Positions 1 through 64,000 of a DNA stretch of 64,000 nucleotides are shown piece by piece. The notes beneath the pieces are model-generated. The model was not told the origin of the DNA and searched no databases. It was given only the letters and a program-made list of their open reading frames with translations. This stretch comes from Variovorax sp. 770b2 (lineage in GTDB: Bacteria > Pseudomonadota > Gammaproteobacteria > Burkholderiales > Burkholderiaceae_C), in NCBI RefSeq assembly GCF_900115685.1, contig NZ_FOXJ01000002.1, forward strand, positions 620,001 through 684,000, written 5' to 3'. The translations under genes and the position numbers were made by a program. Each line of letters opens with the position of its first letter. The first letter of the stretch is position 1.

Positions 1-749
1 CGGTGGTGGTGTCGATGCTCAACAGCTACTCGGGCTGGGCCGCTGCGGGCATCGGTTTCAGCCTGAACAACGCGATGCTGATCGTGGCCGGTTCGCTGGT
101 GGGTTCCTCGGGCGCGATCCTCTCGTACATCATGTGCAAGGCGATGAACCGCTCGTTCTTCAACGTGATCCTGGGCGGCTTCGGCGGCGAGGCGGCCACC
201 ACCGGTGGCGCGGCCAAGGAACAGCGCCCGGTGAAGACCGGCAGCGCCGACGACGCGGCCTTCGTGCTCGGCAATGCCGAGACGGTGGTCATCGTGCCGG
301 GCTACGGCCTGGCCGTGGCGCGCGCACAGCACGCGGTGAAGGAGCTCGCCGCCAAGCTCACCGAGAAGGGCATCATCGTCAAGTACGCCATCCACCCGGT
401 GGCCGGCCGCATGCCGGGCCACATGAACGTGCTGCTGGCCGAGGCCGAAGTGCCCTACGACCAGGTGTTCGAGATGGAAGACATCAACGGCGAGTTCGGC
501 CAGGTCGATGTGGCGATCATCCTGGGCGCCAACGACGTGGTGAACCCTGCGGCGCACACCAAGGGCAGCCCGATCTACGGCATGCCCATTCTCGAAGCCT
601 ACAAGGCCAAGACGGTGATCGTGAACAAGCGCTCCATGGCGGCGGGCTACGCCGGCCTGGACAACGAACTCTTCTACATGGACAAGACCATGATGGTCTT
701 TGGGGATGCGAAGAAAGTAGTGGAAGATATGGGCAAGGCCATCGAATAG
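1..749 (+). CDS. pntB: NAD(P) transhydrogenase subunit beta, C-terminal part (cut by window edge)
   Basis: The frame is open from the left edge and ends with TAG at 747-749, so only about 249 C-terminal residues of a protein that is normally about 460-480 residues long are present. The first roughly 55 visible residues are hydrophobic membrane helices. The rest is the cytoplasmic NADP(H)-binding domain III, with the glycine-rich [12 protein letters not shown] stretch, the [16 protein letters not shown] segment and [10 protein letters not shown] near the end. PntAB couples proton translocation across the inner membrane to hydride transfer between NADH and NADP+. A strong terminator follows, so pntB is probably the last gene of its operon. 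The family call is secure; the true start is outside the window. Confidence 0.93.
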
Positions 750-790
750 GCCGGCGATCCGGGCCCGCCGCAAGGCGGGCCAGATCTTCG

Positions 791-818
791 CGGCGCCATT
801 CGAGCGCCGTTTTCGTTT
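791..818 (+). terminator. Rho-independent terminator after pntB
   Basis: A six-base-pair GC stem (CGGCGC at 791-796 with GCGCCG at 804-809) with a seven-base loop is followed directly by TTTTCGTTT. A second GC hairpin, GCCCGCCG / CGGCGGGC-like, lies just upstream at about 763-780. The site separates pntB from the fadD-like gene. Confidence 0.7.
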
Positions 819-858
819 CAGTTACCCGCAAGTTCCAAGACCTGGAGGAGACACATCC

Positions 859-2538
859 ATGACCGACCGCCCCTGGCTCAGCAGCTACCCGCAAGGCGTG
901 CCCGCCGACATCGACGCTTCGCACTATTCCTCGCTGGTCGGGCTCATGGAAGAGAGCTTCACCAAGTACGCCGACCGCACCGCCTACAGTTTCATGGGCA
1001 AGGACGTGAGCTACGCGGAGACCGACAAGCAGAGCAAGGCCTTCGCCGCGTACCTGCAGGGCCTGGGCCTCGTGAAGGGCGACCGCGTGGCCGCGATGAT
1101 GCCCAACTGCCCCCAGTACCCGATCGCGGTGGCGGCTATCCTTCGCGCGGGCCTCATCCTGGTGAACGTGAACCCGCTCTACACGCCGCGCGAGCTGGAG
1201 CACCAGTTGAAGGATTCGGGCGCCAAGGCCATCGTCATCATGGAGAACTTCGGCACCACGCTGCAGCAATGCATCGCGGCCACGCCGATCAAGCACATCG
1301 TGCTCACCTCGATGGGCGACCGCCTCGGTTTCCTCAAGGGCACGCTGGTCAACTACGTGGTGCGCAACGTCAAGAAGATGGTGCCGCACTTCAGCCTGCC
1401 GGGCGCCGTGCGCTTCAACGAGGCGCTTGAAAAAGGCGCGACCCGCAAGCTGCAGGCGCCGGTCATCGGGCCCGACGACGTGGCGGTGCTCCAGTACACC
1501 GGCGGCACCACCGGCGTGTCCAAGGGCGCAGTGCTCCTGCATCGCAACGTGATCGCCAACGTGTTGCAGTCCGAAGCCTGGAACGAGCCCGTGATGGCGC
1601 AGGTGCCGGCCAACGAGCAGCCTACCGGCGTGTGCGCGCTGCCGCTCTATCACATCTTCGCGTTCACGGTCGGCATGATGCTGGGCATGCGCACGGGCGG
1701 CAAGCTGATCCTGATCCCGAATCCGCGCGACCTCGCGGGCGTGCTGAAGGAGTTGTCCAAGCACACGATCCACAGCTTTCCCGCGGTCAACACGCTCTTC
1801 AACGGCCTGGCGAACCACCCCGACTTCAACACCGTCAACTGGAAGAACCTCAAGGTCTCCGTGGGCGGTGGCATGGCGGTGCAGGCCGCGGTCGCGAAGC
1901 TCTGGCTCGAGAAAACCGGCTGCCCGATCTGCGAAGGCTACGGCCTGTCGGAGACATCGCCCTCGACCACCTGCAACCCCACGAACAGCAAGGCCTATAC
2001 CGGCACCATCGGCCTGCCGCTTCCGAGCACCTGGCTCAAGCTGCTGGACGACGACGGCCACGAAGTGCCGATGGGCCAGCCGGGCGAGATCGCCATCAAG
2101 GGACCGCAGGTGATGGCCGGCTACTGGCAGCGCCCCGACGAGACCGCCAAGGTCATGACGCCCGACGGCTACTTCAAGAGCGGCGACATCGGCGTGGTCG
2201 ACGAGCGCGGCTACTTCAAGGTGGTCGATCGCAAGAAGGACATGATCCTGGTGTCGGGCTTCAACGTGTACCCGAACGAGATCGAGGACGTCGTTGCACA
2301 GATTCCGGGCGTGCTCGAATGCGCGGCGGTGGGCGTGGTCGACGACAAGACCGGCGAGGCCGTCAAGCTCGTGATCGTGAAGAAAGACGAGTCGCTCACC
2401 GAGGCGCAGGTGCGCGAATACTGCAGAGCAAACCTTACGGGTTACAAGCAGCCGCGAATCGTAGAGTTTCGTACGGACCTGCCGAAAACACCGGTCGGAA
2501 AGATCCTCCGCCGCGAGCTGCGCGACGCCAAGAAGTAA
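859..2538 (+). CDS. fadD: Long-chain acyl-CoA synthetase (AMP-forming), FadD type
   Basis: This 559-residue protein has the layout and size of E. coli-type FadD (about 560 residues). It should activate fatty acids to acyl-CoA through an acyl-adenylate, in the cytoplasm or at the inner membrane. The phosphate-binding motif YTGGTTGVSKG lies near residues 212-222 and GYGLSET near 360. The hinge and C-terminal block GYFKVVDRKKDMILVSG lies near 448-464, and the catalytic-lysine region PVGKILRRE is close to the end. The ATG at 859 is preceded by GGAGGAG at 844-850. The gene sits alone between the pntB terminator and the dpp operon. Chain-length preference cannot be read from sequence alone; a medium-chain or aromatic-acid ligase is a less likely alternative. 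Confidence 0.9.
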   Translation: MTDRPWLSSYPQGVPADIDASHYSSLVGLMEESFTKYADRTAYSFMGKDVSYAETDKQSKAFAAYLQGLGLVKGDRVAAMMPNCPQYPIAVAAILRAGLILVNVNPLYTPRELEHQLKDSGAKAIVIMENFGTTLQQCIAATPIKHIVLTSMGDRLGFLKGTLVNYVVRNVKKMVPHFSLPGAVRFNEALEKGATRKLQAPVIGPDDVAVLQYTGGTTGVSKGAVLLHRNVIANVLQSEAWNEPVMAQVPANEQPTGVCALPLYHIFAFTVGMMLGMRTGGKLILIPNPRDLAGVLKELSKHTIHSFPAVNTLFNGLANHPDFNTVNWKNLKVSVGGGMAVQAAVAKLWLEKTGCPICEGYGLSETSPSTTCNPTNSKAYTGTIGLPLPSTWLKLLDDDGHEVPMGQPGEIAIKGPQVMAGYWQRPDETAKVMTPDGYFKSGDIGVVDERGYFKVVDRKKDMILVSGFNVYPNEIEDVVAQIPGVLECAAVGVVDDKTGEAVKLVIVKKDESLTEAQVREYCRANLTGYKQPRIVEFRTDLPKTPVGKILRRELRDAKK

Positions 2539-2589
2539 GGGTTCGGCCCGGGTAGGGCCACGGCATCGATCTTGCATATTCGCGGGTCG

Positions 2590-3594
2590 ATGTTCAGATT
2601 CATATTGACCCGCGTGAGCCTGCTGGTGCCGACCTTCATCGGCATGACGCTGCTGGCCTTCTTTCTCATCCGGCTGGTGCCGGGCGACCCCATTGAAACC
2701 ATGGCCGGCGAGCGCGGGATCGATCCCGCGCGCCATGCCGAACTGCGCACCGCCTACGGCTTCGACAAGCCGATCCTCGTGCAGTACGGCATCTACATCG
2801 GCCGCGTGCTGCATGGCGACCTCGGCAAATCGATCATCACGCAGGACAAGGTGATGGGCGAGTTTCTCGCGCTCTTCCCCGCCACCGTGGAACTCGGCGT
2901 GTGCGCGATCCTTTTCGCGCTGCTGCTGGGCTTGCCCGCCGGCATCCTGGCGGCCGTGCGGCGCAACTCCATCTTCGACCACGGCGTGATGGCCACCTCG
3001 CTCACCGGCTACTCGATGCCGATCTTCTGGTGGGGGCTGCTGCTGATCCTGTTCTTCTCGGTGCAACTCGGATGGACGCCCGTTTCCGGGCGCATCGCGG
3101 TGCAGTACTTCATCGAGCCCGAAACGGGCTTCCTCCTGATCGACTCGCTGCGCGCCGGCGATACCGATGCCTTCTGGTCGGCGCTGCACCACCTCATTCT
3201 TCCGGCCATCGTGCTGGGCACCGTGCCGCTCGCGGTGATCGCGCGCATGACGCGCTCGGCCATGCTCGAAGTGCTCGGCGAGGACTACATCCGCACCGCG
3301 CGCGCCAAGGGGCTCTCGCGCTTTCGCGTGGTGGGCCTGCATGCGCTGCGCAATGCGCTGATCCCGGTCGTCACGGTCATCGGGCTGCAGGTGGGCGTGC
3401 TCTTCACCGGCGCGATCCTCACCGAGACGATCTTTTCCTGGCCCGGTGTCGGCAAGTGGCTCATCGAGGCCATCGGCCGGCGCGACTACCCGGTGCTGCA
3501 GGGCGGCATGCTGCTGTTGGGCGGCATCGTGATGCTGGTCAATCTTCTTGTCGACGTGGCCTACGGCGTCATCAATCCCCGTATCCGACGCTGA
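2590..3594 (+). CDS. dppB: Dipeptide ABC transporter permease DppB
   Basis: This is an inner-membrane permease of about 334 residues with the typical DppB/OppB layout: an N-terminal helix starting FRFILTRVSLLVPTF, a periplasmic loop with PGDPIETMAG, then five further hydrophobic segments. The EAA loop that contacts the ATPases reads VLGEDYIRTARAKGLSRFR, near residues 228-246. I chose the ATG at 2590. An in-frame TTG at 2572 would add six residues, but ATG fits the family N-terminus better. Its stop overlaps the dppC start (TGATG), so the two subunits are translationally coupled. It is the first gene of a dppB-C-D-F-A operon. Confidence 0.93.
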   Translation: MFRFILTRVSLLVPTFIGMTLLAFFLIRLVPGDPIETMAGERGIDPARHAELRTAYGFDKPILVQYGIYIGRVLHGDLGKSIITQDKVMGEFLALFPATVELGVCAILFALLLGLPAGILAAVRRNSIFDHGVMATSLTGYSMPIFWWGLLLILFFSVQLGWTPVSGRIAVQYFIEPETGFLLIDSLRAGDTDAFWSALHHLILPAIVLGTVPLAVIARMTRSAMLEVLGEDYIRTARAKGLSRFRVVGLHALRNALIPVVTVIGLQVGVLFTGAILTETIFSWPGVGKWLIEAIGRRDYPVLQGGMLLLGGIVMLVNLLVDVAYGVINPRIRR

Positions 3595-4505
3595 TGAACG
3601 CGACTTCGACCCCTCCCATCCCGACGACCGGTGCGAGCACCGCGCCGCCCGGCCCCTGGCGCGAGTTCTGGACCGCTTTCTCGGCGAACCGCGGCGCGGT
3701 CATCGGGCTCGTCACCATCGCCGTGCTGCTGCTCGTCGCGCTCCTCGCGCCGTGGATCGCACCGCACGCGCCCAACGAAACCAACAGCGCCGTCTTCCTG
3801 CAGCCGCCCGCCTGGCAGCAGGGCGGAACGTGGAGCTACCTGCTGGGCACCGACGCCATCGGCCGCGACATCCTGTCGCGCCTCATGTACGGTGCGCGGC
3901 TCTCGCTGTCGATCGGCGTTGCCGTCGTGGCGCTGTCGGTGGTGGCGGGCGTGGTGCTCGGTCTCATCGCGGGGTTTTTCCGCGGCGTGCTCGAGATCGC
4001 GATCATGCGGCTCATGGACATCGTGCTCACGCTGCCGAGCCTCCTGCTGGCCATCGTGATCGTCGCGATCCTCGGCCCGGGCCTCGTCAACGCGATGCTC
4101 GCGGTGGCCATCGTGGTGTTGCCGCACTACGTGCGTATCACGCGGGCGGCCGTCATCGCCGAGGTCTCGCGCGACTACGTGACGGCGGCGCGCGTGAGCG
4201 GTGCCGGCACGCTGCGCCTCATGTTCAGCGAGGTGCTGCCCAACTGCGCAGCGCCGCTGATCGTGCAGGCCTCGCTCGGCATTTCCACCGCCATCCTCGA
4301 TGCGGCGGCGCTCGGCTTCCTCGGCCTCGGCGCGCAGCCGCCATCGCCCGAGTGGGGAACGATGCTGGCCGACGCGCGCGAGTTCGTGCTGCGCGCCTGG
4401 TGGGTCGTGACCTTCCCGGGTCTCGCGATCCTCGCGGCGGTGCTGGCTTTCAATCTGCTGGGCGACGGTCTGCGCGATGCGCTGGACCCCAAACTGAAAC
4501 GATGA
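3594..4505 (+). CDS. dppC: Dipeptide ABC transporter permease DppC
   Basis: This 303-residue permease is the partner of DppB. A proline-rich cytoplasmic N-terminus of about 30 residues is followed by a first membrane helix near residues 40-62 and the conserved LGTDAIGRDILSRLMYGARLS segment that opens the permease domain. The EAA loop EVSRDYVTAARVSGAG lies near residues 189-204. The terminal helices end with the family-typical NLLGDGLRDALDPKL. The ATG at 3594 overlaps the dppB stop by one base. Between its stop and dppD there is a 118-bp gap that holds copy A of a dispersed repeat. Confidence 0.93.
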   Translation: MNATSTPPIPTTGASTAPPGPWREFWTAFSANRGAVIGLVTIAVLLLVALLAPWIAPHAPNETNSAVFLQPPAWQQGGTWSYLLGTDAIGRDILSRLMYGARLSLSIGVAVVALSVVAGVVLGLIAGFFRGVLEIAIMRLMDIVLTLPSLLLAIVIVAILGPGLVNAMLAVAIVVLPHYVRITRAAVIAEVSRDYVTAARVSGAGTLRLMFSEVLPNCAAPLIVQASLGISTAILDAAALGFLGLGAQPPSPEWGTMLADAREFVLRAWWVVTFPGLAILAAVLAFNLLGDGLRDALDPKLKR

Positions 4506-4530
4506 CAACTCTCCATGATTCAAGTCCAGG

Positions 4531-4620
4531 GGCGCCGCGGAACCGGCTTTGCCGGGCCGCAGGTGCAGCCCCCTGCAAGGGGGTTGGCGAAGCGACACGA
4601 AGTGCGCGAAGACTGGGGGT
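4531..4620 (+). repeat. Dispersed intergenic repeat, copy A
   Basis: A block of about 90 bp carries CGCGGAACCGGCTTTGCCGG at its left, a CCCCCTGCAAGGGGG hairpin in the middle and AGTGCGCGAAGACTGGGGG at its right. It recurs at 20743-20832 and 33538-33630, always in the same orientation on the + strand. Here it ends three bases before the dppD start codon. GGCTTTGCC also lets the left part fold into a small hairpin. It looks like a REP/BIME-type element rather than a transposon, and it contains no gene. Confidence 0.85.
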
Positions 4621-4623
4621 GAG

Positions 4624-5648
<1,025 letters not shown>

Positions 5649-5652
<4 letters not shown>

Positions 5653-6692
5653 ACAACGACAAGGGCGTGCCCGGCGACATCGTGGTCGAGGCCACCAATC
5701 TGCAGCGCACCTACGACGTGCGGCGCGGGCTCTTTCGCGCGCCGGCGCATCTGCGCGCAGTGGGCGACATCTCGTTCCGGCTCGAACGCGGCCGCACACT
5801 GGCGGTGGTCGGTGAATCGGGCTGCGGCAAGTCCACGCTCGCGCGCATGGTCGCGCTGATCGAGAAGCCGACGGCGGGGCAGCTCACGCTGGTCGGCGCC
5901 GATGCGGTGAACCCGCCGGCCGAGCGCAAGCGCGAGCTGCGCCAGGCCGTGCAACTCGTGTTCCAGAACCCCTACGGCTCGCTCAATCCGCGCAAGAAGA
6001 TCTCGGCCGTGCTCGAGGATCCGCTCGCGATCAACACCCCGATGGGCAAGGCGGAGCGCGCCACCAGGGCGCGCGAAATGCTCGCCCGCGTGGGCCTGCG
6101 TCCCGAGTACGCGAACCGCTACCCGCACATGTTCTCGGGCGGCCAGCGCCAGCGCATCGCGATCGCGCGCGCGCTCATGCTGTCGCCGCGCCTCCTGGTG
6201 GCCGACGAGCCGGTGTCGGCGCTGGACGTATCGATCCAGGCGCAGGTGCTGAACCTGCTGGCCGACCTGCAGGCCGAGCTGGGCCTTGCGTATCTCTTCA
6301 TCTCGCACGACCTGGGCGTGGTGCGGCATATCGCGCACGACGTGCTCGTGATGTACCTGGGCCATGCGGTGGAGCAGGGCCCCAAGGGGCGCATCTTCGC
6401 CCGGCCGCTGCATCCGTACACGCAGGCGTTGCTGGCCTCGACGCCGGGGCTCAGCAGCCAGCGCATCGTGTTGAAGGGCGAGCTGCCGTCGCCGCTGAAT
6501 CCGCCCTCGGGCTGCGTCTTCAACACGCGCTGCCACCACGTGCAGCAGCGCTGCCGCGAAGAGCGGCCCCTGCTGCGCGCGCTGGACGAGCGGCTGGTGG
6601 CCTGCCACTACGCAGAGAAGTTCCTCGATGGCGCGCCTCCCGTGCGCGCCGATGTCCCCGTGCTCGCCGTTCCGATGGCGACGAATCCCTGA
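5649..6692 (+). CDS. dppF: Dipeptide ABC transporter ATP-binding protein DppF
   Basis: This second ATPase of the importer has 347 residues. Walker A is GESGCGKST near residues 55-63, the signature is [12 protein letters not shown] near 162-173, and Walker B is LLVADEP near 182-188. The DPP/OPP C-terminal cysteine region is [15 protein letters not shown]. The N-terminus carries [16 protein letters not shown], the nucleotide-base contact strand of this family. The ATG at 5649 overlaps the TGA of dppD, so production of the two ATPases is coupled. A 39-bp gap with a T-rich stretch separates it from dppA. Confidence 0.93.
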
Positions 6693-6731
6693 GCAAGTTC
6701 GTTTTTTTCAACCGTGTCTGAAGGAGTCCCC

Positions 6732-8363
6732 ATGAAGACCCAACCCTCCGTTTCGCGCCGCTCACGAATGCTGGCGCTCCTGGCACCGACAGCGCTTGCG
6801 GCCCTTACCCTGGCCTCGGGCGCCGTGTCAGCCAAGACGCTGGTGTATTGCTCCGAAGGAAGTCCGGAGAATTTCTATCCGGGCATGAACACCACCGGCA
6901 CCTCGTTCGACGTGACCACGCAGGTCTACAACACCATCGTCGAGTTCGAGCGCGGCGGCACCAAGGTCACGCCGGGCCTCGCAGAAAAGTGGGACATCTC
7001 GGCCGACGGCACGGTCTACACCTTCCACCTGCGCAAGGGCGTGAAGTGGCACACCACGAGCAAGAGCTTCAAGCCCACGCGCGACTTCAACGCCGACGAC
7101 TTCATCTTCATGCTCGAGCGCCAGTGGAAGGAGAGCGATCCGTTCTTCAAGGTCACGAGCCAGAACCACTCGTACTTCAACGACATGGGCATGCCCAAGC
7201 TGCTGAAGACGGTGGACCGCATCGACGACTTCACCGTGAAGATCACGCTCAACCAGGCCGAGGCGCCGTTCCTCGCCAACCTGGCGATGCAGTACGCGGG
7301 CATCCAGTCCAAGGAATACGCGATCGCCATGCTGAAGGCCGGCACGCCCGAGAAGGTCGACCAGGACCCGATCGGCACTGGCCCGTTCTACCTCGTGCAG
7401 TACCAGAAGGACGCGATCATCCGCTTCAAGGCCTTCCCGCAGTACTGGGGCGGCAAGGCGAAGATCGACGACCTGATCTTTGCGATCACGCCCGATGCAT
7501 CGGTGCGCTGGGCCAAGCTGCAGAAGGGCGAATGCCACGTCATGCCGTACCCGAACCCGGCTGACCTGGACGCGATCCGCAAGGACCCGAACGTGCAGGT
7601 GCTGGAGCAGCCGGGCCTGAACGTGGGCTACCTCTCGTACAACACGACCAAGAAGCCCTTCGACGACGTGCGCGTGCGCAAGGCCATCAACATGGCGATC
7701 AACAAGAAGGCCATCATCGACGGCGTGTACCTCACGACCGGCGTTGCGGCCAAGAACCCGATCCCGCCGACCATGTGGTCCTACAACGATGCGGTGAAGG
7801 ACGATCCGTACGACCCCGAAGCCGCCAAGAAGCTGCTGGCGCAGGCCGGCTTCCCCGATGGCTTCAGCACCGACCTGTGGGCCATGCCGGTGCAGCGTCC
7901 GTACAACCCGAACGCCAAGCGCATCGCCGAGCTGATGCAGGCCGACCTCGCCAAGATCAACGTGAAGGCCGAGATCAAGAGCTTCGAATGGGGCGAGTAC
8001 CGCAAGCGCCTGCAGGCCGGCGAGCACCAGATGGGCATGCTGGGCTGGACCGGCGACAACGGCGATCCGGACAACTTCATGTACACGCTGCTGGGTTGCG
8101 CCTCGGCCAAGTCGGCCAGCGGCAGCAACATTTCCAAGTTCTGCTACCAGCCATATGAAGACATCGTGGTGAAGGCCAAGAGCACGACCAAGCAGGCCGA
8201 CCGCGACGCGCTCTACAAGAAGGCGCAAGTCATCTTCAAGGAGCAGGCGCCGTGGTTCACCATTGCGCACGCGGTGCAGCTGAAGCCGGTGCGCAAGGAA
8301 GTCGTCGACTTCAAGCTGAGCCCGTTCGGCCGCCACACGTTCTACGGCGTGGATATCAAGTAA
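6732..8363 (+). CDS. dppA: Periplasmic dipeptide-binding protein DppA
   Basis: This 543-residue extracytoplasmic receptor delivers di- and oligopeptides, or a related ligand such as delta-aminolevulinate or heme, to DppBCDF. It starts with a Sec signal peptide (basic MKTQPSVSRRSR, hydrophobic core, ASGAVSA cleavage region). The mature start, KTLVYCSEGSPENF, closely matches E. coli DppA. The SBP_bac_5 motif AEKWDISADGTVYTFHLRKG follows. The ATG at 6732 has AAGGAG at 6721-6726; an earlier in-frame ATG at 6714 would put residues before the signal peptide and is less likely. Being last in the operon is unusual, since dppA usually leads. mtnN follows three bases after the stop. Confidence 0.93.
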   Translation: MKTQPSVSRRSRMLALLAPTALAALTLASGAVSAKTLVYCSEGSPENFYPGMNTTGTSFDVTTQVYNTIVEFERGGTKVTPGLAEKWDISADGTVYTFHLRKGVKWHTTSKSFKPTRDFNADDFIFMLERQWKESDPFFKVTSQNHSYFNDMGMPKLLKTVDRIDDFTVKITLNQAEAPFLANLAMQYAGIQSKEYAIAMLKAGTPEKVDQDPIGTGPFYLVQYQKDAIIRFKAFPQYWGGKAKIDDLIFAITPDASVRWAKLQKGECHVMPYPNPADLDAIRKDPNVQVLEQPGLNVGYLSYNTTKKPFDDVRVRKAINMAINKKAIIDGVYLTTGVAAKNPIPPTMWSYNDAVKDDPYDPEAAKKLLAQAGFPDGFSTDLWAMPVQRPYNPNAKRIAELMQADLAKINVKAEIKSFEWGEYRKRLQAGEHQMGMLGWTGDNGDPDNFMYTLLGCASAKSASGSNISKFCYQPYEDIVVKAKSTTKQADRDALYKKAQVIFKEQAPWFTIAHAVQLKPVRKEVVDFKLSPFGRHTFYGVDIK

Positions 8364-8366
8364 GCG

Positions 8367-9131
8367 GTGGCCGCGCCCATTGCCATCGTCGCGGCGATGC
8401 ACGAGGAGCTGAAGGCGCTCCTCGCGCAGATGCCCGATGAGCAGCGTGTGCGCATCGCGGGACGCGACTTCTGGGTGGGCCATCTGCATGGCCAACCGGT
8501 GGTCGCGGTGCTGTCGCGCATTGGCAAGGTCGCGGCGGCTGTGACGGCCACGATGCTGCTCGAACGGTTCGCCGTGCGAGCCATTGTGTTCAGCGGTGTC
8601 GCGGGTGGCCTGGCGCCGGGTGTGAATGTCGGCGACGTGGTCGTGGCGACCGGGCTGCTTCAGCACGACATGGATGCCTCGCCGCTCTTTCCGAAGTACG
8701 AAGTGCCCTTGATGGGCATTTCGCGTTTCACGGCCGACGCCGCGATCAGCGATGCGTTGGCGGCCGTCGCGCAAGAGACGCTGCGTGACCCGGTGGCGCT
8801 GGTGGGGCAGAGCGCTGTCGATGAATTCGGCCTTCGGTCGCCGAAGGTGCATCGCGGCCTGCTGGTCAGTGGCGACCGCTTCGTCTCGACCGCTGCCGAA
8901 AGCCAAGCGCTGCGGCGCAATCTGCCCGACGCACTTGCCGTGGAAATGGAAGGCGCCGCAGTGGCGCAGGTGTGCCACGACTACGGCGTGCCCTTCGCGG
9001 CGATGCGGACGATTTCAGACCGCGCCGACGACGAAGCCCATGGCGATTTCGCGCGCTTCGTCGCCGAAGTGGCGAGCCGCTACAGCCTCGCGCTGGTCGG
9101 CGCGTGGCTCGCAAGGCAATCGGCTACTTGA
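8367..9131 (+). CDS. mtnN: 5'-methylthioadenosine/S-adenosylhomocysteine nucleosidase
   Basis: This 254-residue enzyme should hydrolyse methylthioadenosine and S-adenosylhomocysteine to adenine and the thioribose or ribosyl-homocysteine, clearing by-products of polyamine synthesis, methylation and quorum-signal synthesis. The N-terminal IAIVAAMHEELKALL carries the catalytic-base glutamate. SGVAGGLAPGVNVGDVVVA is the PNP/UDP phosphorylase-family core, VEMEGAAVAQV binds ribose, and TISDRADD carries the catalytic aspartate. It starts with GTG three bases after dppA, so it is probably co-transcribed with the dpp genes. Its last 8 bp overlap the end of convergent corA. It is about 20 residues longer than E. 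coli MtnN (232). Confidence 0.9.
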   Translation: MAAPIAIVAAMHEELKALLAQMPDEQRVRIAGRDFWVGHLHGQPVVAVLSRIGKVAAAVTATMLLERFAVRAIVFSGVAGGLAPGVNVGDVVVATGLLQHDMDASPLFPKYEVPLMGISRFTADAAISDALAAVAQETLRDPVALVGQSAVDEFGLRSPKVHRGLLVSGDRFVSTAAESQALRRNLPDALAVEMEGAAVAQVCHDYGVPFAAMRTISDRADDEAHGDFARFVAEVASRYSLALVGAWLARQSAT

Positions 9132-10110
9132 GCCAGCCGCGCCGGCGGAAGTACCACATCGGCACCAGCGCGCTGGCCGCCATCAGCACGATGGCATACG
9201 GATAGCCCATGGCCCAGTCGAGCTCGGGCATGAACTTGAAGTTCATGCCGTAGATGCTCGCGATCAGCGTGGGCGGCAAGAGCGCCACGCTCGCCACCGA
9301 GAAGATCTTGATGGTTTTGTTCTGGTTGATGTTGATGAAACCGACGGTCGCATCCATCAGGAAGTTGATCTTGTCGAAGAGGAACGCCGTGTGGTTGTCC
9401 AGCGATTCGATGTCGCGCAGGATTTGCCGCGCCTCTTCGAACTGCTCGGCGTTGAGCATCTTGCTGCGCATCATGAAGCTGACGGCGCGGCGCGTGTCCA
9501 TCACGTTGCGGCGGATGCGGCCGTTCAAGTCTTCCTGCCGCGCGATGAGGCCCAGCACCTCGCCGGCCAGCTCGTCGGTGACGTTGCCCGAGAGCACCTT
9601 CTTGCCGGCCACCTCGAGCTCGTCGTAGATGTTCTCCAGCGTGTCGGCCGAGTATTCGGCGTCGGCGTCGAAGAGCTTGAGCATCACTTCTTTTGCATCT
9701 TCGATCAGCCCCGGCGCGCGGCGTGCGCGCATGCGCAGGAGGCGGAACACGGGCACGTCCTCGTCGTGGATCGAGAACAGCACGCCGCGGCTGCGCAAGT
9801 CCGTGTTGTGCTGGTTGAGGATGAAGGCGACGCGCACCGTGCGCGGGTCTTCGTCGTCGTCGATCAAAAAGTCGGAGCGGATGTGCAGTTCGCCGTTGTC
9901 TTCTTCGTAGAAGCGGGCGGATTCCTCGATGTCCTCGTCCATCGCGTCTTCGGGAATCGAGAGACCGTAGTACTGCTTGATCCAGCGCTTTTCGTCCAGC
10001 GTGGGCGATTCGAGATCGACCCAGATCGGCTGGAACTTGGAGAGCTCCTCCAGCGACTCGATCTCTTCCTGGACGAGGCGGCCGTTGGCGAGCGTAAAGA
10101 TATTGAGCAT
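9124..10110 (-). CDS. corA: Magnesium/cobalt transport protein CorA
   Basis: This 328-residue homo-pentameric Mg2+ channel has a large acidic cytoplasmic domain of about 265 residues followed by two C-terminal helices. The selectivity signature YGMNF lies at the end of the first helix, followed by the periplasmic loop MPELDWAMGYPYA, the family-typical MPEL loop. The short basic tail RRRGWLK closes the protein. The ATG is at 10110, and the N-terminus MLNIFTLANGRLVQEE is typical of betaproteobacterial CorA. It converges on mtnN with an 8-bp overlap, so no terminator can lie between them. Confidence 0.93.
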   Translation of the reverse strand: MLNIFTLANGRLVQEEIESLEELSKFQPIWVDLESPTLDEKRWIKQYYGLSIPEDAMDEDIEESARFYEEDNGELHIRSDFLIDDDEDPRTVRVAFILNQHNTDLRSRGVLFSIHDEDVPVFRLLRMRARRAPGLIEDAKEVMLKLFDADAEYSADTLENIYDELEVAGKKVLSGNVTDELAGEVLGLIARQEDLNGRIRRNVMDTRRAVSFMMRSKMLNAEQFEEARQILRDIESLDNHTAFLFDKINFLMDATVGFININQNKTIKIFSVASVALLPPTLIASIYGMNFKFMPELDWAMGYPYAIVLMAASALVPMWYFRRRGWLK

Positions 10111-10323
10111 GGGCTCACTCCCGGGGATGACTGAACGGTAGGCGAGGGAGGGGCGCTTTCAATTCCCGGGCCCGGCGCGAGGCGCGTCAGAAGGGAGTTG
10201 AAAGCTGCCGAGACGGGGCGGTTTCCATGGGGAGTCTCCGGTTGCAGCGAGGCGCGATTATGTCACCGGCCACAAGGCGGCAAGATGGCCGGACTGGACG
10301 GACATACAGTAAAGTCGTGCCCC

Positions 10324-12441
10324 ATGCAGACCGCTGCGCCCCCTGTTTTTTCCGCTGCGCCAAAGACTCAGGCCGAACGCCTGGCCGCAGCGCTGGCCAC
10401 GCTCAACGACGACCAGCGCGCGGCGGTGGAGCACGGTGTCGGCGCTGCGGTGGCCGACGATCATCGCCCGCTGCTGGTGATTGCCGGCGCCGGCTCCGGC
10501 AAGACCAGCACGCTGGCGCACCGCGTGGCGCACCTGATCGCCGATGGCGTCGATCCGCAGCGCCTGCTGCTGCTGACCTTCTCGCGCCGCGCCGCGCAGG
10601 AAATGGAGCGCCGCGCGGGCCAGGTGCTGGCACGCGTGCTCGGGCTGAAGTCGGAACGGCCGCCCGCGCTGCCGTGGGCCGGCACCTTTCACGGCATCGG
10701 GGCGCGTTTGCTGCGCGAATACGCCGGGCAGATCGGCCTGGACGAGAACTTCACCATCCACGACCGCGGCGATGCCGAAGACCTGATGGGGCTGGTGCGC
10801 CACGAACTGGGCCTGTCCTCCACGGTGAACCGCTTCCCGCGCAAGGGCACGTGCCTGTCGATCTACTCGCGCTGCGTGAACACGCGCGCCCCGGTGGCCG
10901 AGGTGCTGAAGGAGGCCTTCCCGTGGTGCGGCGAATGGGAGGCGCAACTCAAGACGCTGTTTGGCGCCTACGTCCAGGCCAAGCAGCAGCAGAACGTGCT
11001 CGACTACGACGACCTGCTGCTCTACTGGGCCGAGATGGTCGGCGAGCCCGCGCTGGCCGAGGCCGTGGGCGCGCGCTTCGACCATGTGCTGGTCGACGAG
11101 TACCAGGACACCAACCTGCTGCAGGCCTCGATCCTCCTGGCGATGAAGCCCGACGGACGCGGCGTCACGGTGGTGGGGGACGACGCGCAATCGATCTACT
11201 CGTTCCGGGGCGCCACGGTGCGCAACATCCTCGACTTTCCGGCGCAGTTCAGCCAGGCCGCGCGGGTCGTCACGCTGGAGCGCAACTACCGCTCGACGCA
11301 GCCGATCCTCGATGTGTCGAACCGCGTGATCGCACAGGCGGCCGAGCGGCATGCCAAGACCCTCTGGACCGACAAGCCCTCCGCCGGTAAGCCGCAATTG
11401 GTGCTGGTGCCCGACGAGGCGGGGCAGGCGCGCTGGGTGGCCGACAAGGTGCTCGCGCACCGCGAAGGCGGGCTCGCGCTCAAGTCGCAGGCGGTGCTGT
11501 TTCGTACGTCGTCGCACAGTGCGGGGCTCGAACTGGAGCTGGCGCGCCGCAACATCCCGTTCGTGAAGTTCGGCGGCCTCAAGTTTCTCGAGGCCTCGCA
11601 CGTGAAGGACCTGCTCGCGGTGCTGCGCTTCGCCGAGAACCCGCGCGGGCGCATGGCGGGGTTTCGCGTCACGCAGCTGATCCCCGGCATCGGGCCCGTC
11701 ACCGGCACGCGGTTGCTCGACGCGATGGACCAGGCCGCCGATCCGGTCGCGGCTGTGCGCGACTTCGTGCCGCCGTCCGCGGCACGCGAGCAGTGGACGG
11801 GTTTTGCCGAGGCCTACGCCGCGTTGCGCGCGCCGTCGCTGGCATGGCCGGCCGATGTCGAACTGGCGATGGACTGGTACCTGCCGCACCTGGAGCGCCT
11901 CTACGAGGACACCTCCGGCGTGCGCCGCCAGGACGTGGAGCAGCTGGTGCGCCTTGCCGCGGGCTACGGCTCGCGCGAGCGCTTCCTGACCGAACTCACG
12001 CTCGATCCGCCCGAAGCCACGAGCGATCGCCCCGGCCCGCCGTTGCTGGACGAGGACTACCTGATCCTCTCCACCATCCATTCGGCCAAGGGCCAGGAGT
12101 GGAACTCGGTGCACGTGCTCAACGTGGTCGACGGTTGCCTGCCGGCCGACGTGGCGCAGGGCGCGCACGAACTCGAGGAAGAGCGGCGCCTGCTCTACGT
12201 CGCGATGACGCGGGCCCGCGACCACCTGCACCTGCTGGTGCCGCAGCGCTTCTACGTCACGCAGCAGGCGGTGCGGGGCGACCGGCACCTGTATGCGAAC
12301 CGCACGCGCTTCATCGCCGAATCGGATCTCGCGGGCTTCGAGCAGCAGACCTGGCCACCGCCGCCGGTACGCGCACCCGCGGTGCCACCGCCCACCGCCG
12401 TGATCGACCTGCGCAACCGCATGCGCGCGGCCTGGCGCTGA
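10324..12441 (+). CDS. ATP-dependent DNA helicase, UvrD/Rep family (SF1)
   Basis: This 705-residue superfamily 1 helicase has a full motif set: Walker A GAGSGKTST near residues 54-62, motif Ia LLLTFSRRAAQEM, and Walker B VDEYQDTN near 257-264. Motif III is GDDAQSIYSFRGA near 285, motif IV is NYRSTQPI, motif V is STIHSAKGQEW near 583, and motif VI is YVAMTRARDHL. It should unwind duplex DNA 3' to 5' in repair or replication restart. I chose the ATG at 10324 because the open frame upstream has no conserved sequence and the family starts about 25 residues before LNDDQRAAVEHG. It lacks the long C-terminal tail of classical UvrD (720 residues or more). Which paralogue (UvrD, Rep, PcrA-like) is not resolved. 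Confidence 0.88.
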   Translation: MQTAAPPVFSAAPKTQAERLAAALATLNDDQRAAVEHGVGAAVADDHRPLLVIAGAGSGKTSTLAHRVAHLIADGVDPQRLLLLTFSRRAAQEMERRAGQVLARVLGLKSERPPALPWAGTFHGIGARLLREYAGQIGLDENFTIHDRGDAEDLMGLVRHELGLSSTVNRFPRKGTCLSIYSRCVNTRAPVAEVLKEAFPWCGEWEAQLKTLFGAYVQAKQQQNVLDYDDLLLYWAEMVGEPALAEAVGARFDHVLVDEYQDTNLLQASILLAMKPDGRGVTVVGDDAQSIYSFRGATVRNILDFPAQFSQAARVVTLERNYRSTQPILDVSNRVIAQAAERHAKTLWTDKPSAGKPQLVLVPDEAGQARWVADKVLAHREGGLALKSQAVLFRTSSHSAGLELELARRNIPFVKFGGLKFLEASHVKDLLAVLRFAENPRGRMAGFRVTQLIPGIGPVTGTRLLDAMDQAADPVAAVRDFVPPSAAREQWTGFAEAYAALRAPSLAWPADVELAMDWYLPHLERLYEDTSGVRRQDVEQLVRLAAGYGSRERFLTELTLDPPEATSDRPGPPLLDEDYLILSTIHSAKGQEWNSVHVLNVVDGCLPADVAQGAHELEEERRLLYVAMTRARDHLHLLVPQRFYVTQQAVRGDRHLYANRTRFIAESDLAGFEQQTWPPPPVRAPAVPPPTAVIDLRNRMRAAWR

Positions 12442-12759
12442 AGCGGCCGGCCCTTCGCCCGGCAGGGTCACCGGGGGAAAAGCGCGTTGACACTTGCCGG
12501 CAAAGCGCCACGAAGGCGGGCCAACATGCGTGGGCAGCTATGGATTCAATAGCGGATCGAAGCAGGCTCCGCGAACGCCCGCCACCCGGAGAACCCAGGT
12601 ATTGCAATACCGTGACAGCTTGGGCATAGTGAATCGACCGACCCCTCTTTCTCCCCCTTCTTCTTCTCTCTCCCCGAACCGCCCCCCTCTGTTTCGCCGG
12701 CCACGCTCCATCCCGGAGCGGGGTCATTTCCCCAACCGTCAATTCTCAGGAGGTCATTC
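12442..12759 (+). other. 318-bp non-coding region and leader upstream of hpf
   Basis: No gene is visible here. It starts with a GC hairpin (GCCGGCCCTTCGCCCGGC) just after the helicase stop. In the middle is a promoter candidate at 12602-12630. From about 12640 there is a long pyrimidine-rich tract dominated by C and T with runs of TTCTTC. A small hairpin GCTCC/GGAGC lies at about 12708-12722, and a strong AGGAGG at 12748-12753 serves hpf. The untranslated leader would be about 120 nt long if the promoter is right. Confidence 0.5.
12602..12630 (+). promoter_or_regulatory. Candidate sigma-70 promoter for hpf-ptsN-hprK
   Basis: TTGCAA at 12602-12607 and CATAGT at 12625-12630 are separated by 17 bp. 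They match consensus at four of six bases each and lie in the gap before hpf. This is a pattern match only. Confidence 0.35.
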
Positions 12760-13089
12760 ATGAATTTGACGATCAGCGGTCATCACCTCGACGTCACCCC
12801 TGCCTTGCGCACCTACGTCACGAGCAAGCTGGACCGGATCACACGGCATTTCGACCAGGTGGTCGATGTGAAGGTGATCCTCACGGTGGAAAAGCAGAAG
12901 GAAAAGGAACGCCGCCAACGGGCGGAGTGCAACATTCACGTCAAGGGCAATGACATGTTCGCGGAGTCGAGCCACGCTGATCTCTACGCTGCGGTCGATG
13001 AACTGGTCGACAAGCTGGACCGCCAGGTGGTCCGCCACAAGGACCGCCTGCAGGACCACCATCACATGGCGCCCAAGCGCGTGATGTGA
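12760..13089 (+). CDS. hpf: Ribosome hibernation-promoting factor, short form
   Basis: This 109-residue protein has the S30AE / sigma-54-modulation fold. It binds the decoding centre of 30S subunits in slow growth and stabilises inactive 70S or 100S ribosomes. The N-terminus [20 protein letters not shown] and the basic helix [16 protein letters not shown] are typical, and the centre is very lysine-rich ([14 protein letters not shown]). Its length fits the short HPF class, without the C-terminal dimerisation domain of long HPF. AGGAGG stands seven bases before the ATG. It precedes ptsN and hprK, the usual proteobacterial neighbourhood, but rpoN, which normally comes first, is replaced here by the helicase gene. 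Confidence 0.92.
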
Positions 13090-13127
13090 GCACCGGGCGA
13101 GGCCCCCTTGAGGCCCGCTCGCACCAC

Positions 13128-13156
13128 AGGCCGCCTTCGGGCGGCCTTTTGCTTTT
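13128..13156 (+). terminator. Rho-independent terminator after hpf
   Basis: A perfect 8-bp stem, AGGCCGCC at 13128-13135 with GGCGGCCT at 13140-13147, has a stable TTCG tetraloop and is followed by TTTGCTTTT. It should end much of the hpf transcript before ptsN. Confidence 0.88.
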
Positions 13157-13276
13157 CCGACCGTTGCCGTGGGGCTTTGGGGTTTCTGCCTGGTTTCTGC
13201 CCAGGGCAGCGAGGCCTCCGGGCAACATGTAAACAGAAAGTAGATAGGGGGACTGGGGGTTTTTACCAACCGGGTG

Positions 13277-13282
13277 CATAAT
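13277..13282 (+). promoter_or_regulatory. Candidate -10 box for ptsN
   Basis: CATAAT stands 21 bp upstream of the ptsN ATG and downstream of the hpf terminator. No convincing -35 hexamer is visible, so this is tentative. Confidence 0.3.
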
Positions 13283-13303
13283 CGCCCCCGCTCTGCCCCC
13301 ACC

Positions 13304-13771
13304 ATGAATCGCCTCGCGTCCATCCTGCCGCCCGCCCAAGTGCTTGTGAGCGTTGACGCTACCAGCAAGAAACGTGCTTTCGAAGAAGCTGGCCTTCTGT
13401 TCGAAAGCCTTCACGGCCTGGGACGCGCCCTGATCACCGACAGCCTGTTTGCGCGCGAGCGCCTCGGCTCCACGGGCCTCGGCCACGGCGTTGCCATTCC
13501 GCATGGCCGCATCAAGGGCCTGAAGGCGCCGATGGCCGCGGTGTTCCAGCTGGCCAATCCCATCGGGTTCGATGCCCCCGACGAGCAGCCCGTCGCCCTC
13601 CTGATCTTCCTGCTGGTGCCCGAAGCGGCCACGCAGAAGCACCTGGAAATCCTCTCTGAAATCGCCGAGCTGCTGAGCGATGCCAGCCTGCGCGAACAGA
13701 TCAAGTCCAGCACCGACGCGGCCGCGCTCCACGGCCTGATCGCCGGCTGGCAGTCGACCCAAGTCGCCTGA
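13304..13771 (+). CDS. ptsN: PTS IIA-Ntr regulatory protein
   Basis: This 155-residue PTS EIIA type-2 domain protein has the phosphorylatable histidine in GHGVAIPHGRIKG near residues 64-76. EIIA-Ntr receives phosphate from EI-Ntr and NPr and, in its dephospho form, controls potassium transport, stress responses and carbon/nitrogen balance. The start at ATG 13304 gives MNRLASILPPAQVLV; an in-frame ATG at 13274 would add ten unconserved residues. It follows the hpf terminator and precedes hprK by 96 bp. No sugar-PTS permease is visible nearby, which agrees with a purely regulatory phosphorelay. Confidence 0.9.
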   Translation: MNRLASILPPAQVLVSVDATSKKRAFEEAGLLFESLHGLGRALITDSLFARERLGSTGLGHGVAIPHGRIKGLKAPMAAVFQLANPIGFDAPDEQPVALLIFLLVPEAATQKHLEILSEIAELLSDASLREQIKSSTDAAALHGLIAGWQSTQVA

Positions 13772-13867
13772 GCGCATGCGTCGGCGTGCGCGGCTGCTGC
13801 TAAGCTGCGCGACACCTCCTGTCACTCTTCACTCCAATGACGGCGCCGAGCGCCGCCTCCTGAACGC

Positions 13868-14827
13868 ATGAAGCCGACCGTCATCAGCGCCGATGCCATG
13901 TTCGAGGAGTTCCGCGGGTCGCTCCGCTGGGAATGGCTCGCAGGGCTCGGAGCCTCGGAGCGCCAGTTCGATCCCGAGGTCATCAGCCGCGCCCAGTCGG
14001 CCGCCGACCTGGTCGGCTACCTCAACTACATCCACCCGTACCGCGTGCAGATCCTGGGCGCCCGCGAGGTGGCCTACCTGACGCGCGGCAGCCCCGACGA
14101 CTGCGCACGCCGCATCGCCCGCATCGTCACGCTGGAGCCGCCGATGCTGGTGCTGGCCGACGGCCAGGCGCCGCCCGATGAGCTGCTGTCGATCTGCGAG
14201 CGCGCCCAGCTGCCGCTTTTCGCCACGCGCGAATCGTCGGCTTTCGTCATCGACCTGCTGCGTGCCTACCTGTCCAAGCATTTCGCCGAGCGCACCTCGA
14301 TGCACGGCGTGTTCATGGACATCCTGGGCATGGGCGTGATGATCACGGGCGAGTCCGGCCTGGGCAAAAGCGAACTCGGCCTGGAGTTGATCTCGCGCGG
14401 CAATGGCCTGGTGGCCGACGATGCGGTCGACCTGTACCGCATCAACCAGAACACCATCGAGGGCCGCTGCCCCGACCTGCTGCTGAACCTGCTCGAAGTG
14501 CGGGGCATCGGCCTCCTGGACATCCGCGCGATCTTCGGCGAGACGGCGGTGCGCCGGAAGATGCGCCTGAAGCTCATCGTGCACCTGGTGCGGCGCGACA
14601 GCTTCGAGCGCGACTACGAGCGCATGCCCTCGGCACCGCTCACGCAGGACGTGCTGGGCATTCCGGTGCGCAAGGTCATCATCCAGGTGGTGGCGGGGCG
14701 CAACATCGCCGTGCTGGTCGAGGCGGCCGTGCGCAATTCGATCCTGCAGCTGCGGGGCATCGACACCTATGCGGATTTCGTGGCGCGCCACCACAAGGCG
14801 ATGGAAAGCGGGCGCGACGGCGACTGA
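13868..14827 (+). CDS. hprK: HPr kinase/phosphorylase
   Basis: This 319-residue bifunctional enzyme phosphorylates or dephosphorylates a serine of HPr. The C-terminal kinase half has the catalytic-region histidine in SMHGVFMD, Walker [12 protein letters not shown] near residues 161-171, and the [11 protein letters not shown] acid pair. The family signature [20 protein letters not shown] and a late [19 protein letters not shown] block follow. The N-terminal half is the less conserved DRTGG-like domain. In many HprK proteins the residue pair before LVADD is HG or HR; here it reads NG. It lies downstream of ptsN in the expected order and converges on fur across 22 bp. Confidence 0.92.
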
Positions 14828-14849
14828 CGCCGTCGTTTCGATCGACCGT

Positions 14850-15269
14850 TCAGCGCTTCTTTACGCAGTCGCCGCAGAGGCCGTAAAGCGACATGGCGTG
14901 GTCCTGCAGGATCCAGCCCTTGTCCTTGGAAATCATCTGCTGGCGGCGTTCGATCTCGGCGTCGTAGAACTCCTCGACCTTGCCGCACGAGGTGCAGATC
15001 AGGTGGTCGTGGTGCGTGCCCTCGTTGAGCTCGTAGACCGCCTTGCCGCTCTCGAAGTGGCTGCGCTCCAGGATGCCGGCCTGCTCGAACTGCGTCAGCA
15101 CCCGGTACACGGTGGCCAGGCCGATGTCGGAATGCTCGTTCAGCAGGACGCGAAACACGTCTTCGGCCGTCATGTGCCGCTGGCTGCCGGTCTGGAAGAT
15201 TTCCAGAATCTTCAGGCGTGGCAAGGTGGCCTTGAGGCCGGTATTCTTGAGTTCGTCGATATTGGCCAT
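14850..15269 (-). CDS. fur: Ferric uptake regulator
   Basis: This 139-residue Fe2+-responsive repressor has an N-terminal winged helix ([19 protein letters not shown], then [13 protein letters not shown] recognition region, residues 1-80). The C-terminal dimerisation and metal-binding half has the [16 protein letters not shown] ligand cluster and a second cysteine pair in LCGDC. It is divergent from bamE with 89 bp between starts, a widely conserved betaproteobacterial arrangement. A likely target in this window is the TonB-dependent receptor, which has a Fur-box-like site upstream. Confidence 0.95.
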
Positions 15270-15320
15270 TGATGGTTCCTGCGCCCTGTGCCGCGGTCAG
15301 GTCCTGAAAAGGTCAGCCGC

Positions 15321-15326
15321 TACAAT
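15321..15326 (+). promoter_or_regulatory. Candidate -10 box for bamE
   Basis: TACAAT lies 33 bp upstream of the bamE ATG in the fur-bamE divergent gap. The same CTACAAT context occurs before gshA. No clear -35 box is visible. Confidence 0.3.
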
Positions 15327-15358
15327 GGCCGATCATATCGCTACCCCCTTTTCCTCCC

Positions 15359-15913
15359 ATGCCTGCCATTCTCCAACGCCGTCCCTGGCTGCTGGCTGCT
15401 GCCGTCGCCGCGACGCTCTGCCTCGGTGCCTGCAGCGGTTTCAGCGATCGCACGCGGGGCGCGCTGTCCGCGGTCACGCCCTACAAGGTCGAAGTGGTCC
15501 AGGGCAACTTCGTGTCGAAGGAGCAGGTCGCGGCGCTCAAGCCCGGCATGTCCCGCCAGCAAGTGCGGGAAATCCTCGGGACTTCGCTGCTGAGCGACGT
15601 GTTCCACGCCAACCGCTGGGACTACGTGTTCACCATCCGCCGCCAGGGCGTGGAACCCCAGGAACGCCGCCTGACCGTGTTCTTCAACGGCGAGCTGATG
15701 GACCGCTTCGAAGGCGGCGAGATGCCCAGCGAAGAAGAATTCGTCGCCACGCTCGATACCCGCAAGAAGTCCGGCAAGGTGCCCCAGCTCGAGGCCACGG
15801 AAGACGAGCTCAAGAAATTCGCGCCGGCCAAGGACGAGAAAGCCGACGCCGCCGCATCGGCCTCCGTGCCGCCGCTGCCGGCCGCCTACCCCCCGCTCGA
15901 AGCTGCGCGCTGA
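15359..15913 (+). CDS. bamE: Outer-membrane assembly lipoprotein BamE (SmpA/OmlA)
   Basis: This 184-residue lipoprotein is an accessory subunit of the BAM complex that inserts beta-barrel proteins. A lipoprotein signal ends in LCLGAC, so Cys25 is the lipidated residue. The SmpA/OmlA domain follows at about residues 45-120, with LKPGMSRQQVREILGT and HANRWDYVFTIR, both family-typical. The last roughly 60 residues are charged, then alanine- and proline-rich, longer than in E. coli BamE (113 residues). It is divergent from fur and leads into dapB 100 bp later. Confidence 0.92.
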   Translation: MPAILQRRPWLLAAAVAATLCLGACSGFSDRTRGALSAVTPYKVEVVQGNFVSKEQVAALKPGMSRQQVREILGTSLLSDVFHANRWDYVFTIRRQGVEPQERRLTVFFNGELMDRFEGGEMPSEEEFVATLDTRKKSGKVPQLEATEDELKKFAPAKDEKADAAASASVPPLPAAYPPLEAAR

Positions 15914-16013
15914 GCGCAGCAGGAGCGGGCGGCGCCCGCCGAGTCAGGCGGCGTCCGTCCGGTGCCCTTCTTGGTTCCAGTGGCCTGCGGGCCATCCTGA
16001 AGACTGAATCCGC

Positions 16014-16871
16014 GTGACCGAACCTACCTCCTCTTCCTCCCCCTCTTCCTCCCTTTCGGCCACCCCCGCGCTGCGCCGCATCGCCATCGCCGGTGCCTCC
16101 GGCCGCATGGGCCACATGCTGATCGAGGCCGTGCGCAACGCCCCCGACTGCCGCCTGGCCGGCGCGCTCGACATCGCCGGCAGCGAAGCCATCGGCGCCG
16201 ACGCCGCGGCCTTCCTGGGCTTCACGAGCGGCGTGCCCATCGTGGCGGACCTGCGCACGGGCCTTGCGGATGCACAGGTGCTCATCGACTTCACCCGCCC
16301 CGAAGGCACGCTCGCGCACCTGGCGGTCTGCCGCGAACTCGGCGTGCAGGCGGTCATCGGCACCACCGGCTTCAGCGATGCGCAGAAGGCCGAGATCGCC
16401 GAGATCGCGAAAGACGTGGCGATCATGCTGGCCCCCAACATGAGCGTGGGCGTCAACGTCACCTTCAAGCTGCTCGAGATGGCCGCCAAGGCGATGTCGA
16501 CCGGCTACGACATCGAGATCATCGAGGCCCACCACCGCCACAAGGTCGATGCGCCCTCGGGCACCGCGCTCAAGATGGGCGAAGTCATCGCCGATGCGCT
16601 GGGCCGCGACCTGAAGGACTGCGCCGTCTATGCCCGCGAAGGCATCACCGGCGAGCGCGATCCCTCGACCATCGGCTTCTCGGCCATCCGCGGCGGCGAC
16701 ATCGTGGGCGACCATACCGTGCTCTTCGCCGGCATCGGCGAGCGCATCGAGATCACGCACAAGTCGTCCAGCCGCGTGACCTACGCACAGGGCGCGCTGC
16801 GCGCGGTGCGCTTCCTGGCCGGCCAGAAAGCGGGCCTGTTCGACATGTACGACGTGCTGGGTCTTCGCTAA
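16014..16871 (+). CDS. dapB: 4-hydroxy-tetrahydrodipicolinate reductase
   Basis: This 285-residue enzyme of the lysine/diaminopimelate pathway reduces the dehydratase product with NAD(P)H. The nucleotide-binding loop is [12 protein letters not shown] near residues 25-36. GTTGF and [11 protein letters not shown] mark the central fold, and the substrate-binding and catalytic block is [20 protein letters not shown] near 171-190. I used the GTG at 16014, which gives a serine-rich N-terminus of about 20 residues before the conserved fold; the next in-frame ATG lies inside the Rossmann fold. It precedes exbB by 9 bp, so the two are probably co-transcribed. Confidence 0.93.
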
Positions 16872-16880
16872 GGGAAACCG

Positions 16881-17576
16881 ATGAGCGTGTTCCAACTGCT
16901 GACCCAGGGCGACGGCGTCAGCCGTTCGGTGGCGGCGCTGCTGCTGGCCATGTCGATCGCCAGCTGGGTCGTGATCCTCTGGAAGGCGTGGCTGCTGCGC
17001 GGCGGCACGCGCGACGTGCTGCGCGGCATCGCGGCGTTCTGGCAGTCGGCCACGCTGGCCGATGCCGAGCAGAAGCTCAAGGCATTCGACCGGGCCACGC
17101 TGGTGCTGCCGGCGGTCGTCGCCATCAAGAATGCGGCCGCTGTCGATGTCAGTGGAACGCTGGGTGCCACGGGCGACCGCAACCAGCGCCTGACGCGCGC
17201 CCTGCGCGATGCCCTGCACGCTGCGCTGCGGCGCCTCCAGGCCGGGCAGATTCTTCTCGCGACGGTCGGCGCCACCGCGCCCTTCGTCGGCCTCCTGGGC
17301 ACGGTCTGGGGCATCTACGGCGCGCTGGCGGGCATCGCGGGCCAGACCGGCGGCTTCACCATCGACAAGGTGGCCGGCCCGGTTGGCGAAGCGCTCGTCA
17401 TGACGGCCTTCGGCCTGGCGGTCGCCATTCCGGCCGTGCTGGCCTACAACGTGTTCGGCCGCGTCATCGGCCGCATCGAGGCCGAGCTCGAAGGCTTCGC
17501 GCACGACCTGCTCGGCAGCTTCGGCGAGGCGCCGGCACCGGCCGCACCGCCGCCGGCGCGGCCGATGCCCGTCTAA
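16881..17576 (+). CDS. exbB: MotA/TolQ/ExbB-family proton channel subunit
   Basis: This 231-residue inner-membrane protein has three hydrophobic segments, near residues 14-33, 118-142 and 170-192. The conserved block LATVGATAPFVGLLGTVWGI is diagnostic of ExbB/TolQ, and GPVGEALVMTAFGLAVAIPAV marks the third helix. With ExbD it should energise TonB using the proton gradient. No tonB or tolA gene is adjacent, so assignment to the Ton rather than the Tol system rests on the pairing with a short ExbD. The ATG at 16881 follows GGGAAACCG, and exbD begins 17 bp after its stop. Confidence 0.88.
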   Translation: MSVFQLLTQGDGVSRSVAALLLAMSIASWVVILWKAWLLRGGTRDVLRGIAAFWQSATLADAEQKLKAFDRATLVLPAVVAIKNAAAVDVSGTLGATGDRNQRLTRALRDALHAALRRLQAGQILLATVGATAPFVGLLGTVWGIYGALAGIAGQTGGFTIDKVAGPVGEALVMTAFGLAVAIPAVLAYNVFGRVIGRIEAELEGFAHDLLGSFGEAPAPAAPPPARPMPV

Positions 17577-17593
17577 ACAGGGAGCAGCGCGCC

Positions 17594-18064
17594 ATGGCCT
17601 TCGGACGCACTTCGCTCGGCAGCAGCGCCGCAGGCGGCGGGCGAGCCACGGGCGCCGGCGGGCAGCGACCGCTCTCGGACATCAACGTCACGCCGCTGGT
17701 CGACGTGATGCTGGTGCTGCTGGTGATCTTCATCATCACGGCGCCGCTGATGGCCAGCTCGATCAAGCTCGACCTGCCGCAGACCGATGCGGGCCAGCCC
17801 AACGACACGCCCAAGTTCGTGAGTCTCTCGGTCGATGCATCGGGCAAGGTCTTCCTGAACGACAAGCCCGTGACCGACGAAGAGCTGGCTGCCCAACTCG
17901 AGAAAGCCGCCGCGGACAGCAAGGACACCGAAATGCAACTGCGCGCCGACCAGACCGTGCCCTACGGCAAGGTGGTGGCGCTCATGGGCATCGCGAACAA
18001 GGCGGGGTTGAGCCGAATCGGTTTCGTGACAGAGGCTGAAGCAGCCGCCGAAAAGCCGCGCTGA
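17594..18064 (+). CDS. exbD: Biopolymer transport protein ExbD
   Basis: This 156-residue protein has the ExbD/TolR layout. A short cytoplasmic N-terminus ends in LSDINVTPLVD, and a single membrane helix MLVLLVIFIITAPLM near residues 36-50 contains the proton-carrying aspartate region at LVDVML. A periplasmic domain follows with VPYGKVVALMGIANKAGLSRIGF. It works with ExbB. The ATG at 17594 follows GGGAGCAGCGC. It converges on glgP, and the 140-bp gap is filled by a long inverted repeat. Confidence 0.9.
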   Translation: MAFGRTSLGSSAAGGGRATGAGGQRPLSDINVTPLVDVMLVLLVIFIITAPLMASSIKLDLPQTDAGQPNDTPKFVSLSVDASGKVFLNDKPVTDEELAAQLEKAAADSKDTEMQLRADQTVPYGKVVALMGIANKAGLSRIGFVTEAEAAAEKPR

Positions 18065-18075
18065 TCCTGGCTTTG

Positions 18076-18187
18076 CTCCTTCCCCCTCTGGGGGAAGGTG
18101 GGATGGGGGCAAGCGGCCTCTGAAAAGCCGCGGTGATTGTTACCCCGCCGTGTCCCCACCCCAGCCCTCCCCCAGAGGGGGAGGGAG
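18076..18187. repeat. Long imperfect inverted repeat between exbD and glgP
   Basis: The left arm at 18076-18109 (CTCCTTCCCCCTCTGGGGG...) and right arm at 18153-18187 (...CCCCCAGAGGGGGAGGGAG) are reverse complements with a few mismatches. Each arm also holds its own CCCCCTCTGGGGG-type palindrome. The loop contains a smaller GCGGC/GCCGC hairpin. It sits exactly between two converging genes and so can act as a two-way transcription stop, although no U-run follows either arm. Confidence 0.8.
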
Positions 18188-18205
18188 AAATACCGAAACG
18201 AAACC

Positions 18206-20689
<2,484 letters not shown>

Positions 20690-20742
20690 GGTGGGGCGCT
20701 CTGGTGTGAGTGGTTAGGGTTGCAGCCGCGGGATCTTCGCGA

Positions 20743-20832
20743 GAACACCGCGGAACCGGCTTTGCCGGGCCGCTGGCATTGCCTCCCGTGAGGGGGCTGG
20801 CGAAGCGACGCGAAGTGCGCGAAGACGGGGGG
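20743..20832 (+). repeat. Dispersed intergenic repeat, copy B
   Basis: It matches copy A in CGCGGAACCGGCTTTGCCGG, in GGCGAAGCGACGCGAAGTGC and in the closing GCGCGAAGACGGGGGG. The central variable part folds as CTCCCGTGAGGGGG. Read in the direction of the glg genes, it begins directly at the glgA stop codon and lies between glgA and glgP. Confidence 0.85.
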
Positions 20833-22311
20833 TCATTCCATGCTCTGCCTGTAGACGTCGATGTACTGGGCGGCGGCCGTGGCCCAGTCGGCCGGACGCC
20901 GCATGGCATGGCCGCGCACGCGGCGCCAGTCGGGCGCGCGCTGGTAGAGGGCGAAGGCACGGCGCAGCGCGCGTTCGTAGTCGGCCGCGTCGAAGCGGTC
21001 GAACACGAAGCCGGTGGCCTCGCCGCTCGCCATGTCTTCCAGCGTGCTGTCGACCACCGTGTCGGCCAGCCCGCCCACGCGGCGCACCAGCGGCAGGCTG
21101 CCGTATTTCAGGCCGTACATCTGCGTGAGGCCGCAGGGCTCGAAGAGCGACGGCACCAGCGTCACGTCGCCGCCGCCGAAGAGCTGGTGCGCGAGCGTCT
21201 CGTTGTAGCCGATGGTCACGCTGACCGATTCCGGCGCCGCCGCCGCGCGCTGGCGGAAGGCCTCTTCGAGCCACGCTTCGCCGCTGCCCAGCAGCGCGAG
21301 CTGGCCGCCCTGGGCGAGCAGCGCGTCGATGCCGCCGAGCACGAGGTGCAGGCCCTTCTGCTCGGTGAGCCGGCTCACGAGAATGAAAAGCGGCGCATCG
21401 GGCCGCTCGGCGAGGCCAAGCTGGTGTTGCAGCACCGCCTTGCAGCGCGCCTTGCCCGCCATGTGGCGGCCCTCGGGCGTGTGATAGCCCTGCACCAGCG
21501 CGGCGTCGGAGGCCGGGTTCCAGACCTTGTCGTCCACCGCGTTCAGGATGCCGGTGAGCGCGCCGCTGCGCTGGCGCAGCAGGCCGTCCAGGCCGCAGCC
21601 CTGCTCGGGCGTCTGGATCTCCAGCGCGTAGGTCGGGCTCACCGTGGTGAGCCGGTCGGCGAAGTACAGGCCGGCTTTCATGAACGAGACCTGCCCGTGG
21701 TATTCGAGCCCGTTCATGTGGAAGGCGGGGCCCGGCAAGCCAAGGTCGGTGAAATGCCAGGGCGCGAAGATGCCCTGGTAGGCCAGGTTGTGCACCGTGA
21801 ACACGGTGCCCACGCGCAAATCACGGTTCGGGCCGGCCTGCCGCGCAAAGGCGATGTAGGCGGGCGCCAGCGCCGCATGCCAGTCGTGCGCATGCACGAC
21901 CTCGGGCTGCCACGCCGGGTCGAGCCCCTTTGCCAGTTGCGCCGCGGCCCAGCCGAGCAGCGCGAAGCGCCGGTGGTTGTCGGCGTAGGGCTGGCGCGCC
22001 GTGTCCTCGTAGGGATTGCCGGGCCGGTCGTACAGGGCCGGCGCGTCGATCACGTAGGCGCGGATCGCCGGCGCACCGTCGATGGCGATGTGCCCGGCGC
22101 GCAGGCCGAAGCGCTCGCCCCAGGGCGCATTGAAATCCGCCACCGGTGCCAGGTCGCGCACCCCGGCCACAATGGCCGGAAAGCCCGGCAGCAGCACGCG
22201 GGCGTCCTGTCCTTCGGCCATGAGCGCCAGGGGCAGGGCGCCGGCGATGTCCGCCAGTCCGCCGGTCTTCAGGAGGGGAAAGAGTTCGGCGCTGACCTGG
22301 AGGATTCGCAT
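20833..22311 (-). CDS. glgA: Glycogen synthase (ADP-glucose type)
   Basis: This 492-residue GT5 glucosyltransferase adds glucose from ADP-glucose to growing alpha-1,4-glucan. The N-terminal ADP-glucose-binding KTGGL motif occurs in LLKTGGLADI at residues 15-24. HAHDWHAAL and TVHNLAYQG lie in the first Rossmann domain. The C-terminal domain has LVSRLTEQKGLHLV and the EPCGLTQMYGLKYG loop with the conserved acidic residue. Length fits the bacterial family (about 480). It is 17 bp from glgC, clearly the same operon. Confidence 0.95.
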   Translation of the reverse strand: MRILQVSAELFPLLKTGGLADIAGALPLALMAEGQDARVLLPGFPAIVAGVRDLAPVADFNAPWGERFGLRAGHIAIDGAPAIRAYVIDAPALYDRPGNPYEDTARQPYADNHRRFALLGWAAAQLAKGLDPAWQPEVVHAHDWHAALAPAYIAFARQAGPNRDLRVGTVFTVHNLAYQGIFAPWHFTDLGLPGPAFHMNGLEYHGQVSFMKAGLYFADRLTTVSPTYALEIQTPEQGCGLDGLLRQRSGALTGILNAVDDKVWNPASDAALVQGYHTPEGRHMAGKARCKAVLQHQLGLAERPDAPLFILVSRLTEQKGLHLVLGGIDALLAQGGQLALLGSGEAWLEEAFRQRAAAAPESVSVTIGYNETLAHQLFGGGDVTLVPSLFEPCGLTQMYGLKYGSLPLVRRVGGLADTVVDSTLEDMASGEATGFVFDRFDAADYERALRRAFALYQRAPDWRRVRGHAMRRPADWATAAAQYIDVYRQSME

Positions 22312-22328
22312 CGTGGCGGGTTGCGGCC

Positions 22329-23636
<1,308 letters not shown>

Positions 23637-23715
23637 CCTGTGTCTCCGTTCGTTTGTTGGAATGCGCCGTCAGAGTTTCTGCATCGAGACTAGCACCGCG
23701 CCGTGCGCATGGCTC

Positions 23716-25794
<2,079 letters not shown>

Positions 25795-25873
25795 TCCTGT
25801 TGCCCCTGGATCGGTCGGGTTTCCGGGGCCGGGTCGAGACGCGGCCCCAGGAAAAAAGGCATCCCCGGAACCA

Positions 25874-28045
25874 TCAGGCCAGCACCCACATCACAGTCGC
25901 CAGCGGCGGCACGCTGACGCAAACAGAATCCGCCTTCCCGTGCCATGCGGTCGGCGCACTTTCGACGATGCCGTTCCCCACGCCGCTCCCGCCATAAACG
26001 GCGCCATCCGTGTTGATGATCTCGCGATAGGCCCCCGCAACAGGCACCCCCAGCCGGTACGAGTGCCGCGGCAAAGGCGTGAAGTTGCACACGACGACAA
26101 CGAACGCCCCGTCCCGCGCCTTGCGGACAAAGGCGAACACCGACTGGTCCGCATCGTCATGCACGGTCCATTCGAACCCGGCTGCGTCGTTGTCCAGCTC
26201 GTGCAGCGCGGGAAAGTGCCGGTACACGTTGTTCAGGTCGCGCACCAGCCGCCGCACCCCTTGGTGCGGCGCATGCTCCAGCAGGTGCCAGTCGAGGCTG
26301 CGGTCCGCATTCCACTCGGCGACCTGCGCGAACTCGCCGCCCATGAACAGCAGCTTCTTTCCCGGATACCCCCAGAGGTAGCCGTACAGGTTGCGCAGCC
26401 CCGCGAACTTCTGCCACTCGTCGCCCGGCATCCGCCCGATCATCGAGCCCTTGCCGTGCACCACCTCGTCGTGCGAGAGCGGCAGCACGAAGTTCTCGGT
26501 GTGCGCGTACATCAGCCCGAAGGTGACCTGCTGGTGGTGGTGCCTGCGGTAGACCGCATCGGTGCCCGCATACGCCAGCGTGTCGTTCATCCAGCCCATG
26601 TTCCACTTGTAGTGAAAGCCCAGCCCGCCGTTTTCCGGCGGCCGCGTCACGCCCGGGAAGCTCGTCGATTCCTCGGCCAGCGTCACCGCGCCGGGCCGCT
26701 CGATGCCCACCACGCGGTTCATGCGGCGAAGAAAATCGATGGCCTCCAGGTTCTCGCGCCCGCCCTGCGCATTCGGCACCCACTCGCCGGCCTTGCGGCT
26801 GTAGTCGCGGTACAGCATCGAGGCCACCGCATCCACGCGCAGGCCGTCGACGCCATAGCGCTCCAGCCAGTACAGCGCATTGCCCACCAGGTAGTTGCGC
26901 ACCTCCGTGCGCGCGAAGTTGAAGATCAGCGTCTGCCAGTCGTTGTGAAAGCCCTCGCGCGGATCGGCGTATTCGTACAGCGCCGTGCCGTCGAAGTTTC
27001 CGAGGCCGTGCGCATCGGTCGGGAAGTGCGCGGGCACCCAGTCCAGGATCACCCCCAGCCCCGCCGCATGCGCAGCCTCCACGAAATGACGGAAGTCGCC
27101 GGGCGTGCCGAAGCGCGAGGTCGGCGCATAGAGCCCGATCGGCTGGTAGCCCCACGAGCCGTCGAAAGGGTGCTCGCTGATGGGCAGCAGCTCGATGTGC
27201 GTGAAGCCCATGTCGCGGGCGTAGGGCACCAGCGTGTCGGCCAGCTCGCGGTAGTCGAGCCACTCGTGGCCGTTCTTGCGGCGCCACGAGCCCAGGTGCA
27301 CCTCGTAGATGCTGATCGGTGCGTGGCGCTCGTTGGCCTCGGCGCGCCCCTCGGGCATCTTCACCGCCGCCGGCAGCGGCGCCACCACGCAGGCCGTGTC
27401 GGGCCGCAGCCGCGAGGAGAACGCGAACGGGTCGGCCTTGCGCAGCACCTCGCCGTGCGCCGACAGGATCTCGAACTCGTAGCTGTCGCCGGTGGCCACG
27501 TGCGGCGCGAAGATTTCCCACACGCCGCACTCGCGGCGCAGCCGCATCATGTGGCGCCGGCCGTCCCAGTTGTTGAAGTCGCCGACCACCGACACGCGCC
27601 GCGCGTTCGGCGCCCAGACCGCGAAGGCCACGCCCTTGACGCCGTCGATCTCGCGCAGGTGCGCGCCCAGCCGCTCCCAGGGCCGCAGGTGCGTGCCCTC
27701 GGCCAGCAGCCACACGTCGGTCTCGCCGAGCACGAACGGAAAGCGGTACGGGTCTTCGAGCCGCGAGGTGTGCGAGCCCCATTCGACCTGGAACGAATAG
27801 CCAAGACGCGCTTCCGCCGCCGGCACCAGGCCGCTGAACAGGTCGGAGCCCTCCTGCCGCGTGAGCATCGCCAGCGGCCAGCCGGTGCGCGAATGCATCA
27901 CCGCCACGCTCTGTGCGCCGGGCATCAGGGCGCGCACCTCCAGCCCCTCGCGCGTTTCGTGCGGCCCGAGCACGGCGAACGGATCGCCGTGTTCGGCGCG
28001 CATCAGGGCGCGGACTTCGGAGGCGGGCAGGGACTTCGATGGCAT
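25874..28045 (-). CDS. glgB: 1,4-alpha-glucan branching enzyme
   Basis: This 723-residue GH13 enzyme creates alpha-1,6 branches in glycogen. A N1 domain and a CBM48 domain ([21 protein letters not shown]) occupy residues 1-220. The barrel follows, with [27 protein letters not shown] and the catalytic residues in [30 protein letters not shown] and [13 protein letters not shown]. The C-terminal beta domain ends in ATVMWVLA. I chose the ATG at 28045; the frame stays open far upstream, but that sequence is the antisense-like overlap with the neighbouring glucosidase gene. It begins 5 bp after the glucosidase stop. Confidence 0.94.
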
Positions 28046-28050
28046 GGTGA

Positions 28051-29727
28051 TCAGCTTTGTCCTTCTTCGTGGGCAGGTGTTCCGAAAAAGACTCCCCAGG
28101 GCGTCAGCGCCAGCATGCGCTTTTCGCCATCGCCGTGCACGGCGGCGCCGCCCGCCAGCGGATGGCCTTGCAGCGGCACCAGCGCCTCGCGCAGCGGGAT
28201 CGACACGGCCTTGCTCCCCATGTTGAAGACCGCCTGCAGCGACCGGCTCCCGTCGCGCCGCTCGAACCGAAGCACGGGCTCGGGCGCGTCGAAGAACACG
28301 ATGCGGCCGGTGCGCAGCAGCGGCTGCGTGCGGCGCCAGTGCAGCAGCGCGCGGCTGAAGGCCAGCATCGAGCCCGGTTCGTCGGCCTGGTTGTCGATGG
28401 CCAGCGGCAGGTGCGGGCCGTACACCGGCAGCCACGGCGTGCCGGTGGTGAAGCCGCCGTGGGGCGCATCGGCCTGCCACGGAATCGGGGTGCGGCAGCC
28501 GTCGCGGCCCTTGAACTCGGGCCAGAAGGCGCGGCCGTAGGGGTCCTGCAGCAGCGCGAAGGGAACCTCGGCTTCGGGCAAGCCGAGCTCTTCGCCCTGG
28601 TAGATGCTGGCGCTGCCGCGCAGCGTGAGCAGCAGGGTGAGCCAGAGGCGGTCGCGACGGGTGTCGGGCGCCTTGCCGTCGCTCCAGCGCGTGGCCACGC
28701 GCGGCACGTCGTGATTCGACACCGCCCAGCAGCCCCAGCCGCCCGTGGGCGCGAGCGCGAGGTCGAGCGTCTCGACCTGGTGGCGCAGGTGTTTGGCGCT
28801 GTGCTCCGCCGTCAGCAGGCTGAAGCTGTAGGCCAGGTGCAGGCGCTTGCCCAGCTCGGTGTACTGCGCCATGACGAGCGGCGCGTTCTCGTCGCCGACC
28901 TCGCCCAGCGCGACCGCGCCGTAGCTGTCGAGCAATTGGCGCAGGCGCTCCAGGAACACGAGGTTCTCCTGCTGGCTCTTGTCGTACAGGTGCTGCTGCA
29001 TCGCGTAGGGGTTGTCGGCGCGCACGGTGCTGACCTCGTCGATCGACGCGAGCGAAGCGGGCGGGTTGTCGCGCAGCAGCGCGTCGTGGAACTGGTGGTT
29101 GCAGGCATCGAAGCGAAAGCCGTCCACGCCGCGCTCGCACCAGAAGCGCACCTCGCCGAGCAGGGCGTCCTGCACCTGGACGCAATGGAAGTTGAGATCG
29201 GGCTGCTCGGCAAGAAAGCTGTGCAGGTAGTACTGCCTGCGGCGCGAGTCCCACTGCCAGGCCGAGCCGCCGAAGACCGAGAGCCAGTTGGTGGGCGGCG
29301 TGCCGTCGGGCCTGGGGTCGGCCCAGACGTACCAGTCGGCCTTCGGGTTGTCGCGACTCGATCGGCTTTCGGCGAACCACGCGTGCTGGTCGGAGGTGTG
29401 CGAGAGCACCTGGTCGATGATGAGTTTCAGGCCCAGCGCATGCATGCGCGCGAGCATCGCGTCGAAGTCGGCGAGCGTGCCGAAGAGCGGATCGACCGCG
29501 CGGTAGTCGGACACGTCGTAGCCGAAGTCCTTCATCGGCGAGCGGAAGAAGGGCGAGACCCAGATCGCATCGACCCCCAGGCTGGCCACGTGGTCCAGCC
29601 GGGCCGTGATGCCGGGCAGGTCGCCGATGCCGTCGCCGTTGCTGTCCATGAAGCTGCGCGGGTAGATCTGGTAGATCACCGCGCCGCGCCACCATTCGCT
29701 GTTGCTGCTATTGATGCTGCTGCCCAT
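28051..29727 (-). CDS. GH13 alpha-glucosidase (oligo-1,6-glucosidase / trehalose-synthase-like)
   Basis: This 558-residue GH13 glycosidase begins the glucan operon. Key pieces are [39 protein letters not shown], the nucleophile in [14 protein letters not shown], the acid/base in [12 protein letters not shown] and the third acid in [13 protein letters not shown]. The calcium-site-like [12 protein letters not shown] at the first strand is typical of oligo-1,6-glucosidases and trehalose synthases. It should hydrolyse or transfer glucosyl units of short maltodextrins, linking glycogen breakdown to free glucose. Lack of the long C-terminal kinase or TreS extension argues against TreS. Substrate (alpha-1,4 or alpha-1,6) is not resolvable here. 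It is divergent from the FAD oxidoreductase gene. Confidence 0.85.
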
Positions 29728-29806
29728 GCCTGCCCCTGTGGTCGGAATTCATTGTGGCATGCGAGATTCGGGCCAGTCATACGCGCTTGCGGGCGACTGT
29801 GCGTGA

Positions 29807-29834
29807 TTGGACAGGCAGCGAAGCTTTCTACACT
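29807..29834 (+). promoter_or_regulatory. Candidate sigma-70 promoter for the FAD/AhpD gene cluster
   Basis: TTGGAC at 29807-29812 and TACACT at 29829-29834, spaced 16 bp, lie 25 bp upstream of the ATG at 29859, in the gap between the divergent glucosidase and FAD oxidoreductase genes. Pattern match only. Confidence 0.4.
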
Positions 29835-29858
29835 GGGCGCTGTTTCCGGCGCTCCCAA

Positions 29859-31310
29859 ATGACATCAGATTCCGTTTCCTCCCTCGCCGCGCTCGAAGCG
29901 CGGCTCGCCCAGGACCTCGACTACCTCGGCTGGCCCGGCCGCCAGTGGATGCCCGTGCGGCACAAGGACGGCGAGGCGGTGCTCGACGTGGCCGTCATCG
30001 GCGGCGGCCAGGCCGGCCTCGCGGCCTCGGTGGCGCTGGCGCAGCAGGGCATCCGCGCCGTGGTGTTCGACCGGTCCCCCGCGGGCAAAGAGGGCCCCTG
30101 GGCCACCACCGCGCGCATGGAAACGCTGCGCTCGCCCAAGGAGCTCACCGGCCCCGCGCTGGGCCTGCCGTCGCTCACCTTTCGCGCGTGGTTCGAGGCG
30201 CAATTCGGGCGCGAGGCGTGGGCGGCGATGGACAAGATCCCGCGCTTGCAGTGGATGGACTACCTCGGCTGGTACCGCCGCGTGATGAACGTCGACGTGC
30301 GCAACGACACCGCCGTCACCGGCATCCATCCGCTCCCCGACGCCACGGCGGTGCGGCTCGACCTGCGCACGCCGGCCGGCGCCCACAGCGTGCTGGCGCG
30401 CCGCGTCGTGCTGGCCACCGGCCGCGACGGGCTCGGCGGCCCTGCGGTTCCCGCGTTCGTCGATGCGCTCTCGCGCTCGCAATGGGCGCACTCGTCCGAC
30501 GAGATGGACTACGGCCAGCTTGCGGGCCTGCGCGTCGGCGTGGTCGGCGCGGGCTCCTCGGCGATGGACAGCGCCGCCACCGCGCTGGAGGCGGGCGCGC
30601 GCAGCGTCGAGATCCTGATCCGCCGGCCCGACCTGCCGCGCGTCAACAAGGGCAAAGGCGCGGGCGTTCCGGGGCTCACGCAGGGGCATTTCGATTTGTC
30701 GGACGAGCGCAAGTGGCGCATCCGGCACTACATCAACGTGGCGAACGTGCCGCCGCCGCATGGCAGCACGCTGCGGGTGTCGGCATTTCCGAATGCGTAC
30801 TTCAACTTCGGCTGCCCGATCCTGTCGGTCGCGCCGCAGGGCGATTCGATGCGCGTGTCGACGCCCAAGCGCGATTTCGAATTCGACTTTCTCATCGTCT
30901 CGACCGGCTTCAAGGTCGACTGGCCGAATCGCCCCGAATTCGACGTCATCGCCGCTCACATCCGGACCTGGAAGGACCGCTTCGTGCCCGCGCCCGGCGA
31001 CGAAGACCAGGAGCTGGCCGATTCGCCGGACCTCGGGCCGGCGTTCGAATTCCAGGAGCGCGTGCCGGGCGAGTGCCCGGGGCTCGATCGCATCCATTGC
31101 TTCTGCTACCCGGCGGCGCTCTCGCACGGCACGGTGTCGGGCGACATCCCCGCGATCAGCGACGGCGCCAAGCGGCTGGCGGGCGGCATCGCGAGCCTCT
31201 TCTACCGCGAGGATTTCGATCATCACTTCGCCAACCTCGAGGCCTACAGCGAGCCTGAGTTGTTCGGCGACGAGTGGGTGCCCGCGCCGCCGCCCGGCGA
31301 ACGCACCTGA
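29859..31310 (+). CDS. FAD/NAD(P)-binding oxidoreductase (flavin monooxygenase-like)
   Basis: This 483-residue protein has two dinucleotide-binding folds: an FAD site IGGGQAGLAASVALAQQG near residues 46-63 and an NAD(P) site GVVGAGSSAMDSAATALEAG near 226-245. The pattern is that of class B flavin monooxygenases or lysine/ornithine hydroxylase-like proteins, but the full FMO fingerprint is not evident. Substrate unknown. The ATG at 29859 is preferred; the open frame starting at 29754 adds unconserved residues. It is the first of three same-strand genes, the next being two AhpD-like proteins 25 bp downstream, which suggests a joint redox role. Confidence 0.8.
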   Translation: MTSDSVSSLAALEARLAQDLDYLGWPGRQWMPVRHKDGEAVLDVAVIGGGQAGLAASVALAQQGIRAVVFDRSPAGKEGPWATTARMETLRSPKELTGPALGLPSLTFRAWFEAQFGREAWAAMDKIPRLQWMDYLGWYRRVMNVDVRNDTAVTGIHPLPDATAVRLDLRTPAGAHSVLARRVVLATGRDGLGGPAVPAFVDALSRSQWAHSSDEMDYGQLAGLRVGVVGAGSSAMDSAATALEAGARSVEILIRRPDLPRVNKGKGAGVPGLTQGHFDLSDERKWRIRHYINVANVPPPHGSTLRVSAFPNAYFNFGCPILSVAPQGDSMRVSTPKRDFEFDFLIVSTGFKVDWPNRPEFDVIAAHIRTWKDRFVPAPGDEDQELADSPDLGPAFEFQERVPGECPGLDRIHCFCYPAALSHGTVSGDIPAISDGAKRLAGGIASLFYREDFDHHFANLEAYSEPELFGDEWVPAPPPGERT

Positions 31311-31335
31311 TCCCTTTTTGCATCGAGGACCCCGC

Positions 31336-31863
31336 ATGACGAATCTTTCCGTGCCGCTGCCGGCCATCGACGTGGTCGATGACGCCGTGCCCCTCGCGCC
31401 GAACCAGCCGACCTGGGCGCTGCGCCAGCGGCGCGACAAGGTCGTGGCCGCCACCCAGAGCAGCCACGACGCGATGTTCTCGCACGCGGTCCAGGGCCTG
31501 TCCCGCACCGACCGCCTGCTGGTCGCGCTGCATGCCTGCCGCGTCTCGAAAGCGCCGAACCTCGCCGCGCACTATCGCGAAGAGCTGGCCGCCGAGAACG
31601 TGGACACCGCCGTGGCCGATGCGGTGGAGCGCGGCGACATCGTCTCGCTCGCCGACGCGCGGCTGCGCGCGATGCTGGATTTCGCCGGCAAGCTCATCGC
31701 CCGCCCGATCGAGGGCGACCGCGCCGCCATCCAGGCGCTGGCGGCGCACGGGCTGTCGACGCCCGCGCTCGTGGCGCTGAGCCAGCTGGTCGCCTTTCTC
31801 TCCTACCAGGTCCGCGTCGTCGCGGGCCTCAAGGCGCTGGCCGCTGCGGAGGCCGCGGCATGA
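31336..31863 (+). CDS. CMD-domain protein (AhpD-like, lacks CxxC)
   Basis: This 175-residue all-helical protein resembles the carboxymuconolactone decarboxylase / AhpD fold: SHDAMFSHAVQGLSRTDRLLVALHACRV and the later LSTPALVALSQLVAFLSYQVRVVAGL. Its only cysteine is in LHACRV, so the peroxidase CxxC pair is missing. From memory it fits the Avi_7170-type CMD family that occurs paired with an Avi_7169-type alkylhydroperoxidase, exactly as here, since the next gene overlaps its stop by 4 bp. It may be a structural or regulatory partner of that protein. No direct evidence for substrate. Confidence 0.75.
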   Translation: MTNLSVPLPAIDVVDDAVPLAPNQPTWALRQRRDKVVAATQSSHDAMFSHAVQGLSRTDRLLVALHACRVSKAPNLAAHYREELAAENVDTAVADAVERGDIVSLADARLRAMLDFAGKLIARPIEGDRAAIQALAAHGLSTPALVALSQLVAFLSYQVRVVAGLKALAAAEAAA

Positions 31864-32453
31864 CGGCCCCGATCCGCATCCAGGGCTTCACCACCGAGGT
31901 GCTGAAGTGGAAACCGTGGCTGGACACGGTGAACGTCGACACCGCCACGCCGGCCCAGCTGGCCGCGCTGGACGAGATGAGCCCGCAGGCGCGCACCTCG
32001 CCGTACTTCCTGGTGCTCGCGCACCAGCCCGAGATATTGCTGCAGCGCTCCATCGCCTTCAACGCGATCATGTTCGCGCCCGGCGGCATGCCGCGCGCCG
32101 AGCGCGAGCTGGGTGCGACGGTGGAGTCGCGCGTCAACGGCTGCGTGTACTGCGCGTCGGTGCATGCGCAGCGCTTCGAGCAACTGGCCAAGAGGAGCGA
32201 CGTGATCGGGCAGGTGTTCGAGGAGCCGGCATCGGCCGGCACCACGCCGCGCGAGAAGGCCATCGTCGCGTTTTCGATCAAGCTCGGCGCCGCGCCGGAC
32301 ACGGTGTCGGCCGAGGATGTGCAGGCGCTGAAAGAGGTCGGGCTGGACGCGCTGGAGATCCTCGACCTGGTCCATTCGGTGGCCCTGTTCGCCTGGGCCA
32401 ACCGGCTGATGCTCAACCTGGGCGAGCCGGTCTTTCCCGCGGACGGGTCATAG
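31860..32453 (+). CDS. Alkylhydroperoxidase AhpD-family protein
   Basis: This 197-residue protein has the AhpD core motif ESRVNGCVYCASVHAQR, giving Cys95-x2-Cys98-x3-His102, the redox-active cysteine pair and proton-relay histidine. The C-terminal helix set includes LDLVHSVALFAWANRLMLNLGEP. It should reduce peroxides or other oxidised species with help from a thiol or dihydrolipoyl donor. ATGA overlap with the CMD gene means translational coupling; the two probably form a hetero-complex. From memory it resembles the Avi_7169 family. Its last 6 bp overlap the end of the convergent opine-dehydrogenase-like gene. Confidence 0.8.
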   Translation: MTAPIRIQGFTTEVLKWKPWLDTVNVDTATPAQLAALDEMSPQARTSPYFLVLAHQPEILLQRSIAFNAIMFAPGGMPRAERELGATVESRVNGCVYCASVHAQRFEQLAKRSDVIGQVFEEPASAGTTPREKAIVAFSIKLGAAPDTVSAEDVQALKEVGLDALEILDLVHSVALFAWANRLMLNLGEPVFPADGS

Positions 32454-33527
32454 GCGCGCGAGCAGCCCGGCGACGGTTTCGCTCTTGAGGCCCAGCGGCG
32501 CCAGCAGGTCGTTCTGCGCGCGGAAGTCGACGCCGTTGACCAGCGAGGCCGCGTCCACGATGGTTCGCGTCGCGGGCGTGGGAACCCCGGCAATCTGCCC
32601 CAGCGCTTCGACGAACGCCAGGCCGTAGGGCATGTCCTCGGTCACGTAGCGGGTGTCGGTGCGCACCGGCCCGGGCGGGCCGCCGCGCTGGGCGTGCAGC
32701 TCGGCCGCGATGTCTTCGAGCCGAGCCGAAGCGGTGCCGAAGGAGCGTGCGAAGTGTTCCTCGATGGGGCCGAGCGCGATGCCGAAGGCCTTCGCCACGG
32801 CGCGCCGTTCCAGGTCGAGTGCCTCGATCGCGCGCGACACGCCGGGCGTCATGCAGTGGTACTGCGGCCAGTTCTCGGCGCGCTCGATGCGGGTCCAGTT
32901 GAAGACCGCGAGCGGGCCGTGGGACTGCGGGTTGACGTTGGCCAGGGCGCTGGCGAGCACGCTGTCCTGCGCGAAGAAGCCGTCGCCGAACAGCGCGGTG
33001 CAGAGCGCCAGGGCCTCTGCGACGTTCGCGCCCGGCAGCGCCGACACGCCGACGGCCTTGCGCCGCGTCATCACCCGGACCTGCGTGCCCGATTCGCGGC
33101 GCGCGGTCAGCACGGTCGTGCCGAAGCTGGCGACCGTCAGTTGTTTGCCGGCGTGGCGTGCGGCTTCGTGGAGATAGAGCGACGAGAGCGAGGCCATCGA
33201 GCTGACGATGACGGTCTGCCCGTCGCGCAGGAAGGGCAGGAGCGCGTCCATCACGCGCTTGTGGCCGTTGACCGGAAGCGCGAGCAGCAGCACGTCCGAG
33301 GCGTGGCAGAGCTGCGCCGCATCGTCGGCGACCTCGACCGTCACGGCGCAGGGCTGCACGCCCCCTGCTACCAGCGGCTGCGTGCGCAAGGCCTCGGCGC
33401 CCCGGCCACCCGGCGACCAGAGCGTGACGCCGTGGCCCGCCTGGCGCAGCCATGCGGCGCTGGCGAACGCGATGGCCCCGGTGCCCGCGATGCCGACGCG
33501 GTACAGCCTGCCAGCCTCCGTCACCAC
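32448..33527 (-). CDS. NAD/NADP octopine/opine dehydrogenase-family protein
   Basis: This 359-residue protein has an N-terminal Rossmann fold with VGIAGTGAIAFASAAWLRQAGHGVTLWSP near residues 9-37. A helical C-terminal domain contains NVNPQSHGPLAVFNWTRIE and TRYVTEDMPYGLAFVEALG, features of the octopine/nopaline dehydrogenase family. It should oxidise or reduce an N-substituted amino acid or a 2-hydroxy/2-keto acid; 2-dehydropantoate reductase is a more distant alternative. I chose the GTG at 33527 (33524 also possible), with GAAGG upstream. The frame is open to an ATG at 33608, but that stretch is dispersed-repeat copy C. A Bug-type receptor gene lies upstream in the same direction. Confidence 0.7.
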   Translation of the reverse strand: MVTEAGRLYRVGIAGTGAIAFASAAWLRQAGHGVTLWSPGGRGAEALRTQPLVAGGVQPCAVTVEVADDAAQLCHASDVLLLALPVNGHKRVMDALLPFLRDGQTVIVSSMASLSSLYLHEAARHAGKQLTVASFGTTVLTARRESGTQVRVMTRRKAVGVSALPGANVAEALALCTALFGDGFFAQDSVLASALANVNPQSHGPLAVFNWTRIERAENWPQYHCMTPGVSRAIEALDLERRAVAKAFGIALGPIEEHFARSFGTASARLEDIAAELHAQRGGPPGPVRTDTRYVTEDMPYGLAFVEALGQIAGVPTPATRTIVDAASLVNGVDFRAQNDLLAPLGLKSETVAGLLARL

Positions 33528-33537
33528 GGGAGCCTTC

Positions 33538-33630
33538 GGGAACACCGCGGAACCGGCTCTGCCGGGCCGCCAGTGTTGCCCCCGGTGAGGGGGAAGGAGA
33601 AGCGACACGCAGTGCGCGAAGCCTGGGGGA
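33538..33630 (+). repeat. Dispersed intergenic repeat, copy C
   Basis: It shares GAACACCGCGGAACCGGCT with copy B and AGTGCGCGAAG, GGCCGC and the GGGGGAGAG end with copy A; the middle folds as CCCCCGGTGAGGGGG. It is a few bases longer and more diverged than A and B. It lies between the stop of the Bug-type gene (33639) and the start of the opine-dehydrogenase-like gene. Confidence 0.85.
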
Positions 33631-33638
33631 GAGTCACG

Positions 33639-34613
33639 CTATTCAACCTTGATACCGCCTTGCTTGATCACCTTGGCCCAGCGCTGGCTGTCCTCGGTCA
33701 CCACCTTGCCGAGCGCCGCCGCGTTGCCGCAGGTGTTGACCGCGCCCAGCTGGGCAAAGCGCTGCTTGGTCTCCGGCAGGTTGCACACCTCGAGCAGCGC
33801 GGCGGAGAGCTTGTCGATGCCCGCGGCCGGCATGCGCGCCGGGGCCATCACGCCGACCCACACCGGCACTTCCATGCCCGCCAGGCCCGTGGCCTCGCCG
33901 ACGGTGGGTGCCGTGCCCATGCTGGGCAGCGCCGCCCGCGAGAAGGTGCCCAGCACGCGCGCCTTGCCGCTCGCGACCATGGGCTCGATCGAGGCGACGC
34001 TGGTGACGATCACCGCCACCTGCCCGCCCAGCAGGTCGGTCAGCGCCGGTGCCGCGCCGCGGTAGGGCACGTGCAGCAGGTTCACGCCGCTCGCCTGCGC
34101 GAGCAGCGCGCCCGTGAGGTGCGAGACCGTGCCGTTGCCGGTGGATGCGTAGGTGACCTGGCCCGGCCGCGCCTTGGCGTCGCGCAGCACATCGGCGATG
34201 GTCTTGTAGGGGCTTTCGGTGCGCACGGACAGCGTCATCGGCGTGTCGGCGACCAGCGCCACGGGCACCAGTTCGTGCACGGGGTCGTAAGGGAGTTTGG
34301 CCTGCAGATGGGGCGCGATGGTGACCGCGCCGCCAGTGGCCAGCAGCACGGTGGCCCCGTCGGTCGCCTTGGCCACCGCATCGGCGGCGACGATGCCGCC
34401 GGCGCCGGCCTTGTTGTCGATGATCACCGGCGTGCCGAGCCTGTCGGTGAGCTTGGCGCCCAGGTAGCGGGCAATGACGTCCTGCGCACCGCCGGGGGCG
34501 AAGGGCACGACCATGCGCAGCGGCTTGTCGTTCTGCTGCGCCCACAGGGGCTGGGTGGCGAGGCTGGCGGCGGCCGCAAGGCCCAGGGCAAGGTGTTTGA
34601 GGCGCAGTTTCAT
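33639..34613 (-). CDS. Bug-type periplasmic solute-binding protein (TctC family)
   Basis: This 324-residue extracytoplasmic receptor of the tripartite tricarboxylate transporter class is hugely expanded in Comamonadaceae and Bordetella. The Sec signal is MKLRLKHLALGLAAAASLATQPLWAQ. The mature part opens with PLRMVVPFAPGGAQDVIARYLG, the Bug carboxylate-pincer region, followed by IDNKAGAGGIVAADAVAKA. I chose the ATG at 34613 with GGAG close upstream rather than an in-frame ATG at 34643. No TctA/TctB membrane genes are nearby, so it is an orphan receptor whose ligand, probably a carboxylate, is unknown. Confidence 0.9.
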   Translation of the reverse strand: MKLRLKHLALGLAAAASLATQPLWAQQNDKPLRMVVPFAPGGAQDVIARYLGAKLTDRLGTPVIIDNKAGAGGIVAADAVAKATDGATVLLATGGAVTIAPHLQAKLPYDPVHELVPVALVADTPMTLSVRTESPYKTIADVLRDAKARPGQVTYASTGNGTVSHLTGALLAQASGVNLLHVPYRGAAPALTDLLGGQVAVIVTSVASIEPMVASGKARVLGTFSRAALPSMGTAPTVGEATGLAGMEVPVWVGVMAPARMPAAGIDKLSAALLEVCNLPETKQRFAQLGAVNTCGNAAALGKVVTEDSQRWAKVIKQGGIKVE

Positions 34614-34733
34614 GGGGCTCCAGGCGGTGCGAAAAGCGGGCAAAAAACGGGCGGAAAGCAGGCGTTACCCGCGCAACACGCAGGTTACGCGCCCCAAGTC
34701 TAGGGTCCGGCGGCCGGACGCCCGCCTGAAAGC

Positions 34734-34739
34734 GATAAT
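34734..34739 (+). promoter_or_regulatory. Candidate -10 box for leuS
   Basis: GATAAT lies 45 bp upstream of the leuS ATG in the divergent gap with the Bug-type gene. No good -35 hexamer is seen. Confidence 0.3.
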
Positions 34740-34784
34740 CCGCCTTCCCCGGTGCGCCCCGCGCCGGGCTCCTGCCGTACCGTC

Positions 34785-37415
34785 ATGAACCCCAGCTACA
34801 AACCCAGCGACGTCGAGTCCGCTGCCCAGGCGCAATGGAGCGCCGTCGATGCCTACCGCGTCACCGAGGACGCGAGCCGCAAGAAGTACTACGCCTGCTC
34901 CATGCTGCCGTACCCCAGCGGCAAGCTGCACATGGGCCATGTGCGCAACTACACGATCAACGACATGCTCACGCGCTACCTGCGCATGAGCGGCTACAAC
35001 GTGCTGATGCCCATGGGCTGGGATGCCTTCGGCCTGCCGGCCGAGAACGCGGCGCTGAAAAACGGCGTGCCCCCAGCCAAGTGGACCTACGAGAACATCG
35101 ACTACATGCGCGGCCAGCTCCAGGCCATGGGCCTGGCGATCGACTGGAGCCGCGAGATCGCCACCTGCGATCCGAGCTACTACAAGTGGAACCAGTGGCT
35201 GTTCCTGAAGATGCTCGAGAAGGGCATTGCCTACCGCAAGACCCAGGTGGTGAACTGGGACCCGGTCGACCAAACCGTGCTGGCCAACGAGCAGGTGATC
35301 GACGGCAAGGGCTGGCGCACCGGTGCCACGGTCGAGCGCCGCGAGATCCCTGGCTACTACCTGAAGATCAGCGACTACGCCGAAGAGCTGCTCGAGCACA
35401 CGCAGCACAAGCTGCCGGGCTGGCCCGAGCGCGTCAAGCTGATGCAGGAGAACTGGATCGGCAAGAGCGAGGGCGTGCGCTTCGCCTTCACCCATGACAT
35501 CCAGGATGCGAGCGGAAAGCTCATCCAGGACGGCCGCATGTACGTGTTCACCACGCGCGCCGACACGATCATGGGCGTCACCTTCTGTGCCGTGGCGCCC
35601 GAGCATCCGCTGGCCGCGCACGCCGCCACGCGCGACCCGAAGGTCGCGGCCTTCATCGAGGAGTGCAAGAACGGCGGCACCACCGAAGCCGAGCTCGCCA
35701 CGCAGGAGAAGAAGGGCGTGCCCACGGGCCTGACCGTGAAGCACCCGATCACCGAGGAGCAGGTGCCGGTGTGGGTCGGCAACTATGTGCTCATCGGCTA
35801 CGGCGACGGCGCCGTGATGGGCGTGCCCGCGCACGACGAGCGCGACTTCGCCTTCGCCAACAAGTACGGCATCGAGATCATCCAGGTCGTGCTGGTGGAC
35901 GACGAGCCGCACTTCGACTATCACAAGTGGCAGGACTGGTACGCCGACAAGCAGCGCGGCGTGACCATCAACTCCGACAACTTCAGCGGCATGTCGTACA
36001 AGGAGGCCGTGGCCGCCGTGGCGCATGCGCTGGGCCAGAAGGGCCTGGGCGAGCTGCAGACCACCTGGCGCCTGCGCGACTGGGGCGTGAGCCGCCAGCG
36101 CTACTGGGGCACGCCGATCCCGATCATCCATTGCGACGAGCACGGCGCGGTGCCGGTCCCCGAGAAGGACCTGCCCGTGGTGCTGCCCACCGACTGCGTG
36201 CCCGACGGCTCCGGCAACCCGTTGAACAAGCACGAAGGCTTCCACGCCGGCGTGGTCTGCCCCGTGTGCGGCAAGCCCTCGCGGCGCGAGACCGACACGA
36301 TGGACACCTTCGTGGATTCGTCGTGGTACTTCATGCGCTACTGCGACCCGAAGAACGACCAGGCCATGGTCGCCGAGGGCGCGGACTACTGGATGCCGAT
36401 GGACCAGTACATCGGCGGCATCGAGCACGCGATCCTGCATTTGCTGTACGCGCGCTTCTGGACCAAGGTGATGCGCGACCTGGGCCTGGTGAAGGCCGAC
36501 GAGCCCTTCGCCAAGCTGCTGACGCAGGGCATGGTGCTCAACCACATCTTCTACAAGCGCAGCGAAAAGGGCGGCAAGGACTACTTTCCGCCTTCGGAAG
36601 TCACACCCGTGCTCGATGCGCAGGGCCGCATCACCGGCGGCACCACGGCCGACGGCACGAAGGTCGAGTACGGCGGCGTCGGCAAGATGGGCAAGAGCGA
36701 GCGCAACGGCGTCGATCCGCAGGACCTGATCGAGAAATACGGCGCCGACACCGCGCGCCTGTACACCATGTTCACCGCGCCGCCCGAAGCCACGCTCGAG
36801 TGGAACGATGCCGCCGTCGAAGGCAGCTACCGGTTCCTGCGCCGGGTGTGGAACTTCGGCGTGGCGCAGGCGGACGTGGCGCCGGCCAAGGCCGGTGGAC
36901 AGACGTTCGGCAAGGCCGCGCAGGCGCTGCGCCGCGAGGTGCACACGGTGCTGCGCCAGGTCGACTACGACTACCAGCGCATGCAATACAACACGGTGGT
37001 GTCGGGCGCGATGAAGCTCTTGAACGCGCTGGAGGGCTTCAAGCCCGACGGCAGCGCGGGCGATGCGACCGCGCTGCGCGAGGGCTTCGGCATCCTGCTG
37101 CGCTGCCTGTACCCCGCCACCCCGCACATCGCCCAGCAGCTGTGGAGCGAGCTGGGCTACGACAAGGACCTGGGCGGCCTGCTCGATGCGGCCTGGCCGA
37201 CGGTCGACGTCCAGGCGCTGGTGCAGGACGAGATCGAACTCATGCTGCAGGTCAACGGCAAGCTGCGCGGCAAGCTGCTGGTGCCGGCCGGCGCCTCCAA
37301 GGACGAGATCGAGAAGCTCGCGCTCGCCTGCGACGACTTCGTCGCCTTCGCCGAGGGCGCGCCGCCCAAGCGCGTGATCGTGGTTCCCGGCCGTCTGGTC
37401 AACGTGGTCCTTTGA
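34785..37415 (+). CDS. leuS: Leucyl-tRNA synthetase
   Basis: This 876-residue class I aminoacyl-tRNA synthetase has the HIGH-type motif [18 protein letters not shown] near residues 44-61. The editing (CP1) domain occupies roughly residues 220-420 and includes [12 protein letters not shown] and [14 protein letters not shown]-like sequence, and [14 protein letters not shown] follows. The KMSKS motif reads KMGKS at residues 634-638, a Ser-to-Gly change relative to the usual sequence. The C-terminal domain ends in [17 protein letters not shown] chose the ATG at 34785, which gives [18 protein letters not shown], the usual start. It is followed by lptE and holA in one run. Confidence 0.96.
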
Positions 37416-37426
37416 ACGATAGAAGC

Positions 37427-37948
37427 ATGAACAAACGCAATGCCTCGTTGCCGCGCCGCGGCTTTCTTCTCGGCCTGGCCGCCGCGGGCGCCAGCGTGGG
37501 CCTGGCCGGCTGCGGCTTCGAGCTGCGCAAGGCGCCGGTCTTCGCGTTCAAGACGCTGTCGGTGGAGGGCAATTCCGCACTCATCAACCAGGTGCGGCGC
37601 GAGTTGCGCGCGGCCGGCACGGTGACGCTGGTGCCCAAGGAAGACGCCAAGACCGCCGACGCGGTGCTGGTGGTGCTTGGCGAAGACCGCGACCGCTTCG
37701 TGATCTCGACCAATTCGGCCGGCGCGCTGCGCGAGCTGCAACTGCGCCTGCGCGTGCGCTTCAGCCTGAAGACGCCGGGCGGCAAGGAACTGCTCTCTGC
37801 CTCCGAGGTGTCGCAGACGCGCGACCTGAGCTTCAACGAAACCAATGCGCTCGCCAAGGAAGGCGAGGCCGAACTGCTGTTCCGCGACATGCAATCCGAC
37901 ATCGCGCAGCAGCTGATGCGGCGCCTGGCGGCCGTCAAGGAACTCTAG
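37427..37948 (+). CDS. lptE: LPS-assembly lipoprotein LptE
   Basis: This 173-residue outer-membrane lipoprotein plugs the LptD barrel and helps deliver lipopolysaccharide to the cell surface. The signal peptide carries a twin-arginine-like RRGFLLG followed by a hydrophobic stretch and the lipobox LAGC (Cys29). The mature part starts GFELRKAPVFAFKTLSVEG, typical of LptE/RlpB, and the core has ELQLRLRVRFSLKTPGG. It lies 11 bp after leuS and 24 bp before holA, the conserved proteobacterial order. Confidence 0.92.
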   Translation: MNKRNASLPRRGFLLGLAAAGASVGLAGCGFELRKAPVFAFKTLSVEGNSALINQVRRELRAAGTVTLVPKEDAKTADAVLVVLGEDRDRFVISTNSAGALRELQLRLRVRFSLKTPGGKELLSASEVSQTRDLSFNETNALAKEGEAELLFRDMQSDIAQQLMRRLAAVKEL

Positions 37949-37972
37949 GCGCTCCGCGCCGCAGCGTTTTCC

Positions 37973-39046
37973 ATGCAACTTGCCAGCGCCCAACTCGGAG
38001 CCCACCTGCAGAAGGGGCTCAAACCGCTCTACACGATCCACGGCGACGAGCCGCTGCTCGCGCAGGAAGCGGCCGATGCCATCCGCGCCGCTGCGCGCGA
38101 GCAGGGCTACACCGAGCGCAGCTCGTACACCGTGGCGGGCGCGCACTTCGACTGGAGCGCGGTGCTCGCGGCGGGGGGCTCGCTTTCGCTCTTCGCCGAC
38201 AAGCAGATCGTGGAGATCCGCATCCCCTCGGGCAAGCCCGGCAAGGACGGCAGCACCGCCCTGCAGCAGCTGGCCGAAGCCGCACCCGGCAACGACAGCA
38301 CGCTCACGCTGGTGATGCTGCCGCGCCTGGACAAGGCCACGCGCACCGGTGCCTGGTTTTCGGCGCTGGAGAACAACGGCGTGAGCCTGCAGGTCGACCC
38401 GATCGAGCGCGCCGCGCTGCCGCAGTGGATCGCGCAGCGCCTCGCGCTGCAGGGCCAGCGCGTGATGCCGGGCGACGAAGGCCAGCGCACGCTGCAGTTC
38501 TTTGCCGATCGCGTCGAAGGCAACCTCCTGGCCGCGCACCAGGAAATCCAGAAGCTCGCGCTGCTGCACCCGGCGGGCGAATTGAGCTGGGAGCAGGTCG
38601 AAGGCGCGGTCAACAACGTGGCGCGCTACGACGTGTTCAAGCTCTCCGAAGCGGTGCTCGCGGGCAACCCGCAGCGCGTGGCGCGCATGCTGGACGGCCT
38701 GCAGGCCGAGGGCGAGGCCGAGGTGCTGGTGCACTACACGATCGCCGAGGACATCCGCGCATTGAAGCGCGTGAAGGACGCCATGGCCGCCGGCCGGCCG
38801 CTGCCGATGGCGCTGCGCGAGAACCGCATCTGGGGCCCGCGCGAGCGCGCCTTCGAGCGCGTGCTGCCGCGGCTGGACGACCGCATGCTGGCGCGCCTGC
38901 TGCGCGCGGCCCACCTGGTGGACGGCATCTGCAAGGGCCTGAAGCAGCCCGACTGGCCCGCCAGCGGCTGGCAGGCGCTGCAACGGCTGGCGCTGATGCT
39001 GTGCCGCGCGTGCAGCAGCGCCCCGGCAACCGCCCGCCGCGCCTGA
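37973..39046 (+). CDS. holA: DNA polymerase III subunit delta
   Basis: This 357-residue clamp-loader subunit opens the beta sliding clamp. Domain I begins LYTIHGDEPLLAQEAADAIRAAA near residues 19-41. SLFADKQIVEIRIPSGKPGKDG lies near 64, domain II has EGNLLAAHQEIQKLALLHP near 182, and the C-terminal collar domain has MLARLLRAAHLVDGICKG. Length is close to E. coli HolA (343). It follows lptE by 24 bp and precedes proA by about 80 bp. Confidence 0.93.
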   Translation: MQLASAQLGAHLQKGLKPLYTIHGDEPLLAQEAADAIRAAAREQGYTERSSYTVAGAHFDWSAVLAAGGSLSLFADKQIVEIRIPSGKPGKDGSTALQQLAEAAPGNDSTLTLVMLPRLDKATRTGAWFSALENNGVSLQVDPIERAALPQWIAQRLALQGQRVMPGDEGQRTLQFFADRVEGNLLAAHQEIQKLALLHPAGELSWEQVEGAVNNVARYDVFKLSEAVLAGNPQRVARMLDGLQAEGEAEVLVHYTIAEDIRALKRVKDAMAAGRPLPMALRENRIWGPRERAFERVLPRLDDRMLARLLRAAHLVDGICKGLKQPDWPASGWQALQRLALMLCRACSSAPATARRA

Positions 39047-39127
39047 TTCGCGCCTGAATTTCGATGGCTGGAGCCGCCAAAAGGCTTGCGTAAGCCGGGC
39101 TACAGGTCCGCGTGGGAAAATGCCGAC

Positions 39128-40420
39128 ATGAATGCGTTCAACGTCAGCGAGCACATGCAGGCCCTCGGGCTGCAGGCAAAGACCGCTGCTTTCCTCATGG
39201 CCCGTGCGGATGCAGCTACCAAAAACATAGCATTGAAGGCGCTTGCCCGGCGCCTGCGCGAAGCCGGCCCGGCGCTGGCGGTCGCCAACCAGAAAGACCT
39301 GGAACGCGCCACCGCCGCCGGCCTCTCGGCACCGATGGTCGATCGGCTCAAGCTCACCCCGAAGGTCATCGAGACCGTGGCCCTGGGCTGCGAACAGCTC
39401 GCCGGCATGGCCGACGTGATCGGCGAGATCATCGGCATGAAGCAGCAGCCCAGTGGCATCCGCGTGGGCCAGATGCGGGTGCCGATCGGCGTGTTCGGCA
39501 TGATCTACGAGAGCCGGCCCAACGTGACCATCGAGGCTGCGAGCCTGGCGATCAAGAGCGGCAACGCGGCCATCCTGCGCGGCGGCTCGGAAGCCATCGA
39601 GTCGAACAAGGCGCTGGCGCTGCTGGTGTCCGAGGCGCTGGCCGAAGCGGGCCTGCCGGTCGAGGCGGTGCAGCTGGTGCAGACCACCGACCGGGAAGCC
39701 GTGGGCCAACTGATCGCCATGCCCGAATTCGTGGACGTGATCATTCCGCGCGGCGGCAAGGGGCTGATCGAGCGCATCAGCCGCGACGCCAAGGTGCCCG
39801 TCATCAAGCACCTGGACGGCAACTGCCACGTGTACGTGGACGACACGGCCGAGTTCGCCATGGCGCTGCGCATCGTGGACAACGCCAAGACCCAGAAGTA
39901 CAGCCCCTGCAATGCGGCCGAAGGCCTGCTGGTGTCGGAAGCGGTCGCGGAAGACTTCCTGCCGCAAATCGCCGCCATCTTCGCTGCCAAGGGCGTGGAA
40001 ATGCGCTGCGATCCGGCCGCCGCCCGCATCCTGCGGGCGGATGAAGCCGCCGATCCGGCCGCCAGGGTGGTCGACGCGGTCGAGTCCGACTGGTCCGAGG
40101 AGTACCTGGCCGCCGTCATCAGCATCAAGGTCGTGGCCGGCGTGGACGAAGCCATTGCGCACATCAACCGCTATTCGAGCCACCACACCGATGCCATCGT
40201 CACGCGCGACCACGTGCATGCGCAGCGGTTCCTGCGCGAGGTCGATTCAGCCAGCGTCATGGTCAATGCGAGCACCCGCTTCGCCGATGGCTTCGAGTTC
40301 GGGCTGGGTGCCGAAATCGGCATCAGCACCGACAAGTTCCACGCCCGCGGCCCGGTCGGCATCGAAGGGCTGACCTCGCTCAAGTACGTGGTGCTCGGCC
40401 AGGGCGAAGTGCGCACGTGA
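39128..40420 (+). CDS. proA: Glutamate-5-semialdehyde dehydrogenase (gamma-glutamyl phosphate reductase)
   Basis: This 430-residue enzyme performs the second step of proline synthesis, reducing gamma-glutamyl phosphate with NADPH. It has the aldehyde-dehydrogenase-like fold: [34 protein letters not shown], and the catalytic cysteine in [13 protein letters not shown] (Cys261). [17 protein letters not shown] closes the fold. I chose the ATG at 39128 over 39086, whose extension is not conserved. proB is not in the window. The N-terminal coding stretch at about 39211-39229 contains GCTACCAAAAACATAGC, a short inverted repeat within the gene. Confidence 0.95.
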
Positions 40421-40475
40421 TGGACGCCGAAGCCGCCTGTGCGGTCTTGTCATCGGGGCGGACACCCCCAATTCC

Positions 40476-40481
40476 TACAAT
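40476..40481 (+). promoter_or_regulatory. Candidate -10 box for gshA
   Basis: TACAAT lies 15 bp upstream of the long palindrome and 202 bp upstream of the gshA ATG. If used, the whole palindrome is transcribed as part of the leader. No consensus -35 box at proper spacing is seen. Confidence 0.3.
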
Positions 40482-40496
40482 TCCGCTCCACCTCTG

Positions 40497-40657
40497 AGAG
40501 GTTGAGAGGCAACCCGACATGACCGCTCATCCCCCGCAAACGCCCCCACTCCGCGTTGCAAATGCTCGCCATAGCCCGAGCTATGGCTGCGCTTTGCGCC
40601 TTGATTGGGCCCATTTGCGGGGGCTGCTCGGTCACGCCGAATTGCCTCTCAGCCTCT
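40497..40657. repeat. 161-nt near-perfect palindrome in the gshA leader
   Basis: The outer arms are AGAGGTTGAGAGGCAA (40497-40512) and TTGCCTCTCAGCCTCT (40642-40657). Further in, ATGACCGCTCAT-like sequence pairs with its counterpart near 40624-40634, and CCCCCGCAAA pairs with TTTGCGGGGG. The centre is CATAG-CCCGAG-CTATG at 40570-40585. Both halves are symmetric around 40577, so the transcript could form one very long hairpin. It contains no gene and ends about 10 bases before the gshA ribosome-binding site. It resembles a MITE or a mobile palindromic repeat; target-site duplications are not evident. Confidence 0.88.
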
Positions 40658-40682
40658 AATACAAATCGAAGAAGGCCGCCGC

Positions 40683-41999
40683 ATGGTTCCGCATCTTGTC
40701 ACCGCCCTGACCGGCCCGATCAACGAACTGGAGCAGCGGGTGCTCGACTCGATGCCCGCCATCGAGCGCTGGTTCCGCCTCGAATGGATGGAGCACACGC
40801 CGCCGTTCTACAGCTCGGTGGACATCCGCAACGCGGGCTTCAAGCTCGCGCCGGTGGACACCAACCTGTTCCCCGGAGGCTGGAACAACCTCACCAAGGA
40901 AATGCTGCCGCTGGCGGTTCAGGCCGCGCAGGCGGCGATCGAAAAGATCTGTCCGGAGGCGCGCAACCTGCTCGTCATTCCGGAAAATCACTCCAAAAAC
41001 ACCTTTTATCTCGCCAACATCGCGCAACTGGTGCGCATCTTCCACATGGCGGGGCTGAACGTGCGGATCGGCTCGGTCGATCCGGCCATCAAGTCGCCCA
41101 AGAAGATCGAACTGCCCAACGGCGAGACCGTCACCCTCGAACCGGTGGTGCGCGGCAAGCGTCGGCTGGGTCTGAAGAACTTCGATCCCTGCACAATTTT
41201 GCTCAACAACGAGCTTTCTGCGGGAACGCCGGGCATCCTGGAGGATCTTCACGAGCAATACCTGCTGCCGCCGCTGCACGCGGGCTGGTCGGTGCGCCGC
41301 AAGAGCAACCACCTGCACAGCTATGAAGAGCTGTCCAAGCGCCTGGGCAAGCTCCTGGGCATCGACCCCTGGCTCATCAACCCGATCTATGCGCGCGCCG
41401 AAGGCGTCGACATCGCCGAGGGCCGCGGGATCGACGTGCTGACCAGCCACGTGGACGCGGTGCTCACCAAGGTGCGCCGCAAGTACAAGGAATACGGCAT
41501 CAACGAAAAGCCGTTCGTGGTCGTCAAGGGCGGCCACAGCGGCAGCGGCAGCCCGGGCGTGGTGACGGTGCGCGATGCCAAGGACGTCGAGGCGCTGATC
41601 GGCAAGTCGCGCACCAGCACCTCCTCGGCGGCGAAGACCTCTGCCGGGCGCGACCTGCGCGAACCCACCGAACTGATCGTCCAGGAAGGCGTGCTGACCA
41701 ACGAGCGCGTGCACAACGGCGTGGCCGAGCCGGTCGTCTACATGATGGACCGCTACGTGGTCGGCGGCTTCTACCGGGTGCATGCCGCGCAGGCGGCCGA
41801 CGAGAACCTGAAGCTCCCGGACGCGAGCTTCGTGCCGCTGGCTTTCTCGGAAAGCACGCACATGCCCCAGCCCGGTGCCAAGCCCGGTGCGAGCGCGCCG
41901 AACCGTTTCTACATGTATGGCGTGGTCGGCCGCTTGGCCATGGTCGCGGCCAGCTACGAGATGGAAGCGACCGACCCGGACGCCGAAATCTACGAATGA
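40683..41999 (+). CDS. gshA: Glutamate-cysteine ligase, beta/acidithiobacillus type
   Basis: This 438-residue enzyme performs the first step of glutathione synthesis, joining glutamate and cysteine with ATP. It belongs to the distinct proteobacterial family first noted in Acidithiobacillus and common in betaproteobacteria, unrelated in sequence to E. coli GshA. Recognisable parts are WFRLEWMEHTPPFYSSVDIR, LFPGGWNNLTKEM, VIPENHSKNTFYL and VVKGGHSGSGSPGVVTV. The start at ATG 40683 follows GAAGAAGG; the open frame upstream runs through the palindrome and is not a plausible N-terminus. The partner gshB is about 4.8 kb downstream. Confidence 0.92.
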   Translation: MVPHLVTALTGPINELEQRVLDSMPAIERWFRLEWMEHTPPFYSSVDIRNAGFKLAPVDTNLFPGGWNNLTKEMLPLAVQAAQAAIEKICPEARNLLVIPENHSKNTFYLANIAQLVRIFHMAGLNVRIGSVDPAIKSPKKIELPNGETVTLEPVVRGKRRLGLKNFDPCTILLNNELSAGTPGILEDLHEQYLLPPLHAGWSVRRKSNHLHSYEELSKRLGKLLGIDPWLINPIYARAEGVDIAEGRGIDVLTSHVDAVLTKVRRKYKEYGINEKPFVVVKGGHSGSGSPGVVTVRDAKDVEALIGKSRTSTSSAAKTSAGRDLREPTELIVQEGVLTNERVHNGVAEPVVYMMDRYVVGGFYRVHAAQAADENLKLPDASFVPLAFSESTHMPQPGAKPGASAPNRFYMYGVVGRLAMVAASYEMEATDPDAEIYE

Positions 42000-42077
42000 T
42001 TGGGGTTGTCGGGTTGCGGGGTCACCGGGCAACGGCAAAATAGCGGCCCCACAGCAACGGAAACAAAAGGGCGGGAG

Positions 42078-42122
42078 GGGCGACGCGTGGTGGAACGAAT
42101 GTTCCGCCGCCACGACGCCCCC
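42078..42122 (+). other. Strong hairpin in the gshA-kup gap
   Basis: GGGGCG (42078-42083) pairs with CGCCCC (42117-42122), CGTGG (42087-42091) with CCACG (42111-42115), and GGAAC (42093-42097) with GTTCC (42102-42106), around a GAAT loop. No U-run follows, so it is not an ordinary terminator. It lies 53 bp before the kup start and could belong to the kup leader. Confidence 0.5.
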
Positions 42123-42174
42123 GCGTGTCTGACGCGTCGATCTCCAACGGCCAGCCCTTTTTCCCATCGACTTC

Positions 42175-44043
42175 GTGTCAGCCCCCAAATCAATCTCTGC
42201 CGGCCTGATCGTCGGCGCCATCGGCGTCGTCTATGGCGACATCGGCACCAGCGTGCTGTATGCCGTCAAGGAAGTGTTCGGCCACGGCCATGTGCCGTTC
42301 ACCGTCGAAAACGTCTACGGCATCCTTTCGATGTTCTTCTGGACGTTGACCGTCATCGTCTCCATCAAATACGTGGTGCTGGTGCTGCGGGCCGACAACG
42401 AAGGCGAGGGTGGCCTGGTCGCGATGCTCGCGCTGGCCTCGCGGGCGGTGGCCGACAAGCCCAGGCTGCGCCATCTGCTGCTGGTGGTCGGCATCTTCGG
42501 CACGTCGCTCTTCTACGGCGACGGGGTCATCACCCCGGCGATCTCGGTGCTGTCGGCGGTCGAGGGCCTGGAGGTGGTGTCGCCGCACTTCACGCACTAC
42601 GTGATCCCGATCACCCTGGTCGTGCTGTTCTGTCTCTTCGCCGTGCAAAAGCGCGGCACTGCGGGCATCGGCAAGTTCTTCGGGCCGGTCACGCTGGCGT
42701 GGTTCGCGGCCATCGCGGTGCTGGGCGTGTGGCAGATCCTGCACCACCCCGAAATCGTCAAGGCGCTGAACCCCTGGTACGCGCTGAAGTTCATCTGGGA
42801 CAACCCGGGCACCAGCTTCATCCTGCTGGGCGCGATGGTGCTGTGCGTGACCGGCGCCGAGGCGCTGTATGCCGACCTGGGGCATTTCGGCAAGAAGCCG
42901 ATCCGCATCGCGTGGTTCTCGGTCGTCATGCCGGCCTTGACGCTCAACTACCTTGGCCAGGGCGCGCTGCTGCTGGAGAACCCCGAGGCGGTGAAGAACC
43001 CGTTCTTCATGATGGCGCCCGAGTGGGCGCTGGTTCCGCTGGTGATGCTGGCCACGCTGTCCACGGTGATCGCGTCGCAGGCGCTCATCACCGGCGCGTT
43101 CAGCGTGACGCGCCAGGTGATCCAGCTGGGCTACCTGCCGCGCCTGAACATCGAGCACACCAGCGTACGCACGGCCGGGCAGATCTACATTCCGCTGGTC
43201 AACTGGGGCCTGTTCGTGGCCATCGTGCTGGCGGTGGTGATGTTCCGCACCTCGAGCAGCCTGGCCGCGGCCTACGGCATCGCGGTGACGACCGACATGC
43301 TGATCACCACGATCCTGACCTTCTTCGTGATCCGCTATGCGTGGAAGCTGCCGCTGGCGCTGTGCATCGCATCGACCGCGGTCTTCTTCGTGGTCGACTT
43401 CCTGTTCTTCGCCTCGAACCTGCTCAAGCTGTTCGAAGGCGGCTGGTTCCCGCTGTTGATCGGCGGCTTCGTGTTCACGCTGATGATCACGTGGAAGGAA
43501 GGCCGGCGCCTCATGGGCGAGGCGCAGCATGCCGATGCGATCGACCTGAAATCGTTTCTCGATTCCGTGTTCGTGAGTCCGCCGGCGCGCGTCGACGGCA
43601 CGGCGGTATTCCTCACCGCGGAGCCGGGCGTCGTGCCCAATGCGCTGCTGCACAACCTCAAGCACAACAAGGTGCTGCACGAGCAGAACATGTTCGTCAC
43701 CGTGCGCAACCATGAGGTGCCCTGGATCCCGATGGACAAGCGCATCGAGATCGAGGCGCTGGGCCACCATTGCTGGCAGGTCATGGTGCACTACGGCTTC
43801 AAGAACGACATCGACCTGCCGCGTGCGCTGGAGCATGCGCGCCTGCGCGGCTGCCAGCTGGAGCCGATGGCCACGAGCTACTTTCTCTCCCGCGACGTCG
43901 TGATCCCGACGCTGGGCAGCGGCATGGCGCCGTGGCGCGAGAAGCTCTTCGCGCAGATGCACCACAACGCAAGCGGGGCGGCGGCGTTCCTGGGGCTGCC
44001 GAACAACGCGGTGGTGGAGTTGGGGTCGAAGATCGAGATTTGA
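42175..44043 (+). CDS. kup: Kup-type low-affinity potassium transporter
   Basis: This 622-residue inner-membrane K+/H+ symporter has about 12 hydrophobic segments in residues 1-450. It has the signature [18 protein letters not shown] near residues 16-33, the [16 protein letters not shown] block, [20 protein letters not shown] and [16 protein letters not shown] soluble C-terminal domain of about 170 residues follows. The GTG at 42175 fits the family N-terminus ([14 protein letters not shown]). It lies alone between gshA and a convergent deacetylase gene. Confidence 0.95.
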
Positions 44044-44068
44044 GGCAGCGGAAGGGGCGGTGGCCTCT

Positions 44069-44992
44069 TCAGCCGAAATCCCCGGGCCGCTCCGCCGCGA
44101 GCTGCGTCATGTGCGCTGCGATCGCCCCCGGCGTCGTGAACCAGATCTCCCCACGGTCCCGCGCCTGCGCCAGGTGCGCGAGCGCCGTGCGCAGGTGCCG
44201 CAGCCGGTACGGCTGGCCCACGATGTACGGGTGCAGCGCCAGCCCCATCACCAGCGGCTGCGCGCGCGACTGCGCCAGCATCTCGTCGAAGTTGTCGACC
44301 ACCATCGCGCTGAAATCCTTCGCATCCATCAGGCGGCCCATGATCATCGGGATGTCGTTGAGCTCCTGCGGATACGGCACCGACCAGATCGAGCCGCCGC
44401 CGCGCGTGCGCATGCGCACCGGCTGGTCGTCGTGGCACCAGTTGAGCGTGTAGCCGTAGCCGGTTTCGCCGAGCAGGTCGGGCGTCGCGGCGCTCTCCGA
44501 GATCCATGGCGACAGCCAGCCCGCGGGCGCCTGGCCGCTTTCGCGCAGCATGCGTTCGCTGCAGCGCAGCAGCAGGGCGCGCTCGTGTTCTTCGTCGAGC
44601 GCGCCCTGGCGCTCCGCGTTGCTGTGGCCGTGGCCGATGAGTTCGTCGCCGCGCGCCACGCAGGCCTCAACCAGTTCTGGACAGTGGTCGTACAGCGCGG
44701 TGTTGATGAGCGCGCCGGTCGGCAGCGCGAGCGCATCGAACAGTTCGAGGCAGCGCCACGCGCCCACCCGGTTGCCGTATTCGCGCCAGCCGTGGTTCAG
44801 CACATCGGGCTGCGGCGAGGCCGGGCCGATGCACGCGCCCAGGCCGTCGCCGAAGGCGAAGTGCTCGATGTTGAAGCCCAGGTACACGGCCAGCCGCGCG
44901 CCGTTCGGCCAGGCGTGGTCGGGGCGCCGCGTGATCGGCCGGTAGTCGAAGCGGTCGTGCGAGGGCAGGAGGTCGGGCCAGCGTGTCGTCAT
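44069..44992 (-). CDS. Polysaccharide deacetylase-family protein (PuuE/NodB-like)
   Basis: This 307-residue protein resembles the NodB-homology hydrolases acting on N-acylated sugars or ring amides such as allantoin. Typical sequences are GARLAVYLGFNIEHFAFG, HGWREYGNRVGAWRCLELFD, ELIGHGHSNAERQG and GWLSPWISESAATPDLL. The metal motif of true deacetylases (D-D, HxxxH) is only partly evident, so activity on allantoin-like or unknown amides is an alternative. An ATG at 44992 is preferred to GTG at 44998. The NTF2-like gene ends 10 bp upstream, so the two form a likely operon. Confidence 0.82.
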   Translation of the reverse strand: MTTRWPDLLPSHDRFDYRPITRRPDHAWPNGARLAVYLGFNIEHFAFGDGLGACIGPASPQPDVLNHGWREYGNRVGAWRCLELFDALALPTGALINTALYDHCPELVEACVARGDELIGHGHSNAERQGALDEEHERALLLRCSERMLRESGQAPAGWLSPWISESAATPDLLGETGYGYTLNWCHDDQPVRMRTRGGGSIWSVPYPQELNDIPMIMGRLMDAKDFSAMVVDNFDEMLAQSRAQPLVMGLALHPYIVGQPYRLRHLRTALAHLAQARDRGEIWFTTPGAIAAHMTQLAAERPGDFG

Positions 44993-45002
44993 GCGCACCG
45001 CC

Positions 45003-45416
45003 TCACAGCACCGCGAGCCCGGCGCGCACCAGCAGCCACTCGGCGCTGTCGTTCCACACGTCCATCTGCACGATGAGCCCGTGGCTCACCACGTAGCGGT
45101 CGACGTACCGGTTGCCTTCGAAGGCCGTGCCGTCGGGCCAGGCACCGTAGAGCGTGCCCAGGCTGTAGACCACGGTGGCCTCGGGCGTGCCGCCGGCCAC
45201 CGTTTCGGTGCGTTCGATCTTCTTCTTCACCCAGGCGTAGCGCTTGGCGTTGAAGGCCGAGGTGTCGCCGGGCGCGTGCATCTCGCGGTTGCCGGTGAAG
45301 CGGATGCGGATGCCGGGCGCGGTGAAGCGCGAGGCCGATTGCGGGTCGGGAATCATCACGAGCCGGAGGAATTCGTCGACCACCGCGGCGGGGTCGAGGG
45401 GAGCGGGGGCGTTCAT
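45003..45416 (-). CDS. NTF2-like / SnoaL-type small protein
   Basis: This 137-residue protein has a cone-shaped NTF2-type fold suggested by AAVVDEFLRLVMIPDP at the N-terminus, FTGNREMHAPGDTSAFNA in the middle, and VVSHGLIVQMDVWNDSAEWLL at the end. Members act as isomerases, dehydratases or ligand binders, and nothing here fixes the function. The ATG at 45416 has GGAG six bases upstream; an ATG at 45428 is possible. It precedes the deacetylase gene by 10 bp, so the pair may act on the same small molecule. It is divergent from benE. Confidence 0.75.
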   Translation of the reverse strand: MNAPAPLDPAAVVDEFLRLVMIPDPQSASRFTAPGIRIRFTGNREMHAPGDTSAFNAKRYAWVKKKIERTETVAGGTPEATVVYSLGTLYGAWPDGTAFEGNRYVDRYVVSHGLIVQMDVWNDSAEWLLVRAGLAVL

Positions 45417-45522
45417 GGGGTTCTCCATCGTTGGGCCACGGCGGTGCGTGGCCGGGAACCTCCGCAATTCCTGTGCCGAACGGGCCTCGCCCGGGCGCTT
45501 GGGCTCCCGGCACAATCGCCCG

Positions 45523-46788
45523 ATGTCATTTTTCAAGGACCTGAGCCTTTCGGCTTTCACCGCGGGTTTTGTCGCCGTGCTTGTGGGTTTCACGAGTTCG
45601 GTGGCCATCGTGTTCCAGGCCGCGCAGGCCTTCGGCGCCACGCCCGAGATGGCGGCTTCGTGGATGTGGGCGCTGGGCATCGGCATGGGGCTGGCCTCTG
45701 CGCTGCCGTCGCTCTGGTGGAAGAAGCCCGTGATGATCGCCTGGAGCACGCCGGGCGCGGCGGTGCTGGCGGTCGCGGGCGTCGGCCACAGCATGGGCGA
45801 GGCGGTGGGTGCGTTCATCGTCTGCGCGGTGCTGATCGTGCTGGCCGGCGCCACCGGCTGGTTCGAGCGCGTGATGAACAGGATTCCGATGGCGATCGCC
45901 TCCGCGCTCCTGGCCGGCGTGCTGGCGCGCTTCGGCATCTCGGCCTTCGTTGCGGCGCAGACCGCCTTGCCGCTGGTGCTGCTGATGCTGGGCACCTACC
46001 TCGTCGCCAGGCGGCTGCTGCCGCGCTATGCGGTGCCGCTGACGTTGCTCGTGGCCATCGTCTTCGTGGCGGCGCGCGGCGAGCTGGCGTGGTCGTCGGT
46101 GCATTTCTCGCTCGCATGGCCGGTGTTCACGATGCCGGTCTTCAGCTGGCAGGCCGTCGTGAGCCTGGCGCTGCCGCTCTTCGTCGTGACCATGGCCTCG
46201 CAGAACCTGCCCGGCGTGGCGGCGATTCGCGCGAGCGGCTACAGCGATTTGCCGGTCAGCAAGCTCATCACGCTCAGCGGCCTCGCGACGCTGGTGCTCG
46301 CGCCCTTCGGCGCGTTCGCGCTGAACCTGAGCGCGATCACCGCGGCCATGTGCATGGGCCGCGAAGCCCATGAAGACCCGGCGCGGCGCTACACCGCGGC
46401 GGTGAGCTGCGGTGCGATCTACGTGGTGATCGGGATATTCGGCGCCGCGGTCACGGGGCTGCTCACGGCGTTTCCGAAGGAGCTGGTCGCGGCCATCGCG
46501 GGCCTCGCGCTGCTGGGCACCATCGGCGGCGGACTCGCGGCCGCGGTGCGCGACGAATCGCACCGCGAGGCGGCGCTGATCACCTTCCTGGTCACGCTCT
46601 CGGGCGTCACGCTGGCGGGCATCGGCTCGGCCTTCTGGGGCGTGGTGGCCGGGGCGGTGGCGCTGGCCGTGCAGCAGGTGGGGCGAAAGCAAAAAGCCCC
46701 AGTCGGCAAGGAGATGGCCGCTTCCGGCAACATCGCCCCAGAAACCAACGTGGCCGCCGCACCCGGCGCCGGAAAGAACGTCTCGTGA
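45523..46788 (+). CDS. benE: BenE-family benzoate/H+ symporter
   Basis: This 421-residue transporter has about 12 hydrophobic segments, beginning LSAFTAGFVAVLVGFTSSVAIVFQAA and including the family block LPLFVVTMASQNLPGVAAIRASGY near residues 219-242. BenE proteins import benzoate or related aromatic acids, but no benzoate catabolic genes are in the window. The C-terminus is a long hydrophilic tail (about 35 residues) rich in alanine and lysine. The ATG at 45523 starts MSFFKDLSLSAF. Its TGA overlaps the GTG of gshB, an unexpected coupling of aromatic import with glutathione synthesis. Confidence 0.88.
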   Translation: MSFFKDLSLSAFTAGFVAVLVGFTSSVAIVFQAAQAFGATPEMAASWMWALGIGMGLASALPSLWWKKPVMIAWSTPGAAVLAVAGVGHSMGEAVGAFIVCAVLIVLAGATGWFERVMNRIPMAIASALLAGVLARFGISAFVAAQTALPLVLLMLGTYLVARRLLPRYAVPLTLLVAIVFVAARGELAWSSVHFSLAWPVFTMPVFSWQAVVSLALPLFVVTMASQNLPGVAAIRASGYSDLPVSKLITLSGLATLVLAPFGAFALNLSAITAAMCMGREAHEDPARRYTAAVSCGAIYVVIGIFGAAVTGLLTAFPKELVAAIAGLALLGTIGGGLAAAVRDESHREAALITFLVTLSGVTLAGIGSAFWGVVAGAVALAVQQVGRKQKAPVGKEMAASGNIAPETNVAAAPGAGKNVS

Positions 46789-47738
46789 AAAACATCCTCT
46801 TCGTCGCCGATCCGCTCGATCACTTCAAGATCTACAAGGACACCACCTTCTCGATGATGCGCGAGGCCCAGCGGCGCGGCCACCGCATCGCGGCGTGCCT
46901 GCCGCAGGACATCCAGTGGAAGTCGGGCGGGCGGGTCACCGCCACGGTGCAGCAGATCACGCTGACCGGCGACGCCAAGGACTGGTACACCGTGGACATC
47001 ACCGAATCCAAGGCGCTGAAGGACTTCGACGCGGTGCTGATGCGCAAGGACCCGCCTTTCGACGCCGAGTACATCTACTCGACGCACCTCTTGCAGCAGG
47101 CCGAGCGCGAGGGCGCGCAGGTGGTCAACTCGCCGCGCGCGCTGCGCGATCACCCCGAGAAGCTCGCGATCATGGAGTTTCCGCAGTTCGTGACGCCCAC
47201 GCTGGTCACGCGCAGCGCGCAGGCCGTGCGCGACTTCCATGCGGAGCACGGCGACATCATCCTGAAGCCGCTCGACGGCATGGGCGGCATGGGCATCTTC
47301 CGCGTGAAGCAGGACGCGCTGAACCTGGGCTCCATCGTCGAGACGCTCAACAAGGACGGCGCCGAGACCATCATGGTTCAGCGCTTCGTGCCCGAGGTCG
47401 TTCAAGGCGACAAGCGCATCCTGATCATCGCGGGCGAGCCGGCGCCCTTCGTGCTGGCGCGCATTCCCCAGGGCACCGAGGTGCGCGGCAACCTGGCCGC
47501 GGGCGGCAAGGGCGTGGCGCAGCCGCTGACCGCGCGCAACCGCGAGATCGCCGAGGCAATTGGCAAGGTGCTCGCGCCGCGCGGGCTGCTGCTGATCGGG
47601 CTGGACGTGATCGGCGACTCGGTCACCGAGATCAACGTGACCAGCCCGACGTGTTTTCAGGAGATCACGGAGCAGACCGGCTTCGACGTGCCGAAGATGT
47701 TCATCGACGCGCTGGAGAAAACCCTGCGTCCTGCCTGA
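46785..47738 (+). CDS. gshB: Glutathione synthetase
   Basis: This 317-residue ATP-grasp ligase joins glycine to gamma-glutamylcysteine. Motifs are FVADPLDHFKIYKDTTFSMM at the N-terminus, LMRKDPPFDAEYIYSTHLL, LKPLDGMGGMGIFRV near residues 162-176 in the ATP-grasp fold, and GLDVIGDSVTEINVTSPTC at the C-terminus. Length equals the E. coli enzyme (316). It starts with GTG overlapping the benE stop. Its last 38 bp overlap the 3' end of the opposite-strand PepSY gene. Confidence 0.95.
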   Translation: MKNILFVADPLDHFKIYKDTTFSMMREAQRRGHRIAACLPQDIQWKSGGRVTATVQQITLTGDAKDWYTVDITESKALKDFDAVLMRKDPPFDAEYIYSTHLLQQAEREGAQVVNSPRALRDHPEKLAIMEFPQFVTPTLVTRSAQAVRDFHAEHGDIILKPLDGMGGMGIFRVKQDALNLGSIVETLNKDGAETIMVQRFVPEVVQGDKRILIIAGEPAPFVLARIPQGTEVRGNLAAGGKGVAQPLTARNREIAEAIGKVLAPRGLLLIGLDVIGDSVTEINVTSPTCFQEITEQTGFDVPKMFIDALEKTLRPA

Positions 47739-49002
47739 GCACCGGAGTCTCCGGGCGGGCTTCGCGCTCGCGCCGGGCCTGCAGGCGTCGTGAGCGCAGC
47801 TTGCGCGCCCAGATGACGATGCCGGTGATCGACAGCATCGCCACCACCAGCCCGAGCGCCGACATCATGATGCGGCCCGGCATGCCCAGGATGCGCCCGC
47901 CGTGCAGCGGCAATTGCAATTGCGCGAACACATCGGCCGCCGTGCCGTGCCACGGCCGGTTGCTGCCGATGATGTGGCCGTCGCGCCCGTCCATGTAGAG
48001 GTTCGACAGGCCCATGCCGTCGCTGTCGTCGTGCGTGGCGTGGTCGAAGAACGAGACGTTGTAGAAGCCGCCGCGCGCGTTGTAGAACGCGCCGCCCAGC
48101 GGCGTCGTCCAGCCGCGGCGCCGGGCCTCGGCGTCGGCCTGGGCCACGATCTCGCGAAAACCGATGGTGGGCTCGATGCGCGTGTCCAGCGGTGCGAGGG
48201 GTACCAGCGCCGACGGACCCGGCGTGGTCTTGGAGACCAGCGAGAGCATCGGGTGGAACACCTCCTTGTAGAGGTTCAGCGAGAACGAGGTGAAGGCCAC
48301 GACGATGATCAGCCCCCAGATCCACAGCCCGCCCGCGCGGTGCAGGTCGAAGTTGAGCTTGTAGCCGCCGGCCGCCCAGCGCACGGTCCACGCCGGCTTC
48401 CAGCGCTGCCACCAGGCGGTGGCCGGCCGGTGCGCCGGGTGCACGGCCCGGCGCAGGCGCCGGGGCATCGTGAGGTAGAGCGCGACGACGCTGTCGATGA
48501 GCCACACCAGCGCCACCGTGCCCATGATCCACCAGCCGATGCGGTCGGTGCCCCACATCGCCGGCACGTGCAGCATGTAGTGGAGCTTGCGCAGGAACGG
48601 CATCAGCGTCTCGGGCCTGAGCGAGACGGCGGTCGAGTCGCGGCGCCCGCGCACTTCGGCGGTGACCGGGTCGACGAACACCTGATTGTAGCCGAGCTTG
48701 AAGGGCTTGCCGGTGGCCGGATCGGTGCGCGGCTGCACGAAGTAGCCGGCGGCGTGGCCTTCCTCGAAACCGAGTGGAAGGTATGCGACCCGCGCACGCG
48801 GATCGTGCGCCTCGACCGCGGCGGCCAGCGCGAACGGGTCCTTGAAGGGGCCGCGGCTCTGCGTGTCGTAGAGCTTGCGGTTGAGCCAGCCGTCGATCTC
48901 GTGGTCCCACGAGATGACGGCGCCGGTCAGGCCCGAGACGATGAGGAACAGCGCGACCGCCAGGCCCGCCCAGCGGTGGATGGCGGTCGCGAAGGCGCGC
49001 AT
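47701..49002 (-). CDS. PepSY-associated inner-membrane protein (iron-uptake linked)
   Basis: This 433-residue PepSY_TM protein has an N-terminal helix starting IHRWAGLAVALFLIVSGLTGAVIS, a periplasmic PepSY-type domain with GRRDSTAVSLRPETLMPFL, then HYMLHVPAMW and further helices. The last of these is MMSALGLVVAMLSITGIVIWARK near the C-terminus. Such proteins commonly follow TonB-dependent siderophore receptors and are thought to reduce or release ferric-siderophore iron. Its start (ATG 49002) overlaps the receptor stop in ATGA, so the two genes are translationally coupled. Its 3' end overlaps gshB by 38 bp. Confidence 0.85.
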   Translation of the reverse strand: MRAFATAIHRWAGLAVALFLIVSGLTGAVISWDHEIDGWLNRKLYDTQSRGPFKDPFALAAAVEAHDPRARVAYLPLGFEEGHAAGYFVQPRTDPATGKPFKLGYNQVFVDPVTAEVRGRRDSTAVSLRPETLMPFLRKLHYMLHVPAMWGTDRIGWWIMGTVALVWLIDSVVALYLTMPRRLRRAVHPAHRPATAWWQRWKPAWTVRWAAGGYKLNFDLHRAGGLWIWGLIIVVAFTSFSLNLYKEVFHPMLSLVSKTTPGPSALVPLAPLDTRIEPTIGFREIVAQADAEARRRGWTTPLGGAFYNARGGFYNVSFFDHATHDDSDGMGLSNLYMDGRDGHIIGSNRPWHGTAADVFAQLQLPLHGGRILGMPGRIMMSALGLVVAMLSITGIVIWARKLRSRRLQARREREARPETPVLRQDAGFSPARR

Positions 49003-51203
49003 CAGAAGTCGATGGTGCCGCTCACGGCGACTGTGCGCGGCGCGCCCATCACCAGGTAGTTGGAGCCCTGCGTGCCACCCACCGAAGCCCAGTACGACTT
49101 GTTGAACAGGTTGTCGATGCGCGCGCGCAGCGTGAGCGCACGGCCGTTGCCCAGGTCCACCAGGTAGCGCGCGCCGATGTCGAAGCGCGTCCAGCCCGGA
49201 ATCTGCTGCGTGTTGGCGGCGTTGGCGTACTGCTTGGAGGTGTACAGGAGGCGCGCATTCAGCGACAGGTTGCGCACACCGGGCACGTCCCACTCGGCGC
49301 CCAGGTTGGCCTGCTGCTTGGCCACGCCGATGGCGGTGAGGCCGTCGGTGGCGCCGCCTTGCGTGTTCTTCTGCTTGGCGTCCAGCAGCGTCAGGCCGCC
49401 GAGCAGGCGCAGGCCCTTGGCCGGCTGGCCGAACACCGAGAACTCCAGGCCCTGGTTGCGTTGCTTGCCGTAGAGGCCGTAGGTCTGGCCCGAGTACTGG
49501 TAGACCGGCTGGTCGGTGGTGAAGAACGCGGCGCTGGCGCCCAGCGTGCCGCCGTCGTACTTGACGCCGATTTCCTTCTGCTTGGCCTGGTACGGCGCGA
49601 ACACGTCACCGGCATTGGTGACCGGGCGGTTGTTCACCGTGCCGGGCGCCACGTTGCCCTTGACCAGGGCTTCGATGTAGTTGGCGTAGGCCGATACGGT
49701 CGGCGTGATCTTGAACACGACGCCGGCCACCGGCGTGGTCTTGCTCTTGTCGTAGGCGCTCGATTCCTTGATCGTGTTGTAGGCAAAGCTCGTTTGCTTG
49801 ATGGTCTGGCGGCGCGCGCCGAGCGTGACCAGGAGGCGGTCCTCCATGAAGGACATGGTGTCGGCAATGGCGATGCTCGACGTGTCGATCTTGTCGGTCA
49901 GGCGCGGGTCTTCGAGCGTGTTGCCGGTGAAGCCGTTGGCCACCGGGTTGGGCGAGAAGAAGGGCGCGTAGATGTTGTTGAGGACGGCCCCGCGCGAGAT
50001 CGCATAGGCGTTGTCGCGGTCGTTGCTGTACGTGGCGGCCGAGGCCACCACCGTGTGCTTCACGGGGCCGGTGGCGAAGTTGCCGCGCACGCCGATCTCG
50101 GCGGTGCCGATGCGGTCCTTGCGGGTGTTGCTGAAGCGCGTGTTGCTGGTGTTGCCGAACGAGTTGACCAGGGTCGGGTTCGACAGCACGTTGTCTTCGT
50201 CGCTGCGGCGCACGCCGCCGGCGGCCCAGGCCGTGATGTTGTCGGTGATGTCGACTTCGCCGCGGAAGGTGGCGAACTTGTCCTTTTCCTTCGAATAGGT
50301 CCAGGGCTGCGCGAAGTTGCTCTTCGCGTCGGGCGCGCGCGGGATCGGCAGGCTCGAGGAGGGCGTGAGGCTCGGGCGGCCGTCCTTCAGGTCGAAGTCC
50401 TGGTAGCCGAAGTCGGCCGACAGGCGCACGCTGCGGCTGTGCCAGTCCAGGCCGACGCCGAAGGCGCTCAGCTGCTGGCTTTCCTTGAAGACACCGGTGC
50501 CGCCTTCGCGGCGCGCGGCGTTCACGCGAACGCCCAGGCTGTCGTCAGGGCCGAAGCGGCGTGCCAGGTCGAGGTTCACGAAGCCCTGGCCGCCGCTCTG
50601 CACGCCGAAGCCGACGCGGGTGAGCGGTTCGTTGGGCGCGCGCTTGGGCAGCAGGTTGATCGCACCGCCGATGCCGCTGCCGCCGGGCGCGGCGCCGTTC
50701 AGGAAGGTGTTGGCGCCGCGGAACACTTCCACGCGTTCGAAGAATTCAGAGGCGATGTACTGGCGCGGCAGCATGCCGTAGAGGCCGTTGTAGGAAACGT
50801 CGTCCGAGTACACGGGGAAGCCGCGCACCACGTAGAGCTCCTGGAAGTTGCCGAAGCCGCGGGCCTGGCGCACCGACGGATCGTTGAGCAGCACGTCGGC
50901 GACGCTCTTGGCCTGCTGGTCCTGGATCAGTTCGTTGGTGTAGTTGGTGCTGGAGAACGGCGTGCTCATCATGTCCTGGTTGCCCAGGATGCCGACCCGC
51001 CCGCCGCGCGCCACCTGGCCGCCGGCGAAGGGCTTGGTCAGGCCTTCGGCCGAGGCGTCGGCGCTCGCTTCGACGTTGACGGGGGCCAGGGCACCGCTCG
51101 GTGCGGGCTCGGCCGCGGGGGTCTGCGCCATCGCCGCCAGGGCATTCAGGGCGAGGAGCGACGCGATCGCGGTCGGGCGAAGAGGGAAAAATGGAGCGGG
51201 CAT
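49002..51203 (-). CDS. TonB-dependent siderophore receptor
   Basis: This 733-residue outer-membrane receptor has a signal peptide ending about AAMAQ near residue 26, then a TonB-box/plug region. The plug carries QDQQAKSVADVLLNDPSVRQARGFGNFQELYVVRGF and GAAPGGSGIGGAINLLPKRAP near 128-205. The rest is a 22-stranded barrel ending in the terminal phenylalanine of VSGTIDF, the BAM recognition end. The plug sequence resembles ferrichrome/ferrioxamine- and pyoverdine-type receptors. ExbB/ExbD genes at 17 kb may energise it. A Fur-box-like site lies 23-41 bp upstream of the ATG. It is coupled to the PepSY gene. Confidence 0.93.
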   Translation of the reverse strand: MPAPFFPLRPTAIASLLALNALAAMAQTPAAEPAPSGALAPVNVEASADASAEGLTKPFAGGQVARGGRVGILGNQDMMSTPFSSTNYTNELIQDQQAKSVADVLLNDPSVRQARGFGNFQELYVVRGFPVYSDDVSYNGLYGMLPRQYIASEFFERVEVFRGANTFLNGAAPGGSGIGGAINLLPKRAPNEPLTRVGFGVQSGGQGFVNLDLARRFGPDDSLGVRVNAARREGGTGVFKESQQLSAFGVGLDWHSRSVRLSADFGYQDFDLKDGRPSLTPSSSLPIPRAPDAKSNFAQPWTYSKEKDKFATFRGEVDITDNITAWAAGGVRRSDEDNVLSNPTLVNSFGNTSNTRFSNTRKDRIGTAEIGVRGNFATGPVKHTVVASAATYSNDRDNAYAISRGAVLNNIYAPFFSPNPVANGFTGNTLEDPRLTDKIDTSSIAIADTMSFMEDRLLVTLGARRQTIKQTSFAYNTIKESSAYDKSKTTPVAGVVFKITPTVSAYANYIEALVKGNVAPGTVNNRPVTNAGDVFAPYQAKQKEIGVKYDGGTLGASAAFFTTDQPVYQYSGQTYGLYGKQRNQGLEFSVFGQPAKGLRLLGGLTLLDAKQKNTQGGATDGLTAIGVAKQQANLGAEWDVPGVRNLSLNARLLYTSKQYANAANTQQIPGWTRFDIGARYLVDLGNGRALTLRARIDNLFNKSYWASVGGTQGSNYLVMGAPRTVAVSGTIDF

Positions 51204-51225
51204 GGAGGATCTGATGTGCGCAAAT

Positions 51226-51244
51226 GAGAACCGTTATTATTCTC
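51226..51244 (-). promoter_or_regulatory. Fur-box-like operator of the TonB-dependent receptor
   Basis: The 19-bp sequence GAGAACCGTTATTATTCTC (+ strand) has inverted ends GAGAA/TTCTC and matches about 12 of 19 positions of the classical Fur box. It lies 23 bp upstream of the receptor ATG, where a promoter -10 region would be. A local fur gene is at 14.8 kb. The motif match is direct; binding is inferred. Confidence 0.65.
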
Positions 51245-51317
51245 TCGCACAGCCCCGCCTTCGATACTTTCTTGCACTGTTGCAAAAAAGTGTCAGGTAA
51301 AAGTCTTCACCGCTTCT

Positions 51318-52085
51318 TCAGCCGGGCGCCCGCTGCCCGTCCACGAACACATGCAATTCGCCCGGCGCAAAGGGCGTCCAGGTCTCGTTGGTGGTGAGCG
51401 GCGTGGTCACCACCACGGCCACGCGGTCGGTCGGCGTGGTGTGCTGGGCGAAATCGATCTCCAGGTCTTCGTCGGACAGCTGCGCCGTCACGAACGGATG
51501 CCGCCGCTCCACGTACCAGAGGTTCGTCGACGCGTGCGCCCACAGCGCCTGCCCGTTGGACAGCATGAAGTTGAAGGTGCCGTGGCTCGCGAGCTGCGGT
51601 GCCAGTTCGCGCAGGGTGAGCGTCAGTTCCTCGATGCTGGGCACGCCCGCGTGCGACTTCGCCAGCTCCTGCATCAGCCAGCAGAAGGCGTGTTCGCTGT
51701 CGGTGTTGCCCACGGGATGGAAGTTGCCATGCAGGCGCGGCCGGAAATCCTTCAGGTCGCCGTTGTGCGCAAACACCCAGTAGCGCCCCCAGAGCTCCCG
51801 CACGAACGGGTGGCAGTTCTGCAGGTTGACCTCGCCCTGCGTGGCCTTGCGGATGTGCGCGATGACGTTGCGGCTCTGGATCGGATAGCGCCGGATCAGC
51901 TCCGCCACCGGCGATTCGCAGGCCGGCTGGTGATCGACGAAATGGCGCAGGCCCCGGTCCTCGAAGAACGCGATGCCCCAGCCGTCGGCGTGGTGGTCGG
52001 TGCGGCCACCGCGCTGCGCGAACCCCGTGAAGCTGAAGGTCACGTCGGTCGGCGTGTTGCAGTTCATCCCTAGCAATTGACACAT
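51318..52085 (-). CDS. yafJ: Class II glutamine amidotransferase, YafJ type
   Basis: This 255-residue protein aligns from end to end with E. coli YafJ (255). The N-terminal nucleophile Cys2 follows the initiator Met (MCQLLGMNCNTPTDVTFSFTG). HHADGWGIAFFED and VIAHIRKATQGEVNLQNCHPF carry the other conserved Ntn-hydrolase residues, and NTDSEHAFCWLM lies near the middle. The family has glutaminase-type chemistry but the acceptor and pathway are unknown. A standalone gene, with 114 bp between it and the receptor. Confidence 0.9.
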   Translation of the reverse strand: MCQLLGMNCNTPTDVTFSFTGFAQRGGRTDHHADGWGIAFFEDRGLRHFVDHQPACESPVAELIRRYPIQSRNVIAHIRKATQGEVNLQNCHPFVRELWGRYWVFAHNGDLKDFRPRLHGNFHPVGNTDSEHAFCWLMQELAKSHAGVPSIEELTLTLRELAPQLASHGTFNFMLSNGQALWAHASTNLWYVERRHPFVTAQLSDEDLEIDFAQHTTPTDRVAVVVTTPLTTNETWTPFAPGELHVFVDGQRAPG

Positions 52086-52154
52086 GCAGGCGATTAGACC
52101 GCGATTCGCGCCGGCCCCGCCCCCGGCGTCGCTTACCCGACCATCCGGCTGCAG

Positions 52155-53297
52155 CTAGCGGATGAACTTGCCCTCCTTGGTCACGCGCACCATCTCGATG
52201 AAGCGCGAGCCCGTGTTGCTCACGCCGGTGAAGTCGATCTCCATGCCGCCGATGCGCAGCTTCATCGCCTTCAGCGCGGCGTGCAGCTTCGCGCGCGTCA
52301 GGTCGCGGCCGGTACGGCGCAGGCCCTCGATCATCACGAGCGCGTTCACATAACCCTCGTAGCTGAGGTAGCCCAGGTCCACCTTGGCGCGCTCGGCCAG
52401 CTGGCGAAATTCGCGCGCGGTGGCGTCGACCTCGCTCCACGGGTACGGCACGATCTGCGAGATCGCCAGCCCGCTGGTCTTGTCGCCCACGAGCTTGGCC
52501 GTGACGTCGCCCGGCACGATCGACATGCCGTAGAACATCTGCCGCCCGCCGGCCGCCCAGGCGGCTTTCATGACCTCGCCGCCGATGCCGCCGCCCAGGT
52601 ACATGATCACGGCCTGCGCCTTGCTGTCGGCCAGCGCCTTGCCGGATGCCTCGTTGCCCGTGCCGTCGCCCTTGACCGCCACCGCGGCCTCGGGCTTCAG
52701 CTTGAGCGTGTCCAGCGCGGCTTCGACCAGCTTGGCGACTTCCGCGCCGCCGGGGTTGTCCAGGTACGCCACGGCGATCCGCGAGACGCCGATGGTCGTC
52801 AGGTGCTGCACCAGCGCCTGGGCTTCGCGCGCGAAGGTGGCGCGCACGAAATAGCCGGCGGCGCCCATCTTCTCGCGGGCCGAATCCGACACCGCATAGC
52901 CGCCCACCGTCGGTGCGCCGCTCTGGTTCACGACCTTGGCGCCCGCGGCGGTGGTGCCCGAGCCCACGCAGCCGAAGAAGGCGAAGACGCGGTGCTCGGC
53001 CAAGAGCTTCTCGTAGTTGGCGAGGGCCTTCTCGGGCTTGAGTTCGTCGTCGAGCGAAACCACGCGGATCTTCCGTCCCGACAGTCCGCCCTGCGCATTG
53101 ACCGCATCGAAGGCCAGCCCGGCGCCGGCCATCACCACCTTCACCGGCACGCCCAGCGGGCCGCTCAGGATGCCGGTGTGGCCCAGGACGATCTCGCCGT
53201 CGGTGACGCCGCTCTCGGCCGCATGGGCCGGAAAGGAAAGAGGGCCGAGTCCGGCCGCTGCCGCAGCCGAGGCGGCGATGAAATTTCTGCGATGCAT
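52155..53297 (-). CDS. Branched-chain amino-acid-type periplasmic binding protein (LivK-like)
   Basis: This 380-residue receptor begins with a Tat-like signal (MHRRNFIAASAAAAAGLG, then a FPAHAAES cleavage region), followed by two type-I periplasmic-binding lobes. DGEIVLGHTGILSGPLGVPVK opens the mature protein. GCVGSGTTAAGAKVVNQSG and YLSYEGYVNALVMIEGLRR support the LivK/ABC-type family. Ligand unknown; many betaproteobacterial copies bind aromatic acids or amides. It has no permease or ATPase gene nearby. A perfect 8-bp inverted repeat lies 12-33 bp upstream of its ATG. Confidence 0.85.
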   Translation of the reverse strand: MHRRNFIAASAAAAAGLGPLSFPAHAAESGVTDGEIVLGHTGILSGPLGVPVKVVMAGAGLAFDAVNAQGGLSGRKIRVVSLDDELKPEKALANYEKLLAEHRVFAFFGCVGSGTTAAGAKVVNQSGAPTVGGYAVSDSAREKMGAAGYFVRATFAREAQALVQHLTTIGVSRIAVAYLDNPGGAEVAKLVEAALDTLKLKPEAAVAVKGDGTGNEASGKALADSKAQAVIMYLGGGIGGEVMKAAWAAGGRQMFYGMSIVPGDVTAKLVGDKTSGLAISQIVPYPWSEVDATAREFRQLAERAKVDLGYLSYEGYVNALVMIEGLRRTGRDLTRAKLHAALKAMKLRIGGMEIDFTGVSNTGSRFIEMVRVTKEGKFIR

Positions 53298-53308
53298 GGA
53301 ACCGTTTC

Positions 53309-53330
53309 GTTATCAGATACAACTGATAAC
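53309..53330 (-). promoter_or_regulatory. Perfect inverted repeat upstream of the LivK-like gene
   Basis: GTTATCAG at 53309-53316 and CTGATAAC at 53323-53330 form a perfect 8-bp inverted repeat around the 6-base spacer ATACAA. This is a typical operator geometry for a MarR-, TetR- or GntR-type dimer. It lies 12-33 bp upstream of the LivK-like ATG and 37 bp downstream of the MFS gene stop. No regulator gene is adjacent. As a terminator it would lack a U-run. Confidence 0.6.
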
Positions 53331-53367
53331 AATTGAATGCGAAAGCGCCTTCCGGGTCCGCCGGGGT

Positions 53368-54888
53368 TTACCCCGTGTTGCGCGCCGTCACTGCCGTCCC
53401 TGTCGGCCCTTTCGGTCCTTCGCGCAGTTGCCATGCCGCGCAGATCGCCAGCGCGCACAGCCCCGCCAGCATCGCGAACACCTCGTCGAACGCGGCCAGC
53501 CGCGCCGGGCTGCTCACCGGATTGGCCAGCGAATCGCCGTGCGCGGCAAGACGCCACTCGAGCACGATCGCGCACAGGCTCACGCCGGCCGCGCCACCGA
53601 GCATGCGCACGAAGTTGATCGCGCTCGCGCCCTGCGGAATCAGCGGCTTGGCCAGCGGCCGCATCGAGCCCAGGTTGAGCGAGGGCAGGATGAACCCCAG
53701 CCCGATGCGCCCGATGATCGCGAAGGCCACCAGCAGCCACAGCGCGCTGTCCAGCCTGAGCACCGTCATCAGCGCGAACGAGGCCGCCAGCAGCGCGAGG
53801 CCGACGGTCACCAGCACCCATGTCGGCTGCCGGTCGGCCAGCCGGCCCACGCCCGCGATGGTCACGGCCAGCACGATGCCGGCTGGCAAAAGAATGGTGC
53901 CCACGTGCGACGCCGACAGGCTCAGCCCCACCTGCATGTATACCGGCAGCAGGTAGGTCGAGCCGAACAGCGCCGTGCCGTAGATGAAGGCCACCACGCT
54001 GCCCATCGCGAACTGCCGGTACTGGAAGAGCGCCAGGTTCATCAAGGGCGTGCCGCCCGAGGCCGCGAGCCGGCGCTGCCACCACACGAAGGCGACGAAG
54101 GACGCCAGCGCGCCGCCCAGCAGCAGCGCGGCCTGCAGCGGCGAATCGCCACGCAGCTCGACCAGCCCGTTCAGGAGGCACAGCGTACCGACCGTGCCCA
54201 GCGCCAGGCCACGCGCATCGAGCCCGTTGCCGCGCACGGCAGCCACGCCGCCCGGCGCCGTCTTCGGCACGAACTTGTAGGCCAGCCAGATCGAGGCCAG
54301 GCAGAACGGCACCACCATGAAGAAGATCGAGCGCCAGCCGAACAGGTCGACCAGCACCCCGCCGATGCTCGGCCCGATGGCCGGCGCCAGCACCACGCCC
54401 ATGCCGAAGATGCCGCTCGCGCGCCCCTGTTCGTGCGGCTCGAAGGCACGCAGGATGATGATGGCCGGAATGGGCTGCACCACGCCCGCCGCGAGCCCTT
54501 CGGCCACGCGTGCGAACAGCACCAGGGAAAAATTGTTGGCCAGCCCGCCCGCGACGCCGCCCACGAGCAGCAGCAGCATCGTGCCCACGTAGGTGCGGCG
54601 GTAGCCGTAGCGCGAGAGCAGCCACGGCGTGGTGAGCATCGAGACCGTCATCGCCACCATGAAGCCCGAGCTCACCCACTGCGCGCGCTCCTGGCCGAGC
54701 GAGAAGTGGTGGCTCATGCCGGGGATGGCCACGTTCACGATGGTCGAGGACATGATCGAGGCCATCGTCCCCACCATCACCGACATCAGCAGATACCAGC
54801 GGTAGCGCTCGCCGTAGCGTTCGCGCAGGGTGCCCATGGAGGGCGGGGCCGGCGTGGACGCGGCTTTGGGCGTGGGTGGGGAGGTCAT
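53368..54888 (-). CDS. MFS transporter of the DHA2 (EmrB/QacA) drug-efflux family
   Basis: This 506-residue protein has about 14 hydrophobic segments, as in drug:H+ antiporter-2 pumps. Helix 1 carries SVMVGTMASIMSSTIVNVAIPGM, the motif-A-like loop is SRYGYRRTYVG, and helix 5 has the motif-C-like GMGVVLAPAIGPSIGGVLVDLFGWRSIF. It should export hydrophobic toxic compounds or signals. No EmrA-type fusion protein is adjacent. The ATG at 54888 starts MTSPPTPKAAS, with GGGGAGG-like sequence close by. The LivK-like gene follows 70 bp downstream. Confidence 0.9.
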   Translation of the reverse strand: MTSPPTPKAASTPAPPSMGTLRERYGERYRWYLLMSVMVGTMASIMSSTIVNVAIPGMSHHFSLGQERAQWVSSGFMVAMTVSMLTTPWLLSRYGYRRTYVGTMLLLLVGGVAGGLANNFSLVLFARVAEGLAAGVVQPIPAIIILRAFEPHEQGRASGIFGMGVVLAPAIGPSIGGVLVDLFGWRSIFFMVVPFCLASIWLAYKFVPKTAPGGVAAVRGNGLDARGLALGTVGTLCLLNGLVELRGDSPLQAALLLGGALASFVAFVWWQRRLAASGGTPLMNLALFQYRQFAMGSVVAFIYGTALFGSTYLLPVYMQVGLSLSASHVGTILLPAGIVLAVTIAGVGRLADRQPTWVLVTVGLALLAASFALMTVLRLDSALWLLVAFAIIGRIGLGFILPSLNLGSMRPLAKPLIPQGASAINFVRMLGGAAGVSLCAIVLEWRLAAHGDSLANPVSSPARLAAFDEVFAMLAGLCALAICAAWQLREGPKGPTGTAVTARNTG

Positions 54889-55026
54889 GGGGCGGCGGAA
54901 TGTGTCGGGGTCCGTCGTCCTACAAGCATATCGGTCTTTGCGTGGCGAACGGCGCGGCGGGCGGTCGCACAATGCAGCGGCTCTCCCCTCCGCGTCAAGC
55001 GCAAGAAGAAGACAGAAGACCATCCC

Positions 55027-56367
55027 ATGGACTCCTCGACCACCGATCCCGTCAACGAACAAGCCGCCAATGGCGAACCCGAAGGCGCACCCACGCTGGC
55101 GAGCGAACTCGTCGCGCCCACGCTGAGCCGCGCCTACCGCTGCCAGTGCGGCCGTCCCGTGTTCCTGCGCAACAGCGAGTGCCTGGCCTGCCACACGCCG
55201 CTCGGCTACGTGATCGACCGCCTGGGCGTCATGCCGCTGGCGCCGGCCGAAGGCGAGGGCGCGCTGCCCGACACCTTCACCGTCTTCGGCGATCCGCACG
55301 GCAAGACCTACCAACGCTGCGCGAACCTCATGACGCCGGCGGCCTGCAGCTGGATGGTCTCGGTGCCGCGCGAGGGCGAGACGATTCCCCTGGACACCCA
55401 GGGCCTGGTGCCCGGCTATTGCCTCGCGTGCAGCGTCACCCGCACCATTCCCGATCTTTCGATCGAGAGCAACGGCGAACTCTGGCGCAAGCTGGAGACG
55501 GCCAAGCGCCGGCTCATCTCGCAACTGCTCGCGCTCGGCCTGCCGGTGGTGAGCCGCCACGCAGATCCGGTGCACGGCCTGGCTTTCGATTTCCTCAGCA
55601 ACATGCCCGGTGGCCCGCACGTGATGACCGGCCATGACGACGGCGTGATCACCCTCAACGCCGAGGAAGCCGAAGACGCCGTGCGCGAACGCATCCGCGC
55701 CGAAATGCGCGAGCCCTATCGCACGCTGCTGGGCCATTTCCGCCACGAGATCGGCCACTACTACTGGGACCTGCTCGTGCTCCCGACGCCGTGGATCGAC
55801 GACTTCCGCGCGCTCTTCGGCGACGACCGCGCCGACTACACCGCCGCGCTGCAGACGCACTACGAACAGGGCCCGCCGCCCGACTGGGCCGACCGCTTCG
55901 TGAGCAGCTACGCGAGCATGCACCCGTGGGAAGACTGGGCGGAGACCTGGGCCCACTACCTGCACATGGCCGACACCGCGGACACCGCGATGAGCTTCGG
56001 CGTCGATGCGACCAACGTCGAGTTGACGAGCGACCTCTTCACCGCGGCCGATCTCTGGCAGCCCGACCATCCCGATGCCGCGACGTTCCTGGATTTCATC
56101 AACGGCTGGGTGTTGCTCACCAACGTGCTCAACGAGCTGTCGCGCAGCATGGGGCAGCCCGACTACTACCCCTTCGTGCTGCCGCGCGCGGCGGTGGGCA
56201 AGCTGCAGTTCATTCACCGCGTGATCACCGAGCAGCGGCCCGGGTCGGCGCCGACGATGGTGGTGGCCAGCGACGTGGCGGCGCCCGAGCCCATCGAACC
56301 CGCACCCGGGCTGGCGCAATCCCAAACGCAATCTCAGTCGCAATCCCAGGGCGGCGTTCAGTCCTGA
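55027..56367 (+). CDS. Zinc-binding metallopeptidase with N-terminal zinc ribbon
   Basis: This 446-residue protein has a possible zinc ribbon near residues 38-60 (YRCQCGRP...SECLACHTP, CxC...CxxC). A metallopeptidase core carries HEIGHYYWD at residues 240-248, the HExxH zinc signature, and a downstream acidic motif EDWAETWAHYLH near 303-314 that could provide the third ligand. It matches a putative zinc-peptidase family of unknown substrate. The C-terminus is low-complexity, with a glutamine/serine repeat QSQTQSQSQSQ. The ATG at 55027 was chosen to leave a short acidic leader. Its 3' end overlaps the convergent CWC gene by 10 bp. Confidence 0.82.
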   Translation: MDSSTTDPVNEQAANGEPEGAPTLASELVAPTLSRAYRCQCGRPVFLRNSECLACHTPLGYVIDRLGVMPLAPAEGEGALPDTFTVFGDPHGKTYQRCANLMTPAACSWMVSVPREGETIPLDTQGLVPGYCLACSVTRTIPDLSIESNGELWRKLETAKRRLISQLLALGLPVVSRHADPVHGLAFDFLSNMPGGPHVMTGHDDGVITLNAEEAEDAVRERIRAEMREPYRTLLGHFRHEIGHYYWDLLVLPTPWIDDFRALFGDDRADYTAALQTHYEQGPPPDWADRFVSSYASMHPWEDWAETWAHYLHMADTADTAMSFGVDATNVELTSDLFTAADLWQPDHPDAATFLDFINGWVLLTNVLNELSRSMGQPDYYPFVLPRAAVGKLQFIHRVITEQRPGSAPTMVVASDVAAPEPIEPAPGLAQSQTQSQSQSQGGVQS

Positions 56368-56585
56368 GGCGGCGTCCCCGCGGCGCAGCGCGCGCAGATG
56401 CAGGCGAGGCCGCGCATCGACTCGGGCAACCTGGCGAGCGGGGCGTTGCTGAAGTCGACCTGCATGCACCAGCAGGGCGGCTGCGCCTGGCCCGTCTCGC
56501 GTTCGACCTCCATCGCGCAGCGGTTCGACGCGCCGCACAGCGGGCAGCGCGTGGCGTCGATGGCTGCAGGGGCCGTGATCGTCAT
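56358..56585 (-). CDS. Cysteine-rich CWC-family protein
   Basis: This 75-residue protein has eight conserved-type cysteines: CPLCGASNRC, PPCWCMQ and LACICARCA. This spacing defines the small CWC family, probably a metal-binding protein. Function unknown. The ATG at 56585 overlaps the stop of the phosphofructokinase gene in ATGA, so it is co-translated with it. The 3' end overlaps the zinc-peptidase gene by 10 bp. Confidence 0.82.
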   Translation of the reverse strand: MTITAPAAIDATRCPLCGASNRCAMEVERETGQAQPPCWCMQVDFSNAPLARLPESMRGLACICARCAAGTPPQD

Positions 56586-57838
56586 GCGAGTACGAAAGCC
56601 GGCAGCTTCTTCGCCACCGCGACGTTCTGTAGCGTCACATACACCGGCAGGCCGTCGCGGTAGGCGGGGTAGTCCTCGCCCTCGATCAGCGGCAGCAGGT
56701 AGCGCCTGCACTTTTCGGTGATGCCGTAGCCGTCGTCCGAGATGAAATCGCGCGGCATCGGCTTCTCGACATTGGCCACCGATTCGAGCGGCGCACTGCC
56801 CAGGGTGTACGCATAGGGCACGTCGGATGTGCGCTCGATCGTCGGCATCACCGCGTTGCGGCCTTCCAGCGCGAGCTCGACCGCGCGCTGTCCCAGTTCG
56901 TAGGCCTGCTTCACGTCGGTGGCCGAGGCGATGTGCCGCGCCGCGCGCTGCAGGTAGTCGGCCACGGCCCAATGGAACTTGTGGCCGTGCGCGTCCTTGA
57001 TCATCTGCGCCACCACCGGCGCGGCGCCGCCCAGTTGCGCATGGCCGAACGCGTCGCGCGTGCCCTGTTCCGCGAGGAAGGTGCCGTCGGGGTAGTGGCA
57101 CCCCTCGGACACCACGACCGAGCAGTAGCCGTGCTGCTTCACCAACGCATCGACACGCGCGAGAAAACGCGCCTTGTCGAACTCGATCTCGGGAAACAGC
57201 ACCACCACCGGAATGCCCTGGTCCGCGGCGAGCCCGCCGGCCGCGGCGATCCATCCCGCATGCCGCCCCATCACCTCGAGCACGAACACCTTGGTCGAGG
57301 TGGCGGCCATCGAGCGCACGTCGAACGAGGCTTCGAGCGTGGACACCGCCACGTACTTGGCGACCGAGCCGAAGCCCGGGCAGCAGTCGGTCAGCGGCAG
57401 GTCGTTGTCGATGGTCTTGGGCACATGGATCGCCTGCAGCGGATAGCCGAGCGACTGCGACAGCTGGCTCACCTTGAAGCAGGTGTCGGCCGAATCGCCG
57501 CCGCCGTTGTAGAAGAAATAGCCGATGCCGTGCGCCTTGAACACCTCGATCAGCCGCTCGTATTCGCGCCGGTTCTTCTCGAGCGACTTGAGCTTGTAGC
57601 GGCACGAGCCGAATGCGCCCGAAGGCGTGGTGCGCAGCGCCGCGATGGCCTCGGCCGGTTCGGCACCCGTGTCGATCAATTCTTCCGTCAGCGCGCCGAT
57701 GATGCCGTTGCGCCCTGCGTAGAGCTTGCCGATGCGGTCCGGGTGTTTTCGTGCCGTCTCGATCACGCCGCAGGCCGACGCATTGATGACCGAAGTGACG
57801 CCGCCCGACTGGGCGTAGAAGGCGTTGAGGATGGGCAT
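56582..57838 (-). CDS. pfp: 6-phosphofructokinase, PPi-type signature
   Basis: This 418-residue enzyme interconverts fructose 6-phosphate and fructose 1,6-bisphosphate. The phosphoryl-donor loop reads YFFYNGGGDSADT near residues 105-117, with an aspartate where ATP enzymes have Gly104. The following PKTIDNDLPLTDCCPG near 140 has a lysine where ATP enzymes have Gly124; both are PPi-type residues. EVMGRHAGWIAAAGGLA is also conserved. I chose ATG 57838 (MPILNAFYAQSGG) with GGAGA upstream; an upstream ATG at 57862 is possible. The first loop lacks the aspartate just before the diagnostic position, so donor choice should be tested. Followed by the CWC gene. Confidence 0.85.
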   Translation of the reverse strand: MPILNAFYAQSGGVTSVINASACGVIETARKHPDRIGKLYAGRNGIIGALTEELIDTGAEPAEAIAALRTTPSGAFGSCRYKLKSLEKNRREYERLIEVFKAHGIGYFFYNGGGDSADTCFKVSQLSQSLGYPLQAIHVPKTIDNDLPLTDCCPGFGSVAKYVAVSTLEASFDVRSMAATSTKVFVLEVMGRHAGWIAAAGGLAADQGIPVVVLFPEIEFDKARFLARVDALVKQHGYCSVVVSEGCHYPDGTFLAEQGTRDAFGHAQLGGAAPVVAQMIKDAHGHKFHWAVADYLQRAARHIASATDVKQAYELGQRAVELALEGRNAVMPTIERTSDVPYAYTLGSAPLESVANVEKPMPRDFISDDGYGITEKCRRYLLPLIEGEDYPAYRDGLPVYVTLQNVAVAKKLPAFVLA

Positions 57839-57902
57839 GCGGGCATTCTCCCGCAGCCCCATGGCAGGCGCCAGTACCGGCGGCCTTCAGGGTGTCAGGA
57901 TG

Positions 57903-58709
57903 TCAGCGGCTCTCGAAAGCGGGCGGCCGCTTCTGCAGGAACGCGCTCACGCCCTCGCGGAAGGTCGGGCGGTCGATCAGTTCGCGCTGGCGTTCGCTTT
58001 CATAGTGCAGTTGCTCTTTCAGCGTGTGGCGCTCGGAGGCCTCGAAGGCTTCGCGCGCCTCGACGACCGCGTGCGCGGGCAGCCGTGCAAGGCGCTGCGC
58101 GATCGCACGCGCATCGTCCATCAGTTGCTCGTCGTCGGCGCAGGCCCAGATCAGGCCCCACTGCACCGCGCGGCCCGCGCTCAGGCGTTCGTCGAGCAGC
58201 GCCATGCCCATCGCGCGCGCCTTGCCGGCGCGCCGCGGAATGGCCCAGGTGCAACCCAGGTCCGGCACGATGCCCAGCTTCGGGAGAAAGGGCAGATAGA
58301 AGTACGCGCTGCGTGCGGCGATCGTCACGTCCGCCGCGAGCGCGAGGCCCACGCCTGCACCGGCGGCCGGGCCGTTCACCGCAGCGACCACAGGAACAGG
58401 CAGCGTGCGCAGCGTCTCGATCAGCGGATTGCTCAGCGACTGCATCCACTCGGCCGTCTGCGTGCCGAGCGACTTGCCTTCTTCGCCGGGCGCCATCGCG
58501 CTCAGGTCGGCGCCCACGCAGAAGGCCTTGCCCGCGCCCGTCAGGATCACGGCGCGCACCGCGCGGTCGTCGCGGATGCGCTCCAGCGTGTCGCGCAGCT
58601 CGACCTGCAGGCCGTGCGCAATGGGATTCAGCTTGGCCGGCAGGTTCAGCGTGAGTGTCGCGATGCCGTCGGCCAGCTCGTAGAGGATCGGTGCTTGGGG
58701 GGAGTCCAT
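57903..58709 (-). CDS. Enoyl-CoA hydratase/isomerase-family protein
   Basis: This 268-residue crotonase-fold protein has the CoA and oxyanion-hole motifs GAGKAFCVGADLSAM near residues 63-77 and AAVNGPAAGAGVGLALAADVTIAA near 110-133. The catalytic-site region FYLPFLPKLGIVPDLGCTWAIPR lies near 140, where the second catalytic glutamate of true hydratases appears to be replaced by aspartate-leucine. Length fits monofunctional hydratases/isomerases of beta-oxidation. I used the ATG at 58709; the upstream frame is open but not conserved. Downstream lies pfp (64 bp), upstream the DUF2917 gene. Confidence 0.87.
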   Translation of the reverse strand: MDSPQAPILYELADGIATLTLNLPAKLNPIAHGLQVELRDTLERIRDDRAVRAVILTGAGKAFCVGADLSAMAPGEEGKSLGTQTAEWMQSLSNPLIETLRTLPVPVVAAVNGPAAGAGVGLALAADVTIAARSAYFYLPFLPKLGIVPDLGCTWAIPRRAGKARAMGMALLDERLSAGRAVQWGLIWACADDEQLMDDARAIAQRLARLPAHAVVEAREAFEASERHTLKEQLHYESERQRELIDRPTFREGVSAFLQKRPPAFESR

Positions 58710-58741
58710 GGCATCGAGGTTCGATGCCGACGGCACCCGGG

Positions 58742-59065
58742 TCAAGCCGGGGACAACCCGTGGGGCCGAAGTCGCCAAGGCGACCATCCGCGCGCCGGTC
58801 GCGCAAGGGGCATCGCAGCGGGCTGCGCGTCCGACACCGTGATGCATGAGGCCGTCAGCGCCGACACCAGGATGCGCCGGTGCTCGGTGCCGTCGAAGCG
58901 GTCGCCGGCCTCCAGCACGATGTCGCGCGGATCGCGGTCCAGCGTGACCCAGACGGTGCCGCTGCGGCATTCGATGCCCACGCCCGCGCCGTCGGGCACG
59001 GCAAAGACGGTGCGCGTCGGCAGGCTGACATGAAAGCGGGAAGACGTATTCGGTTGGGTGCTCAT
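58742..59065 (-). CDS. DUF2917-family protein
   Basis: This 107-residue protein has a compact beta-rich core (VFAVPDGAGVGIECRSGTVWVTLDRDPRDIVLEAGDRF) that matches the DUF2917 family, cupin-like in pattern, followed by a basic tail with PWRLRPHGLSPA. Function unknown. It is divergent from a LysR regulator, 82 bp away, a common pairing in Burkholderiales. The ATG at 59065 has GGAG six bases upstream. It is probably the direct target of that regulator. Confidence 0.75.
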   Translation of the reverse strand: MSTQPNTSSRFHVSLPTRTVFAVPDGAGVGIECRSGTVWVTLDRDPRDIVLEAGDRFDGTEHRRILVSALTASCITVSDAQPAAMPLARPARGWSPWRLRPHGLSPA

Positions 59066-59080
59066 GGCAAGCTCCATTGC

Positions 59081-59095
59081 ATTCGGGATACGAAT
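59081..59095. promoter_or_regulatory. LysR-type operator candidate (T-N11-A) between DUF2917 and lysR
   Basis: ATTCG at 59081-59085 and CGAAT at 59091-59095, separated by GGATA, form a perfect 15-bp dyad with the T-N11-A geometry of LysR-type sites. It lies in the 82-bp gap between the divergent genes. Motif only. Confidence 0.55.
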
Positions 59096-59147
59096 GAATA
59101 TAGTGAGTCGCCCCCTCTCTTACACGCGGTCATTCGGAACTCGTTGC

Positions 59148-60083
59148 ATGCCTACAGAGAATGCGAAAGCCACGGCAGCCCCGGGTGGCGAACTCCCGCC
59201 GCTCGAGCTGCTGCGCAGCTTCGAGGCCGCCGCGCGACGGCTCAGCTTCACGCTGGCGGCCGGCGAGTTGCACCTCACGCAGTCGGCCGTGAGCCGGCAG
59301 ATCCAGCAACTCGAAGCCAGCCTGGGCGTGCTGCTGTTCGAGCGCCGCCACCGCGCGCTGGCGCTCACCGAGGCGGGCGGCGTGCTGCAACGTGCGGTCA
59401 CCGACAGCCTGGAGCGGCTGCGCGACGCCACGGCCCGCGTGCGCGCCAGCGCCGCGCCGCGGCAGGTGGCGATCACCACCACGCCGGGCTTCGCATCGCT
59501 CTGGCTCATTCCGAAACTGGCGCGCTTCACCGGTACGCATCCGCAGGTGGACGTGCGCGTGTCGGCCACGCTCGACGTGCTCGACCTGGACGTGAGCCGC
59601 CTCGATCTCGCGGTGCGCTTCGCGCCCATCGGTCGCGGTGTGGGGCTGGCGCTGTTCGAGGAGTCGGTGATCCCGCTGTGCTCGCCGCAACTGGCCGCGT
59701 CGCTGCGGGAGCTGTCGGACTTTTCCAGGCTCACGCTGCTCACCATCGAATACCCGGACCACAGCGAAGCCCCGACCACCGACTGGGAGCCGTGGCTCAA
59801 GGTGATGGGGCTGGAAGACCTGCGCATGAAGAGCACGCTGCGCTTCTCGCAGTACGCCGATGCGGTGGCCGCCGCGGTGGCGGGACAGGGAGTTGTGATC
59901 GGCCGGTTGCCGTTGCTGCGCGAACTGGTGCGCGACGGCCGGCTCGTGGCGCCGCTCGGCGAGGGCGCGGCATCGCACCGCGGCTACTTCATCGAGATGT
60001 CCAAGCGCGCCGCGGGGAACCGCGATGCGCAGGACTTCGCGCAATGGTTGCGCGACGAAGCCGAGGCCGCGCAGCGAGCCTGA
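59148..60083 (+). CDS. LysR-family transcriptional regulator (GcvA-like)
   Basis: This 311-residue regulator has an N-terminal winged helix with LLRSFEAAARRLSFTLAAGELHLTQSAVSRQIQQLEASLG near residues 17-56, and a substrate-binding domain with FASLWLIPKLARFTGTHPQVDVRVSATLD. The lay-out of the latter is GcvA/AmpR-like. The ligand is unknown. The ATG at 59148 begins MPTENAK; the open frame upstream runs through the operator. It is divergent from the DUF2917 gene, its likely target, and converges on the fasciclin gene across 25 bp. Confidence 0.9.
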   Translation: MPTENAKATAAPGGELPPLELLRSFEAAARRLSFTLAAGELHLTQSAVSRQIQQLEASLGVLLFERRHRALALTEAGGVLQRAVTDSLERLRDATARVRASAAPRQVAITTTPGFASLWLIPKLARFTGTHPQVDVRVSATLDVLDLDVSRLDLAVRFAPIGRGVGLALFEESVIPLCSPQLAASLRELSDFSRLTLLTIEYPDHSEAPTTDWEPWLKVMGLEDLRMKSTLRFSQYADAVAAAVAGQGVVIGRLPLLRELVRDGRLVAPLGEGAASHRGYFIEMSKRAAGNRDAQDFAQWLRDEAEAAQRA

Positions 60084-60108
60084 AAGAGGCCCGTCGCGCG
60101 GAGAACGA

Positions 60109-60687
60109 TCAGCCCGGCAGCAGCACCTTGTTCACGACGTGGATCACGCCGTTCGACTGGTACACGTTGGCGATCGTCACCATCGCCGTGCCGCCCTTGG
60201 CATCGGTCACCATCACGTTGCTGCCGCTCATCGTCGCCGTGAGCGTGCCGCCGCTCGCGGTCTTGAGCACCGCCTTGCCGCCGCCTGCGTTGATCGCGCT
60301 CATGAGCGCGGGGCCGTCCATCTTGCCGGGCACCACGTGATAGGTCAGCACCTTGGTCAGCGTGGGCTTGTTCTCGGGCTTGAGCAGCGTGTCGACCGTG
60401 CCGGCCGGGAGCGCCGCGAACGCGGCATTGGTCGGTGCGAACACGGTGAACGGACCCGGGCTCTTGAGCGTGCCGACCAGGTCCGCGGCCTTGACGGCGG
60501 CGACCAGCGTCGTGTGGTCCTTCGAATTCACGGCGTTGTCCACGATGTCCTTGGTCGGGTACATCGCGGCGCCGCCGACCATCGGGTTGGACGACATGCC
60601 GGAGCTGCCGCTGCCGCTCATGCCCATGCCGCCCGCGCAAGCGCCGAGCAGGACCGAAACGCCGAGTGCGATCACGAGTTTTTTCAT
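60109..60687 (-). CDS. Fasciclin-domain lipoprotein
   Basis: This 192-residue secreted protein starts [20 protein letters not shown], with the lipobox cysteine at residue 17. A glycine/serine/methionine-rich linker of about 25 residues follows. A single FAS1 domain comes next, with [21 protein letters not shown] near residues 87-107 and the conserved YHVVPGK. It ends in [13 protein letters not shown]. Such proteins mediate surface adhesion or carry out roles in stress. AGGAGA precedes the ATG at 60687. Its 3' end lies close to the LysR stop. Confidence 0.88.
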
Positions 60688-60954
60688 GGAAGTCTCCTGG
60701 AAAGAAATGGTTGTCGAGGATCTCTCTGTGGAAACCGCCAACAGCTCGGGGGCGCGATGCGCTTGAGATCAATACGGGAGGTCGGTGCAACTGGATTCAC
60801 CGCGCCGCATCGCGTCGGCTTTGCGCCACAGCGTTGCAAGTGGCGCTTGCGCATCGCGCATGCGCTCGACAGAATCCGCCCTTCGTTTTTCAGCAACAGT
60901 TTCTTTTCACCGCGCCTGGCGACTTGCGACCTCCCGGGCGACCAACCAATTCAA

Positions 60955-60978
60955 TGAACCGTTTCCTGAACACCTGAC
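60955..60978 (+). other. Seven-codon open frame (possible leader peptide)
   Basis: ATG AAC CGT TTC CTG AAC ACC TGA encodes MNRFLNT, ending 47 bp before the first hairpin. It has no strong ribosome-binding sequence. It may be a leader peptide linked to the attenuator or simply chance. Confidence 0.25.
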
Positions 60979-61024
60979 CCGCACACCGACCGCCCCGGCC
61001 GGATGTGCATCCATGCATCCGCCG

Positions 61025-61043
61025 AGGCCTTGTCGACAAAGGC
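61025..61043 (+). promoter_or_regulatory. Antiterminator-like hairpin
   Basis: GGCCTT at 61025-61030 pairs with AAGGCC at 61038-61043 around a GTCGACA loop. The right arm is the same sequence that forms the left arm of the terminator, so the two structures exclude each other. Confidence 0.5.
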
Positions 61044-61078
61044 CCCGCGCAGCCATTCGCCGGGGCCTTTTTGTTTTT
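61037..61078 (+). terminator. Intrinsic terminator in the leader of the two-gene cassette
   Basis: AAAGGCCCCG at 61037-61046 pairs perfectly with CGGGGCCTTT at 61060-61069, followed by TTGTTTTTT. It ends 15 bases before the ATG at 61093, so it would block expression of the downstream genes unless the competing hairpin at 61025-61043 forms first. It may alternatively end a small RNA from upstream. Confidence 0.8.
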
Positions 61079-61092
61079 TGGAGTGTGCGCAC

Positions 61093-61320
61093 ATGAGTGC
61101 TCAACGAAAGGCCCGCGACGACGACAAGCGTCTGGGCCGTTTCTATTTTTCGGTGCCGAATGCGGCACCTCGCAATCCCGTGGTGGCCGCGATGGCGCGC
61201 CGCGAATCTAGCCAGGGCGCCGGGCGCCACCTGCGCACGCACCGCGCCGAGCGGCGTGCGCAGAAGGTGGCGTTGCAGAAGACTGCGCGTAGCGCAGGGC
61301 GAGGGGGCGACGATGCGTGA
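61093..61320 (+). CDS. Small highly basic protein of unknown function
   Basis: This 75-residue protein begins MSAQRKARDDDKRLGRFYF and is very rich in lysine and arginine throughout (RRAERRAQKVALQKTARS). It is predicted soluble and might bind nucleic acid. I recognise no named domain. GGAG stands ten bases before the ATG. Its TGA overlaps the start region of the next gene by 8 bp. Sequence preceding it is an attenuator-like structure. It pairs with the 275-residue gene, and such pairs of small and large unknown proteins seem familiar from other bacteria. Confidence 0.6.
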   Translation: MSAQRKARDDDKRLGRFYFSVPNAAPRNPVVAAMARRESSQGAGRHLRTHRAERRAQKVALQKTARSAGRGGDDA

Positions 61321-62140
61321 CGACATGGACAAGGTCATCGTCGAACGCCCGCGCCGCGGCGGTGGCGTGCAGGGCGACGGGCGCGGCTTTCGCAACAGCC
61401 GCGAGCGCGGCTCGCACCTGGGCATGAAGCGCGGCCATGACCATCCGAAGGGGCTGAACGAAAACCTCGCGCCGCTCAAGCGCTGGTTGCACAAGCAGGT
61501 GCACAGGCCGTGGGACAAGGTGTATGCGGAGCTCTGCAGCGGCATCGATCGACGCAGTACGGTGCAGGCGCACATCTTCGAGCACATCGACCAGTTCGTC
61601 GAACGCGGGGCGGTGATGCGCGATGGCCAGGTGTGGGTGAACTCGCCCCGATGGAGGGGCGGGCGCCGTGTGCCGCTTCGCGAAGCCGCGCACGTCGAGC
61701 TGTTCGTGCACCCCGTCACGGGCATCGTGCTGCCCAACCGGCGATTGCGCGAAGCACGCCAGGCGCAGCAGGAGGCGTATCGCGTTGCGCGGGCCGGTTG
61801 GCCGACCGACAAGAAGCGCCACACGGTCTTTCATGTGATCGACGAGTTCACGCAGTGGCACCGCATCGATGGCTGCTGGTTCGAGGTCACCATCGCGCCG
61901 CTGCCCGAGCTGCGGCGGACAGTGCTCGATGTGACGTACTACGACGTGCTGCGCCGCTGCCCGGTCTCGCGCCGTGGCGGTTGCGAGAAGCCGGCCTTCG
62001 GGTCACCCGATCATCGGGAGATGTACGGGCGGGACCATGTATACGCCGCGGCCATGTGCAAGCTGAGCCTGCAGAGAGTACGGGAGCGTTTTGGCGATTC
62101 CTGCGAAGGCCCTGTGCCTAAGCATCGAGCTCGCGCTTGA
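61313..62140 (+). CDS. Conserved-looking protein of unknown function
   Basis: This 275-residue protein starts MRDDMDKVIVERPRRGGG, is strongly basic in its first 50 residues, and carries RPWDKVYAELCSGIDRRSTVQ near residues 64-84. A core follows with VELFVHPVTGIVLPNRRLREA, HVIDEFTQWHRIDGCWFEV and a C-terminal cysteine-bearing tail (RRCPVSRRGGCEKP). I do not recognise a named domain; from memory, similar short sequences occur in proteins annotated only as hypothetical. GAGGGGG precedes the ATG. It overlaps the small upstream gene by 8 bp and the converging gene downstream by 23 bp. Confidence 0.6.
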   Translation: MRDDMDKVIVERPRRGGGVQGDGRGFRNSRERGSHLGMKRGHDHPKGLNENLAPLKRWLHKQVHRPWDKVYAELCSGIDRRSTVQAHIFEHIDQFVERGAVMRDGQVWVNSPRWRGGRRVPLREAAHVELFVHPVTGIVLPNRRLREARQAQQEAYRVARAGWPTDKKRHTVFHVIDEFTQWHRIDGCWFEVTIAPLPELRRTVLDVTYYDVLRRCPVSRRGGCEKPAFGSPDHREMYGRDHVYAAAMCKLSLQRVRERFGDSCEGPVPKHRARA

Positions 62141-63137
62141 TCGACGCATTGCCGATTTTCTTGCGGCACAGCAGCCGGCGCGCGCCCGGCCCCACGGCCA
62201 TGCCCAGGTCGAGCAACAGCGAATCGCGCAGGCGAACATCCCCATGGCGCAGCGACTTGTCGATCGCGTCCACCCTGGCGAACAGTTCGTCAAACGGATC
62301 GTCGCCGTCGATGCCATCGGGTCGCGGCCCCTTGGCATAGGCCTTCACCAGCAGTTCTTCTTCAAGCCCCGCTGCCGATGCAAACAGCGTCGCATGGGCC
62401 GCGATCCACGCGCGCATCCTCGCCACATCCACCGTGGCCGCATAGGTGCGCATGGCCGCTGCGCGATAGCCGTCGCCGAAGCCCTTGGTCTCTTCGCAGA
62501 GGTGCAGTGCCGCATCGAGGCCTTGCTGCGCGGCCACCCGCTCGACCAGCAACGCACGCGCATCGAGAAGCGTGTGGCGTTCCTGGCGCTGATCGGCCTT
62601 CTTCTGCTTGCGCAGGAACCCGCTGACATCGCCGCGACGCGCGTACTCCATCAGCAGCACGCGGTCAGCGCGATGGGCCATGTCGGGACGCAGGCGCGGC
62701 GTGATCTCCTGCTCGACACGCGTCATCTCGCCTTCGATCGCGAGATCGGCTGCGATGTGCAGCAGCAGATGGTCGCGCAGGATGTCGTCTTCCACCTGCT
62801 GCGTCCAGGCCAGCATCTCGCTTGCACCGAGGCCGGCCGTGTCGAACAGGACTTCGATCCGATCCTTCCAGCTCAGGCTGTGGCTGTTGCGGCTGCCCTG
62901 AAGCCGATGCATCATGGCCGCCCACGGCGTGCGATAGCCGCGATGTCCGAGATACCCGCAACCCAGCCCTTTGCCCGCGTAGGGCTCGGCGGCGAGCGCG
63001 TCGATCAGCGGCTGGATCTCGATGGCCAGCGCATCGAGCTGCGCCTTCTGCTCGGCGCTCGGGTAGTAGCCGAAGGCGTTGTCCAGGTTGATCGCGTGAA
63101 GGCAGCGCGTGAGCGCATCGTGAATGCGAGGGTCCAT
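62118..63137 (-). CDS. Helical protein of unknown function
   Basis: This 339-residue protein is mostly predicted helical and soluble. Visible features are YPSAEQKAQLDALAIEIQ, GCGYLGHRGYRTPWAAMMHRL and RKQKKADQRQERHTLLDARALLVERVA near the middle, with a short basic C-terminus (LLCRKKIGNASIKRELDA). No known domain is recognised. The ATG at 63137 is preferred; the frame is open upstream but without conserved sequence. It converges on the 275-residue gene with a 23-bp overlap. The MFS gene lies upstream in the same direction, 43 bp away. Confidence 0.6.
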   Translation of the reverse strand: MDPRIHDALTRCLHAINLDNAFGYYPSAEQKAQLDALAIEIQPLIDALAAEPYAGKGLGCGYLGHRGYRTPWAAMMHRLQGSRNSHSLSWKDRIEVLFDTAGLGASEMLAWTQQVEDDILRDHLLLHIAADLAIEGEMTRVEQEITPRLRPDMAHRADRVLLMEYARRGDVSGFLRKQKKADQRQERHTLLDARALLVERVAAQQGLDAALHLCEETKGFGDGYRAAAMRTYAATVDVARMRAWIAAHATLFASAAGLEEELLVKAYAKGPRPDGIDGDDPFDELFARVDAIDKSLRHGDVRLRDSLLLDLGMAVGPGARRLLCRKKIGNASIKRELDA

Positions 63138-63180
63138 CGGCAGGATGATAGAAGCGGCATCGCCGCTCCGGGGCCGGCCA

Positions 63181-64000
63181 TCAAGCCCTGGCTCGTGTCG
63201 GCACCTGCGCACGCGGCAGCAAGAAGAACGCAAGCGTCCCCGCAGCCAGCATGCCCGCCACCGTGAGGAACACCGCGCGGAACGGCTCCACGCCATGCGC
63301 CACGCCCCACGATGCGGCCACGCCCGTCGTCCACTGCATCAGCGAGACCCCGAGGAACATCGCCATGTTCATCAGCGCCATCGCGCGGCCCGTCATCGCC
63401 GCGGGGTAGCCGTTCTTGGTGTACGCGTACTGCAGCACGCTGTAGCCCGAGATGAGTCCGTAGAGGATCGGCAGGCCGATGTCGATCGCGCGCGAATGCG
63501 TGAACGCCATCGCGCCGAACATCAGCGCGCCAGCAGAGGCGCAGCCCATCATCCAGCGCGTGCGCCGTGCGGGGCCCGGGTCCAGGCGGCCGAACAGCGC
63601 GGGGCTGATCATGCCGGTGACCGTCATCACCAGCGCCACGTTGCCGCTGGCCACGAGCGAGAGGCCATGCCGCTCGTGCAGCACCGGCCCGAGCCACAGG
63701 CCCCGCAGCGTGATGAAGGCCGCATACGACACGCACGCAAAGCACAAGAGGCCCAGCGTGTGCGGCATCGCGAACAGCGGCAGCAGTTCGCGCACGGCCT
63801 TGCGCAACGATTGCCGTTCGGCGGGGGCGGATTGCGGCGCAAGGTCCACCGCGCGCGCCGGCTCGCGCACGCGCCAGAAGATGACGATCCACGAGAGCAC
63901 CGCGAACACGGCCAGCACCGTGTAGCCGGCGCGCCATGATGCGGCCTCGATCAGCAGCGCCAGCGGCGTGCCGGTGAAGAGAATGCCCATGCCCGCCAGG
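63181..64000 (-). CDS. MFS transporter, C-terminal part (cut by window edge)
   Basis: About 273 residues of a major facilitator protein are present; the frame is open to the right edge, so the N-terminal part lies outside. At least eight hydrophobic segments are visible, including LIEAASWRAGYTVLAVFAVLSWIVIFWRV, LGLLCFACVSYAAFITLRGLWLG and TGRAMALMNMAMFLGVSLMQWTTG. The protein ends in a basic PTRARA tail. Substrate unknown; the sequence resembles generic sugar/drug-type permeases. Confidence 0.85.
   Translation of the reverse strand, partial: LAGMGILFTGTPLALLIEAASWRAGYTVLAVFAVLSWIVIFWRVREPARAVDLAPQSAPAERQSLRKAVRELLPLFAMPHTLGLLCFACVSYAAFITLRGLWLGPVLHERHGLSLVASGNVALVMTVTGMISPALFGRLDPGPARRTRWMMGCASAGALMFGAMAFTHSRAIDIGLPILYGLISGYSVLQYAYTKNGYPAAMTGRAMALMNMAMFLGVSLMQWTTGVAASWGVAHGVEPFRAVFLTVAGMLAAGTLAFFLLPRAQVPTRARA

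What the first reader, a model, noticed from the sequence alone, without database searches (positions are those of the whole stretch)
60847..62140. Attenuator-like leader controlling a two-gene cassette of unknown function
Two hairpins in the leader share one arm: GGCCTT(61025-61030)/AAGGCC(61038-61043) against AAAGGCCCCG(61037-61046)/CGGGGCCTTT(61060-61069) plus U-run. Only one can form, the classic terminator/antiterminator design, only 15 bases before a 75-residue basic protein gene that overlaps a 275-residue gene. A seven-codon open frame (MNRFLNT) sits upstream. Neither protein has a domain I know. Together this suggests a condition-dependent system of undescribed function, or alternatively a small RNA that stops at this terminator.
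Basis: partly seen in the sequence, partly recalled or inferred. Interest (0 to 1): 0.75.

Follow-up and report, generated by a model that had tools for sequence, protein, structure and literature searches.

The report
Translation-sensing leader for RNA-repair-linked gene pair
A soil bacterium carries a short RNA leader, with a tiny seven-codon gene and a built-in transcription stop, in front of two uncharacterised genes whose relatives often sit beside RNA-repair enzymes, which suggests an emergency kit that is switched on when protein synthesis falters.

Summary
The leader is real and conserved. A promoter-like site, a seven-codon open frame (60954-60977), a hairpin and a strong intrinsic terminator (61038-61079) precede a 75-residue basic protein gene and an overlapping 275-residue gene. 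The frame has exactly seven sense codons in 37 of 37 leaders examined. A pairing of the stretch just after the seven-codon stop with the small gene's ribosome-binding site is better conserved in Variovorax, but not in the one other genus. Neither protein has a named family. Relatives of both recur near the RNA ligase gene rtcB: 8 of 18 non-Variovorax cellular relatives of the large protein have an RtcB gene beside them, or one small gene away. In Burkholderiales, rtcB genes followed by the small-protein gene carry the same leader design in 8 of 9 cases, against 0 of 48 other rtcB genes and 1 of 221 control genes, and lack the regulator RtcR nearby. Best reading: a translation-stress attenuator, working like the P. 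aeruginosa PA5471.1-armZ leader, for a split-off part of an RtcR-free RNA-repair operon. Induction, uORF translation and protein functions are inferred.

The parts
60847..60875 (+). promoter-like site: TTGCGC (60847-60852), 17-base spacer, CAGAAT (60870-60875)
   Evidence: CTTGC and CANAATCC invariant in the 20-leader alignment; position; the consensus scan found no sigma-70-type site, so it rests on conservation and reading by eye
60954..60977 (+). seven-codon uORF MNRFLNT*
   Evidence: exactly 7 sense codons ATG..TGA in 37 of 37 leaders, 12 distinct DNA versions; SD-like sequence in only 1 of 37
60980..60992 (+). P0 5' strand (CGCACAC 60980-60986 and CCG 60990-60992), right after the uORF stop, complementary to the small gene's SD region
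   Evidence: RNAalifold consensus; 98.6% and 100% of cells paired; a perfect longer version in L103; fails in L012
60992..60999 (+). element A GCCCCGGC, 12-14 bases after the uORF stop, complementary to the terminator 3' arm
   Evidence: spacing in 21 of 21; duplex -18.6 to -28.4 kcal/mol, but not formed at equilibrium
60997..61023 (+). P1 hairpin
   Evidence: consensus fold, 96.1% of cells paired; a C-G to U-A change in L031/L032 read by eye
61038..61079 (+). intrinsic terminator hairpin (61038-61070) and U-rich run
   Evidence: two pairs with changes on both sides
61079..61089 (+). SD GGAG (61080-61083) and P0 3' strand (61079-61081 and GTGTGCG 61083-61089)
61093..61320 (+). small basic protein gene (75 aa, PRNPVV...GAGRH...RRA motif)
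   Evidence: found in all 19 Variovorax loci and in L012, L034, L057
61313..62140 (+). large protein gene (275 aa), start overlaps the end of the small gene
   Evidence: relatives

Best explanation
The region is a cis-acting, translation-sensing attenuation leader. A promoter near 60850-60875 drives a short RNA that holds a seven-codon ORF, and most transcripts end at the terminator just before the small gene. When ribosomes initiate poorly, pause or fail to leave the mini-ORF, the RNA downstream of its stop codon rearranges, more polymerases read through, and the SD of the small gene, paired with the bases right after the mini-ORF stop, becomes free. The small basic protein and its partner are then made. 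Both are probably RNA- or ribosome-binding accessory factors of an RtcB-type RNA-repair system; in Variovorax this unit has split off from rtcB. Shown: conservation of uORF, terminator and gene order, and the genomic link to rtcB with the same leader design. Inferred: translation of the uORF, direction of the response, the inducing signal and the protein functions.
For: uORF of exactly 7 codons in 37 of 37 leaders, with length changes close by on both sides. Fixed 12-14 base spacing to element A in 21 of 21. Strong terminator in 21 of 21 with compensatory pairs. The leader model hits the own genome once and 17 of 37 same-genus genomes strongly. Same plan in another genus, L012. rtcB genes with the small gene within 1.6 kb downstream have a strong terminator plus SD-preceded uORF in 8 of 9, against 0 of 48 other rtcB genes (Fisher p 5.4e-9) and 1 of 221 control genes; RtcR or Ro60 in the fetched flanks in 0 of 9 against 20 of 48. 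Pfam finds RtcB, RtcR, Ro60 vWA, RF-1, RNA cyclase, Hen1, PNKP-ligase and Band_7 domains in neighbours of large-protein relatives. Precedent: the RtcB-like gene armZ of P. aeruginosa is reported to be controlled by leader peptide PA5471.1, proposed to act by attenuation on ribosome stalling (PMC12057347, passages; PMC3516279, passages).
Against: No antiterminator wins at equilibrium, with or without a simulated ribosome mask. By the pattern used, the Variovorax uORF lacks an SD in 36 of 36 leaders. P0 is nearly invariant in sequence, so mostly uninformative; single-leader shuffle values are 0.03-0.12 except L103 (0 of 500), and it fails in L012 (0.41). The window locus has no rtcB beside it; the own genome's RtcR, Ro60 and RtcB genes lie on another contig. 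Ten of 18 large-protein relatives have no RtcB beside them, and no virus locus does. Only 10 of 28 small-protein loci read have RtcB upstream within the locus. L203 has rtcB, small and large genes but no such leader. The small gene of L088 and the large gene of L033/L097 look frame-shifted, and three leaders lack the large gene.
Confidence: 0.6

Rival explanations
1. The conserved product is a small RNA of about 190 bases that ends at the terminator and acts in trans; the pair is expressed by leaky read-through.
For: Terminator always formed; one strong match per genome and strong conservation; C-rich motifs (ACCTCCC, GCCCCGGC) of the kind that can bind SD sequences.
Against: The leader is joined to the small gene in all 37 leaders collected; the P0 partner strand lies beyond the terminator; rtcB-small operons with different uORF sequences keep the same plan, as expected for a cis design.
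Confidence: 0.17
2. Autogenous control: one of the two basic proteins binds the leader and promotes termination or blocks the SD, as ribosomal proteins do.
For: Both proteins are rich in basic residues; P0 overlaps the SD.
Against: It does not explain the conserved uORF or the same plan before rtcB; three genomes keep the leader without the large gene.
Confidence: 0.12
3. A constitutive weak-expression arrangement: the terminator only lowers expression and the uORF is an untranslated relic.
For: No SD before the Variovorax uORF; no competing structure at equilibrium.
Against: 37 of 37 intact seven-codon frames; 8 of 9 against 1 of 221.
Confidence: 0.11

Closest known systems
PA5471.1 leader of armZ (PA5471)-prfH (PA5470), Pseudomonas aeruginosa
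   Same: Short leader ORF, predicted terminators, then an RtcB-like gene; reported to be induced by ribosome-targeting drugs, with attenuation proposed (PMC12057347 and PMC3516279, passages seen).
   Different: Leader peptide of 13 residues about 250 bp upstream; the first gene is the RtcB-like armZ. Here the peptide has 7 residues, the terminator abuts the gene, and the controlled genes are a small basic protein and a 275-aa protein without rtcB. The two leaders were not compared by sequence.
uORF-dependent attenuation of a DUF1127 gene, Sinorhizobium meliloti
   Same: uORF plus premature termination upstream of a small protein gene; proposed to monitor translation (PMC12218461, abstract seen).
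   Different: Different small-protein family: no DUF1127 match for P0002. That work has reporter data; here there is none.
toiL uORF of topAI-yjhQ, Escherichia coli
   Same: uORF coupled to occlusion of a downstream ribosome-binding site (PMC12121999, abstract seen).
   Different: Termination there is Rho-dependent inside topAI; here it is an intrinsic terminator before the gene.
RtcR/sigma-54-controlled rtcBA operons (PMC7790460, passages seen)
   Same: RNA-repair gene content in relatives of the pair.
   Different: No RtcR or Ro60 within the fetched 3 kb flanks of any of the 9 rtcB-small loci; control appears to be by leader attenuation.

Membership tests
Ribosome-mediated transcription attenuator (PA5471.1-armZ type) | short leader ORF upstream of the gene | tested here: met
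   7 codons in 37 of 37 leaders
Ribosome-mediated transcription attenuator (PA5471.1-armZ type) | the leader ORF is translated | tested here: inconclusive
   frame conserved, but SD in 1 of 37; no ribosome profiling available
Ribosome-mediated transcription attenuator (PA5471.1-armZ type) | intrinsic terminator between leader ORF and gene | tested here: met
   21 of 21
Ribosome-mediated transcription attenuator (PA5471.1-armZ type) | competing antiterminator structure | tested here: inconclusive
   A:T3' duplex possible in 21 of 21 but 0.10 or less at equilibrium; folding during transcription not modelled
Ribosome-mediated transcription attenuator (PA5471.1-armZ type) | induction by ribosome-targeting drugs | not testable with these tools
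   needs an experiment
Ribosome-mediated transcription attenuator (PA5471.1-armZ type) | controls an RtcB-like gene | tested here: not met
   not in the window; met in relatives such as L173, L180, L188
   63% of cells paired; U-A pairs in 3 of 18
RtcR-controlled rtcBA RNA-repair operon | RtcR and RtcB beside the genes | tested here: not met
   neighbours are a fasciclin gene and a gene without a Pfam match; RtcR, Ro60 and RtcB lie on contig C5
Rfam families | score above a family's gathering cut-off in the leader | tested here: not met
   best BjrC68 18.6 bits against a cut-off of 39
DUF1127 small Arg-rich proteins | Pfam DUF1127 match of P0002 | tested here: not met
   only DUF3373 at E 0.058, below its cut-off

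The most novel reading that the evidence does not exclude
There is an undescribed, RtcR-independent branch of bacterial RNA-repair operons. rtcB, a small basic PRNP-motif protein and sometimes the 275-aa-type protein are controlled by a ribosome-sensing uORF-terminator leader instead of the RtcR/sigma-54 switch. In Variovorax the leader and the two accessory proteins have broken away from rtcB and act as a stand-alone damage-recognition or ribosome-protection module, whose large member is also found in large phages.
Probability: 0.4. Interest if true: 0.78.

Novelty: new variant of a known kind. Interest (0 to 1): 0.62.

Why it matters
What RtcB repairs in most bacteria, and how cells know when to make it, is an open question (from general knowledge); the operon in the passages seen here uses RtcR. 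A second mode, in which the translation machinery itself reports damage through a short uORF, would make that question testable in soil bacteria. It would also name two protein families, without an assigned function in the libraries searched, as likely partners of RNA ligation. The link between the small-protein gene and the leader (8 of 9 against 0 of 48) is a concrete handle.

Tried and rejected
An alternative antiterminator (element A with the terminator 3' arm) was proposed and tested: it exists as a duplex in 21 of 21 but reaches at most 0.10 at equilibrium, with or without ribosome masks, so it is kept only as a possibility during transcription.

Protein fold: the AlphaFold model of the large protein is moderate (mean pLDDT 72, pTM 0.44, residues 5-48 low). 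Foldseek best E 0.68 (PDB) and 0.084 (viral), nothing at E 0.001. The VIA-align second look gave Z 4.0 at best (CST complex) and 3.3-3.6 for PC4-type chains, too weak to use. phmmer against PDB sequences: none. PHROG 33158, unknown function, E 4e-4. PADLOC none.

Small-protein searches: no plasmid match for two members; the two phage matches (E 0.9) are not credible. Large protein: one plasmid and one phage record; 20 viral loci. RtcB in 1 of the 18 phage and virus records and 3 of the 4 bacterial ones searched.

Not analysed or dropped: of the rtcB rows only 57 of the 58 scoring 396-449 bits were used (own genome left out). The 30 supplied loci of the longer RtcB class (L137-L166), its ten further rows and the lower-scoring or fragmentary rows were not. 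Of the 54 rows, 28 non-Variovorax loci were read; rows near E 0.01 may be chance. L177's small-gene match is weak (0.015); without it the count is 7 of 8. The nine rtcB-small genomes fall in only 5 family codes, so the Fisher value overstates independence. In L169, L171 and L176 the small gene lies 0.7-1.3 kb after rtcB, not directly behind it. In one search six weak rows (E 0.006-0.063) were dropped; the three of them fetched as loci look like plain terminators. In one search, L090, L091, L098 and L099 were not read for the downstream genes. The profiles were built from members of the same families.

Literature: ten searches of the held library; none listed a paper on an attenuator of rtcB in Burkholderiales or on these proteins, as far as the listings show. 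Most subscription papers are not held.

Full report
1. What is there. The window lies in a 7.45-Mb genome without a name; the nearest named relatives of the large protein are Variovorax. Between a fasciclin-domain gene on the minus strand and a gene without a Pfam match on the minus strand lie a leader, a 75-residue basic protein gene (61093-61320) and a 275-residue gene (61313-62140). Because the upstream neighbour points the other way, the terminator at 61038-61079 cannot belong to it; it most likely ends a transcript that starts in the leader. Folding of 60950-61092 is far better than shuffles (z -4.19, 0 of 200). The simple scan lists neither this terminator, whose loop is too long for it, nor a promoter. 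Rfam has nothing above a family's cut-off in the leader; in eight related loci only a tRNA in L110 passes.

2. The leader is conserved. In an alignment of 20 Variovorax leaders a promoter-like CTTGC...CANAATCC, the mini-ORF, a C-rich element, hairpin P1, the terminator and the SD stand out. The mini-ORF has exactly seven sense codons in 37 of 37 leaders (36 Variovorax, some of them the same in two collections, plus L012 of another genus), in 12 DNA versions: MNRFLNT in 25, then MNRYLNT, MNRSLNT, MSRFLNT, MKRFLNT, MNRLLNT, MNRPLNS, MNRFLNF, MNRFIVH, MNRLFAL and, in L012, MMFLVFT. Length changes occur just upstream (spacing to the CCTCCC motif of 23, 24, 25 or 33 bases where the motif is found) and just downstream, but not inside. 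The stop codon is 12-14 bases from element GCCCCGGC in 21 of 21. Against this, only L012 has an SD-like pattern before the mini-ORF, so its translation is inferred. A covariance model of the leader finds the own locus as the only match in the own genome and 17 of 37 same-genus genomes at E 4.6e-25 or better; six weaker rows up to E 0.063 were dropped, two of them second places in genomes with a strong match.

3. Structures. RNAalifold on 20 leaders gives three elements: P0, which pairs the bases right after the mini-ORF stop with the SD region of the small gene; P1; and the terminator. 96.9% of cells are paired, reached by 0 of 500 shuffles and by no slid version; the number of pairs changed on both sides (2) is reached by 20 of 500, and both lie in the terminator and come from two sequences. 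Four of the seven main P0 pairs never vary, so P0 rests mainly on G-C to G-U changes in four leaders and on L103, where a base change and a two-base deletion make a perfect helix that includes the SD (-21.5 kcal/mol, 0 of 500 shuffles). The other Variovorax leaders give -11.4 to -14.9 kcal/mol with shuffle values of 0.03-0.12, and L012 fails (0.41). Equilibrium folding gives the terminator probability 0.90-1.00 in 21 of 21 leaders, also with regions masked as if by a ribosome. A classic two-state switch is therefore not shown; folding during transcription could differ.

4. The proteins. Neither has a Pfam, NCBIfam or PADLOC match above a cut-off, nor do several relatives in Pfam and NCBIfam. 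The large protein has a conserved N-terminal MR.DM.KVIVERPR, a core around LNENL.PL and RPW.KVY.E, and a basic C-terminal end in most relatives. Its model is moderate and has no convincing fold match. It is rare: 6 of 299 genomes in the family draw, 3 of 369 in the class draw and 5 of 398 in the phylum draw, each including the own genome. It also occurs in 20 virus loci, four of them alike, and in Myxococcus phage Mx1; none of these stretches shows RtcB or the small protein.

5. Link to RNA repair. Among 18 non-Variovorax cellular loci with a large-protein relative (L012, L013, L014, L034, L035, L037-L041, L047, L054, L056-L060, L203), eight have an RtcB gene beside it or separated only by the small gene: L037, L039, L054, L056 (Pfam), L035 and the divergent L047 (Pfam), and with the small gene between, L034 (Pfam) and L203 (profile). 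L037 and L039 are both labelled Maricaulis. L056 adds RtcR, RNA cyclase, Hen1 and PNKP-ligase; L054 adds an RF-1-domain gene (PrfH-like by recall), RtcR, Ro60 and a second RtcB. L013 has RtcB and a Band_7 (slipin-like by recall) gene about 7 kb away. L057 keeps the last 11 codons and stop of an rtcB gene (HTLRQVICVKG*) directly before its small gene, a likely relic showing that the pair descends from an rtcB-small-large operon such as L034 and L203. The other eight (L012, L014, L038, L040, L041, L058-L060) show no RtcB in the 3-18 kb held; the matches of L059 and L060 to the large protein are weak and partial. Of 13 same-genus model-hit loci read downstream, three (L095, L100, L102) keep leader and small gene but have lost the large gene, so leader plus small gene looks like the core unit. 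Against that, L088 seems to have a frame-shifted small gene and L097 a shortened large one.

6. The small protein and its leader elsewhere. A profile of the small protein (A6) matches 52 of 399 Burkholderiales-order genomes at E 0.01. Of 28 non-Variovorax loci read, 10 have RtcB upstream on the same strand within the locus, six of them within 400 bases; 18 do not. Looking upstream of such rtcB genes showed the same plan in L034, L110, L114, L119 and L123, not in L136: SD, short ORF, hairpin, terminator, gene. I then fetched 57 rtcB loci of this RtcB class and scored all with one detector. Nine have the small gene within 1.6 kb downstream, and eight of these nine have a strong terminator and an SD-preceded uORF before rtcB; the exception is L203, the same place as L136. 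None of the 48 others has both; two (L172, L218) pass the terminator test alone. Fisher p is 5.4e-9, taking loci as independent, which they are not fully. RtcR or Ro60 lies in the fetched flanks of 0 of 9 and 20 of 48. Among 221 other genes in the same loci, 8 have the terminator and 1 has both. In six leaders (L169 counted from its second in-frame ATG, L171, L176, L180, L188, L119) the uORF has 11 codons with [S/T]P before its last four, and the following hairpin has one pair that is U-A in three and C-G in three. The RtcB of the window's own genome is of the RtcR/Ro60 type and lies elsewhere.

7. How it most likely works. By anatomy this is an attenuation leader that reads translation through a short ORF, and by context it governs RNA-repair accessory proteins. 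The nearest described case is P. aeruginosa PA5471.1-armZ-prfH, where an RtcB-like gene is controlled by a 13-residue leader peptide and induced by ribosome-targeting drugs, with attenuation proposed (passages of PMC12057347 and PMC3516279). The S. meliloti DUF1127 and E. coli toiL cases show that uORFs can monitor translation in general (abstracts). The window locus works like these but is not filed as a member: it does not control an RtcB gene, and translation, induction and an antiterminator are unproven. Passages of PMC7790460 describe RtcR control of rtcBA; the searches named under Tried and rejected listed no paper on a uORF-controlled rtcB operon of this type.

8. Verdict. It is a new variant of a known kind of control, with two unassigned protein families attached.

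Noticed in passing
L061-L080: Relatives of the large protein in 20 virus loci (several contigs over 240 kb), without the small gene or RtcB in the fetched stretch; the record of L079 carries an RtcB-like fragment about 7 kb away.
   Followed up: partly
L013, L014, L047: Large-protein relatives without the 75-aa gene have another conserved mini-ORF, M[PST]QCH[LR]PMH*, whose stop codon starts a hairpin, plus a 16-18 aa ORF overlapping the start of the large gene.
   Followed up: partly
L054 and L058, upstream of the large-protein relative: A conserved 33-residue ORF (MH...H..F.C.Q..[IM]AWAI[LP]SRA..LA) in two alphaproteobacterial loci.
   Followed up: no
L129, L131, L135: Small-protein relatives appear to follow a gene that looks, by recall, like the end of hslU; not tested with a profile.
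   Followed up: no
L112, L117, L120-L122, L127: Another unassigned gene ends close before the small-protein gene; in L112, L117, L122 and L127 rtcB lies further upstream on the same strand.
   Followed up: no
L047:7566-8246 and L057:9254-9832: HNH endonuclease genes near large-protein relatives in two Burkholderiales genomes.
   Followed up: no
L044:8031-9938: A protein with AAA and M41-peptidase matches directly after the large-protein relative of L012.
   Followed up: no
L043:6890-7480: A 197-aa ORF without a Pfam match between Ro60 and RtcB in the own genome's RNA-repair cluster.
   Followed up: no
60929-60935: ACCTCCC is invariant in the 20-leader alignment, ending 18 bases before the uORF in most leaders; it resembles an anti-SD sequence and its role is unknown.
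   Followed up: no
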